Source: Massilia rubra (GTDB taxonomy: Bacteria; Pseudomonadota; Gammaproteobacteria; Burkholderiales; Burkholderiaceae_D). From it: a stretch of 64,000 bases of DNA. Both the position numbers and the translations under genes were made by a program. The notes below the pieces were generated by a model. The model worked only from the letters and a program-made list of their open reading frames with translations, was not told where the DNA came from and made no database searches. The DNA is taken from NCBI RefSeq assembly GCF_011682065.1, contig NZ_VUYU01000003.1, positions 248,001-312,000 on the forward strand, given 5' to 3'. This document shows positions 1-64,000 of this stretch, piece after piece (the stretch's first letter is position 1; each line of letters begins with the position of its first letter).

Positions 1-684
1 AACGGCACCAAGCAGTTCATCACCAGCGGCAAATACGCCGACGTGGCGATCGTCATGGCGGTTACCGACAAGGCGGCCGGCAAGAAGGGCATCAGCGCGT
101 TCTGGGCGCCGACGGCCACCCCCGGCTACATCGTGGCCGGCCTGGAACAGAAGATGGGCCAGCACTCGTCGGACACGGCGCAGATCCTGTTCGAGAACTG
201 CCGCATCCCGGCCGCCAACCTGATTGGCGAAGAAGGCCAGGGCTACAAGATCGCCTTGTCGGGACTCGAGGGCGGACGGATCGGCATTGCCTCGCAGGCG
301 GTCGGCATGGCGCGCGCCGCGTTCGAGGCGGCGCTGGTGTACGCGCGCGAGCGCGAAAGCTTCGGCAAGCCGATTTTCGAGCATCAGTCGGTGCAGTTCA
401 AGCTGTCCGAGATGGCGACCCAGATCGAGGCCGCGCGCCAGTTGATCCGGCACGCGGCGTCGATGAAGGATGCCGGCCTGCCCTGCCTGAAAGAAGCTGC
501 GATGGCCAAGCTGTTCGCGTCCGAAATGGCCGAGCGGGTTTGCTCCGACGCGATCCAGGTGCATGGCGGCTACGGCTACGTGAGCGACTTCCCGGTCGAA
601 CGCATCTACCGCGATGTGCGCGTGTGCCAGATCTACGAAGGCACCAGCGACATCCAGAAGATCCTGATCGCGCGGGCGCTGTAA
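1..684 (+). CDS. Acyl-CoA dehydrogenase, C-terminal part (5' end outside window)
   Basis: The reading frame is open from base 1 and stops at 682-684, so only the last 227 residues are present. The visible part is the C-terminal half of an FAD-dependent acyl-CoA dehydrogenase. It contains the [20 protein letters not shown] region and the C-terminal block [14 protein letters not shown] followed by [10 protein letters not shown]. In this family a Glu within the IYEGT segment is usually the catalytic base. The enzyme would carry out alpha,beta-desaturation of an acyl-CoA thioester, passing electrons to ETF. The substrate cannot be told from this fragment: short-chain, branched-chain and glutaryl-type enzymes all look alike here. 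A GNAT gene follows after 2 bases. Confidence 0.93.
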
Positions 685-686
685 GC

Positions 687-1235
687 ATGGCGGGCGAAGC
701 GATCATCCGGCCGGCCGCAAGCGAGGATCTCGATCGCTTCTTCGCCTACCTGAACGACCACTTGCGCGACAACGGCAGCGGCGCCACGGCGCTGTTCATG
801 CCGATGCCGCGCGCCGCCTCGCGCTTTGGCCCCGAACGCGAAACCGCCTTTCGCCATGCGTTCGCCAGCGCCCTCGGGCAGCCCGGGTGGCGCCGCTTGT
901 GGCTGGCGCACGACAGCGAGGGCGCCATCATGGGTCACATCGACCTGCGGGCGCGTCCTGAAGGCGCTTGCGCGCACCGTGCGCTGCTCGGCATGGGCGT
1001 GCACCGCGACGCCCGCCAGCAGGGCCTGGGGGCGCGCCTGGTCGCCGTGGCGGCGGCATGGGCGGCCAGCGAGGCGGCACTCGACTGGATCGACCTGGAA
1101 GTGCTGTCGGTGAACCTGCCTGCGCGCCAGCTGTACGCACGCTGCGGCTTCGTGCAGACCGGCGAAACGGCCGACATGTTCCGCATCGACGGCGAAGCGC
1201 TCGCGTATACCTTCATGTCGCTCGCCCTTCGCTGA
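687..1235 (+). CDS. GNAT-family N-acetyltransferase
   Basis: This 182-residue protein has the GNAT fold. Its acetyl-CoA-binding motif A is LLGMGVHRDARQQGLGARLV, near residues 97-116, with the R/Q-x-x-G-x-G/A pattern. A typical C-terminal NLPARQLYARCGFVQTGE segment follows. The ATG at 687 lies 2 bases after the acyl-CoA dehydrogenase stop, which suggests translational coupling. The frame stays open far upstream, but those codons overlap the previous gene and give an Arg-rich sequence unlike the family. The acceptor substrate is unknown; amino acids, peptides and small amines are all possible. Confidence 0.85.
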   Translation: MAGEAIIRPAASEDLDRFFAYLNDHLRDNGSGATALFMPMPRAASRFGPERETAFRHAFASALGQPGWRRLWLAHDSEGAIMGHIDLRARPEGACAHRALLGMGVHRDARQQGLGARLVAVAAAWAASEAALDWIDLEVLSVNLPARQLYARCGFVQTGETADMFRIDGEALAYTFMSLALR

Positions 1236-1375
1236 CATTGCCTGGCCTTACCCGCACAGGGTAAAAATGACAATGTTCCTTGAAAAAGCTGCCGGGAGCA
1301 TGGCACTATGGGGAACCATTCATTCACCGGTCGATCAAACAGCTTCATCCCTGTTCTCGATTAAAGGAACCCGCC

Positions 1376-2383
1376 ATGCCGATGCCATCCCGCGCGCTGT
1401 TGCGCCCCCTTTCCGCCCTGCTCATGTCCCTGTTGCCGCCGCTGGCGGCGCACGCCGAGGAAGCCTGCAAGCTGGCCCTGCCCGACGCGGCCAAGGGCGA
1501 CGACATGCGCTGGCAAGGGCCATGCAAGGACGGCTATGCGCACGGCGTGGGCGTGATCGAAAAGCACACCAGCGACCTGCAAGCCTGGCGCTACGAAGGC
1601 ATGGTCGAACAGGGCCGGCCGCACGGCAAAGGCTACCTGATGTACTTCCCCGGCGTTGAATACGATGGCCAGTTCCGCGATGGCCTGCGCGACGGCGCAG
1701 GCACCTCGGTCAACCAGTTCGGCGACCGCTACGACGGCCAATGGAAGGCCGGCCAGCGCGAAGGCAAGGGCAAGGTCGTCTTCACGCTCGGCGGACGCTA
1801 CGAAGGCGATTGGAAGGACGACCACCCGGCCGGTGGCCAGGCGTTCTACGCGAACGGGCGCCAGGTCGGCGCCGCCGCCGTCAGCCAGAGCGCCGATGGC
1901 GAGCAGGGCAAAGTGAGCGCGCCGGCGCCGGCGACGCCGCCCAAGGAATACAGCCTCAAGTCGGAACGACCACGCCTGGGCTCGAACATTCCGCACAAGG
2001 TCGTCAGCAACGGCTCGGTGCCCTTCAACGCGTCGTACGAGCAAATGAGCGACGCCGAGCGGACCATCGTGCGCAAGTGGTATCCCTTGCTCGACCCGGC
2101 CGACGAGCCGCCGTATCCCCTGCTCGGCAATGGTCATGTGCTCGGCGCGATCCAGAAAATCAATGCGCGCGATCCGTCCTACGGCCTGCTGAGCATGATT
2201 GTCATGGTCGACAGCGAGGGCAATGCGCAGTCGGTCAATGTGTACGTGACACCGGACGCCAAGCTGTCGGAAATGGCGGGTTTCGTGGCCATGAAAGAGA
2301 AATACAAACCGGCCCGTTGCGCGGGCAAACCGTGCGCGATGCCGTTCCCGTACACCATGACCTTTACCCGCACCTGGTTCTGA
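1376..2383 (+). CDS. Exported MORN-repeat protein with TonB-like C-terminal domain
   Basis: The start at 1376 has an AAAGGA ribosome-binding site and opens a signal peptide (residues 1-27, cleavage after AHA). Residues of about 72-160 hold MORN repeats of the type YEG.....G.G.Y, e.g. YEGMVEQGRPHGKGYL, YDGQFRDGLRDGAGT and YDGQWKAGQREGKGK. After a Pro-rich linker, the last 100 residues end in a pattern like the TonB C-terminal fold (sequence GNAQSVNVYV, then a Cys pair around KPARCAGKPC). MORN repeats commonly bind lipids or proteins at membranes. A periplasmic scaffold role is inferred; no enzymatic motif is visible. The gene is followed 14 bases later by an AlkB-like oxygenase, probably in the same transcript. 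Confidence 0.8.
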   Translation: MPMPSRALLRPLSALLMSLLPPLAAHAEEACKLALPDAAKGDDMRWQGPCKDGYAHGVGVIEKHTSDLQAWRYEGMVEQGRPHGKGYLMYFPGVEYDGQFRDGLRDGAGTSVNQFGDRYDGQWKAGQREGKGKVVFTLGGRYEGDWKDDHPAGGQAFYANGRQVGAAAVSQSADGEQGKVSAPAPATPPKEYSLKSERPRLGSNIPHKVVSNGSVPFNASYEQMSDAERTIVRKWYPLLDPADEPPYPLLGNGHVLGAIQKINARDPSYGLLSMIVMVDSEGNAQSVNVYVTPDAKLSEMAGFVAMKEKYKPARCAGKPCAMPFPYTMTFTRTWF

Positions 2384-2397
2384 CGGTGGCGACGCAG

Positions 2398-2934
2398 ATG
2401 CAGGTGCCGCCAATTCGCCTCAGCCCCGGCTTCATCGCCGATCCGGATGCCCTGTTCGCCGCGCTCAAGACCGGCGTGGCCTGGGACGAGCGCATGAAGG
2501 CGCGCAAGACGGCCAGTTTCGGCGTCAGCTATGACTATGCGCAGATCGCCTACGAGGAGGTGCCGATGCCGGCGCTGCTCGAGGCCCTGTGCGCGCGCCT
2601 CGAAGGCGAACTCGGTTTCCGGCCGAACAACTGCCTGTTGAACTACTACCCTGACGGCGCCTCGTCGATGGGATTTCATTCCGATCAAACCGCTGGCCTG
2701 GCCAATGGCACCGGCGTGGCCATCATTTCGCTCGGCAGCGTGCGCGCGATGGCGTACCGCAGCAAGCTGGACGCCGCGCTGCGGGTCGACTATCCGCTGC
2801 CGAACGGCTCGCTGCTGTACATGTCGGGGCAAGTGCAGCAAGACTGGCTGCACGCGATTCCAAAAGACCCGCGCGCCGGGGAACGCATCAGCCTGACATT
2901 CCGCGCGATGCGGCGCCAAGGTTCGCCTGGCTGA
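2398..2934 (+). CDS. AlkB-like 2-oxoglutarate/Fe(II)-dependent dioxygenase
   Basis: The protein has 178 residues and the full AlkB catalytic set: H94-x-D96 in MGFHSDQT, H152 in WLHAIP, and the R163-x5-R169 pair of GERISLTFR that binds 2-oxoglutarate. NYYPDGASSMGFHSD matches the nucleotide-recognition region of AlkB/ALKBH2-type enzymes. The expected reaction is oxidative removal of alkyl groups from nucleic-acid bases. The start is taken at ATG 2398; an in-frame GTG at 2386 is an alternative. The gene follows the MORN protein by 14 bases with no promoter visible between them. Confidence 0.9.
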   Translation: MQVPPIRLSPGFIADPDALFAALKTGVAWDERMKARKTASFGVSYDYAQIAYEEVPMPALLEALCARLEGELGFRPNNCLLNYYPDGASSMGFHSDQTAGLANGTGVAIISLGSVRAMAYRSKLDAALRVDYPLPNGSLLYMSGQVQQDWLHAIPKDPRAGERISLTFRAMRRQGSPG

Positions 2935-3154
2935 ATCGAAGAGAAAACCGCACTCAATCCGCTACCGCTTTCTCAGGCCGCGAAAGAGCTGCCCGGGCAA
3001 TCCGTGCGCCAAAGTTCATCTCAAAAAAACAACAGTTTCCTTGTGCCAATTTCATTTCGACATCACAATACTGTCTTTACATCAGTCCGTCCTCCCATCC
3101 CCGCAAGACCGGCGCCAAGAATGCCAGCTTGCAGCAACAATCGGAATTAATTAC
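2935..3154. other. Intergenic region, AT-richer, no gene seen
   Basis: About 220 bases between the AlkB-like gene and the lipoprotein gene. Composition is lower in GC than the surroundings. No convincing terminator hairpin or sigma-70 promoter was found by eye. The stretch probably holds the lipoprotein promoter. Confidence 0.4.
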
Positions 3155-3616
3155 ATGAAAATCGGCGCTCTCGTTATCCTCACCGCAACCCTGCTCGTTA
3201 CCGGTTGCGCATCTGTGGACATGGCCACCAAAGAAGAATCAGCCAAGGCAAAAGAGTTCAATGCACCTAGCGCCAACAACGCCGGCATTTACGTTTACCG
3301 CAACAGCATCCTGGGTCAGGCACTGAAAAAAGACATCTGGATCGACGGCAAATGCATCGGCGAAAGCGCACCAAGTGTGTTCTTCTACGCCGAAGTCGAG
3401 GGCGGCAAATCGCACAAGATCGATACCGAATCCGAGTTTTCCCCAAATACGCTGGAATTGACGCTCGATACCGGTAAAAACTACTTTATCCGTCAATACA
3501 TCAAGATGGGCGCCTTGGTCGCTGGAGCGGGCGTTGAGCAAATCGCTGAAGAGCAAGGCAAACTCGACGTTGCAAAACTCGAGTTGGCGAAACAAGGCAA
3601 GTGCAGCGCGAAGTAA
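3155..3616 (+). CDS. Small lipoprotein, DUF2846-like
   Basis: The protein has 153 residues. MKIGALVILTATLLVTGC is a lipoprotein signal with the lipidated Cys at position 18. The mature part contains AGIYVYRN and SPSVFFY-type strands resembling the DUF2846 lipoprotein family, whose function is unknown. The start at 3155 is chosen because the lipobox then sits at the correct distance; the frame stays open to 3041, but the extra residues are unlike a signal peptide. Base composition here is lower in GC than in neighbouring genes. The gene stands alone. Confidence 0.75.
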   Translation: MKIGALVILTATLLVTGCASVDMATKEESAKAKEFNAPSANNAGIYVYRNSILGQALKKDIWIDGKCIGESAPSVFFYAEVEGGKSHKIDTESEFSPNTLELTLDTGKNYFIRQYIKMGALVAGAGVEQIAEEQGKLDVAKLELAKQGKCSAK

Positions 3617-3658
3617 TCACGACAGCCGCGCCCTCTCTAAGAGCCTATCTCAGTAGAG

Positions 3659-4381
3659 TCAGCGCGGCGCACCCGGCCTGGGCAGCACGCCAATGCGCAG
3701 CTGCCCGCCGTTCTTGCCTTCCTCGCCCTCCTGCGGCGGGATGAACATATCGTGCGGATAGACGAACGTCCAGTCCGCATACCTTTCCTTGCTCTTGAAT
3801 CCACTGTCGTGATCGTCGAAATTGTCGACCTTCATCGGCGCGCGCTGCGACAGCGAATGCACGCCCACGATGCGCCCCTCCACCCGGATCAAACCCCACT
3901 CGGCCTTGCCGGTGACCGGGTCCGCGTACACGCGCCGCAGGTGACGCTTGGCGTTGGGAAAGCGCGGGTCCTTGACCAGGTCCTGCAAGGTCAATGGATA
4001 CATCTGCGGACCGGCGGCGGCGCTGCCGTGATAGCGCGCGATGGCGGCGCGAAATTCGTGGCCGATGAACAGCAGCTCGCGCTCCCGCTCGCGCCGGACC
4101 GAGGTTGAATACAGCTCGCTGGCGATGGTGCTGCCGATGCCCATGAAGGCGACCAGCAGCAGGGTCCAGATATAGGCAAAGCCGGCCTCGGTCCTCGACG
4201 CTTTCGATTGACGGTTTTTTGAGTCATCGGGAACCCCAAGACCGTCATTCCCGCGAAGGCGGGAACCCCATTTCGTACCGCAGCTACGGGCGGCTCCAGG
4301 AAATGGGATTCCCGCCTTCGCGGGAATGACGGCTCTTAAGTCAGCGGCCTTGCCCGCAATCGCGACATCACAGCTGTTCAT
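3659..4381 (-). CDS. Pseudopilin-like secretion protein with repeat-derived N-terminal extension
   Basis: Last gene of the secretion operon, 240 residues as drawn. The pilin-type part begins at about residue 64: charged residues, then G-F-AYIWTLLLVAFMGIG, a prepilin-like cleavage site and hydrophobic helix. It lacks the usual Glu at +5 (Trp is there instead), as in some minor pseudopilins. The only in-frame ATG is at 4381, inside the end of the previous gene (14-base overlap). The first roughly 60 residues are translated from a palindromic repeat at 4242-4332 and read VIPAKAGIP...RLRGNDG. No ATG, GTG or TTG lies in frame between the repeat and the pilin helix. Either the extension is really made, or a rarer start codon is used, or the gene was damaged by the repeat. 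Confidence 0.7.
   Translation of the reverse strand: MNSCDVAIAGKAADLRAVIPAKAGIPFPGAARSCGTKWGSRLRGNDGLGVPDDSKNRQSKASRTEAGFAYIWTLLLVAFMGIGSTIASELYSTSVRRERERELLFIGHEFRAAIARYHGSAAAGPQMYPLTLQDLVKDPRFPNAKRHLRRVYADPVTGKAEWGLIRVEGRIVGVHSLSQRAPMKVDNFDDHDSGFKSKERYADWTFVYPHDMFIPPQEGEEGKNGGQLRIGVLPRPGAPR
4242..4332. repeat. Palindromic dispersed repeat, long form (copy 1)
   Basis: The arms are CCGTCATTCCCGCGAAGGCG at 4242 onward and its reverse complement ending at 4332. They form a stem of about 24 bp around a partly self-complementary loop. Related copies lie at 20712, 30665, 52128, 61813 and 61878. The copy is located wholly within the reading frame of the last pseudopilin gene. Confidence 0.9.
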
Positions 4382-4751
4382 ACGGCACGCCCTCGCGCGT
4401 CTTGCCGCGCGCGCCGCTGCGGATGTCGGCCACGCCCGGCTTGTCCGGATCGCTGGAGGCCACCGGCTGCCACGTCACGCTCGATTCGGTGACCGGGTCG
4501 ACCGGCACCGAGCGAAAATACTTGTGCGTCACCAGCTCGCCCAGCGAGGACGGATAGACGCCCTTGTCGCCATAAAATTTGTCGATCCCGAGGCGCAGCA
4601 CGTGCAGGTTTTCCTTGAGCGCGACTTCCTTCGACTTGTCGACCGAACCGAAATAGCGCGGCACGGCGATGGTCAGGAGCGTCGCGATGATCGCCATCAC
4701 CACCAGCAGTTCGACCAGCGTGAATCCACGGCCTTGTCTTCTCATTCTCAT
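4368..4751 (-). CDS. gspG: Type II secretion major pseudopilin GspG-like
   Basis: The protein has 127 residues. It has a perfect type III prepilin signal, RRQGRG-FTLVELLVVMAIIATLLTIAVPRY, with Glu at +5 of the mature helix. The C-terminal half carries the GspG-type segment of the form KENLHVLRLGIDKFYGDKGVYPSSLGELV. It would be cut and N-methylated by a prepilin peptidase, which is not encoded in this window, and assembled into the periplasmic pseudopilus. ATG 4751 has GGTGCCGGAA ahead of it; a GTG at 4760 is an alternative. It lies 10 bases after the stop of the preceding pseudopilin gene and overlaps the next one by 14. Confidence 0.88.
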   Translation of the reverse strand: MRMRRQGRGFTLVELLVVMAIIATLLTIAVPRYFGSVDKSKEVALKENLHVLRLGIDKFYGDKGVYPSSLGELVTHKYFRSVPVDPVTESSVTWQPVASSDPDKPGVADIRSGARGKTREGVPYEQL

Positions 4752-4761
4752 TTCCGGCACC

Positions 4762-5232
4762 TCACCATTGTTTGTGCGGCACGCCGTTCAATCCCACCGC
4801 CGCCGAGCGCGAGCTGACGTCGAACACATCCTCGCCCTCGCTCGGGTTATCGGGCGGAGAGGAATACGCGCGCTTGGCCCAGGTATCGGCGGCGCGCGCC
4901 TGGTCCGGGGCGGCAAACGGATCGCGCGGCAGGCGCCGCAGAAAATAGATGTTCTTCTTGGCGGGACTGAGCTGGTCGGGCACGCCCTCGACCAGTTCTT
5001 CCAGCTTTTTCGGATAACCCGAGTCGCCCGACGCGATCTTGATGCGGCCAAGGTCGGCCGCCTTCTTGTACGCTTCGAGTCCTTCGCGGATCTCGATCAG
5101 GGCGCTGCGCAGGCTGCGCTCCTTTTCGCGCTGCACCGCCACCTGCGCCATCGGCACCGCCACCACCGCCAGCGTTCCCATGATCGCCAGCGTGATCATC
5201 AGCTCGATGAAAGTGAAGCCGCGCGCCTTCAC
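4762..5232 (-). CDS. Type II secretion pseudopilin (second GspG/GspH-like protein)
   Basis: The 156-residue protein begins MKARG-FTFIELMITLAIMGTLAVVAVP, a classic prepilin cleavage site with Glu at +5. The soluble part has the EKERSLRSALIEIREGLEAYKKAAD helix and a C-terminal LRRLPRDPF segment seen in GspG-like proteins. The start codon overlaps the secretin stop as ATGA. Two GspG-type proteins side by side suggest one is a major and the other a minor pilus subunit; which is which cannot be told from sequence. Confidence 0.86.
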   Translation of the reverse strand: MKARGFTFIELMITLAIMGTLAVVAVPMAQVAVQREKERSLRSALIEIREGLEAYKKAADLGRIKIASGDSGYPKKLEELVEGVPDQLSPAKKNIYFLRRLPRDPFAAPDQARAADTWAKRAYSSPPDNPSEGEDVFDVSSRSAAVGLNGVPHKQW

Positions 5233-7196
5233 TGGATCACCTTGCGCGGCGCATCGGCGCCCGGGGGTTTTGCGTTGCCGTTGCCGGTGGCGCTGTCATT
5301 GGCGCTGTCGTTGTTTGCCGGCTGCGGCGGCGGGCCATCGTTGCCGGTCATGGCCGACGGCGGCGCTTCCACCGGCTGCGGCTGCGCCTGCGGCTGTCCC
5401 GCGGCGGCGCCGCCAGCGCCCCCGCCGCCCGGACCGGGCCCGTAGCCGCCCACATTCGATTCGGTACCGGAATCGAATTGCGCGGTCGTCAGGTCGGGCC
5501 GGCGCATCCCGCGCAGGATGCGCGGCGTGATCGACAGCACGATCTCGCTGCGCGAGGTATCGTCCTTGTGGCTGCCGAACAGGCGCTTGAGCACCGGCAG
5601 TTCGCCCAGGCCCGGCAGCTTGTCGGCGCTGCGCCGGTCCTCGTCGCTGATCAGGCCCGCCAGCACCTGGGTCTCGCCATCCCTCAGGCGCAGCACCGTG
5701 CCGGCGCTGCGCGTGCCGATCTGGTACGCCTGCGTGCCCGACTTGCTGATCACTTCCTTGACCACATTGCTCACTTCCAGATTGATCTTGATCGCCACTT
5801 CGTCGTCGAGGTGCACATTCGGCTCGACGTCGAGCTTGAGGCCGACGTCGACATAGTTCACGCTGTCGGAGCTCACGCCGTTGTTGGTGGTGACGGTGAT
5901 GACCGGCACCCGGTCGCCGATCAGCACCTTGGCCTTTTCCTTGTTGCGCACGCGGATGCGCGGATTGGCCAGGATGTTGCTGTCGCTGTCGACCTGGTTG
6001 GCGCTGATGGTGGCGCTGCCGACGGCGAAGTTGATGCGCCCGCGATTGATGCCTCCCAGGTCGGCGAGCGTGAGCGGTTTCAGGGTCTCGCCCACGTTCG
6101 CCAGGCTCAGGGTGGCCTTGTCGGGCCAGCGCACGCCCAACTCCATCAGGCGCGTGCGTTTGACTTCCAGCACCTCGACTTCGAGCATCACTTCCGGGTC
6201 GGCCATGTCCTGCATGGCGATGATGCGTTCGGCCATGCGGATCATGTCGGGCGTGTCGCGCATCATGATGATGCCGAGGCGGTCGTCGGTAACGATATCC
6301 TTGGCCTTGAGCAGGGTCTTGATCGAAAACGAGACTGTCTTGGCGTCGGCATTGGTCAGGTAAAAACTGCGCACCACCAGTTGCTGGTAATCCTTCACCT
6401 TTTGCGCCGTGTTCGGATAGATGGTGATGGCGCGCTCGCCCGTCACCGTCTGTTCGAGCTGGTTGGCCGAGAGCAGCATGCGGATCGCTTCTTCCAGGCT
6501 GGTATTGCGCACCGAGATGGTGGTGCGGATGGCCGGGTCCACGTCGCGGTCGAACACGAAGTTCAGGCCCGACACCTTGCCCAGGAAGTCGAACACCGAG
6601 CGCACCGGCGCGTCGCGAAAGTCCAGGGTCACAGGTTTTTTGTAGGCGGCTGCCAGCTTGCCGCCGCCGGGATTCTTTTTGGCCTGTTCGTCGGCGATAC
6701 GGCTTTTGAGCGCCAGCGCGTCGCGCTGGTTGGGGCGCTCCTGCAGCACCACGCGCAGCGCTTCGAGGGCCTGCGCCAGGTCGGCTTCGCCGGCGCGCCG
6801 CCACGACGCTTCGGCGCCGGCCACCATCTCCTTGTGGCGCTGTTCCTGCGCGCCCGCCTGTACGCCCTGCCGCGCGACCGCGTTGGCGGGGTCGATCGCC
6901 AGCACCCGGGCCGAGAGCTTGTCGGCCTCGGAAAAATTGCCCTGGCCGCGCAGCTGGTCGGCGCGCGCATTGAGGGCATTGACGATGCTGGCCTTGCGGT
7001 TCAACAGGCCAATCCGGTACTCCGCGTTGCCGGGGTCCTGGCGCACGGCTTCTTCGAGCTTGGCCAGGCCTTGCTCGACTTGTCCCTGCTCGATCAGGGC
7101 CTTGCCTTCCTTGAAGGTTTGCGGGCCGGCGCAGGCGGCGAGCGCGGCGGCCAAAGCCAGCATGCGCAAGGTGGTACCAGTCAGTGTGCGATTCAA
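5229..7196 (-). CDS. gspD: Secretin GspD/PilQ/MshL-type, outer-membrane lipoprotein
   Basis: The 655-residue protein has a lipoprotein signal ending LAAALAAC (Cys 22). TPR-like helices occupy residues 30-150. An STN/N0-type domain (KPVTLDFRDAPVRSVFDFLGKVSGLNFVFD) comes next, followed by an N1-type KH domain. The C-terminal secretin barrel region contains VPVITVTTNNG..... and VGLKLDVEPNVHLDDEVAIKINLEVSNV. The last 80 residues are Gly/Pro/Ala-rich. The TPR-plus-STN layout resembles MshL and the secretins of hybrid systems more than classical GspD, which starts directly with N0. It would form the outer-membrane gate. ATGA overlaps are present at both ends. Confidence 0.9.
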   Translation of the reverse strand: MNRTLTGTTLRMLALAAALAACAGPQTFKEGKALIEQGQVEQGLAKLEEAVRQDPGNAEYRIGLLNRKASIVNALNARADQLRGQGNFSEADKLSARVLAIDPANAVARQGVQAGAQEQRHKEMVAGAEASWRRAGEADLAQALEALRVVLQERPNQRDALALKSRIADEQAKKNPGGGKLAAAYKKPVTLDFRDAPVRSVFDFLGKVSGLNFVFDRDVDPAIRTTISVRNTSLEEAIRMLLSANQLEQTVTGERAITIYPNTAQKVKDYQQLVVRSFYLTNADAKTVSFSIKTLLKAKDIVTDDRLGIIMMRDTPDMIRMAERIIAMQDMADPEVMLEVEVLEVKRTRLMELGVRWPDKATLSLANVGETLKPLTLADLGGINRGRINFAVGSATISANQVDSDSNILANPRIRVRNKEKAKVLIGDRVPVITVTTNNGVSSDSVNYVDVGLKLDVEPNVHLDDEVAIKINLEVSNVVKEVISKSGTQAYQIGTRSAGTVLRLRDGETQVLAGLISDEDRRSADKLPGLGELPVLKRLFGSHKDDTSRSEIVLSITPRILRGMRRPDLTTAQFDSGTESNVGGYGPGPGGGGAGGAAAGQPQAQPQPVEAPPSAMTGNDGPPPQPANNDSANDSATGNGNAKPPGADAPRKVIQ

Positions 7197-7732
7197 TTCA
7201 TCTCCCCTACTGCGAGTGTTTGTTTCTTCTGGAGCGGCAGATACGTGAACGTCAGCGTGTCCGTTTCGGCGCTGTCGAAGGTGTAGCTGTCGTCGATCTT
7301 GTCGCCCACGTAGGCGACCACGTTGCGTTCCTCGACCTGTAAAAAGTAGGCCTGCTTGCCGTCGTCAAGAAAGCGCCCCAGCAGGCGGATCGGCAGTTCC
7401 GGCGCGCCGCCGGCGCTGGCCGCCGCCCTGGCCTGCACCGGCTTGGTGACGGCGCTGTCGGCCGGCCTGGCCGGCGCCGCCTCTGTCACTGGCACCTGCG
7501 CCTGCCAGCCCTGGCGCGCAAAGGCGTTGCCCAGTTCTTCGTCCTGCCCGCGCGGGCGAATGTCGAGCGCCGGCGCTTCGCTTTCCTGCGCTGCCGCCCG
7601 CACTACCACCAGCGGCGCCGGGGCGATGGTGCGCGCCTGCGCCGGGGCGATCAGGTCGGTATCGTCATCGGGGGCGAAATAGCAGGCCAGCAGCGTCACG
7701 CCCAACGCCACCGCCATCGTCATCTTTTTCAT
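7193..7732 (-). CDS. PilP/GspC-like periplasmic connector protein
   Basis: The 179-residue protein has an N-terminal hydrophobic segment (MKKMTMAVALGVTLLACYF), a disordered Ala/Pro-rich linker, and a C-terminal beta domain starting LPIRLLGRFLDDGKQAYFLQ. That domain resembles the homology region of GspC/PilP proteins, which links the inner-membrane platform to the secretin. A Cys at position 17 follows LLA, so lipidation is possible. Assignment rests on position (between PilO-like and secretin) and the beta-domain pattern; sequence identity to named families is low. It overlaps both neighbours by ATGA. Confidence 0.65.
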   Translation of the reverse strand: MKKMTMAVALGVTLLACYFAPDDDTDLIAPAQARTIAPAPLVVVRAAAQESEAPALDIRPRGQDEELGNAFARQGWQAQVPVTEAAPARPADSAVTKPVQARAAASAGGAPELPIRLLGRFLDDGKQAYFLQVEERNVVAYVGDKIDDSYTFDSAETDTLTFTYLPLQKKQTLAVGEMN

Positions 7733-8343
7733 CGGCGTCCTCCTTTTGCTGCGGCCTTCCTGACCAGCAGGTTGAAATGCACGCGCGCTTCGACCTCGCC
7801 GGTGTCGATCTGCTCGCGCTTGAATGTGACGGAATCGAGGGTCAGGGCCGGCATGTCGCGCAAGGCGCCGACGATGAAGGCCTGCACCCTGGCGTAATCG
7901 GCCTTGATCGGCAGCGTGATCTGGTAGCGCATGAACGCGGCGCCGTCTTCGGCCTGCGCCTTGTAATCGGCCTTGGCCAGCACCACGCCATTCTTGGTGG
8001 CCACGTCGACCAGTTGCTTGAGCAGGTCGGGAATCGTTTCATGGGCCGGCAGCCAGGCGTAGAAGGCGGCCACGCGGCGCGCGCCGTCCGGCAGCGCCAC
8101 CCGTTGCTGCGCGGGTTTGGCGGCGCGCGCGGCGGCGATTGACTGCGCCAGCTCGTGCTGGCGCGCTTCGAGGCGCTGCCCCTGCCACGCGCACAGGACG
8201 GCGGCGGCCAGCGCGCAGGCGCCGACGGCGGCGCCCCAACCCAGGCGCTCGCCATGGCGGCGCGCTTCCCAGGCGATGCGCGCGGCCAGCATCGAGGGCG
8301 CCCCCGCCTGCCGTGCGGCGCTGGCGATTTTCAGTCCTGCCAT
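7729..8343 (-). CDS. PilO/GspM-like inner-membrane platform protein
   Basis: The 204-residue protein has one membrane helix (about residues 38-53, VGACALAAAVLCAWQG) and a coiled-coil stretch. A ferredoxin-like C-terminal domain of the PilO type follows, with IPDLLKQLVDVATKNGVVLAKADY and ITLPIKADYARVQAFIVGALRDMPALTLDSV. PilO proteins pair with PilN to form the inner-membrane scaffold. The gene overlaps the PilN-like gene by 13 bases and the PilP-like gene by 4. Confidence 0.75.
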   Translation of the reverse strand: MAGLKIASAARQAGAPSMLAARIAWEARRHGERLGWGAAVGACALAAAVLCAWQGQRLEARQHELAQSIAAARAAKPAQQRVALPDGARRVAAFYAWLPAHETIPDLLKQLVDVATKNGVVLAKADYKAQAEDGAAFMRYQITLPIKADYARVQAFIVGALRDMPALTLDSVTFKREQIDTGEVEARVHFNLLVRKAAAKGGRR

Positions 8344-8882
8344 TGCGCCTCCAGTTGAAAGCGATACGGCCGGTTGGCAGCCGCGCCGTTCAATTCATGC
8401 TTGACCAGGTACACGGAGGTGAACAGGGCCTGCTCGTTGAGGTAGGAGACGTAGTTCATCATGTCGCCCGCGGTTTCGGCTTCGGCCGCGATCTTCAGCC
8501 CGCCGGCGGCGCTGCCGACCTTCGCGCCGTCTTCCGGCTTGCTGTTCAAGTCCATCCCCAGCAGCGCAACATGGATGTCGGCCGGCGCCTGCACGGTGTT
8601 GACCAGGCGCGTCACCGGCAAGTTCAATTGGCGCACGGCGTCGCCGATGATGGCCAGCTGGCGGTCCTGCGCGCGCTGGTCGGCTTCCGACAGGCGCACC
8701 TGCGGCGCTTCGCGCGGCGCCAACTGCGCCAGCTGCGCTTCCAGTGCGCCGGCCTGGCGCGCCTGCACCACCCAGTCGACGCCGGCCACGCCAAGGGCCA
8801 GCAGGCCGCCGGCCAGCAAGGCCAGGCGCCAGCCCCTCGGCGCTGGCGCCCCCTGCACAAAATTAAGTTGGGTCAGCGCCAT
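8331..8882 (-). CDS. PilN-like inner-membrane platform protein
   Basis: The 183-residue protein begins MALTQLNF, matching the short cytoplasmic N-terminus by which PilN proteins bind PilM. A membrane helix (residues about 17-37), a coiled coil (QAGALEAQLAQLAPREAPQVRLSEADQRAQ) and a periplasmic PilN/GspL-type domain follow. The start is at 8882, two bases after the PilM-like stop. The longer frame reaching 9656 runs antisense-like through the PilM gene and is not real. Confidence 0.76.
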   Translation of the reverse strand: MALTQLNFVQGAPAPRGWRLALLAGGLLALGVAGVDWVVQARQAGALEAQLAQLAPREAPQVRLSEADQRAQDRQLAIIGDAVRQLNLPVTRLVNTVQAPADIHVALLGMDLNSKPEDGAKVGSAAGGLKIAAEAETAGDMMNYVSYLNEQALFTSVYLVKHELNGAAANRPYRFQLEAQWQD

Positions 8883-8884
8883 GC

Positions 8885-9691
8885 TTAACACCTCATCATG
8901 GCCACGGCGGCGTAGCCGGGCGCCGGGGCCGGCGGCAGCTTGACCATGTCGAAGTGCTCGGGCAGCGCCTGGAGCGCCGGCCGCTCGTCGAGGGTCACCA
9001 GCGCCACCTGCGCGATTTCGCCCAGCTCGGGCGCACGCAGGGTCCAGCGCTGCCAGGCTTGCGGCAGTTCGCTTTCCCACGGGCCGCGCAGGGCTTGCGC
9101 CTGCACCGCGTGAATGCGGCCGTTGGCGGCGGCGGCCAGCACCAGGCGGCCCGGTTCGACCAGCGCGAAGGCGCGCGGGGCGCTTGAAGCGATGGCGCGC
9201 CAGGTGATCGACAGCACCGACTCGATCGCCATGCACGGGTGGCCGCACTCGCGCGCCACCTCTTGCAAGCCTTGCAGGAAGTCGCGTTCGATGGCGCAGG
9301 CCAGGCGTGGCTGGCCGTACGGCGCGTCGTCGCACACGATCTCCCAGGTGCGCGCGGCGTCGCCGTAGATGCCGATGAACTGGGCTTGCTGGAAGCGCTG
9401 CGCGGAGCCCTGGTGCAGCAGGGCGTCGCTCCACGGGATCATGGCCAGCTGGCACCAGCGCGTGGTGAGGGCGACCGACACCGGCACGCCTTTCAGGGTG
9501 ACGCCGGCGGTGCGCAGGTAGGCGCCGAAGGCGGCCAGCGCGCCATCCCATTTGCCGTCGGCCTGGTCGAGGGGAATGCGTACTTCGCTGTGGGCGACGA
9601 TGCGCTTGCCGCTGCGGACCACGGCGGTGAGCAGGTCGGGGGCGAGCGAGACGCACACGGTGCGGCTGGAGAAGAGTTCAGTAAGTGACAC
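8885..9691 (-). CDS. PilM-like actin-fold platform protein
   Basis: The 268-residue protein resembles PilM and the cytoplasmic part of GspL. It shows an N-terminal SSRTVCVSLAPDLLTAVVRSG strand pair, a central region with AIERDFLQGLQEVARECG, and a third-subdomain segment RAFALVEPGRLVLAAAANGRI. It would sit in the cytoplasm, link the GspE ATPase to PilN, and complete the PilMNO platform. It overlaps gspE by 14 bases. Divergence from textbook PilM is high, so the call relies partly on gene order. Confidence 0.68.
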   Translation of the reverse strand: MSLTELFSSRTVCVSLAPDLLTAVVRSGKRIVAHSEVRIPLDQADGKWDGALAAFGAYLRTAGVTLKGVPVSVALTTRWCQLAMIPWSDALLHQGSAQRFQQAQFIGIYGDAARTWEIVCDDAPYGQPRLACAIERDFLQGLQEVARECGHPCMAIESVLSITWRAIASSAPRAFALVEPGRLVLAAAANGRIHAVQAQALRGPWESELPQAWQRWTLRAPELGEIAQVALVTLDERPALQALPEHFDMVKLPPAPAPGYAAVAMMRC

Positions 9692-11375
9692 GGTTTAGCT
9701 CCATCAATGTAGTTTCTCCCTGGCGCACCAGGTCCAGCGCGGCCTCGCGTACCAGGCGGATGCCGGCGCGCGAAGCTTCTTCCTTCATGCGGCTGACCGG
9801 CGCGCGGGTGGTGATCATTTCGCGCATGGCGTCGTTGAGCATCAACACTTCGGCCACCGCCTTGCGGCCCTTGTAGCCGGTGCCGCGGCAGTGGCCGCAG
9901 CCGGCGCCGGCCTTGAAGCGCCAGCCATGCACCTGTTCAAGCGCCAGGCCGCTGTCGCGCAGTTCGTCCGGATCGGGCGGGACCGGCACCGCGCAGTGTT
10001 CGCAGTTCAGGCGCAGCAGGCGCTGCGCCACGATGCCGTTCAGGGCGGCGGCGAAGCTGTAGGCGTCCACGCCCATGTGCAGGAAACGCCCGACCACATC
10101 GAACACGTTGTTCGCGTGCAGGGTGGTAAACACCAGGTGCCCGGTCAGCGCGGCCTGCACCGCGATCTGCGCGGTTTCGTCGTCGCGGATTTCGCCGATC
10201 ATGATCTTGTCGGGGTCGTGCCGCAGAATCGAGCGCAGGCCGCGGGCGAAGGTCAGTCCCTTCTTTTCGTTGACCGGGATTTGCAGCACGCGCGGCAGGC
10301 GGTATTCGACCGGGTCTTCGATGGTGACGATCTTGTCGCGCCCCGTGTTGATCTCGGTGATGGCCGCGTACAAGGTGGTGGTCTTGCCCGAGCCGGTCGG
10401 CCCGGTCACCAGCAGCATGCCGTGCGGCTTGGCCGCCAGGCGCCGGATCAGCACGATCGCGTCGGCGTTCAGGCCCAGGCTTTCCAGGCGCAGCGACTGG
10501 GCCGCCTCGGTCAGGGCGCGCCGGTCCAACAGGCGCAGCACCGCGTCTTCGCCGAAGATATTGGGCATGATCGAGACGCGGAAGTCGATCTCGGCGCCCT
10601 TGACGCGCACCTTGAAGCGGCCATCCTGCGGAATGCGGCGTTCGGCGATGTCCAGGTCGGCCATGACCTTGATGCGCGAGATGATCTGTTCGGCCATCTG
10701 CAAGCCTTGCACCTGGCCGGCCTGCACCAGCACCCCGTCGACCCGGTATTTGATAATGAGCTTGTCGCCGTCGCATTCGAGGTGGATATCGCTGGCCTGG
10801 AACTTGAGCGCATCGTAGATGGTGGAGTTGACCAGCTTGACCACCGGGCTGCTGTCTTCGCTGATACGCAGCAGCGAGATGTCTTCGATGCTCTGGTCCA
10901 GGCTCTCGACCTGGTCGGCGTCGCCGCCCATGCCGGCCATGGCTTGCTGCACGTTCTCCTGCTGCGCGAGGTAGGCGGTCAGTTCGTCCGGGTGGGTCAG
11001 CGCCACCGAGAAGCCGGCGGGCAGGGCGGCGTCGGCCCATTGCAGGGTATCGTCGGCGAAAGGGTCGCCCACCACCAGCACCGGCGTGCCGGCCGCGCCT
11101 TCCATCAGCACGCACTCGCGCTGGGCGCAGTCGGTGTAGGGCATCAGCCCGAAGGCCGGGGTGCCGGCCTGCAGCGCGCCGATGGTCCACAGCGGATAGC
11201 AAAACAGCGCGGCCAGTTCGGCCACGAACGCTTCCGGCTCCAGGCCGGTCATCTCTTCGAGCACGACCAGCATGGGCCGGCCCTGGCCTGGCGCGGCCAG
11301 GCGCGCCTGCTGCACCAGCGCGGCCGACAGCGGCACGCTCGCTACCTGATTGTGGGGGAAACCGGGCGCGTTCAT
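9678..11375 (-). CDS. gspE: Secretion ATPase GspE/PilB family
   Basis: The 565-residue protein has an N-terminal GspE/MshEN-like domain (residues 1-130). The AAA+-type secretion ATPase domain carries Walker A GPTGSGKTTT, Asp box KIVTIEDPVEYRL, Walker B IMIGEIRDDETA and His box AALTGHLVFTTLHAN. A tetracysteine zinc motif (CEHC...CGHC) lies near the end, as in most GspE/PilB enzymes. It would hydrolyse ATP to drive pseudopilus extension. It overlaps gspF by 4 bases and the PilM-like gene by 14. Confidence 0.95.
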   Translation of the reverse strand: MNAPGFPHNQVASVPLSAALVQQARLAAPGQGRPMLVVLEEMTGLEPEAFVAELAALFCYPLWTIGALQAGTPAFGLMPYTDCAQRECVLMEGAAGTPVLVVGDPFADDTLQWADAALPAGFSVALTHPDELTAYLAQQENVQQAMAGMGGDADQVESLDQSIEDISLLRISEDSSPVVKLVNSTIYDALKFQASDIHLECDGDKLIIKYRVDGVLVQAGQVQGLQMAEQIISRIKVMADLDIAERRIPQDGRFKVRVKGAEIDFRVSIMPNIFGEDAVLRLLDRRALTEAAQSLRLESLGLNADAIVLIRRLAAKPHGMLLVTGPTGSGKTTTLYAAITEINTGRDKIVTIEDPVEYRLPRVLQIPVNEKKGLTFARGLRSILRHDPDKIMIGEIRDDETAQIAVQAALTGHLVFTTLHANNVFDVVGRFLHMGVDAYSFAAALNGIVAQRLLRLNCEHCAVPVPPDPDELRDSGLALEQVHGWRFKAGAGCGHCRGTGYKGRKAVAEVLMLNDAMREMITTRAPVSRMKEEASRAGIRLVREAALDLVRQGETTLMELNRVTY

Positions 11376-12562
11376 GACAGGCTCCCGGCCAGTTCGAAGA
11401 TCGGCATGTACATCAGCACCACCACGCCGCCGATGACCACGCCGATAAGGGTCATGAGCAGCGGTTCGAGCAGGCGCGAGGCCCAGTCGACCCAGCGCGC
11501 AAATTCTTCATCGTGAAAACGGGCCGAGCGTTCCAGCATGTCGCCCAGGCGGCCGGTGTTTTCGCCGACCTTGAGCAAGGATTGCGCGACCGGCGTGGCC
11601 AGCTGGTTCTGTTCCAGCGCGCAGGAAAACGGCATGCCTTCCTGCACTGCGCGGCGCGCCGCGTCGAGCTGCTGTTGCTGGCCGGGCAGGAGCATGGCCG
11701 AGACCATCGCCAGCCCTTTCGATAAGGGAATGCCGGCGTGCAGCAGCAAGCTCAAGGCGCGATACAAGCGCGCCAGGCGAAATTCGGCCGCGCGCGCGGA
11801 CAGCACCGGCAGGCGCAGCAGCGCAAGGACCAGGCGCTGGCGGATCGCCGGGTGGCCGAGGGCGAACACGATGGCCCCGACCAGCGCGGCCAGCGCACCG
11901 AGGAACAGGAAGGGATGGGCCGACATGAGCTGGCCGAAGCCGAGCATCATTTTCGAGGCCCAGGGAATGTCGCGCCCCGAGGTTTCGTACACCACGCTGA
12001 ATTTGGGCACCACGTAGCCGAGCAGGAACAGGGTGACCAGGCTGCCGACCACCAGCAGCATGACCGGATAGATGGCGGCCGAGACCAGCTTCTTGCGGAT
12101 CGCTTCGAACTGCAACTGATAGGCGACAAAACGGCCGAGGGCTTCGGGCAGGTTGCCGGAGCGCTCGGCCGCGTGGACGGTGGCGACGTAGATTTCGGGG
12201 AAGATGGCGGGAAAATCGTTCAAGGTATCCGACAAGCTCTTGCCCTGTTGTAGGGTTTGCAAGATGGCGCCGATGGTGGCGCGGGTGCCGGGCTGGGTTT
12301 CCTTGTTGTGCAAGGTGGCGATGGCTTCGGTGAGGTTGAGCCCCGCTTCGAGCAGGGCCAGCAACTCCTGGCTGAACTGCATGAGGGGAAACGCTTGCTT
12401 GCGGCGCGGCTCGCTTGGCGCCTGCGGGCGCTCGATGGCGAGCACGCGCCAGCCCTTGCGCGCGGCGATGCGGATGGCATCGGCTTCGCTGGGGGCATCG
12501 ATGGCGATATGCTGGCGGCTGCCTGCTGCGGCAGCGGCCTGGACCTGGAGTTGAAACTGCAT
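11372..12562 (-). CDS. gspF: Inner-membrane platform protein GspF/PilC family
   Basis: The 396-residue protein has two GspF cytoplasmic four-helix domains. The first contains FSQELLALLEAGLNLTEAI, the second RLARLYRALSLLLHAGIPLSKGL. They are separated by membrane segments near residues 165-190 and 215-240, with a final helix near the C-terminus. An N-terminal 60-residue PilC-like segment is present. It is first in the operon and has an AAAGGG ribosome-binding site before ATG 12562. It forms the membrane rotor beneath the pseudopilus with GspE. Confidence 0.95.
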   Translation of the reverse strand: MQFQLQVQAAAAAGSRQHIAIDAPSEADAIRIAARKGWRVLAIERPQAPSEPRRKQAFPLMQFSQELLALLEAGLNLTEAIATLHNKETQPGTRATIGAILQTLQQGKSLSDTLNDFPAIFPEIYVATVHAAERSGNLPEALGRFVAYQLQFEAIRKKLVSAAIYPVMLLVVGSLVTLFLLGYVVPKFSVVYETSGRDIPWASKMMLGFGQLMSAHPFLFLGALAALVGAIVFALGHPAIRQRLVLALLRLPVLSARAAEFRLARLYRALSLLLHAGIPLSKGLAMVSAMLLPGQQQQLDAARRAVQEGMPFSCALEQNQLATPVAQSLLKVGENTGRLGDMLERSARFHDEEFARWVDWASRLLEPLLMTLIGVVIGGVVVLMYMPIFELAGSLS

Positions 12563-12641
12563 GGTTAACCCTTTGTACTAATTGACTCCCTGCATCACAC
12601 TTCGGCCTGGTTATCCAGGTGACATCACGCCTCCATAAATG

Positions 12642-12702
12642 AAAAATAGCCCCGGCCGAAGCCGGAGCTGAAAAAAGAGGACGGACAGCCAGCCATCCTC
12701 TT
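12642..12702 (-). terminator. Double hairpin terminator after the M4 protease gene
   Basis: Reading the minus strand away from the protease stop there are two stem-loops. The first is AAGAGGA...TCCTCTT followed by a run of T (12675-12702). The second is GCTCCGGC-TTCG-GCCGGGGC followed by TATTTTT (12649-12668). Both have the form of intrinsic terminators. They would separate the protease transcript from the secretion operon downstream. Confidence 0.85.
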
Positions 12703-12716
12703 GTGGGGTCACCCGG

Positions 12717-15248
12717 TTATTGCGTTACCAGACTCACTTTGTCGACCACGAACGAGGTTTGCAGCGACGAATCTTCACGCGCGGCGAACGACAGGGTCAC
12801 GGTCTGGCCCTTGTACGGCAGCAGGTTGAAGGTACGCACCTGGTAGCCCGACGCCTTGGTCAGATTGGTGTAGGTACCCAGGGTGGCGAGCACGCTGCCG
12901 GAGGCATTCTTGACCGTGACGGTCAGGCGGTCGTAGGCCACGTTTTCGGTTTCCGCGGTATCGATGTGCAGCGCGAAGCTGAGCGAGGCCGTGGTGGCGG
13001 TCGATGGAATGTCGACTTTCTGGGTCAGCGTTTCGCTGGTCGTGGTGCCGTTGCCACCCAGCCATGCGAAACGCGTGCCTTCGTAGGCCGACTGGCCGCT
13101 GAAGGAGCCGATAGCGCCGGTGCTGCCGGCCCAGCCGGTGGTGCCGCTCTCGAAACCGCCGTTGACGACGCGTTCGGTGCCGTTGCCGCCGCCGCCGCCC
13201 ACCGTCAGGGTGGCGTTGGAGCTGGTGGCCGTGGTCGGGCTGTTGGCCGAATCGGTCACTTTCACGCTGAACACGGCGCCGCTGTCGGTGGTTTGCGCGG
13301 TCAGGCTGTAGGTGGCCGAGGTGGCGCCGGCAATGGCCGTGCCGTTACGCAGCCACTGATACTTGTACGGCGCGGTGCCGCCGGTGGCCACGACCGAGAA
13401 GGTTGCGGTGGAACCGGCTTGCACGGTCACGCTCGCTGGCTGCGAGCTGATCGACACGCCGCCGCCCGGGGTACCGCCTTCGTCGACGTCGGCGCCGACG
13501 TTAATTGCCGCGTAAGCACGGGTGACGGCGACCGCTTCCTTGCTGCCCACGCCATACAGTTCGTTGGCGGCGGCGATGACCTTGTTGCGCGCGTCGGCGT
13601 AGTTGGTCGAGGCGGTGAACTTGGTGGTGGCGGCCTTGAACCAGATGCGGAAGGCTTTGTCGCTACCGATGCCGGTCATTGCGGCCGGGCTCTTGACCAG
13701 GTACTGGCTGTAGTAATTGGACGAGGAGCTGGCGTTCGAACCTTGCGACAGGAAATAGAACATGCGGTTGTTCGGGCCGCTGCTGTAGTGGACGTCCAGG
13801 TTCTTGATGGTGCTGCTCCAGGCGTTCGGGCTGGAACCGTCCAGGCTAGGCTTGTACAGATAGCGCAGCGGATTGCCGGACTTGGCGATTTCCTTGCCCA
13901 TCGACCAGTCATTGCCGGTGTTCGGAATCACCGTGCCGGTGCCGCCGGCGCGCGCATAGGCTTCCACCATTTCACCGGTGATGTCCGAGCTCGATTCGTT
14001 CAGGCCGCCCGATTCGCCGGCGTAGGTCAGGTCCGAGGTGGCGTTGGTGACGCCGTGGCCCATTTCGTGGCCGATCACGTCGATCGAACCGAGGCTGTAG
14101 AAGCCGCTGCCGCCGTCGCCGATGAACATGCACTTGCAGCCATCGCTGTAGTAGGCGTTGTCATAGTTGGTGTTGACGTGGGCGGCGATGTAGGTCGAGG
14201 TGTTGTTGCCGTCCAGGGATTGCCAGCCGAGCACGTTTTTCAAGGTGTCGTAGGTGTTCATCAGGCCCCACATGGCGTTCACCGCCGCGGTCTGGCCGTT
14301 GGCGTTGGTGGTGCTGCCGCCGTTGTATTGCAAGCCGTCACCCCAGCTATTGGTGCTGTTGGTGTAGACCTGGCCGGCGCTGGTGCCATGGTTGGCGTTG
14401 GTGATCGCCATCATGCCGTAGGTGCCGCCGGTGCCGCGCGACGGATCCTTGAGCGTGTAGGTGCCGCCGGACTCGCTGGTGTTGAGCGGCACGGTGCCGT
14501 TGTACTGGCTCTTGCCGGTGCCGGCCACGGTTTGCAGCGCGCGCCATTGTTTCAGCACGCTGCCGTCGGCGGCGCTGATGATGGTGTCGTAGAAGACCGG
14601 ATTGATGCCTTCCATCATGCGCGTCTTGACCAGGTAGGCCAGCGCGTAGTCGCTCACTTCCTCGACCAGGTCGAGCGCGTTGAGCTGGGCTTCGGACTTG
14701 TTCAGGGCGCCGGGAGCGCGCTTGGTGGTCACCACCGGATAGATGATCAGCTCGGCGCTCGGCGGGGTCTGGTGCACCGCGTTCGGCGACACTTTTTTGA
14801 CCACCAGGTCGATCGCGGCGGCGCTCTGGATTTGCGGCAGCACGTTAAAGCCGGCGGTGCGCGCGCGCAGGGCGGCATTGCCGCCGCTACCCTGGCCCAG
14901 GCCCGAGCGGCGGTCCGAAATCGACTCGCTGATGATATCGCCGTTATCGTTGGTCACCACCACCGATTCCGACTGAAACACCCGCACCCCTTTGTAGGTG
15001 TGGGCGGCGCGGCTGATGCGGGTGCCGATCACGCCGGGATGCTGGACCGTGATGGAGAAACCGTGGTCGGCGTCGAGGCCGTGGGTGGCGCGCGTGGCGG
15101 CCAGCTTGGCAACCAGGGCCTGGCCCTGTTGCGGCGAACTCAGGGCGGTCGGACCGGCCATGATCGGGGCGTTGGCAAGGGCTTGGCCAACCATCATCAG
15201 AGGCAGTGCAGCAATCGTAGCAGCGAGCAAAGTTTTGCGGAAGTTCAT
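12717..15248 (-). CDS. Secreted M4-family (thermolysin-like) zinc metalloprotease
   Basis: The 843-residue protein has a signal peptide (residues 1-25, ALA-NAP), an FTP/PepSY-type propeptide region (about 45-220) and an M4 catalytic domain (about 240-590). The zinc site is H394-E-M-G-H398, with E418 as third ligand in GGLNESSSD. After the catalytic domain come an Ig/PKD-like domain (ISSQPASVTVQAGSTATFSV) and a C-terminal jelly-roll-like domain rich in Thr/Ser. It is a neutral endoprotease of the extracellular type. It lies just upstream of the secretion operon and is separated from it by terminators. Members of this family are often type II secretion substrates; that link here is an inference. 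Confidence 0.95.
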   Translation of the reverse strand: MNFRKTLLAATIAALPLMMVGQALANAPIMAGPTALSSPQQGQALVAKLAATRATHGLDADHGFSITVQHPGVIGTRISRAAHTYKGVRVFQSESVVVTNDNGDIISESISDRRSGLGQGSGGNAALRARTAGFNVLPQIQSAAAIDLVVKKVSPNAVHQTPPSAELIIYPVVTTKRAPGALNKSEAQLNALDLVEEVSDYALAYLVKTRMMEGINPVFYDTIISAADGSVLKQWRALQTVAGTGKSQYNGTVPLNTSESGGTYTLKDPSRGTGGTYGMMAITNANHGTSAGQVYTNSTNSWGDGLQYNGGSTTNANGQTAAVNAMWGLMNTYDTLKNVLGWQSLDGNNTSTYIAAHVNTNYDNAYYSDGCKCMFIGDGGSGFYSLGSIDVIGHEMGHGVTNATSDLTYAGESGGLNESSSDITGEMVEAYARAGGTGTVIPNTGNDWSMGKEIAKSGNPLRYLYKPSLDGSSPNAWSSTIKNLDVHYSSGPNNRMFYFLSQGSNASSSSNYYSQYLVKSPAAMTGIGSDKAFRIWFKAATTKFTASTNYADARNKVIAAANELYGVGSKEAVAVTRAYAAINVGADVDEGGTPGGGVSISSQPASVTVQAGSTATFSVVATGGTAPYKYQWLRNGTAIAGATSATYSLTAQTTDSGAVFSVKVTDSANSPTTATSSNATLTVGGGGGNGTERVVNGGFESGTTGWAGSTGAIGSFSGQSAYEGTRFAWLGGNGTTTSETLTQKVDIPSTATTASLSFALHIDTAETENVAYDRLTVTVKNASGSVLATLGTYTNLTKASGYQVRTFNLLPYKGQTVTLSFAAREDSSLQTSFVVDKVSLVTQ

Positions 15249-16000
15249 TATTTCTCCATTGGTAGTTCAGTGATTGAATGAGATGAAACTGCTGGCCACA
15301 ATGCTGTGGCGGCCGCCCGAGCGCGCCGATGAGTTGGTCCGGTGAACGCGAGAGAATCCACACTATTCCTGTTCCTTAAGCCAAGTCAAAAAAATGGGTG
15401 ATTTGGTCGTATGCACACCAAATGTTCAGTTTTAGACATTCTTTTCGAGAAACTGAACGGTATACAAGGCAAATTGCCTGAAGAATGTTTTGTTGACATA
15501 GATCAATGTGAGGCATTTTTCCCACATCGCAGGCAATTAGATGCCGTACTCTAAGACGTGCGGAAATGTAACAATTCACGTGGAAAACGAACTCAATTCG
15601 ATTGCGTTAGAGCGGGGATGCGGTCTACACTCGTTCTCAGTTGCCGGGAAAAACTCTCAGGCGACATGGATTAAAGCGCACGGGGCACACTCCGGATAAA
15701 GCGCAATCAGTTAACGGGAAAATCATGACGTCACACTTCAGCTATGCATGGGCATGTTTGTCTCCTCCCCCGGTGCTATTGCCCAAGCCCGATCCCCAGA
15801 GAACCCAGCCGACCTGAACGACTTGCCAATGGTGCACGTGCAGCAGGAGATTGCGGCAATGAGCAGTGCCCAGTAGGACAGTCGAAAAGAACCAATTCAC
15901 GGTAACAGAGCGACAATCATGCGCACGCAGCGACAGGGCCGGCCCCTTGCATGTCGCGCGCGCGGATGGGCGGCGGCTACCCAATGAGGACCGGAGAGAG
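15249..16000. other. Long non-coding region with lower GC
   Basis: About 750 bases between two divergent genes (M4 protease and ACT-like protein). GC content drops clearly between 15360 and 15600. The stretch holds an FNR/Anr-like box (15493-15506) and a nine-base direct repeat TAAAGCGCA at 15672 and 15697. Short open frames here (e.g. 15376-15579 minus) have no ribosome-binding site and look non-coding. No RNA gene was recognised. Confidence 0.5.
15493..15506. promoter_or_regulatory. FNR/Anr-like box TTGAC-N4-ATCAA
   Basis: TTGACATAGATCAA fits the FNR/Crp-family oxygen-regulator consensus TTGAT-N4-ATCAA with one difference. It lies 245 bases upstream of the M4 protease start and about 495 upstream of the ACT-like gene, in an AT-rich stretch. 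Chance occurrence cannot be excluded. Confidence 0.4.
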
Positions 16001-16660
16001 ATGCTTTCGATCGCGACCAAAGTTGAGCAAATAGTGTCGGAATCGGCGTTCCTGACGGAAGGGATATCGCTCGGGCTGATCAACCTGTCGGAGCTGGCGC
16101 GCCAGTTGCGGCCCCAGCTCGAATCGGATCTGTGGAAGCCGGTGGGGCAGGCGGCGGTGGTGATGGCGCTGCGGCGCCTGTCCGAGCGCCTGCCGCAGGC
16201 GGCCCCGTCGCCGCCGATCGTCATCTCGCCGCGCACCAGCGAACTGACCACGCGCACCGACCTGACCCTGGTGACTTACCGGCTGTCGGACAACAGCAAC
16301 GAATGCCAGCGCGAACTGCTGGCCCTGGCCGAGCGCCATCCGGGCAGTTTCGTCTCGGTCACGCGCGGGGTGCACGAAATTCTGGTGGTATGCAGCCGGC
16401 CGCTGATCCATATGGTCGAATCGGCCTTTGCCAGCGAGCGCCATATTGCGCGGATAGAAAACCTGACCGCGCTGACCCTGCGCCTCAATCCCGACGCGCT
16501 GAAAACGCCGGGCATTTACCACGGCGTGCTGAAAAAATTGGCGTGGAACAAGATCAACGTCGTCACCATGATGTGCACGTTTTCCGAGCTGACCGTCCTG
16601 CTCGAGCAACCGCAGACCGGGCCGGCGTTTTCGGTGCTGTCGCAGATCGTGTCGCACTGA
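16001..16660 (+). CDS. ACT-domain-like protein of unknown function
   Basis: The 219-residue protein starts at 16001 after GGAGAGAG. An N-terminal helical region (EQIVSESAFLTEGISLGLINLSELARQL) resembles a small wHTH-like segment. Two ACT-like halves follow: LTLVTYRL...GSFVSVTRGVHEILVVCS and IENLTALTLRLNPDALKTPGIYHGVLKKLAWNKINVV. The second looks like the paired ACT domains of aspartate kinases, which bind amino acids. No catalytic kinase domain is present. A ligand-sensing role is inferred. The frame remains open to 15866, but without a ribosome-binding site there. Confidence 0.68.
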   Translation: MLSIATKVEQIVSESAFLTEGISLGLINLSELARQLRPQLESDLWKPVGQAAVVMALRRLSERLPQAAPSPPIVISPRTSELTTRTDLTLVTYRLSDNSNECQRELLALAERHPGSFVSVTRGVHEILVVCSRPLIHMVESAFASERHIARIENLTALTLRLNPDALKTPGIYHGVLKKLAWNKINVVTMMCTFSELTVLLEQPQTGPAFSVLSQIVSH

Positions 16661-16669
16661 GCAACAGCT

Positions 16670-16687
16670 GGTGTCAGACCTGACACC
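16670..16687. terminator. Perfect hairpin between convergent genes
   Basis: GGTGTCAG-AC-CTGACACC is an 8-bp perfect stem lying between the ACT-like gene stop (16660) and the S66 carboxypeptidase stop (16700). It has no T-tract, so it is at best a weak or Rho-assisted bidirectional terminator, or another dispersed palindrome. Confidence 0.45.
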
Positions 16688-16699
16688 GGGGTGGGGTTG

Positions 16700-17755
16700 T
16701 CAGGAAACGGCGGGCTCGAGCAGGGTGACGGTCTGGCGCGCGGTGTCGAGGCGGGCCATCACGCCCAGCGGCAGGGTGAACTGGTGACGGATGTGGCCGA
16801 AGGAGTAGCCGCTCACGGCCGGGATCACCAGCGGTTTCAAGTGCTGGTCGAGGGTTTCATCCAGGCTTAACGAGGGTTCTTCATCTTCCGGCCCGCAGCG
16901 GTCGCAAATGCCGATCATCACCGCCGCCGCGTTGCGCAAGCCGAGCGTCAGGTCGAGCTGGGTCAGCCAGCGGTCGATCCGGTAGGGCGCTTCATTCACT
17001 TCTTCCAGGAACAAAATTGCTTTGCGGAAGTCCGCAGCATATGGCGTGCCCATCAGCGCGCTGACCAGGCTCAGGTTGCCGCCGATGAGCGGACCGGTGG
17101 CCTGGCCGGCAGTCACCGTGCGCAGGGCGAAATGCGGCTCGAGCAGCGCGCGCCGGCTGTTCTCGAGCGCCATCGGAATCGTGTAGCTGTCCTGCGGATG
17201 CATCAGCACGGCCAGCATGTGCTCCACCGCGTAGTCGGACGCGCCGGAGAGGGCCACCGGCCCGTGGAAGGTCACCAGCCGCGATTGCTTGAGGATGGCC
17301 AGTTGCAGCGCGCTGATGTCGGAATACCCGAGCAGGACCTTGGGATGGGCGCGGATCAGCGCGTAATCGATGTGCGCGAGCAAGGAAATGCAGCCGGAAC
17401 CGCCGCGCACGCACCAGAGCGCCTTAACCTCGCGGTCGCTGAACATGGCGTGCAGGTCGTCGACGCGCTGTTGCACCGCGCCGGCGTAGCCGCCGTGCAC
17501 GGCGCGCAGGTTCTTGGCCAGCCTGGCGCGGAAACCCAGCGCTTCGATGCGCGCCACCGCGTAGGCGATGGCTTCGTCATTGATGCGCCCGCCAGGAGCC
17601 ACCAGGCCGATCAGGTCGCCGGCGCGCAGGCGGGGAGGTTTGAGCAAGGTTCGCGGCATCGGTCGTGGCGCACTGTGGGATGTGGATGGCAGCAACACTG
17701 CGCCGGCCGCCAGGCCCGCAAACGCGCGCCGGCTGATCTTGTCGCTAGGGGGCAT
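16700..17755 (-). CDS. LD-carboxypeptidase, peptidase family S66
   Basis: The 351-residue protein has a Tat-type signal (SRRAFAGLAAGAVLLPSTSHSA). The S66 fold is recognisable by GDLIGLVAPGG, WCVRGGSGC, the nucleophile Ser in LLGYSDISAL, the Glu-containing FLEEVNEAPYRIDR and the terminal His in SGYSFGHI. Family members cut the L,D-bond that attaches the terminal D-Ala of muropeptide tetrapeptides, as in murein recycling. A twin-arginine leader implies a periplasmic location, unlike cytoplasmic LdcA. The start is set at ATG 17755, preceded by GAAAG; a TTG at 17767 is an alternative. Several peptidoglycan genes lie further along the window. Confidence 0.9.
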   Translation of the reverse strand: MPPSDKISRRAFAGLAAGAVLLPSTSHSAPRPMPRTLLKPPRLRAGDLIGLVAPGGRINDEAIAYAVARIEALGFRARLAKNLRAVHGGYAGAVQQRVDDLHAMFSDREVKALWCVRGGSGCISLLAHIDYALIRAHPKVLLGYSDISALQLAILKQSRLVTFHGPVALSGASDYAVEHMLAVLMHPQDSYTIPMALENSRRALLEPHFALRTVTAGQATGPLIGGNLSLVSALMGTPYAADFRKAILFLEEVNEAPYRIDRWLTQLDLTLGLRNAAAVMIGICDRCGPEDEEPSLSLDETLDQHLKPLVIPAVSGYSFGHIRHQFTLPLGVMARLDTARQTVTLLEPAVS

Positions 17756-17801
17756 GCATGCTTTCAACTTTCAATGTTCAACTCTCAACTTTCAAGCATG
17801 C
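17756..17801. repeat. Short repeat cluster upstream of the S66 gene
   Basis: An 11-base direct repeat TCAACTTTCAA occurs at 17764-17774 and 17785-17795, a 21-base period. It is enclosed by inverted ends GCATGCTT (17756) and AAGCATGC (ending 17801). It abuts the start codon of the S66 gene. Confidence 0.7.
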
Positions 17802-17830
17802 GACCGGCGCGCAGCCCCCCGCCCGGACCA

Positions 17831-20659
17831 TCACAGGAATTTGTAATTGGCCATCAGGGTCAGCGAACGCCCGCGCGGGTCGGCTACGCGTGGTTCCCAC
17901 GAGCTGCCGGCTCCGGTATTGCCGTCGTAGGTGATGGCGAATGGCGGATCCTCGTCGAACAGGTTTTTGATCCCGACCGTCAAGCTCAGGTTTTTCACAC
18001 CAGTGTAGCTCAGGCTGGCATGAAAGATCGAGTACGCGTCCACTTTCGGCTGGTAATTGGACGGCACGATGCGTCCGCTGGCCACGCCCGGCAGCACCTG
18101 GTCGGTGTAGCCGCTGCGATACACGTTCTGCAACATGGCACTCCACGGCCCTTGGGCGAAGGTGACGTAGGCGGTGTGCTTCCACTTCAGGCCGAGGTCG
18201 CCCGTGAAGCTGAACACGCCGACTTCATCCTTGCTGTAGGGCGCTGTTTCCAAAGGCTTACTCTTTTTCTTGAGCAAGTAAGAACCATCCACGCCGGCCG
18301 CCCAGTTGCCGGCCCACAGCTTGCCATTGCTGCGGGCGCCGACTTCGATGCCGCGCGTAATCGCCGCGCCCGTGTTGAGCCAGCGCCGGTCGATCGCGAC
18401 CAGGTTGCCAGCGGCGTCGCGCGCGAACTGGTCCTTGAACAGATCGTAGTTGGCCAGCATGACCGGCAGGTCGACTTCCTTGATGGTCTCGAAGCGCCGC
18501 ACTTCCCAGATGTCCATGTTCGCCGAGAAGCGCGCGGACGGCTCGAACACCACGCCAACGGTGCCCTGCTTGGAGGTTTCCGGCCCCAGGTTGGCCTTGC
18601 CGCCAGTGAAGATGACCGGGCCGATCGATTCGCAGCCGGGCCGGGTGGTGTCGACCCTGCCGCTGGCGCACTTGCCCGGATCGACCAGGTCCTTGCCGGT
18701 GTAGGTCGATTCGGTGATGCCGTTGAATAACTGGTTGAACGAGGGCGCGCGGAAACCCTCGTTGTAGGAACCACGGAACAGCCATTGCGTGGTCGGCTGG
18801 TAACGGAACGACACTTTGGGATTAAGCGTGTTGCCGAAGCCCGAATAATGATCCTGGCGGGCCGCCACGGTGATGTCGAGTTCCTTGGTGACCGGCACCA
18901 GCACCTCGGCGTAGAAGGCGCGGATGTCGCGGCTCACTTGCGGCAAGACATTGACGTCGTCGAAAGGCGCGTTGAGGATGGCGCGCCGCTCGGCGATGTT
19001 GCGCAGGTCGCCGTTGAATTTGTATTCTTCCTTGCGGATATCGGTCCCCACGGCGGCCATGATCGGGCCGGCCGGCAGGGTGAACACCTCGCCCGAGAGC
19101 GAAGCGTCGAAGGCGGTCAGGGTGGTCTTGCCGCCGTACAGCACGACGCCGGCGGCCGACGCGTTGCGGATCAGGTCGAGCGCCTGTTGCGACTGCTTCT
19201 CGCCGGCTTTCAGGAAGGGGTTGATCAGCCCGCTGCCGAGCGCGGCCGCCAGCGGGGCGGTGTAGCTGTAGCCATTGCCCAGGGTCGATTCGGACTCGCT
19301 GGTGGCGCGCGCGGCGCCGACCTTGTAGTCAAACTTGCCGATCTGGCCGTCCGCGCCCAGTTGCAGGCGGCCGGCTTTGCTTTCGGTGGCGATTTCGCGG
19401 TCGCCGCATTCCATGCAGCGCCAGCGGTAGGCGATCGGCAAGCCGCGGTTCGCTTCGATCGAGGGGAACTCGGCCACCAGCGCGTTGAACACTTCGTTAT
19501 AGGCCGCGCCGGTGCTCGGATAAAACGAGCTGGCCGGGAAGGTGGGCGCGTTCGGCGAGACCTGGTTCGGCGAAAAACGCTTGGCGACTTCGGTTTTGGC
19601 GCCGACCAGTTCGGCAAAAAACTCGTGCCCGCCACGGCGCATGGTGGCGCGCGTGACGAAGTTGCTGTTCTTGACGGGCTGCTGCAACACGGCCGCGCGG
19701 CCGGTATCCCAGGCGCAGCCGAGGCCGCCAGACGGCGTGTCCCACAGCTTGTCGGCGTAGGCGCCCATGCCGTCGATCGATTCGCAGCCGGCGCCGCCCG
19801 GCAACGCCAGCAGGCTCACGCCGTTATAGGCTTGATTGGTGCCGCGCCGCACCGGTCCGGTGTTGCTGCCGCGGCTGAAGATGGTGTTGCCGAGGCTGGT
19901 GGCGAAGACGTTGGCGAAGGGCGTGCCGCGCGTATCGACCGAGACGCCACGGTCGGGCTGGAAGGTGTTCACAAAACCGCGCTGGTTGCCGCGCAAGGCC
20001 TTGTTTTCGCCGGTGGACAAGGCGAACAGCAGATTGAAGCCCTGTTCCTGCAAGTCGCCGAAGCCGCCCGTGACCTGGTAGCGGGCAATGTTGCCGCCGC
20101 CCGCTTCGGTCACGTCGGTGAACGCCTGCGCTTCCAGGCCCTTGTAGTTTTTCTTGAGGATGAAGTTGATCACGCCGCCGATGGCGTCGGTGCCGTAGAT
20201 GGCCGAGGCCCCGTCTTTCAGCACTTCGACCCGGTCGACCGCCGCGAAGGGAATCGAATTGAGGTCGACCGCCGAGCCTTTCATGCCGTGCGTGGCGACC
20301 CTGCGCCCGTTGAGCAGCACCAGGGTGCTGTCGGCGCCTTGGCCGCGCAGGTTGGCCGAGGACGCGCCGTTGTTGCCGCGCTGCGAGCCGGAGGTGACGT
20401 CGGCGTTGCTGGCGAGGTTGTCGGAACCGTTGCCGTTGATGTTCAGGGTGGCGATCAGTTGCTCGGCGTTGACGATGCCCTGGGCTTCGATTTGCTTGCG
20501 CGAAATCACCTCGACCGGCAGGGCGCCTTCGCGGGCGATGCGCTTGATGCTGCTGCCGGTGATTTCGACGCGCGCCATGGGCTGGTCGGCCGCCTGCGCG
20601 GCGGCGCCGCCGGCGACGCACATCAGGGCAATCGCTTGCGCTAGCTTGCTTGACTTCAC
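17831..20659 (-). CDS. TonB-dependent outer-membrane receptor
   Basis: The 942-residue protein starts at GTG 20659 with the strong site AAGGAGAAACC. A signal peptide ends at AQA-ADQ. The plug domain contains VEITGSSIKRI (TonB-box region), PVEVISRKQIEAQGIVNAEQL, LRGQGADSTLVLLNGRR and VEVLKDGASAIYGTDAIGGVINFILKK. The rest is a 22-strand barrel ending in SLTLMANYKFL with a terminal aromatic pattern. Plug features match the large OAR/peptide-carbohydrate receptor group rather than siderophore receptors. The longer frame to 20758 only translates a dispersed palindrome and is rejected. A periplasmic peptide-binding protein gene lies immediately upstream, so peptide uptake is a plausible role. Confidence 0.94.
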   Translation of the reverse strand: MKSSKLAQAIALMCVAGGAAAQAADQPMARVEITGSSIKRIAREGALPVEVISRKQIEAQGIVNAEQLIATLNINGNGSDNLASNADVTSGSQRGNNGASSANLRGQGADSTLVLLNGRRVATHGMKGSAVDLNSIPFAAVDRVEVLKDGASAIYGTDAIGGVINFILKKNYKGLEAQAFTDVTEAGGGNIARYQVTGGFGDLQEQGFNLLFALSTGENKALRGNQRGFVNTFQPDRGVSVDTRGTPFANVFATSLGNTIFSRGSNTGPVRRGTNQAYNGVSLLALPGGAGCESIDGMGAYADKLWDTPSGGLGCAWDTGRAAVLQQPVKNSNFVTRATMRRGGHEFFAELVGAKTEVAKRFSPNQVSPNAPTFPASSFYPSTGAAYNEVFNALVAEFPSIEANRGLPIAYRWRCMECGDREIATESKAGRLQLGADGQIGKFDYKVGAARATSESESTLGNGYSYTAPLAAALGSGLINPFLKAGEKQSQQALDLIRNASAAGVVLYGGKTTLTAFDASLSGEVFTLPAGPIMAAVGTDIRKEEYKFNGDLRNIAERRAILNAPFDDVNVLPQVSRDIRAFYAEVLVPVTKELDITVAARQDHYSGFGNTLNPKVSFRYQPTTQWLFRGSYNEGFRAPSFNQLFNGITESTYTGKDLVDPGKCASGRVDTTRPGCESIGPVIFTGGKANLGPETSKQGTVGVVFEPSARFSANMDIWEVRRFETIKEVDLPVMLANYDLFKDQFARDAAGNLVAIDRRWLNTGAAITRGIEVGARSNGKLWAGNWAAGVDGSYLLKKKSKPLETAPYSKDEVGVFSFTGDLGLKWKHTAYVTFAQGPWSAMLQNVYRSGYTDQVLPGVASGRIVPSNYQPKVDAYSIFHASLSYTGVKNLSLTVGIKNLFDEDPPFAITYDGNTGAGSSWEPRVADPRGRSLTLMANYKFL

Positions 20660-20711
20660 GGTTTCTCCTTGGGTTTTCTTGGTCGCTACGGGCACGAATA
20701 CCGTTAACCTA

Positions 20712-20749
20712 AGCTCCGTCATTCCCGCGAAGGCGGGAATGACGGAGCT
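20712..20749. repeat. Palindromic dispersed repeat, compact form (copy 2)
   Basis: A 17-bp perfect stem, AGCTCCGTCATTCCCGC, with a GAAG loop and its exact complement. It lies between the peptide-binding protein stop and the receptor start, in the 5' region of the receptor transcript. It is the single-hairpin version of the family seen at 4242 and 30665. Confidence 0.9.
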
Positions 20750-20885
20750 GGCGTGCACACATTATTATTCTTGGCAAGACGTCATGAATCGAACGAGCCT
20801 ACGCGCTGCGCCGTGGACCAGCCAATGAAATTTCCTGAAGCAACCATAACTTCATGGAATGGCTGGTGCCGGTATTCACCTTGCA

Positions 20886-22610
20886 TTACCGGGCCATTTT
20901 ACTGGCGCGCCGGCGCTGTTCCGGATCAATGTCGAGGTAGCGCCACGTGGTGAATTCGACAGGGTGGCGCTTGTAGTTTTTTAACCACGGATGTTGCAGG
21001 TCGGCAGAGAGCGGGTGGCTCAGCGGCACCCACGGGTTGTAGGCGTGGATTAATTGATTCATCTCGCCATAGAGTTTCTGGCGCGCCGGCGAGTCGCCCA
21101 GCAGGCGCGCCTGTTCGTAGCGCTCGTTATAGGCCGGCAAGTTGAAGCGCGCATAGTTGGCGCGGCCACGGTTGGCGCCGTAAAGCAGTTGATAAAAATT
21201 GTCGCCATCGGGGAAATCGGCGATCCAGTTGCTCTCGAACATTTGCACCTTGCCGAGGCGCGAGGCTTTGATGATTTCTGTCTTCTTGTCGGTCCGGAAC
21301 ACCACGCGCAGGCCGATGGCGTTCAGGTTCTTGCGCCACAGCTCGTCGCGCAGGCGCCCGCCGACAGTCGCTTCGCTGTGCATGGTCAGTGTGAAAGACC
21401 GCCCGTCGGGGCCGCGCCGGAAGCCGTCCGGATCGCGCTGGCGGTAGCCGAAGCGCTCCAGCAGCGCCTGCGCCAGCGCCTTGTTGTACGGCACCGGCGT
21501 GCGGTAGGCCGGATCGTAGCCGAGCACGTTCGGCGGCAAGGGCGACTCGGCGCGCAGGGCGAAGCCTTTCTTGAGCAGGCCGATGTCTTCCGCGCTGTCG
21601 TAGCTGAGCGCAATCGCGCGGCGCAGGGCGACCTTGTCCTTGCCGTAGCCGCCCAGCAGCGGGTCTTCCATGTTCATCCACATATAATAAGTCTGCAACA
21701 CCGGAAAGCGGCTGAGGACGATGCCGCGCGCGGCCAGTTCCGGTTTCAGGCGGCCGTCGCGGATCACCATGTCGGTCAGCGATTCGGGCACCTGCTCCAG
21801 GTAATCGTATTCGCCGCTCAGGAATCCCAGCATCCGTCCCTGGAATTCCTCGGCGATGCGCACCTCGACCTTGTCGAGCAAGGGCAGGCGCTGCCCGTGC
21901 CGGGTAAGGCCCCAGTCGCGGTTGGCCAGCAGCACGATCTTGTCGCTGCGCTTCCACTCGCCCAGGCGAAACGGGCCGCTGCCGACCGGATGGTTGCCGG
22001 CCTGGCCCGGATAGGCCTCGATCACCTCGCGCGCCACCGCGCCGGATGCCGGCATCGCCAGGTAAAACAGGAAATTCTTGTCGGGGGCGGACAGGGTGAT
22101 GCGCAGGGTGTGGCGGTCCACGGCCTGCAAGCCGGCAATCCCGGTGGCGTCGCTGAACGCGCCCTTGAGCGCGGCGTCGCCCTTGAGCTTGCCTTCGAAC
22201 AGGAACAGCCAGGGCGACTTGAGGGCGGGGTCGTACAGGCGCTTGAGGCTGTAAACATAGTCGGCGGCCGTGACTTCGCGGCGCTGGCCCTTGAAGGCCG
22301 GGTCGGCGCCGAACAGCATGCCGGGACGCAGGCGGAAGGTGTACACCAGGCCGTCCGCGCTCACCTCGGGCAGCGCAAGCGCGGCATTGCCGCCCAGGGC
22401 CACCGGCCGGGCCGCGTAGTCGTAGCGCAGCAGCGGGTCGAACAGGTTTTCAAGCAGGCTCAGGGTGGCGATGTCGGACGCCACCGCCGGGTCGAGCCCG
22501 GTTTCGCTGGTGGTCAGCAGGGTATGCAGGACTTTCTCGGCCGCATGCGCGGGCGTGCCGAGCAGCAGCAGGGCTGCAACGCTGGAAGCTATCAGGCGGC
22601 GAATCGTCAT
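20886..22610 (-). CDS. ABC transporter periplasmic peptide-binding protein (SBP family 5)
   Basis: The 574-residue protein has a signal peptide (MTIRRLIASSVAALLLLGTPAHA). The SBP_bac_5 fold is seen from ETGLDPAVASDIATLSLLENLFDPLLRYD, the YVYSLKRLYDPALKSPW block and VGSGPFRLGEWKRSDKIVLLAN. Family members bind oligopeptides or nickel/heme ligands and deliver them to an ABC permease; no permease or ATPase gene lies in this window. The start at 22610 has a GAGGACTT ribosome-binding site. It precedes the TonB-dependent receptor on the same strand by about 230 bases. Confidence 0.92.
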   Translation of the reverse strand: MTIRRLIASSVAALLLLGTPAHAAEKVLHTLLTTSETGLDPAVASDIATLSLLENLFDPLLRYDYAARPVALGGNAALALPEVSADGLVYTFRLRPGMLFGADPAFKGQRREVTAADYVYSLKRLYDPALKSPWLFLFEGKLKGDAALKGAFSDATGIAGLQAVDRHTLRITLSAPDKNFLFYLAMPASGAVAREVIEAYPGQAGNHPVGSGPFRLGEWKRSDKIVLLANRDWGLTRHGQRLPLLDKVEVRIAEEFQGRMLGFLSGEYDYLEQVPESLTDMVIRDGRLKPELAARGIVLSRFPVLQTYYMWMNMEDPLLGGYGKDKVALRRAIALSYDSAEDIGLLKKGFALRAESPLPPNVLGYDPAYRTPVPYNKALAQALLERFGYRQRDPDGFRRGPDGRSFTLTMHSEATVGGRLRDELWRKNLNAIGLRVVFRTDKKTEIIKASRLGKVQMFESNWIADFPDGDNFYQLLYGANRGRANYARFNLPAYNERYEQARLLGDSPARQKLYGEMNQLIHAYNPWVPLSHPLSADLQHPWLKNYKRHPVEFTTWRYLDIDPEQRRRASKMAR

Positions 22611-22760
22611 GGCAAGTCCTCGTGGTCGGTGCGTATGATAGGCCAAGGCGATGCCTGCCGGCTTTTTACATAGCCAAGCTGCATGGTTTGCTTAATTCGC
22701 GGTAACCTGCGCCTATACTCTCGCTGCAACACCGGCTCCCTAACGCGAAACGATGACGAC

Positions 22761-23999
22761 ATGGCATTAAATTACATCTGGTCCGGCTTTTTCCTGGTCG
22801 GCTTCCTGGCGGCGCTGGCGCAGTGGATTTTCCTCGGCGATACCGAAATTTTCAAGAAGATCGTCGACGGTACCTTCGAATCGGCCAAGATGGCGGTGAT
22901 GGATATTGCCCTGCCCTTGGCCGGGGTGATGACCTTGTGGCTCGGCATCATGAACATCGGCGAAAAAGCTGGCGCCATCGGCTGGCTGGCCAAAGTCATC
23001 TCGCCCTTCTTCTCGCGCATCTTTCCCGATGTGCCGAAAGACCACCCGGCCACCGGCCACATGGTGATGAATTTTTCCGCCAACCTGCTCGGGCTCGACA
23101 ACGCCGCCACGCCGTTCGGCCTGAAGGCCATGGAAAGTTTGCAAACGCTAAATCCCGACAAGGATACGGCCAGCAACGCCCAGATCATGTTCCTGGTGCT
23201 GCACACCTCCGGGCTGACGCTCATTCCGCTGGCCATCATGGCCCAGCGCGCGATTCTCGGCGCCAAGGACCCATCCGATATCTTTATTCCCTGCATGATC
23301 GCGACCTATGTGGCGACCTTGACCGGCATCATCGTGGTGTCGATCAAGCAGCGCATCAACCTGCTCAACCGCGTCGTGATCGGCTGGCTGGGCGGGATGA
23401 CGGCCGCCATCTGCGCGCTGATCTTCTTTTTCACCAACTACCTGACCAAGCCGGAAATCGAACTGGTCTCGCGCGTGTCGAGCAACCTGATTTTGTTCTC
23501 GATCATCATCATCTTCATCCTCGGCGCCATGCGCAAGCAGGTCAATGTGTACGACGCCTTTATCGAAGGCGCCAAGGGCGGCATCCAGACCTCGCTGACC
23601 ATCATTCCCTACCTGGTGGGGATGCTGGTGGCGATCAGCGTGATCCGCAATTCGGGCGTGCTCGGCTTTGTGGTGCGCGGGCTGGAATGGATTTTCATCA
23701 ACCTCGGCATGCCGACCGAATTCACCCCGGCGCTGCCGACCGCGCTGATGAAGCCGCTCTCGGGCAGCGGATCGAAAGCGATGATGATCGACGCCATGAC
23801 CACCTACGGCGTCGATTCCTTCGTCGGGCGCCTGGCCTGCATCTTCCAGGGTTCGGCCGACACCACCTTCTACATCGTGGCGCTGTATTTCGGCTCGGTG
23901 GGCATCCGCAAGACGCGCTATGCGATTTCGTGTGGCCTGATTGCCGACTTTGCCGGCATCGTCACGGCCATCTTTGTCGCTTACCTGTTCTTCGGCTAG
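22761..23999 (+). CDS. SpmAB-type fused nucleoside-recognition membrane protein
   Basis: The 412-residue protein has about ten predicted membrane helices. The N-terminal half (MALNYIWSGFFLVGFLAALAQW...) matches SpmA, with the MNFSANLLGLDNAATPFGLKAME block. The C-terminal half (GAKGGIQTSLTIIPYLVGMLVAISVIRNSGV) matches SpmB, so it is an SpmA-SpmB fusion. Both halves carry Gate/nucleoside-recognition domains. In Bacillus these proteins affect spore maturation; in non-sporulating bacteria the role is unknown. ATG 22761 is chosen because upstream residues are not hydrophobic. A PBP4-type gene begins 11 bases after the stop. Confidence 0.9.
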   Translation: MALNYIWSGFFLVGFLAALAQWIFLGDTEIFKKIVDGTFESAKMAVMDIALPLAGVMTLWLGIMNIGEKAGAIGWLAKVISPFFSRIFPDVPKDHPATGHMVMNFSANLLGLDNAATPFGLKAMESLQTLNPDKDTASNAQIMFLVLHTSGLTLIPLAIMAQRAILGAKDPSDIFIPCMIATYVATLTGIIVVSIKQRINLLNRVVIGWLGGMTAAICALIFFFTNYLTKPEIELVSRVSSNLILFSIIIIFILGAMRKQVNVYDAFIEGAKGGIQTSLTIIPYLVGMLVAISVIRNSGVLGFVVRGLEWIFINLGMPTEFTPALPTALMKPLSGSGSKAMMIDAMTTYGVDSFVGRLACIFQGSADTTFYIVALYFGSVGIRKTRYAISCGLIADFAGIVTAIFVAYLFFG

Positions 24000-24010
24000 T
24001 TATCAGACTT

Positions 24011-25480
24011 ATGAGAATCAAGATGCTCCGTCCACTCGCCTTTGCCGTCCTGCTGGCGTTCACCCAAGCGGCCAGCGCCCAATTGCCGGCGCCGGTCAGC
24101 CAGTTGCTGTTTGATGCCAACATTCCGGAAGACGCCATGAGCGCGCTGGTGCTGCGCGGCGACACGACGCTGCTGTCGCACCTGGCCGAGCGTCCGCTCA
24201 ATCCGGCCTCGACCATGAAGCTGGTGACCACCATGGTCGCGCTCGACCAGCTGGGGCCGGCGTTTCGCGGCCGTACCGAACTGCGCAGCGGCGCCAGCCT
24301 CAGCGGCGACGTGCTGCGCGGCGACCTGGTGCTGCGCGGCGGCGCCGACGCCGATTTTAGCGGCGACGTGCTCGAACGCATGCTGCAAGCGCTGCGCAAC
24401 CAGGGCATCCGCAAGATCGACGGCCGCCTGGTGCTCGACCGCCAGCTGTTCAATCCGGCCAGGGCCGACATCGGTGCGCCGCAGTTCGACGAATCGCCCG
24501 AGGCCTACACCAACGTGATTCCCGACGCCTTGATGGTCAACAAGAACATGCTCGAACTCGACCTGCGCTCGAGCGCAGGCGCGGTGGCGGTGGCGGCGAC
24601 TCCGGCGCTCGAGGGTGTGACGGTGAGCTCGGCCATGACCCTGGTCGACGCCGACTGCGGCAGCTGGGCCAACGGCTGGAAGCAGCCTGACGTGCAGCGC
24701 GACCGGCTTGGCAAGATCACGGTCGTTCTCAAGGGAAGTTTTCCGAAACACTGCGCCAAGTCCTACCGGGTCAACGTGCTCGACCGCCAGGATTACCTCG
24801 ACCGCCTGCTGCGCGCCACCTGGCATCGCCTCGGCGGGGTGCTGGTGGGCGACACGGTCGAAGCGGCCAGCCCGCCGGCCACGCGCCTGCTGGCCGAGCA
24901 CGTCTCGCGCACCCTGCCCGAGATCGTGCGCGACTACAACAAGAGCTCCGACAACACCCTGGCGCGCACCGTGTTCCTGACCCTGGGCAGCCTGGAAGCC
25001 GATCCGGTGGTGGGCAGCCGCGCGCTGGCCACCATTCCCGGCGAAAGCACGGTGGCGCGCGCCGACCGTACCGTACGCGACTGGATGCGCGCGCGCGGCA
25101 TCGACGATGCCGGGCTGGTGCTGGAAAACGGCTCGGGCCTGTCGCGCATCGAACGCATCAGCGCGGTGCAGATGGGCGGCGTGCTGCAGGCGGGACTGCG
25201 CAGTAACTGGTCGCCGGAATTTGTCAGCAGCCTGCCGATCGCGGCGGTGGACGGCACCCTGCGCCGGCGCCTGGCCGACAGCCCGGCGGCCCAGCGCGCG
25301 CGCCTGAAAACCGGCACCTTGCGCAATGTGGTGGCGGTGGCCGGGTATGTGCCCGATGCCGGCGGACAGCAATGCGTGGTGGTGGCCATGATCAACAGCG
25401 AGTTGATCGGAAACGGCAAGGGCCGCGCCGTGCTCGACGCGCTGGTCGACTGGGTGGCGCGCTCGGGAGCGGCCAATTAA
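24011..25480 (+). CDS. dacB: D-alanyl-D-alanine carboxypeptidase/endopeptidase, PBP4 (S13)
   Basis: The 489-residue protein has a signal peptide (cleavage near ASA-QLP). Three penicillin-binding motifs are visible: S67-T-M-K70 in NPASTMKL, S-S-D-N in NKSSDNTLAR, and K-T-G in RLKTGTLRNV. The long insert between the first two motifs is typical of family S13. It would trim or cleave peptide cross-links in periplasmic peptidoglycan. The start at 24011 or 24023 cannot be resolved; neither has a strong ribosome-binding site. It is probably cotranscribed with the SpmAB-type gene before it and the membrane protein after it. Confidence 0.93.
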   Translation: MRIKMLRPLAFAVLLAFTQAASAQLPAPVSQLLFDANIPEDAMSALVLRGDTTLLSHLAERPLNPASTMKLVTTMVALDQLGPAFRGRTELRSGASLSGDVLRGDLVLRGGADADFSGDVLERMLQALRNQGIRKIDGRLVLDRQLFNPARADIGAPQFDESPEAYTNVIPDALMVNKNMLELDLRSSAGAVAVAATPALEGVTVSSAMTLVDADCGSWANGWKQPDVQRDRLGKITVVLKGSFPKHCAKSYRVNVLDRQDYLDRLLRATWHRLGGVLVGDTVEAASPPATRLLAEHVSRTLPEIVRDYNKSSDNTLARTVFLTLGSLEADPVVGSRALATIPGESTVARADRTVRDWMRARGIDDAGLVLENGSGLSRIERISAVQMGGVLQAGLRSNWSPEFVSSLPIAAVDGTLRRRLADSPAAQRARLKTGTLRNVVAVAGYVPDAGGQQCVVVAMINSELIGNGKGRAVLDALVDWVARSGAAN

Positions 25481-25520
25481 ACCGCAAGACGCCCTGTTCA
25501 GGCTCTCGCCCACGCCGCTG

Positions 25521-26213
25521 GTGCCGCTCGAACTGATGCGCGCCGCGCTGCGCCTGTTCTACACCAGTTTCACGCGCGCGCTGCCGTATGCCCTGGCGCC
25601 GGTGGTGCTGCTGTTCGCGCTGGCCGGGTCCGGCTTCCTTCTGGGCCAGACCGAGTATCTCGGCCAGGCCTGGGCCTTGTACCTGATCGGCGCTTTCCTG
25701 GTGCTGTGCCCGGCGCTGATGGCACCGCTGGTGGTGCAGGTACATGCCAGCGCGCATGCGCGATCGGTGAGCGCGGGCGAGGCGCTGCGGCGCGGCCTGC
25801 GCTGCTTCCTGCCGTGCCTGGCGGGGGCGGCGCTGTTCATGCTGGCGGTCGGGATCGGCTCGCTCATGTTCATCGTGCCCGGCACGTATTTGTTTATCGC
25901 GCTGGCATTCTGGTGGATCGCGCTGGTCGTCGACGGGCTGCCGGTACTCAAGGCCCTGATGAGCAGCCTGCGCCTGGTGCGCGGCCACTGGTGGCATGTG
26001 GCGTTCGGATTCAGCTATGTCTATCCGGTGGTGTTTTGCGTCAATGCCTTCGACGTCAACATGGTGTCGCTGTCGAACCAGGTTGTGGAAGCGGTGGTGG
26101 CCACGGTGATCGCCGTCGTGCTGTGCGCGCTGGTGCCGATGTTTGTGTCGGCCAATATGGTGGTGATTTACCATGACCTGACTTTGCGCCGCCAGCGCGC
26201 CAAGGCGGGCTGA
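25521..26213 (+). CDS. Multi-pass membrane protein of unknown family
   Basis: The 230-residue protein has about five or six membrane helices, e.g. LPYALAPVVLLFALAGSGFLLG, ALYLIGAFLVLCPALMAPLVVQV and AALFMLAVGIGSLMFIVPGTYLFIALAFWWIALVV. The layout resembles glycerophosphoryl-diester-type or YciC-like membrane proteins, without a clear family match. The start is uncertain: GTG 25521 is the first accepted start codon, yet the codons just before it (QDALFRLSPTPLVPLEL) also look coding and run back to the dacB stop, so a non-standard start near 25476-25494 is possible. Confidence 0.65.
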   Translation: MPLELMRAALRLFYTSFTRALPYALAPVVLLFALAGSGFLLGQTEYLGQAWALYLIGAFLVLCPALMAPLVVQVHASAHARSVSAGEALRRGLRCFLPCLAGAALFMLAVGIGSLMFIVPGTYLFIALAFWWIALVVDGLPVLKALMSSLRLVRGHWWHVAFGFSYVYPVVFCVNAFDVNMVSLSNQVVEAVVATVIAVVLCALVPMFVSANMVVIYHDLTLRRQRAKAG

Positions 26214-26215
26214 AG

Positions 26216-26449
26216 ATTGAGCCGAGATTCTGAACTCTGGACTGATACTGTGAAATTTGAGCCGATATCTCGAGCATTTGGGCCGATATCGAAATTTTGA
26301 GCCGATACTGGGATTTTGAGCCAATATTCCTGATATTTGAGCCGATTTAGCCAAATTTGAGCCGATACAAAGTAAATGTGAGCCGATTTTGGCGGATCTG
26401 GCCTGAATTTAGGTAGAATCGGCCCATAGATCGGCCCATGATCGGCCCA
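26216..26449. promoter_or_regulatory. Operator-like array: about ten 20-bp direct repeats plus three inverted half-units
   Basis: A 13-base unit TTTGAGCCGATAT recurs with starts at 26216, 26236, 26256, 26277, 26296, 26315, 26336, 26356 and 26377, with a degenerate tenth at 26397. The spacing is 19-21 bases. ATCGGCCCA, the reverse of TGGGCCGAT, then occurs at 26418, 26430 and 26441, spaced 11-12 bases. The last copy ends two bases before the ATG of the Fic-family gene. Units lie on one DNA face at about two helical turns, then one turn. The arrangement suggests cooperative binding by a repressor, possibly the winged helix of the adjacent gene. Confidence 0.85.
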
Positions 26450-26451
26450 AA

Positions 26452-27837
26452 ATGTTAAGTAAAGACCACCTGACACCCGAAGCTCTACTGCAAGCCTTTG
26501 GCGACATTGCCACGGCTGGGAACGAGTTCGTCTCGTCTTCCCAGCTAGTCAACGCGACTGGCTCAAGCAGGTCTACGGTGAAGAGAATGCTGTCGCGGTT
26601 GGCATCAGCCGGCAAGGTCGAGGTAACGAGCAGGGGCCGCGCAACGCGATATCGCTTGCTGACAAGCGATGCTACTGTTGTCCCTCAACCGACAGCAACA
26701 GCCACGCCCACCAGCGCCATCTCCACCGACGAGGGACCCCGCTGGAGCGCCGCCAGCCTGCAGCTCCGGCAACAACTGACACGGCCTGTGGCGGCCCGCA
26801 CCCCCGTCACGTATCACCGGGAATTTGTCGACAACTACAAGCCCAACGACACTTTCTTGCTGTCTCCTGAACTCGCGGACGAACTGGTTGCGCTCGGCCA
26901 CCTCCCCGGCCGGCTTCCGGCGGGAACGTATGCCCGTAAAGTGCTGGAGCAATTGCTGATCGACCTGTCATGGTCATCCTCTCGTCTCGAAGGTAATCGC
27001 TACACCCTTATGGATACGGAAAGGCTGTTCAAAAGCGGCGCTGCCGCGACCGACAGCGATGCCATCATGCTGCTCAATCACAAAGCTGCCATCGAGTTCA
27101 TTGTGGAGGCGGTTCCCCTGCAAGGGCTCAATACCCGTCTGGTTCGCAATGTGCACGCCATACTCATGCACGATCTCTTGGTTGATGCTGCGTCACTCGG
27201 CACGATGCGCACGCAAGTCGTCAACGTCAGCGGCAGCACCTACATTCCGTGCCAGGTCCCGGCGGTGCTGGAAGAGATGTTCGAGCGCATCATCCTGAAG
27301 GCGCAGCAAATCAAGAATCCTTTGGAGGCATCCTTTTTCCTCTGGGTAAACCTGGCGTACCTCCAGGCTTTCGAAGACGGCAACAAGCGCGTGAGCCGGA
27401 TCGCCGCCAATATTCCGCTGATGCTGTATAACCAGGCGCCACTGTCGTTTCTGGATGTGGATCGTGAAGATTATGCGCTGGCGATGATGGGTGTGTATGA
27501 AGCGTGCGATGTGTCGATGGCGGTTGACCTCTTCGAATGGACCTATCGGCGCTCCCAGACCAAGTACCAGGCCGCGGCGGGCGCGTTGGATGCGCCGGAT
27601 CCCTTCCGCGTGAAGTATCGCGAAGCACTCAGCGAAGCGGTGGGAACGGTGGTCCGGCGGCGACAACCGATGGCGGAGGCAATAGTTTCACTGGAATTGC
27701 CCGCCGAGGACATGCCACGATTCCAGGAATTGCTCGCACAGGAACTGAACATCCTTGCCGATTTTAACTGTGCGCGCTACCGGCTCGGCATGAAAGAAAC
27801 CCAAGCCTGGATTGACGAAGGCCGCCCTGTCCGCTAG
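26452..27837 (+). CDS. Fic-family protein with N-terminal winged helix and inhibitory motif
   Basis: The 461-residue protein has a winged-helix HTH at residues 24-70, with recognition helix SSRSTVKRMLSRLASAGKV. After a Thr/Pro linker comes the class II Fic inhibitory motif SWSSSRLEGN (S173-N182). The Fic core follows (about 205-345). The catalytic loop reads Q305-A-F-E-D-G-N-K-R-V-S-R316, so Gln replaces the His of the canonical HxFx[D/E]GN[G/K]RxxR motif. Canonical Fic enzymes transfer AMP to proteins through that His; this protein may be inactive or use another chemistry. I recall related proteins with a Gln here, so the change may be family-wide. There is no Shine-Dalgarno ahead of ATG 26452; an operator array abuts it. 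Confidence 0.88.
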   Translation: MLSKDHLTPEALLQAFGDIATAGNEFVSSSQLVNATGSSRSTVKRMLSRLASAGKVEVTSRGRATRYRLLTSDATVVPQPTATATPTSAISTDEGPRWSAASLQLRQQLTRPVAARTPVTYHREFVDNYKPNDTFLLSPELADELVALGHLPGRLPAGTYARKVLEQLLIDLSWSSSRLEGNRYTLMDTERLFKSGAAATDSDAIMLLNHKAAIEFIVEAVPLQGLNTRLVRNVHAILMHDLLVDAASLGTMRTQVVNVSGSTYIPCQVPAVLEEMFERIILKAQQIKNPLEASFFLWVNLAYLQAFEDGNKRVSRIAANIPLMLYNQAPLSFLDVDREDYALAMMGVYEACDVSMAVDLFEWTYRRSQTKYQAAAGALDAPDPFRVKYREALSEAVGTVVRRRQPMAEAIVSLELPAEDMPRFQELLAQELNILADFNCARYRLGMKETQAWIDEGRPVR

Positions 27838-27838
27838 T

Positions 27839-28240
27839 TCAGTGCTCGGTACCGGCGTAAATCCACATCGGCGCGGTGCGGCCGGCGCGTGTGAAGCCCA
27901 GCGATTCGTAGAAGGCGATGGCGTCGCCGTCGGCCGTGAGCATCTGCTGGTGAAAGCCGGCATAGCGCGCGCACAGCTCTTGCATCATCAGGCGTCCGAT
28001 GCCCTTGCGCTGGTGCGCCGGGTCCACCAGGAAATGCGGATAGTAGACCACCAGGTGGCCATCCGAAATGGCGTTGCCGATGCCGACCAAAACGCCATCC
28101 TCGCGCGCGGTGACCAGGCTGTGCGAGTTGCGCAGAGCGGCCATCAGCTGCTCGGGTTTGTCGGCCGAGGACCATTCGTTGGCGCGGTACAGGGCGATGA
28201 CTTCGGCGTCGCCGATCTGGTCGTTCAGGCTGATGATCAT
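27839..28240 (-). CDS. GNAT-family N-acetyltransferase
   Basis: The 133-residue protein starts at ATG 28240 (MIISLNDQIGD). It is a compact single-domain GNAT with motif A FLVDPAHQRKGIGRLMMQEL and C-terminal TADGDAIAFYESLGFTRAG. The substrate is unknown. It converges with the Fic-family gene, the stops being 2 bases apart. The frame is open to 28375, but upstream residues are Arg-rich and not family-like. Confidence 0.85.
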   Translation of the reverse strand: MIISLNDQIGDAEVIALYRANEWSSADKPEQLMAALRNSHSLVTAREDGVLVGIGNAISDGHLVVYYPHFLVDPAHQRKGIGRLMMQELCARYAGFHQQMLTADGDAIAFYESLGFTRAGRTAPMWIYAGTEH

Positions 28241-28311
28241 ACGTAGGGGCCGCAGGCGTCGTTGAGAGTTCTTTATGGTAACAGTCAGCGAGGCAACGCG
28301 CTGGCGCCGCC

Positions 28312-28923
28312 CTACAGCACGCGCTGGAAGGTTTGCCGCACCCAGTCGCGCTCGCCGTAATCGAAATGCCACCATTCGCTGGCGATGCCGACAAACCCGG
28401 CCTGCGCCATTGCGGCGCGCAACAGTTGGCGGTTTTGCACCTGCAGCGGCGTCAGTTCTCCGCGCGCCAGCAGCACGTCTTCACGCGCCGGATGCGAACG
28501 TTCGCTCATGTCGTCAAACCCCGTTCCCATGTCGAGTTCGCACCCGGTCTCGTCGAGAATGGTGATGTCGAGCGCCATGCCGAACGAGTGGATCGAACCG
28601 CGCTCGGGCGGCGCCAGGTACATGCGCAGGCCGGTGCCGTCGAGCGCGTCCCACAGCGCTTCCTGCACCCGCTGCGGGCGCAGCGCGTCGAGGATCAGCG
28701 CGGTGCAGCCGGGCCGCTCGCGGGCCAGCCAGGCCACCACCTGTTCCAGCGCGCTAGCGGCGTCAACGTGCAACCAGGCGCAGTCGAACGGCGAATACAA
28801 GTCGCGCCCGGTGAAGTTGTCCGGTCCCGCGTAGCGCAAGTCGACCGCGATGCCGCCAATGCTCGACAAATGGCGGAAGTCGGCGCATTGGCCGACCTGT
28901 TCGATCGGCAAGACGTCGATCAT
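28312..28923 (-). CDS. D-alanyl-D-alanine dipeptidase (M15D, VanX/DdpX type)
   Basis: The 203-residue protein has the zinc motif S-x-H-x-x-G-x-A-x-D in GSIHSFGMALDI and the second zinc/catalytic segment EWWHFDYG near the C-terminus. Both fit VanX/DdpX peptidases, which hydrolyse D-Ala-D-Ala. No signal peptide is visible, so it is cytoplasmic as expected for a recycling enzyme. The start codon overlaps the LysR stop (ATGA at 28920-28923). With the amidase and LysR gene it forms an operon. The released D-Ala could feed the divergent D-amino-acid dehydrogenase at 37855. Confidence 0.92.
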   Translation of the reverse strand: MIDVLPIEQVGQCADFRHLSSIGGIAVDLRYAGPDNFTGRDLYSPFDCAWLHVDAASALEQVVAWLARERPGCTALILDALRPQRVQEALWDALDGTGLRMYLAPPERGSIHSFGMALDITILDETGCELDMGTGFDDMSERSHPAREDVLLARGELTPLQVQNRQLLRAAMAQAGFVGIASEWWHFDYGERDWVRQTFQRVL

Positions 28924-29828
28924 GGCGCCACTCCCCGCGTCAGGCATTCGCGCGCCGCCGCACCGATGCAAGCGACCAGGGCACGGGCGCCGTGCGACAG
29001 CGGCGCGTTGCTGGCGGTGAGCAAAAACAGCTGCACGGGAATCGGCGGCGCCCAGGCGCGCCGCTGCACCCTGGCGTCCTGCGCCGACGCCGCCGTGAAC
29101 GGATCGACCACCGCCATGCCGGCGCCAGCCTCGACCAGAGAGCGGGCGATCTGGTAAGTCTGCACCACCGTGTGGAACACCGGATGGACGCCTTGCGCCT
29201 CGCAGGCGGCCACCAGCTGTTCGCCGAGCGGGTCGTTATCGGCATGGCCGATCAGTTCGCCACTCAATCCCTCGGCGCCGACCGGCTGGCCGCACGCGTC
29301 CTCGTCCCAGCTCCCTAGCGGGGCAATGACCGTCATCACGCCCTCGGCCAGCGCTTCGGCCACGATGCCGGGGTGGCGCGGGTCTTGCAGCGACAGGGCC
29401 AGGTCGGCTTCGCCCAGGCGCAGGGTCTGGACGATTTCGCTGGTGTGGTGCGTGCCGAGCTCGCAGCGGGTGTGCGGGAACGCCTTGCGCCACACCGTCA
29501 TGGCCTGCGGCAGCACGCTGATGGCGATCGTCGGCGTGGCGACCAGGCGGATGGTGTCGACCGCGCCACCCTTGAGGCTGGCGGCGAGGCGACGGATGCC
29601 TTGCAGGTCGCGGTGCAGTTTTTCGGTTTCGGCGAACAGGCGGTGCGCCTCGGGCTTGGGATAGAGCTTGCCGCGCACGCGCTCGAACAGCGGCATGCCC
29701 AGTTGCAGCTCGCAATGCTGCAAAACCTTGGTCACGGCCGGCTGCGAAATGTGCAGCACCTGGGCCGCGCCGCTGATCGTGCCCACCTGCATGATGGCGT
29801 GGAAGACTTCGATGTGGCGCAGGCGCAT
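28920..29828 (-). CDS. LysR-type transcriptional regulator inside the amidase-dipeptidase operon
   Basis: The 302-residue protein has an N-terminal winged helix (MRLRHIEVFHAIMQVGTISGAAQVLHISQPAVTKVLQHCE). A LysR co-inducer-binding domain follows, with VATPTIAISVLPQAMTVWRKAFP and SLVEAGAGMAVVDPFTAA. It lies 7 bases after the amidase stop and overlaps the dipeptidase start. Unlike typical LysR genes it is embedded in the operon rather than divergent from it. A muropeptide fragment would be a sensible inducer, by analogy with AmpR; this is inference. Confidence 0.93.
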   Translation of the reverse strand: MRLRHIEVFHAIMQVGTISGAAQVLHISQPAVTKVLQHCELQLGMPLFERVRGKLYPKPEAHRLFAETEKLHRDLQGIRRLAASLKGGAVDTIRLVATPTIAISVLPQAMTVWRKAFPHTRCELGTHHTSEIVQTLRLGEADLALSLQDPRHPGIVAEALAEGVMTVIAPLGSWDEDACGQPVGAEGLSGELIGHADNDPLGEQLVAACEAQGVHPVFHTVVQTYQIARSLVEAGAGMAVVDPFTAASAQDARVQRRAWAPPIPVQLFLLTASNAPLSHGARALVACIGAAARECLTRGVAP

Positions 29829-29835
29829 GGCGGGC

Positions 29836-30630
29836 TTATGCCGCTGGCTTGATGGCGGGCGCCGTCAGGGCGTCGAGCAGGGCCGCCGTTTCGGCGTCGG
29901 GCGCGCCATCGATGGTGACCGGGCGGTATTTCATCTGGAAGGCGGCGATGACGTTGCGGGTCGCTTCGTCGAGCAGGCCGGTCTGCGGCACCGCGTAGCC
30001 GACCGTGGCCAGGCGCGCCTGGAACCAGGCGACGTCGGGCAGCATCAGGTCGTACACGGGGCGCGCGGCGGCCACTTTGGCGGCGTCGGGCCAGGCCACC
30101 AGGCCGTGCCGGGCCAGCTGGTCCCATGGGAACATCGGGCCGGGGTCTTGCTTGCGCTGGGGGGCGATGTCGCTGTGGCCGAGGATGTTTTCGGGCGGGA
30201 TGTTGTGGCGCTTGACGATGTCTTGCAGCAGCACGATCAGGCGGTCGACCTGGGCTTGCGGGAAGGGGTACCAGATGCGGCCGGTGGGCGATTCGGTGAA
30301 GCCGGGGTTAACGATTTCGATGCCGATCGAGCTGCCGTTGAGCAGGGTGTAGTTTTTCCAGTTCGATACGCCGGCGTGGTTGGACTGGCGCGTTTCGTCG
30401 ACCAGGCCGTAGACGATGGGGGCGGCTTCATCGGTCAGCAGGTAGTGGCTGCTCACCGTTTGCTGGGTTAGTACCTTGATCGATTGCGGCAGGTTGATGG
30501 CCGTGTAGTGCAGGACCACGAACTTGACGCGGCTGCTCTGGCCCTTGGCCGAGTAGGTGTGGTCGATGGCGGGGCCGGTGGCACAGCCGGTGAGCAGGGC
30601 GATCAGGAGCGTGGCGAGAAGGGTTTTCAT
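29836..30630 (-). CDS. N-acetylmuramoyl-L-alanine amidase, AmiD-type lipoprotein
   Basis: The 264-residue protein has a lipoprotein signal (MKTLLATLLIALLTGC, Cys 16). The amidase_2 zinc domain shows VKFVVLHYTA (first His), SNHAGVSNWKN and ILGHSDIAPQRKQDPGPMFPW (second His). A C-terminal peptidoglycan-binding helix domain has the TGLLDEATRNVIAAFQMKYRP signature. It matches outer-membrane AmiD, which strips stem peptides from anhydro-muropeptides. Upstream lies a palindromic repeat at 30665-30755 that overlaps the preceding kinase gene. Confidence 0.93.
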   Translation of the reverse strand: MKTLLATLLIALLTGCATGPAIDHTYSAKGQSSRVKFVVLHYTAINLPQSIKVLTQQTVSSHYLLTDEAAPIVYGLVDETRQSNHAGVSNWKNYTLLNGSSIGIEIVNPGFTESPTGRIWYPFPQAQVDRLIVLLQDIVKRHNIPPENILGHSDIAPQRKQDPGPMFPWDQLARHGLVAWPDAAKVAAARPVYDLMLPDVAWFQARLATVGYAVPQTGLLDEATRNVIAAFQMKYRPVTIDGAPDAETAALLDALTAPAIKPAA

Positions 30631-30664
30631 CGGTCAGTAAAGGAGGTAGAAGTTCAAGTTCCCC

Positions 30665-30755
30665 CCGTCATTCCCGCGCAGGCGGGAATCCAAGTTTCAC
30701 GCTTAGTTGCTGGCTGCGCTACGAACTTGGGTTCCCGCCTGCACGGGAACGACGG
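30665..30755. repeat. Palindromic dispersed repeat, long form (copy 3)
   Basis: The left arm is CCGTCATTCCCGCGCAGGCG at 30665, with the complementary right arm ending at 30755. The loop contains CGAACTTGGGTTCCCGCC, shared with copies at 61878 and 62050. The last 17 codons of the sugar-kinase gene, including its stop at 30703, lie inside it. Confidence 0.9.
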
Positions 30756-31644
30756 CGGTGGCGGCTAAACGCGCCGCCGCATGATGAGCGCAGGCTGTCG
30801 TTTGCGTCAAGCTTAGCGCATCCGGCAACTCGCTGCGCATCGTGTTCACAATCAGCGGATGCAGCGTGGCTGCGCGACCGGCCAGCGCCACCGGGCGCGC
30901 ACCGAAACGCGCCGTCAGCGCCCGCGCCAGGCGCGCCAGTTCGCGTCCCGCTTCCATCAAAATCGCCGCCGCCACGGGATCGGCGTCCGCACTGGCGGCC
31001 ACCGCCAGCGCCAGCCGCCCGACCGCGCCGCGTTCCTGTCCATACATGAACTGGCGCGACAGCGCCCAATCGTCGCCGCCAATCTGCGCAAACACGGCCT
31101 GCGCCATCGGCGACGCGCGCCAGCGGCCCGGTTCTTCATCCTCGTTGCGCCAGATGTGGCGCAGCGCCTCGCGCGCGATCCAGAAGCCGCCACCGCCGTC
31201 GTCCAGGATCACGCCGCGTCCGCCGGCACGCTGAAACACGCCATCGGCATCGATAAAGGCGCCGATCGAGCCGGTCCCGGCGTACACCAGGTAACCTTCG
31301 CCCGGCGCAAAACTGGCCAGGTAAGCGATTTCGATATCGCTGCTCAGCACCACCGCTTCGGGCGGCAAGCCGAGCGGCGCGGCAAGCCACTGCCGCAACT
31401 GCGCGCCATCGCCGCCGAAACCGGTCAAGCCGGCGCGCACCGTGTGCGGCTGGCCGTGCACCAGCACACTGGCCGCCAGCGCGGCAAAACTGGCTTGCAC
31501 ACTGGCGCGACCGTCGCTACTACCCATCTGCAAGGCCGACAAGCCGGCCAGCTCGCCCTCGGCCAGGATTGTGCCGTCGGCCGCCGCCAGCGCCCAGCGC
31601 GTGCTGGTGCCGCCGGCATCGATGCCCAGGCCCGGTCCACTCAT
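30703..31644 (-). CDS. BadF/BadG-type sugar kinase (GlcNAc/MurNAc kinase-like) with repeat-derived C-terminus
   Basis: The 313-residue ASKHA-fold protein begins GLGIDAGGTSTRWALAAADG (phosphate-1 loop). VYAGTGSIGAFID and ILDDGGGGFWIAREAL form the second phosphate/sugar region, and ALAGRAATLHP precedes the adenosine motif. It belongs to the BadF/BadG ATPase group that includes N-acetylglucosamine kinases. With murQ and the AmpG-like gene nearby, an amino-sugar or anhydroMurNAc kinase role is likely. The last residues, VVPVQAGTQVRSAASN, are encoded by a dispersed palindrome rather than family sequence. It overlaps the GHL10-type gene by 4 bases. Confidence 0.85.
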   Translation of the reverse strand: MSGPGLGIDAGGTSTRWALAAADGTILAEGELAGLSALQMGSSDGRASVQASFAALAASVLVHGQPHTVRAGLTGFGGDGAQLRQWLAAPLGLPPEAVVLSSDIEIAYLASFAPGEGYLVYAGTGSIGAFIDADGVFQRAGGRGVILDDGGGGFWIAREALRHIWRNEDEEPGRWRASPMAQAVFAQIGGDDWALSRQFMYGQERGAVGRLALAVAASADADPVAAAILMEAGRELARLARALTARFGARPVALAGRAATLHPLIVNTMRSELPDALSLTQTTACAHHAAARLAATAVVPVQAGTQVRSAASN

Positions 31645-33284
31645 GGCGTGAGGACCGGAACGCGTTCGCTTTCGTTACCGAGGCGGTCGACGGCGCTGAC
31701 GAACACGGCGCTGGCAGGGCCGTGCTTGACGTCGTCCTGCACAATCCAGTCGGCACGCGATGCGGGCACCACGGCAAAGCGCCATTCGCCGCCGTGGCGC
31801 GACCAGATCGCGTACTGCGCGTTCGACTTGCCGGCCGTGAGCTTGAGCGCCACGCCATTGCCCTCGCGCCGCGCAGTCACCGTCGGCACGCCTGGCGCCT
31901 CGGTTCCCAGCCATGGCGAGGCCGGCACCAGCGCCGGGGCAATGTAGTGGCCGGCCTTGAGCTGGTCGGTCAGGCCCTGGCGGTTTTCCATCAGCGCCAC
32001 CATGCTGAAATGCACGTGCCCGCCGGCGCCCGCGCGACTGCGCGTGACGCCGATCTGCTGCACGATTTCCCTGGCCGGGACGCCTTTGCTGGCGGCGCCG
32101 ACACGGCTGGTGAGCAGCCCCGGCCAGATATGGCGCCGCTTGCCGTTCTGCGCCACCCAGTAGTCGAGCAGCACGTCGTAGGCTTGCGGCGCCTGGGCGA
32201 TCGGCCAGTACAGCTGCGGCGACAGATAATCGAGCCAGCCATTGGCGAGCCATAGTTCGGCGTCGGCGTAGAGCTTGTCGTACTGGCTGAAGCCGACGAT
32301 GCCTTTCGGACGGCGGTCCGGACGGCCGACGCCGAACGGGCTGATGCCGACCCGCACCCAGCTTTTTTCGCGGTGGATGCCGGTGTACATCGCTTCGATC
32401 AGCTTGTTGACGTTCTGGCGGCGCCAGTTGGCACGGTCAAGCTTGCCGCCGGAGAGCAGATAGCGCTGCCAGGCCGGCTGGTCGGGAAACTCCAGCTCGG
32501 CCTTGGGCGCCCAGGCGCCGTCCAGCGCGGCTGTCTCGGCACCGCTGGCGCCGGGCGCTTCGATCGGGTAGGGATAAAAATAGTCGTCCAGGTGCACGCC
32601 GTCGATGTCGTAGCGGCGCACCACGTCGAGGATCACGTCGAGCGTATGTTTCGACGCCGATTCTTCGCCCGGGTCCATCCACAGAAAGCGCCCATAGGTT
32701 TTCACGGCGGCCGGATTGGATTTGGAAATATGGTCGTGCGCGGGCGCCGACTTGGCGGTGGCGTGGCGCGCGCGGTAGGGGTTGAACCAGGCGTGCAGTT
32801 CCAGCCCGCGCGCGTGGGCTTGCGTCACCCAGAACTTGAGCGGGTCGTACCAGGGCTGGGGGGCCTGGCCCTGGGTGCCGCTCAGGTACTCGGTCCACGG
32901 CTCCAGCTTGGATGGATAGATGGCGTCGGCGCTCGGACGCACCTGCAGCACGATGGCGTTCAGGTTCATCGCCTTGGCGCGGTCGAGGATGGCGATGGCT
33001 TCGGCCTGCTGTTTCTCGGCCGACAGATTGGCGCGCGAGGGCCAGTCGATATTGGCCACCGTCGAGACCCAGGCGGCGCGAAACTCGCGCGGGGCCAGCG
33101 GCGGCACGGTCTCGCTGCCGCCCTGGATGGTGGCCGGGCTGGGCGTCACGCCATATGCCGCGCCCGGCGCCACCGGCTTGTCCGTGGTGCACGCTGTCAT
33201 CAACCCGCTCAGCGCGATGGCGCCGGCTACTCCTGCTCGCGCAAATGCGCGTCTTGTCCTGTTCGGCTGCAAACCATTCCCCAA
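31641..33284 (-). CDS. GHL10-type glycoside hydrolase-like lipoprotein (YngK family)
   Basis: The 547-residue protein has a signal with Arg pairs (TRRAFARAGVAGAIALSG) and a Cys at the lipobox-like LMTAC. The (beta/alpha)8 hydrolase domain includes FRAAWVSTVANIDWPS, MNLNAIVLQVRPSADAIYPS, GLELHAWFNPYRARH and YDIDGVHLDDYFYPYP. The Asp pair in HLDDYFYP is the conserved site of these GHL10 proteins. A fibronectin-like tail follows. Substrates are poorly known; one studied member acts on denuded peptidoglycan glycan. The start is TTG 33284 or TTG 33272. It is one base after the acyltransferase stop and overlaps the kinase gene. Confidence 0.87.
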   Translation of the reverse strand: MGNGLQPNRTRRAFARAGVAGAIALSGLMTACTTDKPVAPGAAYGVTPSPATIQGGSETVPPLAPREFRAAWVSTVANIDWPSRANLSAEKQQAEAIAILDRAKAMNLNAIVLQVRPSADAIYPSKLEPWTEYLSGTQGQAPQPWYDPLKFWVTQAHARGLELHAWFNPYRARHATAKSAPAHDHISKSNPAAVKTYGRFLWMDPGEESASKHTLDVILDVVRRYDIDGVHLDDYFYPYPIEAPGASGAETAALDGAWAPKAELEFPDQPAWQRYLLSGGKLDRANWRRQNVNKLIEAMYTGIHREKSWVRVGISPFGVGRPDRRPKGIVGFSQYDKLYADAELWLANGWLDYLSPQLYWPIAQAPQAYDVLLDYWVAQNGKRRHIWPGLLTSRVGAASKGVPAREIVQQIGVTRSRAGAGGHVHFSMVALMENRQGLTDQLKAGHYIAPALVPASPWLGTEAPGVPTVTARREGNGVALKLTAGKSNAQYAIWSRHGGEWRFAVVPASRADWIVQDDVKHGPASAVFVSAVDRLGNESERVPVLTP

Positions 33285-33285
33285 T

Positions 33286-34410
33286 TTAAACTTTTACAAA
33301 CCACTTCTTGCGCCACATGGTCCATGCGATCAAGAACATTGCCGCATTAAACAGCAGAGCATAAAGCAAAGAGCTGTTGACAGGCGACACGCCAAGCGCC
33401 GTCACCTGTGCATACAGGCGCGCCGCCAGGGGCACGCCGCCGGGTGCGATAAAACCCAGCATTTTAGACACCAGTCCGGAAAAGGCGAAGATGAACAGCG
33501 CATTCATGCCGTAAATGATGAGCGGGGTGCTCCAGCGCGCCGCCGCGTTGCGGATTGCCGCATGGGGATTGGCGTCGAGCAACCAGTAAAAACTGGAAAA
33601 CACGATCAGCGCCCAGCCGGTCATGAACAGGCAGAACGAGGGTGTCCACAGGCTTTTGTTGATCGGCATCAGGATCACGTCGAGCATGGAACCGATCCAC
33701 AGCAGCGCCAGGCCGGCCAGCAACATCCAGACGGTCTGTTCGGTGCGCGAGTGGCCGGATAACAGCCAGCGCCCCGCCAGCACGCCCAGAAGCTGGCTGC
33801 ACAGGGCGGGAATGGTCGAGAGCAAGCCTTCGGGGTCCCAGGTTTTGGATTGTGGCCACAGGTGGCCGTCCAGCAGCAGGCGGTCGAGGTAAGCGCCAAA
33901 GTCCTGGCCCGGTTCGAGCACGCCGGCGCCGATGCCAGGCACGGGTACGAGCAGCATCAGCACGCTGTAGAGCGCCAGCAAGCCGATAATCCACAGCACT
34001 TGCTGGCGCCAGCTGAAATACAGCACGATGGGCGCGGCCAGCAGGGTGCAGATGGCGATGCGTTGCAGCACGCCGGGGATGCGCACGGTGGACAAGTCGA
34101 ACCCCGGAATCAGGTTCAGCGCCAGGCCGATCAGGAAGATGATGCCGGCGCGTAGCGCCAGTTTGCGCAGCAGGGCCGGTTTGTCGGCGCCGGCGGCGGC
34201 CAGGCGGCCCAGCGAGAACGCCATCGAGACGCCGCCGATGAACAGAAAAAATGGAAAAATCCAGTCGGTGAAGGTCCAGCCGTGCCAGTGCGCATGCGCC
34301 AGCTGGGAATACAGATGGCTCCAGTCGCCCGGATTGTTCACCAGGGTCATGGCCGCGATGGTGAAACCGCGGAAGGCGTCCAGCGAGGCGAGGCGGGCCG
34401 GCGCCGTCAT
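33286..34410 (-). CDS. Membrane acyltransferase, heparan-alpha-glucosaminide N-acetyltransferase-like (DUF5009)
   Basis: The 374-residue protein has about ten membrane helices. It opens with RLASLDAFRGFTIAAMTLVNNPG, the signature of the YeiB/NagX/HGSNAT group, followed by HAHWHGWTFTDWIFPFFLFIGG with conserved His/Asp. Such proteins are thought to acetylate amino sugars across the membrane. In a peptidoglycan-recycling operon, glucosamine or anhydro-sugar acetylation is a reasonable guess. The start overlaps the AmpG-like stop by ATGA. The larger frame to 35649 is a shadow of the permease gene. Confidence 0.87.
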   Translation of the reverse strand: MTAPARLASLDAFRGFTIAAMTLVNNPGDWSHLYSQLAHAHWHGWTFTDWIFPFFLFIGGVSMAFSLGRLAAAGADKPALLRKLALRAGIIFLIGLALNLIPGFDLSTVRIPGVLQRIAICTLLAAPIVLYFSWRQQVLWIIGLLALYSVLMLLVPVPGIGAGVLEPGQDFGAYLDRLLLDGHLWPQSKTWDPEGLLSTIPALCSQLLGVLAGRWLLSGHSRTEQTVWMLLAGLALLWIGSMLDVILMPINKSLWTPSFCLFMTGWALIVFSSFYWLLDANPHAAIRNAAARWSTPLIIYGMNALFIFAFSGLVSKMLGFIAPGGVPLAARLYAQVTALGVSPVNSSLLYALLFNAAMFLIAWTMWRKKWFVKV

Positions 34411-35693
34411 TGATCGGTCTTCTTGCCGAACTCCGGATCGATCTTCACCAGCGCGGCCATGATGAAGGCGGGAATCGTCATCAGGCAGACGTAGATGAAG
34501 AAGTTCTGGTAACCCAGGAATTCCTGGACTTTGCCGCTGAACATGCCCGGCACCATCATCCCGAGCGCCATCAGCCCGGTGCAGATGGCGTAATGGGCCG
34601 TCTTGTGCTCGCCGTCCGAGACCATGATCATGTACAGCATCATGGCGGTGAAACCGAAGCCGTAGCCGAACTGTTCCAGTGCGATGCTCGCGGCGATCAA
34701 GACAAAATCCTGCGGCAGCGCGGTGGCCAGGTAGACGAACACGACGTCGGGCAGGTGTACCGCGAACACCATCAGCCACAGGCAGCGCTTCAGGCCCAGG
34801 CGCGAGATCAGCAAGCCGCCCAGCAGCCCGCCCAGGGTCAGCGCGATGATACCGATGGTGCTGTAGGCCAGCCCGACCTGCGCGGTCGTCAAGCCGAGAC
34901 CGCCCTTGATGACCGGGTCCTTCATGAAGGGAATCGCCAGTTTCAGCAATTGCGATTCGCCCAGGCGGAAGGTGAGGATGAAACCGAGGATCAACCAGAT
35001 GTCGCGCTTGCCGAAAAAAGAGGCAAACGTCGCGAAGAACTCGGCCAGCTTGTTCTCGCCCCCAAGCACGGTCTTGTCTTGCGCCGGATGCCCCAGCACC
35101 ACGCTGTGATAGGCGAACAGGCCACTGAACAGCGCCGCGAGCACGAAAAACACGACCGACCAGGCAAAGCCGACGTCGCCCGTGCTGGTGGTCAGCTTGC
35201 CCGCCAGCATGGCCATGGCGCCGCCGCCGGCAATCGTGGCCAGCCGGTAAAAGGTACTGCGCACACCGACGAAGGCGGCTTGCTGGTATTGCTTCAGGCC
35301 CAGCATGTAGAAGCCGTCGGCGGCGATGTCGTGGGTGGCTGAAAAGAAGGCCATCACCCACAGGACGGCCAGGCTGGCCTGGAACCAGCCCGGCAGATGC
35401 ATCGTGAAGCCGACCGCGGCCAGCGCGGCGCCGATGGCCAGCTGCAGCGAGACAATCCACCAGCGCTTGGTGCGCACCATGTCCACCAGCGGCGACCAGA
35501 GCGGCTTGACGACCCAGGGCAGGTACAGCCAGCTTGTATAGAAGGCGATATCGTCGTTGCCGATGCCGCGGTCCTTGTACATCAGGACCGACAGGGTCAT
35601 CACCACCACGTAAGGAATGGCCTGGCCGAAATACAGGGAAGGGACCCACAGCCAGGGGCTTCTATCTTGCTTGGTTTGCATCGCAGTTTGCAT
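34407..35693 (-). CDS. MFS permease, AmpG-like
   Basis: The 428-residue protein has twelve membrane helices. N-terminal features match the AmpG group: WLWVPSLYFGQAIPYVVVMTLSVLMYKDRGI and ATHDIAADGFYMLGL, the latter with the conserved helix-4 Asp pair. AmpG imports GlcNAc-anhydroMurNAc muropeptides. The neighbours (amidase, dipeptidase, kinase, MurQ, GntR) support uptake of peptidoglycan fragments or anhydro-sugars. It lies 78 bases downstream of murQ. Confidence 0.88.
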   Translation of the reverse strand: MQTAMQTKQDRSPWLWVPSLYFGQAIPYVVVMTLSVLMYKDRGIGNDDIAFYTSWLYLPWVVKPLWSPLVDMVRTKRWWIVSLQLAIGAALAAVGFTMHLPGWFQASLAVLWVMAFFSATHDIAADGFYMLGLKQYQQAAFVGVRSTFYRLATIAGGGAMAMLAGKLTTSTGDVGFAWSVVFFVLAALFSGLFAYHSVVLGHPAQDKTVLGGENKLAEFFATFASFFGKRDIWLILGFILTFRLGESQLLKLAIPFMKDPVIKGGLGLTTAQVGLAYSTIGIIALTLGGLLGGLLISRLGLKRCLWLMVFAVHLPDVVFVYLATALPQDFVLIAASIALEQFGYGFGFTAMMLYMIMVSDGEHKTAHYAICTGLMALGMMVPGMFSGKVQEFLGYQNFFIYVCLMTIPAFIMAALVKIDPEFGKKTDQ

Positions 35694-35771
35694 CGCAGTT
35701 CGTATTGTTCTTTCGTGATCATGCAGGCAGGACAGGCCGCTGACGCCGGCCCGCGCACGTCACGGGATGGC

Positions 35772-36653
35772 TCAAGCGGCCAGTGCGTCGCGCACGCTGC
35801 CGCGCGCGCTGTCAAGCAGGGCCCTGGCCTGGCCGATACTGGTTTTTTTGGTCAGGGCCACGATGGCGACCTTGACATGGAAATCGCATTGTTCCAGCAC
35901 CGCGCGGGCGGCGGCCTCGTCGGCGCCAGTGGCAAACATCGTCAGGCGGACCGCGCGCAGCACCAGCTTGGCATTGCTTGGTTTCAAGTCTACCATCAGG
36001 TTGCCGTAGACCTTGTGTAAACGCACCATCAAGGCGCTCGAAAAGGTGTTCAGGGCAATTTTCTGCGAGGTGCCCGCCTTTAAACGGGTGCTGCCGGAAA
36101 TGACTTCGGGGCCGGTGTCGAGCGTGATGCCGATCTGCGCGCCGCGCACCACGGGCGCATCCGGATTGTTGGCGAAGCCGACCGTGAGCGCGCCGGCTTC
36201 GGTGGCCGCTTGCAGCGCGCCCAGCACGTAGGGAGTGGCGCCGGAGGCGGCCAGCAGCAGCACCACGTCGTCGCGTCCGGGATTCAAGGCGCACAGGTCG
36301 GCCGCGCCCTGGGCGCTGTCGTCCTCGGCCCCTTCGACGGCGACGAACATGGCGTCGATGCCGCCGGCCAGCAGCGCCAGCGCGCGTTCGTGCGGCCAGG
36401 AAAAGGTGGGATACAGTTCGACGCTGTCGAGCACGCCCAGGCGGCCGGAGGTGCCGGCGCCCACATACATCAGGCGTCCGCCGGCCTCGATGCGCGGCAG
36501 GGCGGCCGTGACGGCGGCGGCGATCTGGCCTGACGCCGCCCGCACCGCGCGCACGGCATTGAACTGGTCGTCGACCAGTGCGTTGACCAGGTCGGCGGTC
36601 GGATACTGGTCGAGGGCCGCATGCTGGCCATCGGGCGTTTCGGTATTCAACAT
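35772..36653 (-). CDS. murQ: N-acetylmuramic acid 6-phosphate etherase MurQ
   Basis: The 293-residue SIS-fold protein has the MurQ signature GGRLMYVGAGTSGRLGVLDSVELYPTFSWP, the catalytic-Glu region VAVEGAEDDSAQGAADL, and GPEVISGSTRLKAGTSQKIALNTFSSALMVRLHKVYGNLM. It converts MurNAc-6-phosphate to GlcNAc-6-phosphate and D-lactate, the key step of MurNAc recycling. Length and motifs are complete. The upstream region holds a 16-bp tandem duplication and a TTCATACTG element shared with the gntR promoter. Confidence 0.96.
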   Translation of the reverse strand: MLNTETPDGQHAALDQYPTADLVNALVDDQFNAVRAVRAASGQIAAAVTAALPRIEAGGRLMYVGAGTSGRLGVLDSVELYPTFSWPHERALALLAGGIDAMFVAVEGAEDDSAQGAADLCALNPGRDDVVLLLAASGATPYVLGALQAATEAGALTVGFANNPDAPVVRGAQIGITLDTGPEVISGSTRLKAGTSQKIALNTFSSALMVRLHKVYGNLMVDLKPSNAKLVLRAVRLTMFATGADEAAARAVLEQCDFHVKVAIVALTKKTSIGQARALLDSARGSVRDALAA

Positions 36654-36707
36654 GGCCGCTCCGAAAATGCTGGGATGCGGCTAGTGTAATGCCAAACGAA
36701 TGGGGTT

Positions 36708-36720
36708 CAGTATGAATCAG
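36708..36720 (-). promoter_or_regulatory. Candidate GntR operator half-site upstream of murQ
   Basis: Minus-strand CTGATTCATACTG lies 55-67 bases upstream of murQ. Its core TTCATACTG recurs once, with a second CATACTG, upstream of gntR at 37580-37597. Shared elements before the regulator and its likely target suggest a GntR site. The match is short. Confidence 0.4.
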
Positions 36721-36749
36721 GCAAAAGTAAAAACAGGCAAAAGTAAAAA
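36718..36749. repeat. Perfect 16-bp tandem duplication
   Basis: CAGGCAAAAGTAAAAA occurs twice head to tail at 36718-36733 and 36734-36749. It begins 5 bases downstream of the gntR stop and lies upstream of murQ. The duplication is exact, which suggests a recent slippage event. On the minus strand it gives two T-rich tracts that could act in termination. Confidence 0.9.
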
Positions 36750-36754
36750 CAGCC

Positions 36755-37516
36755 TCAGGCGACGCGCCGCATCTCCGCCACGAAATCGTAATGGTCGCTG
36801 CGGCAATACGAATGGGTCAGCTCGACCGCCTGGCCCGATTCCAGGTAGCCCACGCGCGTGATGTACAGCACGGCCTGGCCTTCCGGCACGCCGAGCTGGC
36901 CGGCCAGGACGGCGCCGGCGTTCATGGCGCGGATGTGCTGCAGCGCGCGCACCGGGGTGTGGCCGGTGGTGGCCAGGTGTTCGTACAGGGAATTGCCGAC
37001 CGCCTCGGGCTTGGGCAGCACGCTGGAGGGAATCACGCTCACCTCGTACGCCATGACCACGTCGTCGGCCAGGCGCAAGCGTTCGAGGCGGGCCACGCGG
37101 GCGTTCGGCGACAGGCCCAGGCTCAATTGTTCGTCGGCGGACGCCACCACCACCGAGCGGCTGAGCCACTGGGAACCGGGACGGTAGCCGCGCTGCTGCA
37201 ACTGTTCGGAAAAACTCGACAGGTTCGACAGCGGCTGCTCGATGCGCGGCGCCACGTAGTTGCCGGAGCCGCGGCGGCGCACCACCAGGCCCTGCTCGAC
37301 CAACTGGTCGATGGCCTTGCGGGCGGTCACGCGCGAGACATCGAGCTGCTCGGACAGCAGCCGTTCGGACGGCAGCGCCTGGTCGACCTGGTAGCGCCCG
37401 TCGCGCACATCCTGGATCAGCTTGCGCGCCACTTGCATGTACAGCGGAGAGTTGTCGTTCGAATCGACCTTGAAATCGGTGTGGGTAGTGCTCATTACGG
37501 TTCCGCTCATGGTCAT
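36755..37516 (-). CDS. GntR-family regulator, HutC/NagR subfamily with UTRA domain
   Basis: The 253-residue protein has an N-terminal GntR winged helix: SPLYMQVARKLIQDVRDGRYQVDQALPSERLLSEQLDVSRVTARKAIDQLVEQGLVVRRRGSGNYV. A UTRA ligand domain follows, with the EQLQQRGYRPGSQWLSR linker and the terminal ELTHSYCRSDHYDFVAEMRR. HutC/NagR proteins with UTRA bind sugar phosphates such as GlcNAc-6-P, which is the MurQ product, so it is a likely repressor of the recycling genes. ATGs at 37516, 37510 and 37495 are possible starts. Confidence 0.92.
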   Translation of the reverse strand: MTMSGTVMSTTHTDFKVDSNDNSPLYMQVARKLIQDVRDGRYQVDQALPSERLLSEQLDVSRVTARKAIDQLVEQGLVVRRRGSGNYVAPRIEQPLSNLSSFSEQLQQRGYRPGSQWLSRSVVVASADEQLSLGLSPNARVARLERLRLADDVVMAYEVSVIPSSVLPKPEAVGNSLYEHLATTGHTPVRALQHIRAMNAGAVLAGQLGVPEGQAVLYITRVGYLESGQAVELTHSYCRSDHYDFVAEMRRVA

Positions 37517-37579
37517 GGTCCTGTGCTGCTGCCGTCATGCCGGCGCGCGCAACAGTGTAGTTGTAGTGCCGCTGCCAGT

Positions 37580-37597
37580 CAGTATGCGCCAGTATGA
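37580..37597 (-). promoter_or_regulatory. Direct repeat CATACTG upstream of gntR
   Basis: On the minus strand TTCATACTGGCGCATACTG gives two CATACTG copies 10 bases apart, about 65-80 bases upstream of the gntR start. The spacing of one helical turn fits a dimeric regulator. The element is shared with the murQ upstream region. Confidence 0.4.
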
Positions 37598-37854
37598 AAT
37601 TATTCACCGCGCGCATATCAGCACGTTATAGCGGGGAACATCGTGTGGCGCTGGTCGTACATTCTAGCCTGATTGGATGGCCGGCTCCCGCGCCGCGCCG
37701 GAAATTTTATGCCGTGCTGCCACAGGCGCCAGACTTATTATTTCATCGACAAGACTCATGAGCGGCGGTTATGGGCGCGGCCGCAAGATTCATTGGCGCA
37801 CGCGGCGCTCTGTCCGTAAGCTGGCGCTATCGGCGTCAGGAGAGGTGAAACGGC

Positions 37855-39090
37855 ATGCGCGAGGTGATCGTGATCGGCGGCGGGGTGGTGGGACTGGCGT
37901 CGGCCTGGTGGCTGCTCGAGGCCGGGTTCGGCGTGACCCTGCTCGAAGCCGAAGCCACGCTCGGCGCGGGGGCGAGTTTCCGCAACGGCGGCCAGCTCAG
38001 CTATCGCTATGTGGCGCCGTTTGCCGACGCCGGGGTGCCGCTCAAGGCGCTGCGCTGGCTGTTGCAGAAAGATGGCCCGCTGCGCTTCCGGCTTGAAGCC
38101 GACCGCCGCCAGTGGCGCTGGCTGGCGCAGTTCCTGGCGCATTGCAATGCCGACACGCACCGCCGGACCACGGCGCGCCTGCTCCAGCTAGGCGAGCTGA
38201 GCCGAACAGCGATGGGGCGGCTGGACGGCATCCTCCCTAAAGACGAGTTTGCCTGGCGCGAGGCGGGCAAGCTGGTGGTATACCGCTCGCCGAAGGCCTT
38301 CGCCGCGGCGGCGCGGGCGGCGGCGGGCGGCGAGGTGCTGTCGGCGGCAGAGTGCGTGGCGCGCGAACCGGCGCTGGCGGCGGCCCGGCCGGTGCTGGCC
38401 GGCGGCGTGTTCAACCACGGCGAAGCGGTGGCGGACTGCCATGCGTTTTGCGTCGGGCTGGGACAGCGCCTGCGCGCGCATCCGCGTTTTCGCGGGGTGG
38501 TGCGCGGCGAAGCGCGTCGCTTGCTGGCCGAGGACGGCAAGCTGCGCTGGCTCGACACCAGCGCCGGCATGCTGGCGGCCGATGACTTTGTGCTGGCGGC
38601 GGGCATCCGCAGCCGCACCCTGGCGGCCACGGCGGGCATTTACCTGCCGCTGTATCCGCTCAAGGGCTACAGCCTGTCCGCGCCGGTCCGGCCCGGGGAC
38701 GTGGCGCCGGACATCAGCGTGACCGACTTCGAGCGCAAGGTGCTGTATGCGCGCATCGGCGAGCAGTTGCGGGTGGCGGCCATGGTCGACATGGTGGGCG
38801 AGGATGCCTCGCTCGACCCGGGCCGGATCGCGGGCCTGCTGCGCCAGGCGCGCGCGGTGATGCCGCAGGCGGCCGATTACGGGCAGGTGAGCGCGTGGGC
38901 GGGGCTGCGTCCGGCAACGCCGAGCAGTGCGCCGATCATCGGGGCCACGCCTTTGAGCAACCTGTGGCTGAACGTGGGGCACGGGCCGCTCGGGTTCACG
39001 TTTGCGTGCGGGTCGGCCAGCATCTTGGCCGCTGTGATGCGGGGAGAGGCGCCGCCGATCAGCCTGGAAGGGCTGGGGTTGCCCGCTTAA
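37855..39090 (+). CDS. dadA: FAD-dependent D-amino-acid dehydrogenase (DadA-like)
   Basis: The 411-residue protein starts at ATG 37855 after CAGGAGAGG. The N-terminal dinucleotide motif VIVIGGGVVGLASAWWLLEAGFGVTLLEAE is followed by GASFRNGGQLSYRYVAPFAD, the DadA-type motif around the isoalloxazine ring. The C-terminus contains GLRPATPSSAPIIGATPLSNLWLNVGHGPLGFTFACGSA. It oxidises D-Ala and similar D-amino acids to keto acids, feeding the respiratory chain. It lies next to the peptidoglycan-recycling operon, which would release D-Ala. Its stop shares the palindromic TTAA with the convergent gene. Confidence 0.9.
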   Translation: MREVIVIGGGVVGLASAWWLLEAGFGVTLLEAEATLGAGASFRNGGQLSYRYVAPFADAGVPLKALRWLLQKDGPLRFRLEADRRQWRWLAQFLAHCNADTHRRTTARLLQLGELSRTAMGRLDGILPKDEFAWREAGKLVVYRSPKAFAAAARAAAGGEVLSAAECVAREPALAAARPVLAGGVFNHGEAVADCHAFCVGLGQRLRAHPRFRGVVRGEARRLLAEDGKLRWLDTSAGMLAADDFVLAAGIRSRTLAATAGIYLPLYPLKGYSLSAPVRPGDVAPDISVTDFERKVLYARIGEQLRVAAMVDMVGEDASLDPGRIAGLLRQARAVMPQAADYGQVSAWAGLRPATPSSAPIIGATPLSNLWLNVGHGPLGFTFACGSASILAAVMRGEAPPISLEGLGLPA

Positions 39091-39398
39091 GCGGCCTCGC
39101 CGACCACCGGCTTGAGCGGGTCGCCAATAGACGCCCTTCCTTCCAATACTGCATCAACGTGGTCGTAGAAAGCCTGAGCTTCCGGCGAAATTGGCCGGCT
39201 CAGGGTGGCGGCCATGCGCTCGGCGATGTCGGCGTCACCCCATTGGTCCATCATTTCCGCCATCAGGATGGTGGTCTTTTTCCTGTCGATGGCACGGGAA
39301 TGCTGCAATTTTCTGCTGAGCTTGAACTTGAGCGGGTTGCGCGGCAATCGCGTTGCTTGAGCGGCAAAGCGATTCTTGCGAAGTGAGGTCTTTTTCAT
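39087..39398 (-). CDS. Small basic protein downstream of the zeta-like kinase
   Basis: The 103-residue protein starts at ATG 39398, overlapping the zeta-like stop as ATGA, so it is probably translationally coupled. The N-terminal half is strongly basic (MKKTSLRKNRFAAQATRLPRN). The C-terminal half is helical and acidic (DQWGDADIAERMAATLSRPISPEAQAFYDHVDAVL). I do not recognise a family. Position suggests a partner, possibly an antitoxin, of the kinase. Composition is lower in GC than the dadA gene it faces. Confidence 0.65.
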   Translation of the reverse strand: MKKTSLRKNRFAAQATRLPRNPLKFKLSRKLQHSRAIDRKKTTILMAEMMDQWGDADIAERMAATLSRPISPEAQAFYDHVDAVLEGRASIGDPLKPVVGEAA

Positions 39399-40348
39399 GG
39401 TGTTCGCTCCCATAGTGCAGCCGGGTTGGCATTCGAGCTATAGCTGTGAACGCTTGGCGGATGGTTTGCCATTGCCAGTGCGCCTAACGATGTCCACTGC
39501 GAATCCCTGCCGGTATCAGCGTCCATCCACGCTTTATAGTAGTTCAAAACGGGATCGTTCGCATACCGATCGACGATCATCCCAAGCGAAATGTAGCGCC
39601 CTGTTTGAAGGAAACGATCAAGCGCCCGCCGGGTTGCATGCACCCGATCCAGCAACATCGCCGTCAGATGAACCTGGTAGCCGTTTTCGACCAACAAATG
39701 ACGCATCGATTTCACACGGCGCTCATCATTGCCAACAAGTGGAATGACGACGTTCAGCCTTCTGGACATACAATAGGTGAGCAGGGATGCATCTGCTGAA
39801 AGCTCCATGCCAAAAATGAGCAATCTCGACTCTTCATGCACCAACGCAGCCCCAGCCAGCGCATGCGCGAATTCAGGCAGCTTGCGCTTGGCAAAATCGG
39901 AGTCGAGGACCATGGCGCCCAAGCGATCCGAAATGACACTGACCAGCGTCGATTTGCCTGACGCCGGCAGTCCGGTAATCACATAGGCGCATGCGCCGGC
40001 GTAGGCTTGTCGCCCGCACGGCTTCGCGCCGCCTTTGCCCAGATAAATCTCTTCGTCGGAATCAAGACGATCATAAACGATCAGCTCTTCAATCACCCGC
40101 CGGCGCAGGATATCGCGCGCAAGATCGCTGCGGTATTGCGGCACGCGATTGCGCCGGCTCACATTGGTTTGCTCTGCATGGGCCGCCATGTCCGCGCTCT
40201 CGGCATCGCGAATACGTTTGCACAGCTCAGGCAAGTCGACGCTGCCCCCACCGCGCAACGGCAGCTCATGCCTGATCCCAAGACAATTGCCCAGAAACGC
40301 CTCGATGCTTTCGTGGTCCAGCAGTGGCCTGGCATAATTCTTGGTCAT
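39395..40348 (-). CDS. Zeta-toxin-family P-loop kinase
   Basis: The 317-residue protein has an N-terminal helical region of about 118 residues and then a kinase core. Walker A is G126-LPASGKS, followed by AMVLDSDFAKRKLPEF, which fits the D-x-D-x-x-[R/K] substrate loop of zeta toxins (D149, D151). SRLLIFGMELSADASLLTYCMSRRLNVVIPL follows as the central strand-helix part. Zeta toxins phosphorylate UDP-GlcNAc or related sugar nucleotides. The start is taken at 40348, since the nine extra residues up to 40375 add nothing family-like. It is flanked by small genes on both sides. The lower GC suggests transfer. Confidence 0.82.
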   Translation of the reverse strand: MTKNYARPLLDHESIEAFLGNCLGIRHELPLRGGGSVDLPELCKRIRDAESADMAAHAEQTNVSRRNRVPQYRSDLARDILRRRVIEELIVYDRLDSDEEIYLGKGGAKPCGRQAYAGACAYVITGLPASGKSTLVSVISDRLGAMVLDSDFAKRKLPEFAHALAGAALVHEESRLLIFGMELSADASLLTYCMSRRLNVVIPLVGNDERRVKSMRHLLVENGYQVHLTAMLLDRVHATRRALDRFLQTGRYISLGMIVDRYANDPVLNYYKAWMDADTGRDSQWTSLGALAMANHPPSVHSYSSNANPAALWERTP

Positions 40349-40443
40349 GGATCGCCTGTCAACGCAAGATGTCAATCGAAGACATCAAACTTAACAGCGC
40401 CGCGTGACCAGGATCTGCGCGCACGCAAATGTCCACGCGGCGG

Positions 40444-40677
40444 CTATGGCAAGACTTCGATGCCGATAAGGCGTCCGTCAAGGAAGTCCATGAACACATC
40501 CGCGCCTTCATACTCGATGAGGTCGGACAGGCGCACCGTTGTCGTGACAGGCGTGCCTTTCCCAGGGTGATCGGGAAGCCTCAGGTAGGCGGGCGGGCGG
40601 TCGCCTTCAGGATCGTCATCCGGATCCTCTGCAGGATCGGAATCGCAAACCGTCAGCTCGAATTTTCCATTTGGCAT
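40444..40677 (-). CDS. Small acidic protein upstream of the zeta-like kinase
   Basis: The 77-residue protein has an N-terminal strand MPNGKFELTVCDSDP, a very acidic stretch (AEDPDDDPEGDR), and an ending DVFMDFLDGRLIGIEVLP that resembles the DUF2283 C-terminus. It precedes the zeta-like gene by 96 bases on the same strand. A small acidic partner before a toxin gene is the usual antitoxin position, though no epsilon similarity is visible. Confidence 0.6.
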   Translation of the reverse strand: MPNGKFELTVCDSDPAEDPDDDPEGDRPPAYLRLPDHPGKGTPVTTTVRLSDLIEYEGADVFMDFLDGRLIGIEVLP

Positions 40678-40895
40678 AACAATCTTTCAGTCACAAAGAA
40701 GGGGAGCCAAGCGCCTCAAATGCGGGCCGACTGAGTGCCAGCATACAATATCCTTTGAAGCACGCCGGGTTCGTCACCCGCGAACGCTTTTTCCGTACCA
40801 GGGCGATGCGCGTGTGCGCACGCAAAGGCGCACGTCATCCCATCGCCACCGGCAATATGGCGGATAATTGCAAGATTCTGTTTCTGCAAACAATC

Positions 40896-41321
40896 ATGCC
40901 CTCTCCCTCCACCTGCCCTTGCGGCGGCGCCACCTTCGCCACTTGCTGCTCTCCTTTCCTGAGCGGTGAAGCCGTGCCCCAGACGGCCGAAACCCTGATG
41001 CGCTCGCGCTACAGCGCCTACACCCTGGGCAATGAAGCCTACCTGCGCGCCACCTGGCACCCAAGCACCGTCCCGGCCGATCGTATCGTCGGCGAAAACG
41101 AGCATACCCGCTGGCTTGGACTGGAGATTAAATCTGCTTTACGTTTACGTAAACGTCAAGCAAACCTGCTAGAATCGCCGGACGCCGATACCGTAGAATT
41201 CGTCGCCCGCTACAAGATTGGCGGGCGCGCGCACCGCCTGCACGAAGTGAGCCGTTTCGTTCGCGAGACCCACGATGGCGTGGCGCGCTGGTACTACCTG
41301 GACGGCAGTTTCCCGGACTAA
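40896..41321 (+). CDS. ychJ: YchJ/UPF0225-family SEC-C-like protein
   Basis: The 141-residue protein has an N-terminal zinc-type cluster STCPCGGATFATCCSPFLSGE and the YchJ block ETLMRSRYSAYTLGNEAYLRATWHPST. A C-terminal NTF2-like strand region follows (VEFVARYKIGGRAHRLHEVSRFVRE). Function is unknown; the family often has C-terminal SEC-C zinc motifs. ATG 40896 is used because upstream residues are not conserved. The segment SALRLRKRQANLLESPDAD, encoded across a 16-bp palindrome, looks longer than is usual for the family. The liuB gene starts 12 bases after its stop. Confidence 0.88.
   Translation: MPSPSTCPCGGATFATCCSPFLSGEAVPQTAETLMRSRYSAYTLGNEAYLRATWHPSTVPADRIVGENEHTRWLGLEIKSALRLRKRQANLLESPDADTVEFVARYKIGGRAHRLHEVSRFVRETHDGVARWYYLDGSFPD
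41138..41175 (+). promoter_or_regulatory. LiuR-like palindrome and possible promoter inside ychJ, upstream of liuB
   Basis: ACGTTTACGTAAACGT (41141-41156) is a perfect 16-bp palindrome. It extends to TTTACGTTTACGTAAACGTCAA (41138-41159) with one mismatch in the outer arms. TAGAAT at 41170-41175 could be a -10 element, with TTTACG at 41144-41149 as -35 and a 20-base spacer. MerR-type promoters typically have 19-20-base spacers. From memory, LiuR (MerR family) sites before liu operons have a similar ACGT-rich palindrome. The element lies within ychJ codons. Confidence 0.6.
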
Positions 41322-41333
41322 AAAAGGATCGCA

Positions 41334-42941
41334 ATGCCCCACATCGACAGCAAACTCAATCCGCGCAGCGACGACTTCAAGGCCAACGCCGCAGCCATGC
41401 AACGCATCGTCGACGACCTGCGCGCCAAGGTCACCGCGGCCGCCGCCGGCGGTGGCGAGGCCGCCAGCGCCAAACACGTCGCGCGCGGCAAGCTGCTGCC
41501 GCGCGACCGCGTGCAGATGCTGCTCGATCCCGGCACGCCCTTCCTCGAATTTTCGCAGCTGGCCGCGTACGAGATGTACGACGGCGCCGCGCCCGCCGCC
41601 GGCATCATCACCGGCATCGGCCGCGTGTCCGGCCAGGAGTGCGTGATCGTCTGTAACGATGCCACCGTCAAGGGCGGCACCTACTACCCGATGACAGTCA
41701 AGAAGCACCTGCGCGCACAGGAAATCGCCGACCAGAACAACCTGCCCTGCATCTACCTGGTCGACTCGGGCGGCGCCAACCTGCCGAACCAGGACGACGT
41801 CTTCCCCGACCGCGACCATTTCGGCCGCATCTTCTTCAACCAAGCCAATCTGTCGGCCAAGGGCATCCCGCAGATCGCCGTCGTCATGGGTTCGTGCACC
41901 GCCGGCGGCGCCTACGTGCCGGCCATGAGCGACGAGTCGATCATCGTCAAGGAACAGGGCACCATTTTCCTGGGCGGCCCGCCGCTGGTGAAAGCGGCCA
42001 CCGGCGAAGTGGTCACGGCCGAAGACCTGGGCGGCGGCGACGTGCACACGCGCCTGTCGGGCGTGGTCGACCACCTGGCGCAGAACGACCTGCACGCGCT
42101 GTCGCTGGCGCGCACCATCGTCTCGAACCTGAACCGCACCAAGCCGGCCCAAATGGCGCTGCGCGCTTCAAGCGAGCCAAAGTACGCGCCCGAAGAACTG
42201 TACGGCGTGATCCCGGTCGATACCCGCAAACCGTTCGACGTGCGCGAAGTCATCGCCCGCATCGTCGACGGCAGCGACTTCGACGAATTCAAGGCGCGCT
42301 ACGGCACCACGCTCATTTGCGGCTTCGCCCATATCTACGGCGTCAAGGTCGGCATCATCGCCAACAACGGCATTTTGTTCTCCGAGTCGGCGTTGAAAGG
42401 CACGCACTTCATCGAGCTGTGCTGCCAGCGCAAGATCCCGCTGGTGTTCCTGCAAAATATCACCGGCTTCATGGTCGGGCGCAAATACGAAAACGAAGGC
42501 ATCGCCCGCAACGGCGCCAAGATGGTCACGGCGGTCGCCACGGCGGCGGTGCCGAAGTTCACGGTCATCATCGGCGGCAGCTTCGGCGCCGGCAATTACG
42601 GCATGTGCGGCCGCGCTTTCTCGCCGCGCTTCCTGTGGATGTGGCCAAACGCGCGCATTTCGGTGATGGGCGGCGACCAGGCCGCGTCGGTGCTGGCCAC
42701 GGTCAAGCGCGACGGCATCGAGGGCAAGGGCGGCCAGTGGTCGCTTGACGAAGAAGCCGCCTTCAAGCAGCCGATCAAGGACCAGTACGAACACCAGGGC
42801 CACCCTTACTACGCCACCGCGCGCCTGTGGGACGATGGCGTGATCGATCCGGCCGACACCCGCATGGTGCTCGGCCTGGGCCTGTCGGCCGCCCTCAACG
42901 CGGAGATCCCGGACACGAAGTTCGGCGTCTTCCGCATGTAA
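41334..42941 (+). CDS. liuB: 3-methylcrotonyl-CoA carboxylase carboxyltransferase (beta) subunit
   Basis: The 535-residue protein has two crotonase-like carboxyltransferase domains. The first contains [66 protein letters not shown]. The second contains [31 protein letters not shown] and [30 protein letters not shown]. These match MccB/LiuB closely. It transfers the carboxyl group from biotin, carried on LiuD, to 3-methylcrotonyl-CoA in leucine catabolism. AAAAAGGATC precedes the ATG. It is the first gene of the liu-bio operon. Confidence 0.96.
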
Positions 42942-42950
42942 AGGAACAGT

Positions 42951-43736
42951 ATGGAATATCAAACACTCGCCGTTGCAATCGCCGACAAGGTCGCCACCGT
43001 CACCCTGAACCGCCCGGACGTGCGCAACGCCTTCAACGAAATCACCATCGCCGAACTGTCGCTCGCTTTCGATGAACTGGGACGCAGCGACGACATCCGC
43101 GCCATCGTGCTCGATGCGAACGGCCCGGCCTTTTGCGCCGGCGCGGACCTGAACTGGATGAAGAAAATGGCCGGTTACTCGCACGCCGAAAACAGCGAGG
43201 ACGCGTCCAAGCTGGCCGAAATGCTGCGCGCGATCTACCTGTGCCCGAAACCGGTGGTCGCCAAGATCCAGGGCGACTGCTACGCCGGCGGCATGGGCCT
43301 GGTGGCCGCGTGCGACATCGCGGTATCGGTCAACAGCGCCAGCTTCTGCCTGTCCGAAGTCAAACTGGGCCTGATCCCGGCGACCATTTCGCCGTACGTG
43401 ATCCGCGCCATGGGCGAGAACGCGGCGCGCCGCTACTTCCTCACGGCCGAAAAATTCAGCGCCCAGGAAGCGCACCGCATCGGCTTCGTGCACGATATCG
43501 TGCCCGCCGACGCGCTCGACGCGCATGTGGCGGCAATCGTCAACGCGCTCGTCACCAGCAGCCCGAACGCCGTGCGCGAAGCCAAGGTGCTGGTCCGCGA
43601 GATTACCGGCAAGGCGGTCGACGCGGCCATGGTGGTCGATACCGCCGAACGCATCGCCAAGGTGCGCGCGTCCGATGAAGGCCGCGAAGGCGTGGCCTCG
43701 TTCCTCGAAAAACGCAAGCCTTCGTGGCTGGTGTAA
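42951..43736 (+). CDS. liuC: Methylglutaconyl-CoA hydratase
   Basis: The 261-residue crotonase-fold protein has VATVTLNRPDVRNAFNEITI, the oxyanion-hole segment GPAFCAGADLNWMKKMAGYS, and CYAGGMGLVAACDIAVSVNSASFCLSEVKLGLIPATISPYV. The GADLNWM sequence is characteristic of LiuC-type hydratases. It hydrates 3-methylglutaconyl-CoA to HMG-CoA. It lies 9 bases after liuB and 4 bases before bioA. Confidence 0.94.
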   Translation: MEYQTLAVAIADKVATVTLNRPDVRNAFNEITIAELSLAFDELGRSDDIRAIVLDANGPAFCAGADLNWMKKMAGYSHAENSEDASKLAEMLRAIYLCPKPVVAKIQGDCYAGGMGLVAACDIAVSVNSASFCLSEVKLGLIPATISPYVIRAMGENAARRYFLTAEKFSAQEAHRIGFVHDIVPADALDAHVAAIVNALVTSSPNAVREAKVLVREITGKAVDAAMVVDTAERIAKVRASDEGREGVASFLEKRKPSWLV

Positions 43737-43740
43737 CAGG

Positions 43741-45078
43741 ATGGCGGACATGTCCCAGGATTGGGTAGCGCGCAGCCTGCGCAGCGTGTGGCACCCATGC
43801 ACGCAGATGCAGCATCACGAAACCGTGCCTTTGATCCCGGTCAGCCACGGGCGCGGCGCCTGGCTGTACGACCATGAGGGCAAGCGCTACATGGATGCCA
43901 TCAGTTCGTGGTGGGTCAACCTGTTCGGCCACGCCAACCCGGTCATCAACGCGGCCCTGAAGGACCAGCTGGACCGGCTCGAGCACGCCATGCTGGCCGG
44001 CTTCACGCACGAACCGGTGGTGCGCCTGTCGGAGCAGTTGTCCGAGATGACCGGCAAGGTGCTCGGCCACGCCTTCTACGCGTCGGACGGCGCATCGGCG
44101 GTCGAAATCGCGCTGAAAATGAGTTTTCATGCGTGGCGTAACGCGGGCCTGTCGGACAAGCAGGAATTCGTCTGCCTGCAGGGCAGCTACCATGGCGAGA
44201 CTATCGGCGCGCTGGCGGTGACGGACGTGGCCCTGTTCAAGGATGCATACGGCCCGCTGCTGCGCGCCGCGCGCGTGGTCACGTCGCCGGACGCACGCAA
44301 CGCCCAGGAAGGCGAAAGCGCGCAGGACGTTGCGCGCCGCGCGGCCGCCGATGTGGAAAAGCTGTTCGAAGAACGCGCCGGCCACATCGCCGCCATCATC
44401 ATCGAACCGCTGGTCCAGTGCGCAACCGGCATGGCGATGCACGACCCGCTTTATCTGACGCTGGTGCGCGAGCTGTGCGACCGCTTCCAGGTGCACATGA
44501 TCCTCGATGAAATCGCGGTCGGCTGCGGACGCACCGGCACCTTTTTCGCCTGCGAGCAGGCCGCCATCTGGCCCGACTTCCTGTGCCTCTCTAAAGGCAT
44601 CAGCGGCGGCTACCTGCCACTGTCCCTGGTGCTCACGCGCGACGAGGTGTACCAGGCCTTCTACAGCGAAGATGTCACGCGCGGCTTTTTGCATTCGCAC
44701 TCGTACACCGGCAATCCGCTGGCCTGCCGCGCGGCGCTGGCGACCCTGCAGATCTTCCAGGATGACGATGTATTGAACCGCAACCGCGCACGCGCCACGC
44801 GCCTGACGATGGCGCTCGCGCCCCTGGCGGAACATGACCGTGTGCGCAATTTCCGCCAGCGCGGCATGATCTGGGCGTTCGATGCGGTGGAACCCGACGC
44901 CGTCCGCGCCGCCACCTTCTCGCGCCGCTTCTTTGCCAGCGCGCTGGAAAACGAACTGCTGCTGCGCCCCATCGGCCGCACCGTGTACCTGATGCCGCCG
45001 TATATTCTCAGCGACGAGGAAAGCGACGGCCTGGCCGAGCGCACCCGCGCCGTGTTCGACACCGTGATCGCGAGCTGA
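43741..45078 (+). CDS. bioA: Adenosylmethionine-8-amino-7-oxononanoate aminotransferase
   Basis: The 445-residue PLP enzyme of aminotransferase class III has the BioA N-terminal signature RSVWHPCTQMQHHETVPLIPVSHGRGAWLYDHEGKRYMDAISSWWVNLFGH. It also has GSYHGETIGALAVTD, the Asp motif ILDEIAVGCGRTGTFFACEQ, and the Schiff-base Lys in LCLSKGISGG. It converts KAPA to DAPA in biotin synthesis. It begins 4 bases after liuC, so the biotin genes appear inserted directly into the leucine operon. The start is at ATG 43741. Confidence 0.97.
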   Translation: MADMSQDWVARSLRSVWHPCTQMQHHETVPLIPVSHGRGAWLYDHEGKRYMDAISSWWVNLFGHANPVINAALKDQLDRLEHAMLAGFTHEPVVRLSEQLSEMTGKVLGHAFYASDGASAVEIALKMSFHAWRNAGLSDKQEFVCLQGSYHGETIGALAVTDVALFKDAYGPLLRAARVVTSPDARNAQEGESAQDVARRAAADVEKLFEERAGHIAAIIIEPLVQCATGMAMHDPLYLTLVRELCDRFQVHMILDEIAVGCGRTGTFFACEQAAIWPDFLCLSKGISGGYLPLSLVLTRDEVYQAFYSEDVTRGFLHSHSYTGNPLACRAALATLQIFQDDDVLNRNRARATRLTMALAPLAEHDRVRNFRQRGMIWAFDAVEPDAVRAATFSRRFFASALENELLLRPIGRTVYLMPPYILSDEESDGLAERTRAVFDTVIAS

Positions 45079-45081
45079 CCG

Positions 45082-46263
45082 ATGAAGTTAATTGACGCAA
45101 TCGAGAGCCAACTACGCCAGCTGGACGAGCAAAGCCTGACGCGCGAACGGCGCGTGGTGGAAACGCCCTGCAAGCCGCGCCTGATGGTCGGCGGGCGCGC
45201 GTTGCTGGCCTTTGCCAGCAACGACTACCTGGGCCTGGCGGCGCACCCGCGCGTGGTCGACGCCCTGCGCGAAGGCGCGGGCCTGTATGGCGCCGGCAGC
45301 GGCGCTTCGCATCTGATATCGGGCCACAGCGTGGCGCACCAGCGGCTGGAAGAGCGGCTGGCCGACTTCGTCGGCCCGCACCTGGAATCGGCGCGCACGC
45401 TGAGCTTTTGCACTGGCTACATGGCCAACCTGGCGATCCTGACCGCGCTCGGCGCCGATGGCGACGCCCAGATTTTTTCGGAGTCGCTGAACCACGCCTC
45501 GCTGATCGACGGCGCCCGTCTTGCGCGCGCTTCGGTCAAGGTGTATCCGCACGCGGACCTGGCGACCCTGGGCGCCATGCTCGCCGCCAGCAACGCCACC
45601 GCCAAGCTGGTGGTCACCGACAGCGTCTTCAGCATGGATGGCGACATCGCACCCTTGCCCGAACTGCTGGCGCTGTGCGAGCAGCACGGCGCCTGGCTGG
45701 TGATCGACGACGCGCATGGCTTCGGCGTGCTGGGCGCACACGGGCGCGGCGCGCTTGAACATTTCAACTTGCGCTCGCCGAACATCGTCTACATGGGCAC
45801 CTTGGGCAAGGCGGCCGGCGTCGGCGGCGCCTTCGTGGCGGCGCATGCCAGCGTGATCGAACTGATGATCCAGCGCGGCCGGCCCTACATCTACACCACC
45901 GCCGCGCCGCCGGCGCTGGCGCACGCGCTCTTGACCAGCATCGACATCATCGGCGGCGACGAAGGCGCTTCGCGCCGCGCGCACCTGGCGTCCCTGATTG
46001 CCGCCTTCGACGAACAGATCGCCCTGAAACGCTGGCAGCGCGTGCCGTCACACACCGCGATCCAGGCGATCGTGATCGGCACCAACGAAGAAGTCCTGCG
46101 CATCGGCGCCGGCCTGCATGGCCACGGCCTGTGGGTGCCGGCGATCCGGCCTCCGACCGTGCCCGAAGGGACTGCGCGCCTGCGCGTGACCCTGTCGGCC
46201 GCGCACACGCATGAAGAAGTCGCGCAGCTCGCCGCTGTGCTCAACGACCTGGAAAGGACGTGA
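45082..46263 (+). CDS. bioF: 8-amino-7-oxononanoate synthase
   Basis: The 393-residue alpha-oxoamine synthase has [21 protein letters not shown], the [25 protein letters not shown] block, [34 protein letters not shown] and the PLP-Lys in [14 protein letters not shown]. It condenses pimeloyl-CoA/ACP with alanine to form KAPA. It starts 3 bases after the bioA stop. Confidence 0.97.
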
Positions 46264-46264
46264 G

Positions 46265-47071
46265 ATGAGCCTCAATGATCCCATCGTACCCGTGGTGACC
46301 GAACCGGCGCCGGGCGCCGAAGCTGTGCTGGTGGCAGAGCCGCAGCCGTCGCTGGCGGCCGAAGGCCTGCCGTTCCGCTTTTGCTGCTTCGTGACCGGCA
46401 CCGACACCGAGATCGGCAAGACGCTGGTCTCGGCCGCGATCCTGCACATGCTGGTGGCCGGCGGCGTGCGGGCCTGCGGCATGAAGCCGGTGGCCGCCGG
46501 CGCCACCGAGCGCCACGGCGAACTGCATAACGACGACGCCGACATGCTGGTCGCCGAAAGCAGCGTGCACCTGCCGGTCAACATCACTACCCCCTACATG
46601 CTGCGCGCAGCCTGCGCGCCGCACATCGCCGCCAAACTCGATGGCGTGACCATCGAACCGGTGCCGATCATCGCCGCCTATGCCGAAATCGCGGCCGCCT
46701 CGGATGCCGTGGTGGTCGAGGGCGTGGGTGGCTTCCGGGTGCCGTTCTCGGACCTTTTCGACAGCGCCCAACTGGCCGAACAACTCAACCTGCCGGTGAT
46801 CCTGGTGGTGGGTCTGCGCCTTGGCTGCATCAGCCACGCGCTGCTGACGGTCGAAGCGATTATCGCACGCGGCCTGGTGCTGGCCGGCTGGGTGGTCAAC
46901 GAGATCGACCCGGACATGCAGTTCGCCGACGAGAATGTCGAGGCGCTGGCCGAACGCATCCCGGCGCGCCTCCTGGGGCGTATCCCGTACCTCGAGCAGC
47001 CAACGGCTGCCGAAGCGGCCAAATTTATTGATCTCGCGGGGCTGCCTGGCTGGCCGTCCGCGCGCGACTGA
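46265..47071 (+). CDS. bioD: Dethiobiotin synthetase with N-terminal extension
   Basis: The 268-residue protein is longer than the usual 225 or so residues. About 38 extra residues precede the P-loop strand [15 protein letters not shown]. The catalytic GMKPVAAGA motif and [17 protein letters not shown] follow, matching BioD. It closes the ureido ring of DAPA using ATP and CO2 to give dethiobiotin. The N-terminal extension ([22 protein letters not shown]...) is low in complexity and probably flexible. ATG 46265 follows bioF directly. Confidence 0.95.
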
Positions 47072-47084
47072 ACCTGAAGGAACC

Positions 47085-48122
47085 ATGATGTCCCAAACCC
47101 AAGCTGTCTCTTTCCACCCGCCCGCGGCCGCGATCACCCTGCCGGAAGCGGCCACCTGGCCGCTGGCGGACGTGCTGGCGCTGTTCGAGCTGCCGTTCAA
47201 TGACCTGATGTTCCAGGCCCAGACGGTGCATCGCAAGCAGTTCCCGGCGGGCGATGTCGAACTGGCCACGCTGTTGTCCATCAAGACCGGCGGCTGCGAG
47301 GAAGACTGCAGCTACTGCCCGCAGGCGGCGCGTTACGATACCGGCGTTGAGGCGAAGAAGATCCTCGGCATCGAGACGGTGCTGGACGCCGCGCGCCAGG
47401 CCAAGGCCAACGGAGCCACGCGCTTTTGCATGGGCGCCGCCTGGCGCAGCCCGAAAGAGCGCGACATGGAAAAGGTCGAAGAGATGGTGCGCGAAGTCAA
47501 GGCACTGGGCTTGGAAACCTGCGCCACCCTCGGCATGCTCGAAGAAGGCCAGGCCGACCGCCTGAAACAAGCGGGCCTGGACTACTACAACCACAATCTG
47601 GATACGGCGCCCGAGTTCTACAGCAACGTGATCTCGACCCGCGAATACCAGGACCGCCTGGATACCTTGGGCCGCGTGCGCAGCGCCGGCCTGAAGGTCT
47701 GCTGCGGCGGCATCGTCGGCATGGGCGAATCGCGCCTGCAGCGCGCCGGCCTGATCGCGCAACTGGCGAACCTGAACCCGTATCCGGAATCGGTGCCGGT
47801 CAATCACCTGGTGCAGGTCGAAGGCACGCCGCTGCACGGCATGGACCCGCTCGACCCGTTCGAATTCGTGCGCACCATCGCGGTGGCCCGCATCACCATG
47901 CCGGAAGCGCGCGTGCGCTTGTCGGCGGGCCGTCGCCAGATGGGCGAAGCGGTGCAGGCGATGTGCTTCCTGGCTGGCGCGAATTCGATTTTCTACGGCG
48001 ACAAGCTGCTCACGACCGACAACCCGGAAGCCGAAGACGACCGCGTGCTGCTGGCCAAACTGGGCCTGGTAACGCGCGCATCGACCCTGGAATCGGCGCC
48101 CAAGGCCAGCTGCGGCGGCTGA
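47085..48122 (+). CDS. bioB: Biotin synthase (radical SAM)
   Basis: The 345-residue protein has the radical-SAM Cys motif in [21 protein letters not shown] and [51 protein letters not shown] and the Arg-containing [12 protein letters not shown] also match BioB, giving the [4Fe-4S] and [2Fe-2S] sites. It inserts sulfur into dethiobiotin. AAGGAACC precedes ATG 47085. It is the last of the four biotin genes before liuD. Confidence 0.97.
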
Positions 48123-48161
48123 TCCCAACAACCTAGAATAACAATCGATCGAGACCCACGC

Positions 48162-50204
<2,043 letters not shown>

Positions 50205-50236
50205 AAACAAAACAGAAAAGCATAGTGGAGACAAGC

Positions 50237-51166
50237 ATGCGCATTCTTCTACATCGGGCCGACGGCGTTACCGAGCCGTGGGTTCGCGATTTCGCCAGCG
50301 TGCTGCCGCAAGCCGAGGTGGTGGTCTGGCAGGAAGGCGTGCCGTGCGCGCCTTGCGATTACGCGGTTCTGTGGTCGCCGCCGGCGGCGCTGCTCGACCA
50401 GTTGGCCAAGGTCAAGGCGATTTTCCTGACCGGCGCCGGCGTGGACGCCATTCTCAAGTTCGGCGACGCGCTGCCGCCGGTGCCGATCATCCGCCTGGGC
50501 GACGCCGGCATGGCGCTCCAGATGGCCGAATACGTGGCGCACGCGGTGCTGCGCTACTACCGCCGGTTCGACGAATACGAACGCCAGGCGCGACGTGGCC
50601 TCTGGGCGCCGCTGCCGCAGTTCGACAAGGCGCAGTTCACGGTCGGCGTGATGGGCATGGGGATGCTGGGGCGGCGCGTGCTCGACTCGCTGGCGCAGTT
50701 CGGTTTTCCGCTGCGCGGATGGAGCCGCGGCCACAAGGAGATCGATGGCGTCACCTGCTTTGCCGGCGAAGACGGCCTTGATGACTTCTTGCGCGGCACG
50801 CGGGTGCTGGTGTGCATGCTGCCGCTCACGCCCGACACCACCAACCTGCTGGGGCGCGCCAACCTGTCCAAGCTGCCCGAAGGGGCGTTTGTGGTCAATG
50901 TGGCGAGGGGCGCGCATCTGGCCGAGCCGGATTTACTGACCTTGATCAAGTTGGGCCATATCGCCGGCGCCACGCTCGATGTGTTCCGCAACGAGCCGCT
51001 GCCGGGGCCGCATCCGTTCTGGGATGAGCCGCGCATTACGATCACTCCGCATATCTCGGCCCTGACCTTGCGCAGCGAAAGCGTGGCGCAGATCGCCGGC
51101 AAGATCAGCGCGCTCGAACGCGGCGAAGCCGTGGCCGACGTGGTCGACCGCGCACGCGGGTATTAA
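50237..51166 (+). CDS. ghrA: Glyoxylate/hydroxypyruvate reductase GhrA-like
   Basis: The 309-residue D-2-hydroxyacid dehydrogenase has the Rossmann motif FTVGVMGMGMLGRRVLDSLAQFGFPLRGWSR. The catalytic Arg is in FVVNVARGAHL, the Glu in LDVFRNEPLPGPHPFW, and the His in ITPHISALT. It matches GhrA-type reductases acting on glyoxylate and hydroxypyruvate with NADPH. Its presence between liuD and liuE is unexpected for leucine catabolism. ATG 50237 is preferred, with TGGAG 8 bases ahead. Confidence 0.9.
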   Translation: MRILLHRADGVTEPWVRDFASVLPQAEVVVWQEGVPCAPCDYAVLWSPPAALLDQLAKVKAIFLTGAGVDAILKFGDALPPVPIIRLGDAGMALQMAEYVAHAVLRYYRRFDEYERQARRGLWAPLPQFDKAQFTVGVMGMGMLGRRVLDSLAQFGFPLRGWSRGHKEIDGVTCFAGEDGLDDFLRGTRVLVCMLPLTPDTTNLLGRANLSKLPEGAFVVNVARGAHLAEPDLLTLIKLGHIAGATLDVFRNEPLPGPHPFWDEPRITITPHISALTLRSESVAQIAGKISALERGEAVADVVDRARGY

Positions 51167-51190
51167 CAGTTTCACGAACAAGGAACCGCC

Positions 51191-52102
51191 ATGAGCACCC
51201 TGCCACAACAAGTCAAGATCGTCGAAGTGGGGCCGCGCGACGGCCTGCAAAACGAAAAAGAGTCGGTGCCCGCCGCCGTCAAGATCGAGCTGGTCGACCG
51301 CCTCTCGCGCGCCGGCTTTGCGAATATCGAAGCGGCGTCGTTCGTGTCGCCCAAGTGGGTGCCGCAGATGGCGACCAGCACCGAGGTGATGGCCGGGATC
51401 ACGCGCCGCGCGGGCGCGATTTATTCGGCGCTCACGCCCAACATGCAGGGTTTTGACGCGGCGCTGGCGTCCAGGGCCGACGAAGTGGTGATTTTCGGAT
51501 CGGCCTCGGAGGCGTTCTCGCAAAAGAACATCAACTGCTCGATCGCCGAGTCGATTGCGCGCTTCGAGAGCGTGGCCAGGGCGGCCAAGGAACACGGCCT
51601 GCGCCTGCGTGGCAGCATCAGCTGCGCGTTCGGCTGTCCGTACCAGGGCGAGGTCTCGCTCGACGCCGTGGCCGACGTGGTGGGCCGCATGCGCGAGCTG
51701 GGGTGCGACGAGATCGACATCGCCGACACGATTGGGGTCTCGACCGCGCGCAAGACGCAGGCGGTGATGCTGCGCGCGGCCCAGGAGTTTCACCTGGACC
51801 GGATTTCCGGGCACTTCCATGATACGTACGGGCAGGCGCTGGCCAATATCTACGCCAGCCTGGAAATGGGCGTGTCGATCTTTCATTCGTCGGTGTCGGG
51901 GCTGGGCGGCTGCCCGTATGCCAAGGGCGCGACCGGGAATGTGGCGACCGAGGATGTGCTGTATCTGATGCAGGGGCTGGGGATTGAAACCGGGATCGAT
52001 CTCGATATGGTGGTCGATGCGGGGCAGTTCATTGCGCAGCACCTGGGACGCAAGGGGTCGAGCCGTGCGGGCAATGCGATCGCGGCCAAGCGAGCCGGGT
52101 AA
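51191..52102 (+). CDS. liuE: Hydroxymethylglutaryl-CoA lyase
   Basis: The 303-residue HMGL-type TIM-barrel protein has VKIVEVGPRDGLQNEKE with metal/substrate residues. It also has IEAASFVSPKWVPQMA, GSISCAFGCPYQGEVS, GHFHDTYGQALANIYASLEMGVSIFHSSVSGLGGCPYAKGATGNVATEDVLY with the metal-binding His pair and the catalytic Cys of GGCPYAKGA. It cleaves HMG-CoA to acetyl-CoA and acetoacetate, the last step of leucine breakdown. It is probably the last gene of the operon. Confidence 0.96.
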   Translation: MSTLPQQVKIVEVGPRDGLQNEKESVPAAVKIELVDRLSRAGFANIEAASFVSPKWVPQMATSTEVMAGITRRAGAIYSALTPNMQGFDAALASRADEVVIFGSASEAFSQKNINCSIAESIARFESVARAAKEHGLRLRGSISCAFGCPYQGEVSLDAVADVVGRMRELGCDEIDIADTIGVSTARKTQAVMLRAAQEFHLDRISGHFHDTYGQALANIYASLEMGVSIFHSSVSGLGGCPYAKGATGNVATEDVLYLMQGLGIETGIDLDMVVDAGQFIAQHLGRKGSSRAGNAIAAKRAG

Positions 52103-52127
52103 CCGTTCAGAACCTCTAACTGTGAAT

Positions 52128-52157
52128 CCGTCGTCCCCGCCTGCGCGGGGACGACGG
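52128..52157. repeat. Palindromic dispersed repeat, compact form (copy 4)
   Basis: The inverted arms CCGTCGTCCCCGC and GCGGGGACGACGG form a 13-bp stem with a short CTGC loop. It lies between the convergent liuE and LysR stops and may act as a bidirectional terminator. It is a G/C variant of the repeat family. Confidence 0.85.
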
Positions 52158-52175
52158 CTCATTGGGTAATGGTTT

Positions 52176-53072
52176 CTATAAGATTTCACGACCGATGAAA
52201 TTGCGCAAAAAGGCAATGAACATCCCCACCTTGGCCGGCAGATGGCGCGTGTTCGGATAGACCGCGTACACGCCCTGTTCCGGCAACGCATACGCGGGCA
52301 GTAGCCGCACAAGGCGTCCCGCCGCTACATCATCTTGCACCAGCCACTCCGGCAAAATCGCCACGCCCGCACCGGCCAGCGCAAAGCTGCGCATGCCGGC
52401 CGCGTTATCGGTGACGATGCGCTGCCGTGGATGCGTGGTGGCGACGATCTCGCCGCTGGCCGTGTGCGTCCAGCTCAAGGGCCCTTCAAAACGCGCGTGG
52501 AAGATGCCGTCGAGCGCCGGCAGCTGCCGCGGCGTCTCGGGCGCCCCGTGGCGCGCCACATACGCCACACTGGCGACCGGCAGGGTGGCAAAGCGCTCCA
52601 TCAGCGCCGCGCGATAGGTCGAGTCGCGCAGGCTGCCCAAACGCAGCGCCAGGTCGAACCGGTCCGACACCAGATCGGCCAATCCCGGCGACGCCGAAAA
52701 ATCCACCTTCAAACCCGCGTGCTCGCGCGCGAACACGGCCAGCGCCGGCACCACCATGTGCGCGCCGTATTCGGCGGTCGAGGTCACGCGCAAAGTCCCC
52801 GTCAGCGCCGCGTGGCTGCTGCGCGCTTCGTCGATGGCCGCTTCGGCTTGCGAGAGCACCTGCACGCAACTGTCGAAGAAGCGCTGGCCCGCATCGGTGA
52901 GCGCGATGCGGCGCGTGGTGCGCGTCAACAGCGACACGCCGAGCTCGCCTTCGAGCTGCTTCAGGTTGAAGCTCAGCATGGCCTTGGTGACGTCCAGCCT
53001 GGCTGCGGCCTTGGTGAACGAGCCGGTCTCGACGATGGCAACGAACATTTGCAGCCGGTTCAGGTTCAGCAT
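52176..53072 (-). CDS. LysR-type transcriptional regulator
   Basis: The 298-residue protein has the N-terminal winged helix NLNRLQMFVAIVETGSFTKAAARLDVTKAMLSFNLKQLEGELGVSLLTRTTRRIALTDAG. An effector domain follows with GTLRVTSTAEYGAHMVVPALAVF and the C-terminal GMRSFALAGAGVAILPEWLVQDDVAAGRLVRLLPAY. ATG 53072 gives the normal LysR N-terminus. It is divergent from a cupin gene, the usual LysR arrangement, with a candidate operator between them. Confidence 0.93.
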   Translation of the reverse strand: MLNLNRLQMFVAIVETGSFTKAAARLDVTKAMLSFNLKQLEGELGVSLLTRTTRRIALTDAGQRFFDSCVQVLSQAEAAIDEARSSHAALTGTLRVTSTAEYGAHMVVPALAVFAREHAGLKVDFSASPGLADLVSDRFDLALRLGSLRDSTYRAALMERFATLPVASVAYVARHGAPETPRQLPALDGIFHARFEGPLSWTHTASGEIVATTHPRQRIVTDNAAGMRSFALAGAGVAILPEWLVQDDVAAGRLVRLLPAYALPEQGVYAVYPNTRHLPAKVGMFIAFLRNFIGREIL

Positions 53073-53087
53073 AAATGGGGGATCGAT

Positions 53088-53105
53088 TGTCAATGCAATT
53101 TGACA
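53088..53105. promoter_or_regulatory. Candidate LysR operator TGTCAA-N6-TTGACA
   Basis: An inverted repeat with six-base arms and a six-base spacer lies 16 bases upstream of the LysR start, in the gap shared with the divergent cupin gene. A good -10 element TATAAT for the cupin gene lies at 53149-53154. Confidence 0.5.
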
Positions 53106-53183
53106 GTGTATTACGGTTGCCGCTGTTTTTCTTCGCAGGCAGCACTCCTATAATGACTGATCAATCATGCAAAGGAGACCGCC

Positions 53184-53699
53184 ATGCCCCATCCCGTCAT
53201 CAATCTTGACCAGTTGACGCCGCAAGACATGCCGCCGCAGTACGCGCCCACTGGCGCAGCCGCGGAACGGTTCGCGCCGCGTATCGCGATGATTGGCGAA
53301 CTGATCGGCATGCGCGCGCTGGGCTGCAACCTGACGGTGCTGGCGCCCGGCAAGCGCGCCTTCCCTTTTCATAACCACCGGGTGAACGAAGAGGTGTTCA
53401 TCGTTGTCCAAGGGTGTGGAACGATCAGGATCGGCGCCGCCAGCTATCCGCTGCGGCAGGGCGATATTGTTGCCTGTCCGGCTGGCGGGCAGGAAACGGC
53501 ACATCAGATTATCAATACAGGGGAGGGGGAGTTGCGCTATCTCGCGCTGAGCACGAACCAGTCACCGGAAGTGGTGGAATTTCCCGATTCCGGGAAGTAT
53601 GCGACACTGCTGCTCGATGCGGGCGGCGGTGCAAACACCTTGCCACAACGGACAGTAGGCCACATTGGCCAATCGGTCGACTACTGGGAAGGAGAATGA
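53184..53699 (+). CDS. Cupin-domain protein
   Basis: The 171-residue protein has cupin motif 1 in FPFHNHRVNEEVFIVVQGCGTIRIG (G-x-x-H-x-H-x-x-x-x-E-type metal site) and motif 2 near GDIVACPAGGQETAHQIINTGEGELRYL. The fold is a double-stranded beta-helix that usually binds a metal. The reaction is unknown. AAAGGAGACC precedes ATG 53184. It is divergent from the LysR gene and probably its target. Confidence 0.85.
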   Translation: MPHPVINLDQLTPQDMPPQYAPTGAAAERFAPRIAMIGELIGMRALGCNLTVLAPGKRAFPFHNHRVNEEVFIVVQGCGTIRIGAASYPLRQGDIVACPAGGQETAHQIINTGEGELRYLALSTNQSPEVVEFPDSGKYATLLLDAGGGANTLPQRTVGHIGQSVDYWEGE

Positions 53700-53733
53700 T
53701 GTTGCTGGAAGAGATGCTGCCGGGGGAGTATGA

Positions 53734-53763
53734 CAGGCTGATGAGGTGTTCTTCATCAGCCTG
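53734..53763. terminator. 11-bp perfect hairpin between cupin gene and tRNA-Pro
   Basis: CAGGCTGATGA and TCATCAGCCTG form a perfect 11-bp stem with an 8-base loop. It sits between the convergent cupin gene and tRNA-Pro. There is no clear T-tract on either side, so termination in both directions is likely but not certain. Confidence 0.6.
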
Positions 53764-53775
53764 CATATCAATTCA

Positions 53776-53852
53776 TGGTCGGAGTACAAGGATTCGAACC
53801 TTGGACCCCCTGGTCCCAAACCAGGTGCGCTACCGGGCTGCGCCACACTCCG
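53776..53852 (-). tRNA. tRNA-Pro (anticodon TGG)
   Basis: The 77-base minus-strand gene folds as a cloverleaf. The acceptor CGGAGTG pairs with TACTCCG, with one G-U. The anticodon stem-loop is CCTGG-TTTGGGA-CCAGG, with TGG at the anticodon position. The T loop GGTTCGAATCC is present. The 3' CCA is encoded in the DNA. No integrase or attachment duplicate is visible nearby. Confidence 0.96.
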
Positions 53853-53928
53853 AGGACAAGAATCATAGCGGAGGGAATACACTTGGTCAAGGGTCAGTAT
53901 GATTTTTTCGCATTTTTCTTCGAAATAG

Positions 53929-54621
53929 ATGAATTTTTACGCATCTGCCCCTAGTCCAACCATCAACGACCGCGTTTTGCTGCGGATTGGCGCCGGCATC
54001 GCGGTGTCGGTCGCCTTGCATGGGCTGATGCTGTTCGCGTACCGGCAGGAGCTGGCGCCGCCGTGGCGGGAAGATGCCGGCCAGCCCCGCGAGGCGCTGA
54101 TAGTGACCTTGCGCGCGCGGCCCGCACCGGCGCCCGAGGTGCCGCCTGAGCCGGCGCCGCAGGCTCAGCCAGAGGTCAAACCGACGCCGGCATTCAAACC
54201 GAAGCACGCAGTAAAAACGGAAAGGAAGAAAACCGCGAAAGCGGAACCGGCAACAGCGTCGCCAGCGGCAAGTGCCCGGCCAGCGCCAGCGGAGAGTATC
54301 GCCGCGCCCGATGTGATTGCCTTGCCGGAGACGCAAGCGCATGCACCGGAAGCGTTCACGGTGGCGCCGCCGTCGGGCACGCCGCAGTTCGATCCCGATG
54401 CGGCCCGCAAGTTTGCGCGCGAGATCGCCACCAAGCCGGACCCGGCCCGCGCCGGCATGGCGGTGGCGCAGATTCCGCCCAAGCCGTATGCCACCGACAC
54501 CAAGGCGGCCCGCGTGATCGCCCAGGCCAAGCGGTCTGACTGCAAAGATGGGATTCCGGGCGGATTGCTCGCTCCGCTCATCCTCCTGCTCGACAAGAAG
54601 GATAGCGGGTGCAAGTGGTAG
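53929..54621 (+). CDS. TonB-like single-pass membrane protein, Pro/Ala-rich
   Basis: The 230-residue protein has one membrane helix near residues 20-37 (RIGAGIAVSVALHGLMLFAY), similar to TonB N-termini with a conserved His. A long Pro/Ala/Lys-rich periplasmic spacer follows (residues 60-140). A short C-terminal region of about 60 residues ends with two Cys (SDCKDGIPG, DSGCKW) that could form a disulfide. The TonB C-terminal fold itself is not evident. It may be a TonB-related energy transducer fragment or envelope-spanning protein. Confidence 0.7.
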   Translation: MNFYASAPSPTINDRVLLRIGAGIAVSVALHGLMLFAYRQELAPPWREDAGQPREALIVTLRARPAPAPEVPPEPAPQAQPEVKPTPAFKPKHAVKTERKKTAKAEPATASPAASARPAPAESIAAPDVIALPETQAHAPEAFTVAPPSGTPQFDPDAARKFAREIATKPDPARAGMAVAQIPPKPYATDTKAARVIAQAKRSDCKDGIPGGLLAPLILLLDKKDSGCKW

Positions 54622-54664
54622 CTGATCGACCGGGCCTGCGTGGCGCTGGACCGGCCATGCCTGC

Positions 54665-55669
54665 CTATTTCAGGCGCAGCTTGAGTTCCTGCGACGCCTG
54701 CTCGAGTGCGCTGCGGGTGGCCGGCAAGGTGGCCAGGGCGTTGAGCAGGCCGAAGTCGTGGATCATGCCGTTGTAGCGTACGCTTTTCACGTCCACGCCC
54801 GCCGCGTCGAGCTTGCGGGCATAGGCTTCGCCTTCGTCGCGCAGCACGTCGAATTCGGCGGTCTGAATCAAGGTCGGCGGCAAGCCTTGCAGTTGCGCGT
54901 TGCTCGCTTGCAGGGGCGAAGCATGGATTTCCTTACGGGCGCCGGCATCCCTTGTGTAGCTGTCCCAGAACCAGACCATCAGGTCGCGCGTCAAGAAGTG
55001 GCCGTTGGCGAACTGCTTGTACGACGGCGTATCGAAGTTGGCGTCGGTCACCGGCCACATCAGCACCTGGGCACGCAGCTTGGGTGCGCCCTGGTCCTTG
55101 GCCATCAGGCTGACCACCGCCGCCATGTTGCCGCCCACGCTGTTGCCGGCCACCGCCAGGCGCTTGCCGTCGACGTTAATGGCGTCGCCATGCTCGGCCA
55201 CCCAGCGGGTTGCCGCATACGCCTGCTTGACCGCCACCCCGTAGCCCGCTTCCGGCGACGGCGTGTAGTTGACGAACACCGCCGCCGCGCCGGAACCGGC
55301 CACCAGGTCGCGCACCAGGCGTTCGTGGGTCGGATAGTCGCCCAGCACCCAGCCGCCGCCGTGGAAGAACATGAAGGCCGGGATCTTGCCCTTGGCCCCA
55401 GCCGGGCGCACGATGGTCAGCTTGACCGGCTTGCCGCCCAAGGTGACGGTTTTTTCGCTCACATCGGCCGGCGCCAGCGCCACCTTGCTGCCCGCCTGCG
55501 CACCGACCAGCACGGCCCGTGCTTCTTGCGGCGTCATCTGCTCGAGCGGCTTGCCGCCTTCGATCGCTTTCAAAAATTGCGCGGTGTTGCGTTCGACGCC
55601 GGGCAGGCTGGCTGCGTGAACGGTCGAGAGGGAAGCGGCGAGCAGGGTCAGGGCGAGAGCGGATTTCAT
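54665..55669 (-). CDS. Exported HSL-type alpha/beta hydrolase (esterase/lipase)
   Basis: The 334-residue protein has a signal peptide (MKSALALTLLAASLSTVHA). The HSL-family oxyanion motif is FFHGGGWVLGDYPTH, the nucleophile Ser is in VAGNSVGGNMAA, the Asp is in TAEFDVLRDEG and the His in GMIHDFGLL. The substrate is probably a short-chain ester. It follows a second exported hydrolase gene (55723) by 53 bases, with an operator-like motif between them at 55691-55708. Confidence 0.91.
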   Translation of the reverse strand: MKSALALTLLAASLSTVHAASLPGVERNTAQFLKAIEGGKPLEQMTPQEARAVLVGAQAGSKVALAPADVSEKTVTLGGKPVKLTIVRPAGAKGKIPAFMFFHGGGWVLGDYPTHERLVRDLVAGSGAAAVFVNYTPSPEAGYGVAVKQAYAATRWVAEHGDAINVDGKRLAVAGNSVGGNMAAVVSLMAKDQGAPKLRAQVLMWPVTDANFDTPSYKQFANGHFLTRDLMVWFWDSYTRDAGARKEIHASPLQASNAQLQGLPPTLIQTAEFDVLRDEGEAYARKLDAAGVDVKSVRYNGMIHDFGLLNALATLPATRSALEQASQELKLRLK

Positions 55670-55690
55670 GATGTTCCTTTTAGTTGATAT

Positions 55691-55708
55691 CTATTAAGTA
55701 GTGAGCTA
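55691..55708 (-). promoter_or_regulatory. Operator-like site 1 (OhrR-type motif)
   Basis: Minus-strand TAGCTCACTACTTAATAG matches TAGCTTACTATTATATAG at 56542-56559 in 14 of 18 positions. It lies 22-39 bases upstream of the HSL-type hydrolase start. Confidence 0.6.
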
Positions 55709-55722
55709 TATATCGGATTGGC

Positions 55723-56517
55723 TTACTTGGCCTGTGCTGCTTCTTCGATCAGGCGGGCAACCGCAGCCGGGTTGGAGGTCATCACGACGTGCGAAGCGCC
55801 TTTGATTTCGACGGTTTTGCGCGACTTGGCGCGTTCGGCCATGAAGCCGAGGGCGGCGGCCGGGATGTTCTTGTCGGCGGTGCCGTAGATGAAGTAGGAC
55901 GGCAGGTTCTTCCAGGCGGGCGCGCCGGACGCTTCGGTCAGCGCCGCTTCAGCGATCGGGCGCTGGGCGATTGCCATCAGCTGGGCGTCGGCTTTCGGCA
56001 CGTCGGCGGCGAACTGCTGGTGGAACTTGTCTTGCTGGATGTAGAAATCCTTGCCGCCGCCGGCGATGGACACAGGCTCGGCCAAGGCCTGGCCCAGGGT
56101 GCCGCCGGGGAAACGACCGGACAGTTCTAACGCCGTCTCACCCTGGTCGGGAGCGAACGCGGCCACGTAGACCAGGCTTTTCACGTTCGGGTTGCCGTTG
56201 GCGGCGGTCGAGATCACCGCGCCGCCGTAGGAGTGACCGACCAGCACCACCGGGCCCTTGACGGACTTGACGATGTCCGACACCACGCTGGCGTCGCCCT
56301 TGACGCTGCGCAGCGGGTTGGCCGCGCCGATCACGCTGTAGCCATCGGCGCGCAGTTTCGAGGCAACGCCGTTCCAGCTGCCGGCGTCGGCAAAGGCGCC
56401 ATGCACCAGGATCACGGTTGGCTTGACGGCGGCGACCGTGCTTGGGGCGGCCATGGCGGGAGCTGCGGCGGCGGCGGTGATCGACAGGGCGAGGGCGATG
56501 GTGTTGATGGCTTTCAT
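55723..56517 (-). CDS. Exported alpha/beta hydrolase
   Basis: The 264-residue protein has a signal peptide (MKAINTIALALSITAAAAAPAMA). The alpha/beta hydrolase fold shows TVILVHGAFADAGSWNGVASKLRADGY, the nucleophile Ser in LVGHSYGGAVIS, and the catalytic His in IKGASHVVMTSNP. It resembles haloperoxidase/esterase-like proteins related to salicylate esterase. The substrate is unknown. Upstream lies an operator-like motif shared with the OhrR-type gene. Confidence 0.9.
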   Translation of the reverse strand: MKAINTIALALSITAAAAAPAMAAPSTVAAVKPTVILVHGAFADAGSWNGVASKLRADGYSVIGAANPLRSVKGDASVVSDIVKSVKGPVVLVGHSYGGAVISTAANGNPNVKSLVYVAAFAPDQGETALELSGRFPGGTLGQALAEPVSIAGGGKDFYIQQDKFHQQFAADVPKADAQLMAIAQRPIAEAALTEASGAPAWKNLPSYFIYGTADKNIPAAALGFMAERAKSRKTVEIKGASHVVMTSNPAAVARLIEEAAQAK

Positions 56518-56540
56518 GGTGGTTCCTTTAAAAGATTAAG

Positions 56541-56568
56541 TTAGCTTACTATTATATAGCGCACTACA
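56541..56568. promoter_or_regulatory. Operator-like site 2
   Basis: TTAGCTTACTATTATATAGC followed by GCACTACA matches site 3 (57081-57108, minus strand) in 23 of 28 positions. It lies 24-51 bases upstream of the alpha/beta hydrolase start at 56517, a normal promoter position. Confidence 0.72.
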
Positions 56569-56611
56569 TTTTGATTCGACCGGGGCAGGCGGTACTTGTC
56601 CACCCCGTGCA

Positions 56612-57067
56612 TTACGTATTCTTGTTCAGGTTACTGCGCAGTTCATCGAGCTGCTGCTTCAAGCTGACGACCTGGTCCAACCCGCAACCAAAGGTGCACA
56701 ACATTTGCGAAGGAAACTTCTTCGCTTCTTCCCGCAACAGGCTGCCTGCTTCGGTCAGCGAGATGATGACCTGGCGTTCATCGCTGGCGGCGCGGATGCG
56801 GGTCAGCAGTTCAGCCTGTTCCATCCGCTTGAGCAGGGGAGTCAGGGTTGCCGAGTCCAGGGACAGGCGCTCGCCAATTTCCGACACCGTCAACTCGTTC
56901 TGTTCCCACAGCACCATCAACACCAGATACTGCGAGTACGTCAGCCCGAGCTTGCGCAGCAACTTGCGGTACAGCTTGCTCATCGCCAGCGAAGTCGAGT
57001 ACAGCGAGAAGCACAACTGGCCATCGAGCCGGGGAACGTCGTTATTCGGTGTTTGTTTGTCGTCCAT
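56612..57067 (-). CDS. MarR-family regulator, OhrR-like
   Basis: The 151-residue protein has the OhrR redox Cys at position 19 in [24 protein letters not shown]. The MarR winged helix is [50 protein letters not shown]. Two further Cys lie near 123-127 (MLCTFGC). OhrR proteins sense organic hydroperoxides through the N-terminal Cys. The start is ATG 57067; the longer frame to 57184 lacks family similarity. It probably controls itself and the two hydrolase genes downstream through the shared operator motif. Confidence 0.92.
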
Positions 57068-57080
57068 GTGAAGCAGTATA

Positions 57081-57108
57081 TGTAGCGCACTATCGAATAG
57101 CAAGCTAT
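57081..57108 (-). promoter_or_regulatory. Operator-like site 3
   Basis: Minus-strand ATAGCTTGCTATTCGATAGT followed by GCGCTACA begins 14 bases upstream of the OhrR-like start. It is near-identical to site 2, and its left part AATAGC-AA-GCTATT is a perfect inverted repeat. Autoregulation is likely. Confidence 0.72.
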
Positions 57109-57277
57109 TTCTTAAAATCTTTTGAATCCCGAATTTTCGCCCGCCGCCGGTACGCGGCGCCGCTCCGCGCCAGCCGCCGGGCATAGTCCCCCGATACGAC
57201 TTGCACGGCCGGTGGTGCGAAGCAGCCCGCGTCCCGCTTGGACAATGGCGATGGCGCGAAAGTGCGATTGATGCAGA

Positions 57278-58189
57278 TCAGTCCTGCTGACCCTTGATTT
57301 CCAGCGCGCGGTCGTACAGGGCATTCTTCTTGCGCCCGGTAATTTGCGCGGTCAGGTTGGCGGCCTGCTTGACCGAACATTCAGCCAGCAGGATATGCAG
57401 GATGCGCTCGGCCTCGGCCTCTTCGGCATCGCCCTCGGCCCGGGCGCCTTCGAGCAGCACCACGTACTCGCCCTTTTCGCGGTGCGGATCGGCCTTGACC
57501 CAGGCCAGCGCCTCGGACAAAGGGCAACGGTGGATTTCTTCGAACAGCTTGGTCAACTCGCGCGCGAACACCACCTGGCGCGCCGGCTCGAACACGCCGG
57601 CCAGCGCTTCCACGCAATCCAGGATGCGGTGCGGCGCTTCGTAGAACACCATGGTCGCGCCGACCGTCAGCAGTTTTTGCAGGGCGGTTTCGCGCTGCTT
57701 TGCCTTGGCCGGCAAAAAACCCACAAAATAGAATTGATCGTTGACCAGCCCGCTGGCCGAAAGCGCCGTCACCGCCGCCGAGGCGCCCGGCAGCGGCACC
57801 ACGCGCAGGCCGGCGGCGCGCACCGCGTCGACAATGCGCGCGCCCGGGTCGGACACGCCCGGCGTGCCCGCGTCCGACACCAGCGCGATGCGCTCGCCGG
57901 CCTGCAGGCGCGCGATCAGCTTGTCGGCCACTTCGCGTTCGTTGTGCTGGTGCGCGGCGATCATCGGGCGCGACAGGCCGAAGCGGGTCAGCAGATTACC
58001 GGTGTTACGGGTGTCTTCGCAAGCGACCGCGTCGACCAGCGAGAGCACGTGCAAGGCGCGCACGGTAATGTCGGTGACGTTGCCAATGGGAGTAGCCACG
58101 ATATACAGGGTTGCTGTAGGATAGGACTGATGCACGGCCTCGCCAATGACGGGAAGCTGGGCGATCGAACTGGTCTGGAATTCTGTCAT
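57278..58189 (-). CDS. rsmI: 16S rRNA (cytidine1402-2'-O)-methyltransferase RsmI
   Basis: The 303-residue protein has the tetrapyrrole-methylase-type fold with TLYIVATPIGNVTDITVRALHVLSLVDAVACEDTRNTGNLLTRF. IALVSDAGTPGVSDPGARIV follows, then VVPLPGASAAVTALSASGL and FVGFLPAKAKQRE. It uses S-adenosylmethionine to 2'-O-methylate C1402 of 16S rRNA. The ATG at 58189 is 12 bases from the divergent lpoA start, the standard arrangement of these genes in proteobacteria. The frame upstream of 58189 overlaps lpoA and is not real. Confidence 0.95.
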   Translation of the reverse strand: MTEFQTSSIAQLPVIGEAVHQSYPTATLYIVATPIGNVTDITVRALHVLSLVDAVACEDTRNTGNLLTRFGLSRPMIAAHQHNEREVADKLIARLQAGERIALVSDAGTPGVSDPGARIVDAVRAAGLRVVPLPGASAAVTALSASGLVNDQFYFVGFLPAKAKQRETALQKLLTVGATMVFYEAPHRILDCVEALAGVFEPARQVVFARELTKLFEEIHRCPLSEALAWVKADPHREKGEYVVLLEGARAEGDAEEAEAERILHILLAECSVKQAANLTAQITGRKKNALYDRALEIKGQQD

Positions 58190-58201
58190 TTGGGAGTGGT
58201 A

Positions 58202-59482
58202 ATGCTGATTAAAAGTCTGAAGGGCCTGTTCGCCGTTAGCGCGCTCACGATGTTGAGTGCCTGCAGCACGCCCTGCGACAGGCCGGGGGGATTGTGCGCG
58301 CCTATCGAGCCAAACACAAGCGTCGCACCGGCCCAGCCGCGCGCGCCCGAGGTGATCGCGCCGGTCATCCCTGAAGCCGAGGTCGAGACCATGCCGGTCG
58401 ATGCGCCGCCAGGGGCCGTGGCCGACCATCCGCGCGCGGCCGCCGTGCCCGCCGCCGCGCCCGACAACAAAGCGGCCACCCGCATCGGCCTGCTGCTGCC
58501 GACCCGCTCCGACGCGCTCGGCCCGCCGGCTGGCGCGCTGCGCGCCGGTTTCATGGCCGCTTACGAGCGCGACCGCACCGGCTTCGAAGTGAACCTGATC
58601 GAAACCGGCGACAGCCCGCAAGACGTGCTGGCCGCCTACACCACGGCGCTGGCGCAGAACGATATCGTGGTCGGCCCGTTGGCGCGCTCGGCGGTGAGCG
58701 CGATCGCCGGCGCCGGCGTGGCCGTCAGCAAGCCGACCATCGCCCTGAATCATCCGGACGGACGCGGCACGGGCGGCGCGCTGCCGCACAATCTGCTGGT
58801 GATCGGCCTGTCAATCGAAGACGAGGCGCGCCAGGTGGCGCAGTGGGCCGCGAGCGAGCATCCGGGCGCGCGCGCGCTGGTCGTGTCCGGCGCGAACGCC
58901 TGGCAGCGCCGTATCGCCAGCGCGTTTGCCGCCCAGTGGAAGCAGCTGGGCAACCAGTCGCAGACCCTGGAACTGTCCGCCTCGAACGGCTACCTGAGCG
59001 AATCGGGCATCTCGCAGCTGAGAAACCGGGTCGATGCCGAACAGCCGACCCTGCTCTTTACCGCGCTCGACGCCGACCAGCTGCGCCAGGTGCGCGCCTC
59101 GATCGGCACCAACGTGCCGGCCTACGGCACCTCGTCGGTCAATCCGGGCACCGAACCGGGCATGGCGCTGGCCGAGCTCGACGGCGTGCGCCTGCTCGAC
59201 CTGCCGTGGGAAGTGCAACCCGACCATCCGGCCGTGATGGTGTATCCGCGCTGGAACGCCAGCCGCCGCACGCTCGACCTCGACCGCCTGTACGCACTCG
59301 GCATCGATGCCTTCCGCGTGGCGCGCGAGATCACCCTGCATCCGGGCGCGCCGTTCACCATGGATGGCGTGACGGGACGGCTGTCGGTCAGCTTCGGCGA
59401 CGGCCCGGCACGCTTCGAGCGGGTGCAGCCGACCGCGGTCTACCAGGGCGGCAGCTTCAAGCCGTCCGGCGGCGCGCAGTAA
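58202..59482 (+). CDS. lpoA: Penicillin-binding protein activator LpoA, lipoprotein
   Basis: The 426-residue protein has a lipoprotein signal (ALTMLSAC, Cys 21) and a Pro/Ala linker. A type I periplasmic-binding-fold domain follows: ATRIGLLLPTRSDALGPPAGALRAGFMAAYERD, NDIVVGPLARSAVSAIAGA, LLDLPWEVQPDHPAVM. It corresponds to the C-terminal domain of LpoA; the N-terminal TPR domain of enterobacterial LpoA is absent, as is common in betaproteobacteria. It activates PBP1A from the outer membrane. The start has GGAGTGGT. yraN follows after 1 base. Confidence 0.9.
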   Translation: MLIKSLKGLFAVSALTMLSACSTPCDRPGGLCAPIEPNTSVAPAQPRAPEVIAPVIPEAEVETMPVDAPPGAVADHPRAAAVPAAAPDNKAATRIGLLLPTRSDALGPPAGALRAGFMAAYERDRTGFEVNLIETGDSPQDVLAAYTTALAQNDIVVGPLARSAVSAIAGAGVAVSKPTIALNHPDGRGTGGALPHNLLVIGLSIEDEARQVAQWAASEHPGARALVVSGANAWQRRIASAFAAQWKQLGNQSQTLELSASNGYLSESGISQLRNRVDAEQPTLLFTALDADQLRQVRASIGTNVPAYGTSSVNPGTEPGMALAELDGVRLLDLPWEVQPDHPAVMVYPRWNASRRTLDLDRLYALGIDAFRVAREITLHPGAPFTMDGVTGRLSVSFGDGPARFERVQPTAVYQGGSFKPSGGAQ

Positions 59483-59483
59483 T

Positions 59484-59843
59484 ATGTGGCCGGCCCGGCT
59501 GAGCGGCAAGCAGCGCCAGGGCCAGTTGTGGGAACAGAAAGCACTCGACTATCTGCAAGGCCAGGGCTTGCGCCTGGTCGAGGCCAACTACCGCTGCCGG
59601 GGCGGCGAAATCGACCTGATTTTGCGCCACGGCGAGGAACTGGTGTTCGTCGAAGTGCGCCAGCGTGCCAGCGCCAGCCACGGCGGCGCGGCCGCCAGCA
59701 TCACCCCCGCCAAGATCGGCCGCATGGTGCGCGCGGCCCAGACCTACCTGCTGCGCTTTCCACAGGTGCCGCCGTGCCGCTTCGACGTGCTCGCCATCGA
59801 CGGCGAACGCATGGAGTGGCTGCGCAACGCCATTCAGTTATAA
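59484..59843 (+). CDS. yraN: YraN/UPF0102 endonuclease-like protein
   Basis: The 119-residue protein has the family motif GQLWEQKALDYLQGQGLRLVEANYRCRGGEIDLILRHGEELVFVEVRQR, containing the D-x-n-E-x-[K/Q] nuclease-like residues (EIDLI, FVEVRQR). The function is not firmly known; the fold is a restriction-endonuclease type. It starts one base after lpoA, as in the conserved rsmI-lpoA-yraN-diaA order. Confidence 0.93.
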   Translation: MWPARLSGKQRQGQLWEQKALDYLQGQGLRLVEANYRCRGGEIDLILRHGEELVFVEVRQRASASHGGAAASITPAKIGRMVRAAQTYLLRFPQVPPCRFDVLAIDGERMEWLRNAIQL

Positions 59844-59902
59844 GCGAGCGCCAGGGCGATTTTCATCGTACTTCTCCGGGTTGGCTATCTGCTGCACTAT
59901 AA

Positions 59903-61139
<1,237 letters not shown>

Positions 61140-61246
61140 TCGTCCTGACTGGTCGCTTGTAAATACTTGCGTCCGGAGGGCCGCGCGGGCAGCGTTTTTG
61201 CAGCGCGGCTATAATGATTTTCTGTTCCATTCCCGCTTCCACAGTC

Positions 61247-61768
61247 ATGTCCACCCAGACTCCACCCCGTACTTCCTGGCTCAAACCGGCGCTTATCGGC
61301 GCGGCGGTGGTGGCCATTGCCGCCATCGGCTATTCCTCGCTGGCGCGCAGCACGCCCGCGCCGGACGTGACCTTCATCGATATCAAGGGCCAGAAAATCA
61401 GCTCGCAAAGCTTGCGCGGCAAGGTGGTCATGGTCAATTTCTGGGCAACCTCGTGCGCAACCTGCGTCAAGGAAATGCCGCAGATGGTCGATACGTACAA
61501 CAAGTTCAAGGGCCAGGGCATGGAGTTCGTGGCGGTGGCCATGAAGTACGACGCGCCCAATTACGTGCTCAATTATGCCGAGACCAACCGCCTGCCGTTT
61601 ACCGTGGCGCTCGATAGCGCCGGTGATATTGCCAAGGCCTTCGGGGATGTGACGTTAACGCCGACCACGTTCTTGATCGACAAGGATGGCAAGATCATCA
61701 AGCGCTATGTGGGGGAGCCGGATTTTCCGGCCTTGCATAAGTTGCTGGAAAAAACCATCGCGGGCTGA
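61247..61768 (+). CDS. TlpA-type membrane-anchored thioredoxin
   Basis: The 173-residue protein has an N-terminal membrane anchor (LIGAAVVAIAAIGYSSLA). The AhpC/TSA-thioredoxin domain shows MVNFWATSCATCVKEMPQMVDTY with the redox pair C-A-T-C, and TPTTFLIDKDGKIIKRYVGEPDF with the cis-Pro. It would act as a periplasmic thiol-disulfide reductant, as in cytochrome c maturation. TATAAT at 61210-61215 could be its -10 element. The start is ATG 61247. Confidence 0.91.
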   Translation: MSTQTPPRTSWLKPALIGAAVVAIAAIGYSSLARSTPAPDVTFIDIKGQKISSQSLRGKVVMVNFWATSCATCVKEMPQMVDTYNKFKGQGMEFVAVAMKYDAPNYVLNYAETNRLPFTVALDSAGDIAKAFGDVTLTPTTFLIDKDGKIIKRYVGEPDFPALHKLLEKTIAG

Positions 61769-61830
61769 ATGCTCAAAATTAGTTACTGTACGAAACGGCG
61801 TTAAGCTCGAAACCGTCGTTCCCGCGTAGG

Positions 61831-62004
61831 AGGCTGTCTCAAAACGCTAAAATCACCGCTAGGCGGTAGACTCTTATCCGTCATTCCCGCGCAGGCGGGA
61901 ATCCCATTCCGTGGCATAGCAGCGAACTTGGATTCCCGCCTGCGCGGGAATGACGGTGCTGGAGGCGGTGGTAGTCGTTGAACGCTTCCCTTTCGAGACA
62001 GCCT
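61831..62004. mobile_element. 174-bp MITE-like element with terminal inverted repeats and 6-bp target duplication
   Basis: The ends are AGGCTGTCTC (61831) and GAGACAGCCT (ending 62004). They are flanked by CGTAGG at 61825-61830 and 62005-62010, a direct duplication of the target. No coding sequence fits inside. The ends resemble those of some IS5-related elements, but no transposase is present, so it would be moved in trans. Confidence 0.8.
61878..61956. repeat. Palindromic dispersed repeat, long form, carried inside the MITE-like element (copy 6)
   Basis: The arms CCGTCATTCCCGCGCAGGCG (61878 onward) and the complement ending at 61956 give a 25-bp perfect stem, with the loop sequence GCGAACTTGGATTCCCGCC shared with other copies. 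It lies entirely inside the 174-bp element. Confidence 0.9.
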
Positions 62005-62098
62005 CGTAGGCGGGAACCTCATTTTGTAGAGCCGCCAGCGGCTTTGAAACAAACTTGGATTCCCGCCTACGCGGGAACGACGGTTTGGAGCTTAGCGT

Positions 62099-62989
62099 TC
62101 AAAACCCCGTCTGCACCGACAAATACGCGCCGCGCTGGCGCTGGGGGTTGAACACCGTAATATCCCCCAGCACCGCGTAGGCCGCCGTCACCGACACATG
62201 CTTGCTGGGAAACCAGGCCACGAACACGTCGTAATACGCCTTTTCATTGTCCACCCCCAGATTGTGCGGCTTGCGGCGGTATTCCACGCCGGCCACCAGT
62301 TGGCGGTCCACCAGGTACGCGGCCGACACTTCCAGCATCGCCTTGCAGGAATCGCCCTTGTCGCCGCCAAACCCCAGTAAACCCATCTGATTGGCCCTGG
62401 TCGCGCGCACGGTGGCGTTCAAGAGCAAACTCTGCTGCAATAGCAGCTTGGTCGCGGCCACGTAGAGATCGGTGCCGCTGTCATCCTTCGCACCCAGTTG
62501 CGTGACCCTGGTCACGCCCAGCGCCCCCAGCCCGCCCACGCCCTTGTTGCGCTTGTACATCGCACCGACGGCGATCTGCGGCATCAAGCTATCCTGCCCG
62601 TACACGGCGTCGCCCGCCACTTTCACTTTTACGCCAAGAATATCCTGCTTGATGCTCAGCTGGTTCAGCGGCGCCAGGCTGCCCTTGAAATGCTGCTGCG
62701 CCAGCGACAGTTCAACCCGGTCGGCCAGCCCCAGCGCCACCCCGGCCGTGTCGAGCGTGTAATCCTGGGTGCGCACGCCGGTGTAGTGCGCGTTCGCGCC
62801 CCAGCTGTCGCGGCTGCCATAGCCGGTAATCAGCGCCCACGGGGTCAGGCCGCCGCCGCCGGCGCCTTCGAGCTGGCTGACCCCGCCCGTCGCAGTGAGC
62901 TTGCCCAGGTCGGGCCGGCCCTGCCCGTACGCCGCACCGGCCGTCAAACTTGCCGCCAAGAACAAGCTACCCACGCGCGTGATCTGCAT
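62099..62989 (-). CDS. DUF3034-family outer-membrane-type protein
   Basis: The 296-residue protein has a signal peptide (MQITRVGSLFLAASLTAGAAYG). GKLTATGGVSQLEGAGGGGLTPWALITGYGSRDSWGANAHYTGVRTQDYTLDTAGVALGLADRVELSLAQQHF matches the DUF3034 family. The rest shows alternating-strand patterns ending in GAYLSVQTGF with a terminal Phe, which suggests a beta-barrel. The function is unknown. It is divergent from the sigma-factor gene. The start is ATG 62989. Confidence 0.85.
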   Translation of the reverse strand: MQITRVGSLFLAASLTAGAAYGQGRPDLGKLTATGGVSQLEGAGGGGLTPWALITGYGSRDSWGANAHYTGVRTQDYTLDTAGVALGLADRVELSLAQQHFKGSLAPLNQLSIKQDILGVKVKVAGDAVYGQDSLMPQIAVGAMYKRNKGVGGLGALGVTRVTQLGAKDDSGTDLYVAATKLLLQQSLLLNATVRATRANQMGLLGFGGDKGDSCKAMLEVSAAYLVDRQLVAGVEYRRKPHNLGVDNEKAYYDVFVAWFPSKHVSVTAAYAVLGDITVFNPQRQRGAYLSVQTGF

Positions 62990-63189
62990 ATTGTCTCCCG
63001 ATGAAGGTGTTGCACGAACCAACTCAGCCGTCTCTACAATACTGCGTACGCAAACGGCGCGCGATTGGATTCAACTATTTTGCTATATTTCGCAAATATG
63101 TTTGTTGTAATCCGATATGCCTTTGCGATAACCTCACCGGGCACTCCGCGCCACGCCGCGGCCACCCGAACCCACTGTCAAGGCGCTCA

Positions 63190-63780
63190 GTGTCCATCGA
63201 CGTCAACCCGCTCGACCCGCAGCAACTACGCACCTGGCTCCTGGCAGCCGGCAAACGCGATGGCGGCGCCTTCCGTTCCCTCTACGATGCAACTTCGCCG
63301 AAACTGTTTGGCTTCGCGCTGCGTATATTGCACAAGCGCGAGCTCGCTGAAGAGGTTTTGCAAGAGAGCTATGTCGCCATCTGGAACAATGCCGCCAACT
63401 ACCAGAGTCATCTCGCAGCGCCGATGACCTGGATGGCGACCATTGTCCGCAACAAGGCGTTCGACCACCTCCGGCGCAGCGACGTCTCGGTTGAAATCGA
63501 TGCGGAACAGTTTGATAGTGAAGTCATGAATGCTCTACAGGATCCGCAGGCGACGCCGATCGAGGCGTTGCAGATGAGTGGCGATGCGAAAGCGCTGGCG
63601 TGGTGCATGTCCGCGCTCGACGGCATGCATCGCCAGGTTGTCGCGCTGGCCTATTACCACGACCTGTCGCACAGCGAAGTGGCCGAGCAGATGAAACTAC
63701 CAGTCGGAACCGTCAAAACCTGGATCAGGCGCAGTCTTGAAAAGCTGCGCACCTGCCTCGCGAAACGGGAGCAAACATGA
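63190..63780 (+). CDS. ECF-type RNA polymerase sigma factor
   Basis: The 196-residue protein starts at GTG 63190 with AAGGCG ahead. Region 2 is [69 protein letters not shown]. Region 4 is [48 protein letters not shown]. It is closest to the SigK/ECF19-type group paired with RskA anti-sigma factors. The next gene overlaps as ATGA and is such an anti-sigma factor. Confidence 0.93.
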
Positions 63781-64000
63781 ACATCCGACATAACATTGTC
63801 CTGCGCCAGAAACTGGCGGCGGAATACGTGCTGGGCACGCTCAGGGGCGGCGCGCGGCGCCGTTTCGAAGGCTGGCTGCACCAGGACGCCGACTTGCGCA
63901 ATATCACCGCGCAGTGGCAGCAGCGCCTGGCACCCATGGCCGAGTTTGCCGGCGATGTGGCGCCGCCGAAAAGCGTGTGGCGCGGCATCGAACGGCGTCT
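63777..64000 (+). CDS. Anti-sigma factor RskA-like, N-terminal part (3' end outside window)
   Basis: The frame is open from ATG 63777, overlapping the sigma-factor stop, to the end of the window. The N-terminal 74 residues ([57 protein letters not shown]) form the anti-sigma domain that holds region 2/4 of the sigma factor, with the AAEYVLGTL motif usual in RskA proteins. The membrane and periplasmic parts lie beyond the window. Confidence 0.88.

Follow-up and report, generated by a model that had tools for sequence, protein, structure and literature searches.

The array of short repeats that directly precedes a gene for a winged-helix (wHTH)-Fic protein in Massilia rubra is probably the operator of that protein, which would thereby repress its own gene. 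Within the window (the whole stretch of 64,000 nucleotides that was analyzed), a dozen units lead up to the start codon. Arrays recur in front of relatives, the bases of their units covary with residues of the recognition helix, the units are helically phased, exact pairs of the window's unit are unique to this array in the genome, and the catalytic histidine of the Fic domain is lost. The recurrence and the covariation lend good comparative support to the core proposal of the sequence-only reading, that the protein's own winged helix would read the operator; the reading as a whole is borne out in part.

In the most probable model, for which we infer binding, oligomerization, repression and ligand sensing, winged helices would dock side by side on 9-bp units that follow each other at one or two turns of the DNA, and the docked protein would cover the presumed -10 hexamer, transcription start and ribosome-binding region, so that its own gene is repressed. 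The Fic domain is missing the catalytic histidine, but its phosphate-binding loop and its inhibitory Glu/Arg pair are retained; it would most likely serve as a ligand-sensing and contact domain that tunes array occupancy. Because no other exact unit pair occurs in the genome, the wHTH-Fic protein should have a further job, for which the Fic body may act as a sensor or retain some activity.

The array, its promoter region and the encoded protein

Table 1. Features of the locus, in positions of the window
Feature	Position	Strand	Remarks
Upstream gene, YciC/UPF0259-like at best	25521..26213	+	Outside the array; weak family match
Block differing as a unit from Massilia mucilaginosa: array, promoter, codons 1 to ~61	26211..26635	+	Edges approximate, ~425 bp
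Direct sub-array, nine 9-bp units TG(A/G)GCCGAT	26218..26387	+	Spacing 19-21 bp
Two very degenerate possible units	26389..26407 (starts 26389, 26399)	+	3 and 4 mismatches of 9 to TGAGCCGAT
Putative -10 hexamer TAGAAT	26414..26419	+	Final two bases shared with the first inverted unit, as its opening two
Three inverted units TGGGCCGAT (ATCGGCCCA on the + strand)	26418..26449	-	Over the presumed transcription start and leader
wHTH-Fic gene, 461 aa	26452..27837	+	ORF; Pfam Fic E 2.2e-10; model; Foldseek
N-terminal winged-helix codons (residues 9-71)	26476..26664	+	HTH matches under curated cut-offs; model
Recognition helix (residues 40-52)	26569..26607	+	Positions 40, 44 and 45 covary with unit bases
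Class II inhibitory motif SSRLEGN (S176 to N182)	26977..26997	+	63-row alignment
Fic motif QAFEDGNKRVSR, Q305 replacing the catalytic His	27364..27399	+	Aligned to the FICD motif histidine

The direct sub-array had been described from the sequence as about ten copies of a 20-bp repeat; the array and its spacing are real, and the count is nine (starts at 26218, 26238, 26258, 26279, 26298, 26317, 26338, 26358, and 26379). Eight of the nine units have at most one mismatch to TGAGCCGAT, and the degenerate copy at 26238 has three. The two weak positions farther downstream (Table 1) may be relics, which would account for the earlier count of about ten. The three inverted units lie at 26418, 26430 and 26441, spaced 12 and then 11 bp, in keeping with the 11-12 bases that had been reported; the last copy, said to touch the ATG, ends 2 nt short of it. 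The order of direct and then inverted units, singled out as unusual, is likewise real here, but it is not an essential feature, since relatives mix orientations and some arrays are purely direct at 10 bp.

Both sub-arrays are detected by Tandem Repeats Finder (TRF). The most frequent 8-mer family (at most one mismatch) reaches 11 copies in the 241 bases at 26211-26451, and no more than five copies were reached in 500 dinucleotide shuffles. Across the 7.57-Mb genome, exact unit pairs number three in direct orientation (gap 9-15), one convergent (gap 2-30) and none divergent (gap 1-30); all four lie inside the array, and reversed controls give none. The single unit TTTGRGCCGAT has nine matches genome-wide, six of them within the array, versus four for its reversed control. 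TRF also lists other short tandem repeats in the window, namely CAGGCAAAAGTAAAAA (2.2 copies at 36718-36752) and CTTTCAA (five copies at 17761-17795).

The sequence-only reading took the lack of a Shine-Dalgarno sequence as a sign that the message may be leaderless. The lack itself is borne out, as none of the motifs GGAG, AGGA, GAGG or AAGGA lies 4-18 bases upstream of the ATG. A leaderless message is not supported, because TAGAAT as the -10 hexamer would place the mRNA start near 26426 and give a leader of approximately 26 nt, judging by its position. The -35 region is poor (best match 2 of 6), and a consensus promoter scan, which did not report TAGAAT, found no complete promoter on the + strand of the array. 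Among the loci examined, an SD-like motif is present at 7 of 38 and a -10-like hexamer at 19 of 38, overlapping a unit at 18 of those 19; an overlap of this kind is likely to arise by chance where units are dense, and it is weak evidence. A last unit with its start at -11 is seen at 13 of 39 loci. Gaps between neighboring units of the same orientation in the close group (L043 dropped, L011 included, gaps >45 ignored) fall at 10-11 bp in 99 of 197 cases and at 19-21 bp in 78, with a Rayleigh R of 0.885 at period 10, and one locus per helix type gives the same pattern (130 gaps, R 0.88). Gaps of one or two turns place the units on one face of the DNA.

The encoded protein passes the cut-off of the Fic/Doc family PF02661 (41.7 bits vs 24), and its best Foldseek matches are FICD (E 3.6e-8). 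The structure model (mean pLDDT 87.3, pTM 0.66) predicts a wHTH at residues 9-71 (helices 9-21, 29-36 and 40-52; strands 56-58 and 66-69), a low-confidence linker at 72-92 and a Fic domain at 226-321. A class II inhibitory motif of the form (S/T)xxxE(G/N) lies N-terminal to the Fic core; its S176, E180, G181 and N182 are invariant in 63 of 63 aligned sequences, as are Q305, N311, K312, R313 and R316. The catalytic histidine that AMP-transferring Fic proteins carry in HxFx(D/E)GN(G/K)R is absent, and Gln replaces it in the window protein and in every one of the 80 relatives taken as the best 80 of 150 loci. The Fic part is better conserved than the wHTH. The genome contains one match to the wHTH-Fic protein.

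For the gene upstream of the array, the matches to Pfam UPF0259 (E 0.0029) and NCBIfam YciC (E 8.7e-5) are both far under the curated cut-offs, and no Pfam match was obtained at 0.001. No adjacent conserved partner of the kind that defines a fic-ficA module was found at 81 loci within 1.8 kb on each side, in an ORF comparison that would miss partners shorter than 80 aa; the most widely common flanking family occurs at 8 of 81 loci, seven of which are Achromobacter. The gene is patchy (matches in 80 of 392 family genomes, with weak generic Fic matches counted). Eight predicted viral contigs carry a near-full-length match, and none of 50,697 named-phage records covers 80% of the wHTH-Fic protein.

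Arrays and recognition helices among the relatives

Relatives were collected by a scan of genome contigs, and the best 80 of 150 loci span beta- and gammaproteobacteria, Chlamydiae, Verrucomicrobia, Acidobacteria and desulfo-bacteria. Loci matched in the wHTH only (L149-L156), where the wHTH lies in the C-terminal half of another protein, were dropped. By eye, most upstream regions of the relatives bear repeats, with a unit that differs from the window's: TGCACCGAT in Massilia, TGAGCAGAT in Paraburkholderia, TGAGCTGAT in Achromobacter, TGGGCTGAT in Dyella, TTGAGCTGCA at a 10-bp period in some Pseudomonas, and TGGCGCGA or TGTCGCAA in much of the distant group. A search of homologs for the same unit, suggested from the sequence, finds arrays at the same place, but with units that are mostly different.

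A strict repeat test, which demands a count above all 60 shuffles, was applied to 81 loci (the window and the best 80 of 150 relatives); five without a usable start or incomplete (L011, L031, L036, L048, L067) were skipped, and 50 of the remaining 76 passed, the window included (33 of 39 close and 17 of 37 distant loci). Upstream regions of other ORFs at the same loci passed in 5 of 123 cases. A second set yielded 23 of 49 (L101, L110, L111 and L117 lacking a start, and L122 repeating L069) and a third, with identical sequences removed, 25 of 46, which brings the total to 98 (50 + 23 + 25, with that one repeat). Homologs of like domain structure without an array, named with the sequence-only reading as part of what would refute it, may exist among the 20 of 37 distant relatives that fail the strict test, though several of these have three to four sites by eye.

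Three loci with natural deletions, each a single case, bear on the link between wHTH and array. L031, without a wHTH, has no array (best count 2, reached in 60 of 60 shuffles), in L048 a remnant of the array persists after loss of the wHTH (count 4, reached in 2 of 60), and L011 keeps the array (count 6, 0 of 60) and has lost its promoter and N-terminus. Upstream of 2501 in L036 (Candidatus Burkholderia verschuerenii), an array and wHTH codons are visible and the frame is seemingly interrupted, which gives the impression of a symbiont's gene copy in decay. L072, a MAG titled Chlamydia trachomatis, carries the gene and falls near environmental Chlamydiae in the tree, and its label is doubtful. 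Two family copies in one genome can differ in unit (L097/L224, L013/L227, L192/L253, L098/L226) or have it in common (L105/L225, L109/L228). A like layout with another effector domain is seen in HipA-family YjjJ genes with an N-terminal HTH (L160-L179), which often have two to four short units upstream, one of them at the start codon (AATCGTTTCAT, TATCTATTCA, AATCGTTAC); one of these 20 regions (L167) passed the repeat test. The window genome also harbors a YjjJ-type HipA gene above the family cut-off (G000:C107:322870-324171, - strand).

The bases of the unit change with residues of the recognition helix. In the close group (38 rows, with a tree built from the Fic part only), all 8 rows with R44 have a purine at unit base 6 and all 30 rows with K44 a pyrimidine; this table is perfect and reflects a single event, and it was rejected as independent support. 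A link between W40 and T at base 6 was discarded with 5 + 1 exceptions among 38 rows. In the distant group, Y, H, A or F at residue 45 goes with TTGCGC sites and R or N with TGnCG. On a Fic-part tree of 69 rows with at least three sites each (excluding 11 rows with fewer, as well as the window, L092 and L097-L100), Y, H, A or F goes with TTGCGC and any other residue with TGnCG in 69 of 69 rows (table 60/0/0/9), and residue 45 and site class change six times each. Independent pairs number four on supported branches and six on all; the sign test gives p 0.125, and the perfect table forces such pairs to agree.

The residue-45 classes had been set after the first loci were viewed, and hold-out loci with unviewed upstream regions were therefore tested. 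Among 49 such loci, one lacked an HTH, and 35 of the other 48 had at least three sites; all 35 agree (table 33/0/0/2), two rows being Y45. L192, a further Y45 row, shows TTGCGC twice and TGnCG not at all. The set is partly redundant (L183-L185 are identical, and L180 and L182 nearly so) and TGnCG in some R45 rows may be background only, so that the informative part consists of the Y45 rows and the lack of TTGCGC majorities elsewhere. Mantel tests on whole helices, which are coarse, indicate across 76 loci that array similarity tracks Fic identity more than whole-helix identity (partial 0.412 vs 0.216); the partial helix term exceeds all 499 permutations over all loci, does not do so within the close group (67/499) and is weak in the distant group (25/499). 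Two further attempts were abandoned: a rule joining K41 to TGTCC, seen by eye at six loci (L144-L146, L198, L199, L245), is broken by L202, and unsupervised EM motif finding on both strands produced palindromes, which were not used.

A comparison was also made with Massilia mucilaginosa (L012), with which the window has the upstream gene in common. In 60-base steps, identity is 85-97% in the left flank (25524-26183), 43-60% over 26184-26483, 60-77% over 26484-26663 (43-68% within 26184-26603 and 77% in 26604-26663), and 87-100% in the right flank (26664-27803); the right edge lies at the RATRYR motif codons, near 26636. In the protein, 340 of 356 residues of the Fic part are identical versus 38 of 72 in the wHTH, and the unit is altered along with the block (TGAGCC in the window vs TGCACC). 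Among ten pairs of the first set with a Fic identity of 0.95-0.999, the wHTH identity is 0.48 for this pair and at least 0.89 for the others; in a second alignment, one of ten such pairs stands at 0.70 and the rest at 0.91 or above. The simplest reading is that the block was exchanged in one piece, and fast joint divergence would be the alternative. No donor of the block was found; the nearest wHTH to either is that of Massilia frigida L010 (0.60 and 0.65). Alcanivorax L050, distant from the window in the Fic tree, has SKSTVKR vs SRSTVKR in the window and the same TG(A/G)GCCGAT units.

Rival readings of the array and of the Fic domain

Self-repression is not the only arrangement that could account for such a region. 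An unrelated host regulator might bind the array while the Fic winged helix acts elsewhere, and the poor -35 of the window would suit this reading. It is nevertheless very unlikely, because the unit class shifts with the protein's own helix residue at six places in the tree and in the hold-out, the unit differs between sister species in which most of the gene is alike, and unit pairs are absent elsewhere in the genome. The protein might also be an activator at its own promoter, where upstream copies would recruit polymerase and those farther downstream would limit it. The weak -35 and the many copies upstream of the putative promoter speak for activation, but we regard it as unlikely: where a -10-like hexamer exists (among the 38 loci examined), the sites nearly always overlap it, and the closest studied type of relative, CccR, is described as repressing itself (PMC9755527). 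Iterons are repeated short direct units. The array resembles them, and 26 of 72,556 plasmid records carry a relative at 80% coverage or more; an iteron, a partition site or the end of a mobile element is still scarcely credible, as arrays stand directly before the gene start, the unit covaries with the gene's own helix, and no replication, partition or transposase family occurs among the seven ORFs tested around the gene (nucleoside-gate, S13 and M15 peptidases, GNAT, LysR, amidase, and one without a match).

A different kind of objection is directed at the Fic body and could hold together with self-repression. The Fic domain may still be an enzyme with altered chemistry, in a self-limiting toxin or defense protein whose level the array keeps low. 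The stronger conservation of the Fic part, the patchy occurrence of the gene without a widely common neighbor, and a best PADLOC match to SoFic (E 5.5e-17) would fit; in addition, the case has been made by Khater and Mohanty that proteins of the His-to-Gln clade are not necessarily dead (PMC4454073), and Campylobacter fetus has a toxic Fic protein whose motif is degenerate (PMC5651007). Against this stands the universal replacement of the catalytic His among the best 80 of 150 relatives, and we consider the enzyme a distinct but minority possibility.

It is tempting to speculate further that self-repressing wHTH-Fic proteins form a family of self-regulators that derives from Fic and spans phyla, and that combines a His-less Fic body as nucleotide sensor with a DNA-reading head and array exchangeable as one block and with a residue-to-base code; this broader picture is tentative, and we hold it to be somewhat less probable than its opposite. 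Were it true, one could read from the family how winged helices match residue to base. Where a gene brings along its own operator, DNA-binding domain and site are paired by nature (98 loci pass the strict array test), and such pairs, together with the parallel switch at six places in the tree, open part of the code by which winged helices recognize DNA to direct testing. The joint change of DNA-reading part and repeat between related bacteria provides a natural test case for the co-evolution of protein and site.

Relation to known systems

In the immunity regions of lambdoid phages, the DNA-binding part of the repressor and its operators are swapped together between otherwise similar loci. If head and array likewise move as one exchangeable block, incoming copies would escape resident control, as in phage heteroimmunity; the present case differs in that the gene is bacterial and one clear case is at hand. 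The antitoxin AbiEi carries a wHTH. AbiEi and Rv2827c bind DNA and repress their own promoter through several repeats, but belong to two-gene toxin-antitoxin operons with two or four 23-bp inverted repeats (PMC7319586). BldC and RdfS are oligomeric wHTH proteins, and BldC assembles head-to-tail on DNA with one turn per molecule, as 10-bp arrays would need; in the parts of that account consulted, no Fic domain is mentioned for either, and RdfS has no consensus motif (PMC11963761). In the literature covered on arrays and dead-Fic regulators, which included few subscription papers, no description of such arrays was found, nor was anything found on TubR.

Among Fic proteins, a fusion to a wHTH is common to the window protein, SoFic and CbFic2. 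The latter two combine Fic with DUF4172 and a C-terminal wHTH, and DNA alters CbFic2 activity; CbFic2 has the canonical His motif, and the sections consulted make no mention of an array (PMC10628234). That an HTH fused to Fic may regulate fic expression was proposed early (Kinch et al., 2009; PMC2686095). The His-to-Gln change is not new, since the window motif (QAFEDGNKR; QPFEDVNKR in relatives) fits the consensus Qx[FY]x[DE][GV]NKR of Doc clade D2, described from 45 sequences and recorded in 2015 without a role (Khater and Mohanty, 2015; PMC4454073). Members of this clade are usually single-domain, whereas the window protein has a predicted N-terminal wHTH, and the section on the clade mentions no DNA-binding domain, operator or array (PMC4454073). 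The present locus gives a functional handle on the clade, with a protein that is probably placed on its own promoter.

Self-repression by a Fic-HTH protein is also already known, from CccR of Yersinia pseudotuberculosis, a class II Fic protein with an HTH that represses its own promoter via short repeats (PMC9755527). CccR resembles the window protein in uniting class II Fic and HTH in one polypeptide and in the self-repression that is proposed here. By contrast, its HTH is C-terminal, its H192 is canonical and its operator is a single pair of 10-bp inverted repeats 26 bp apart, whereas the window protein has its wHTH at the N-terminus, Gln in place of His, and a dozen units before its gene.
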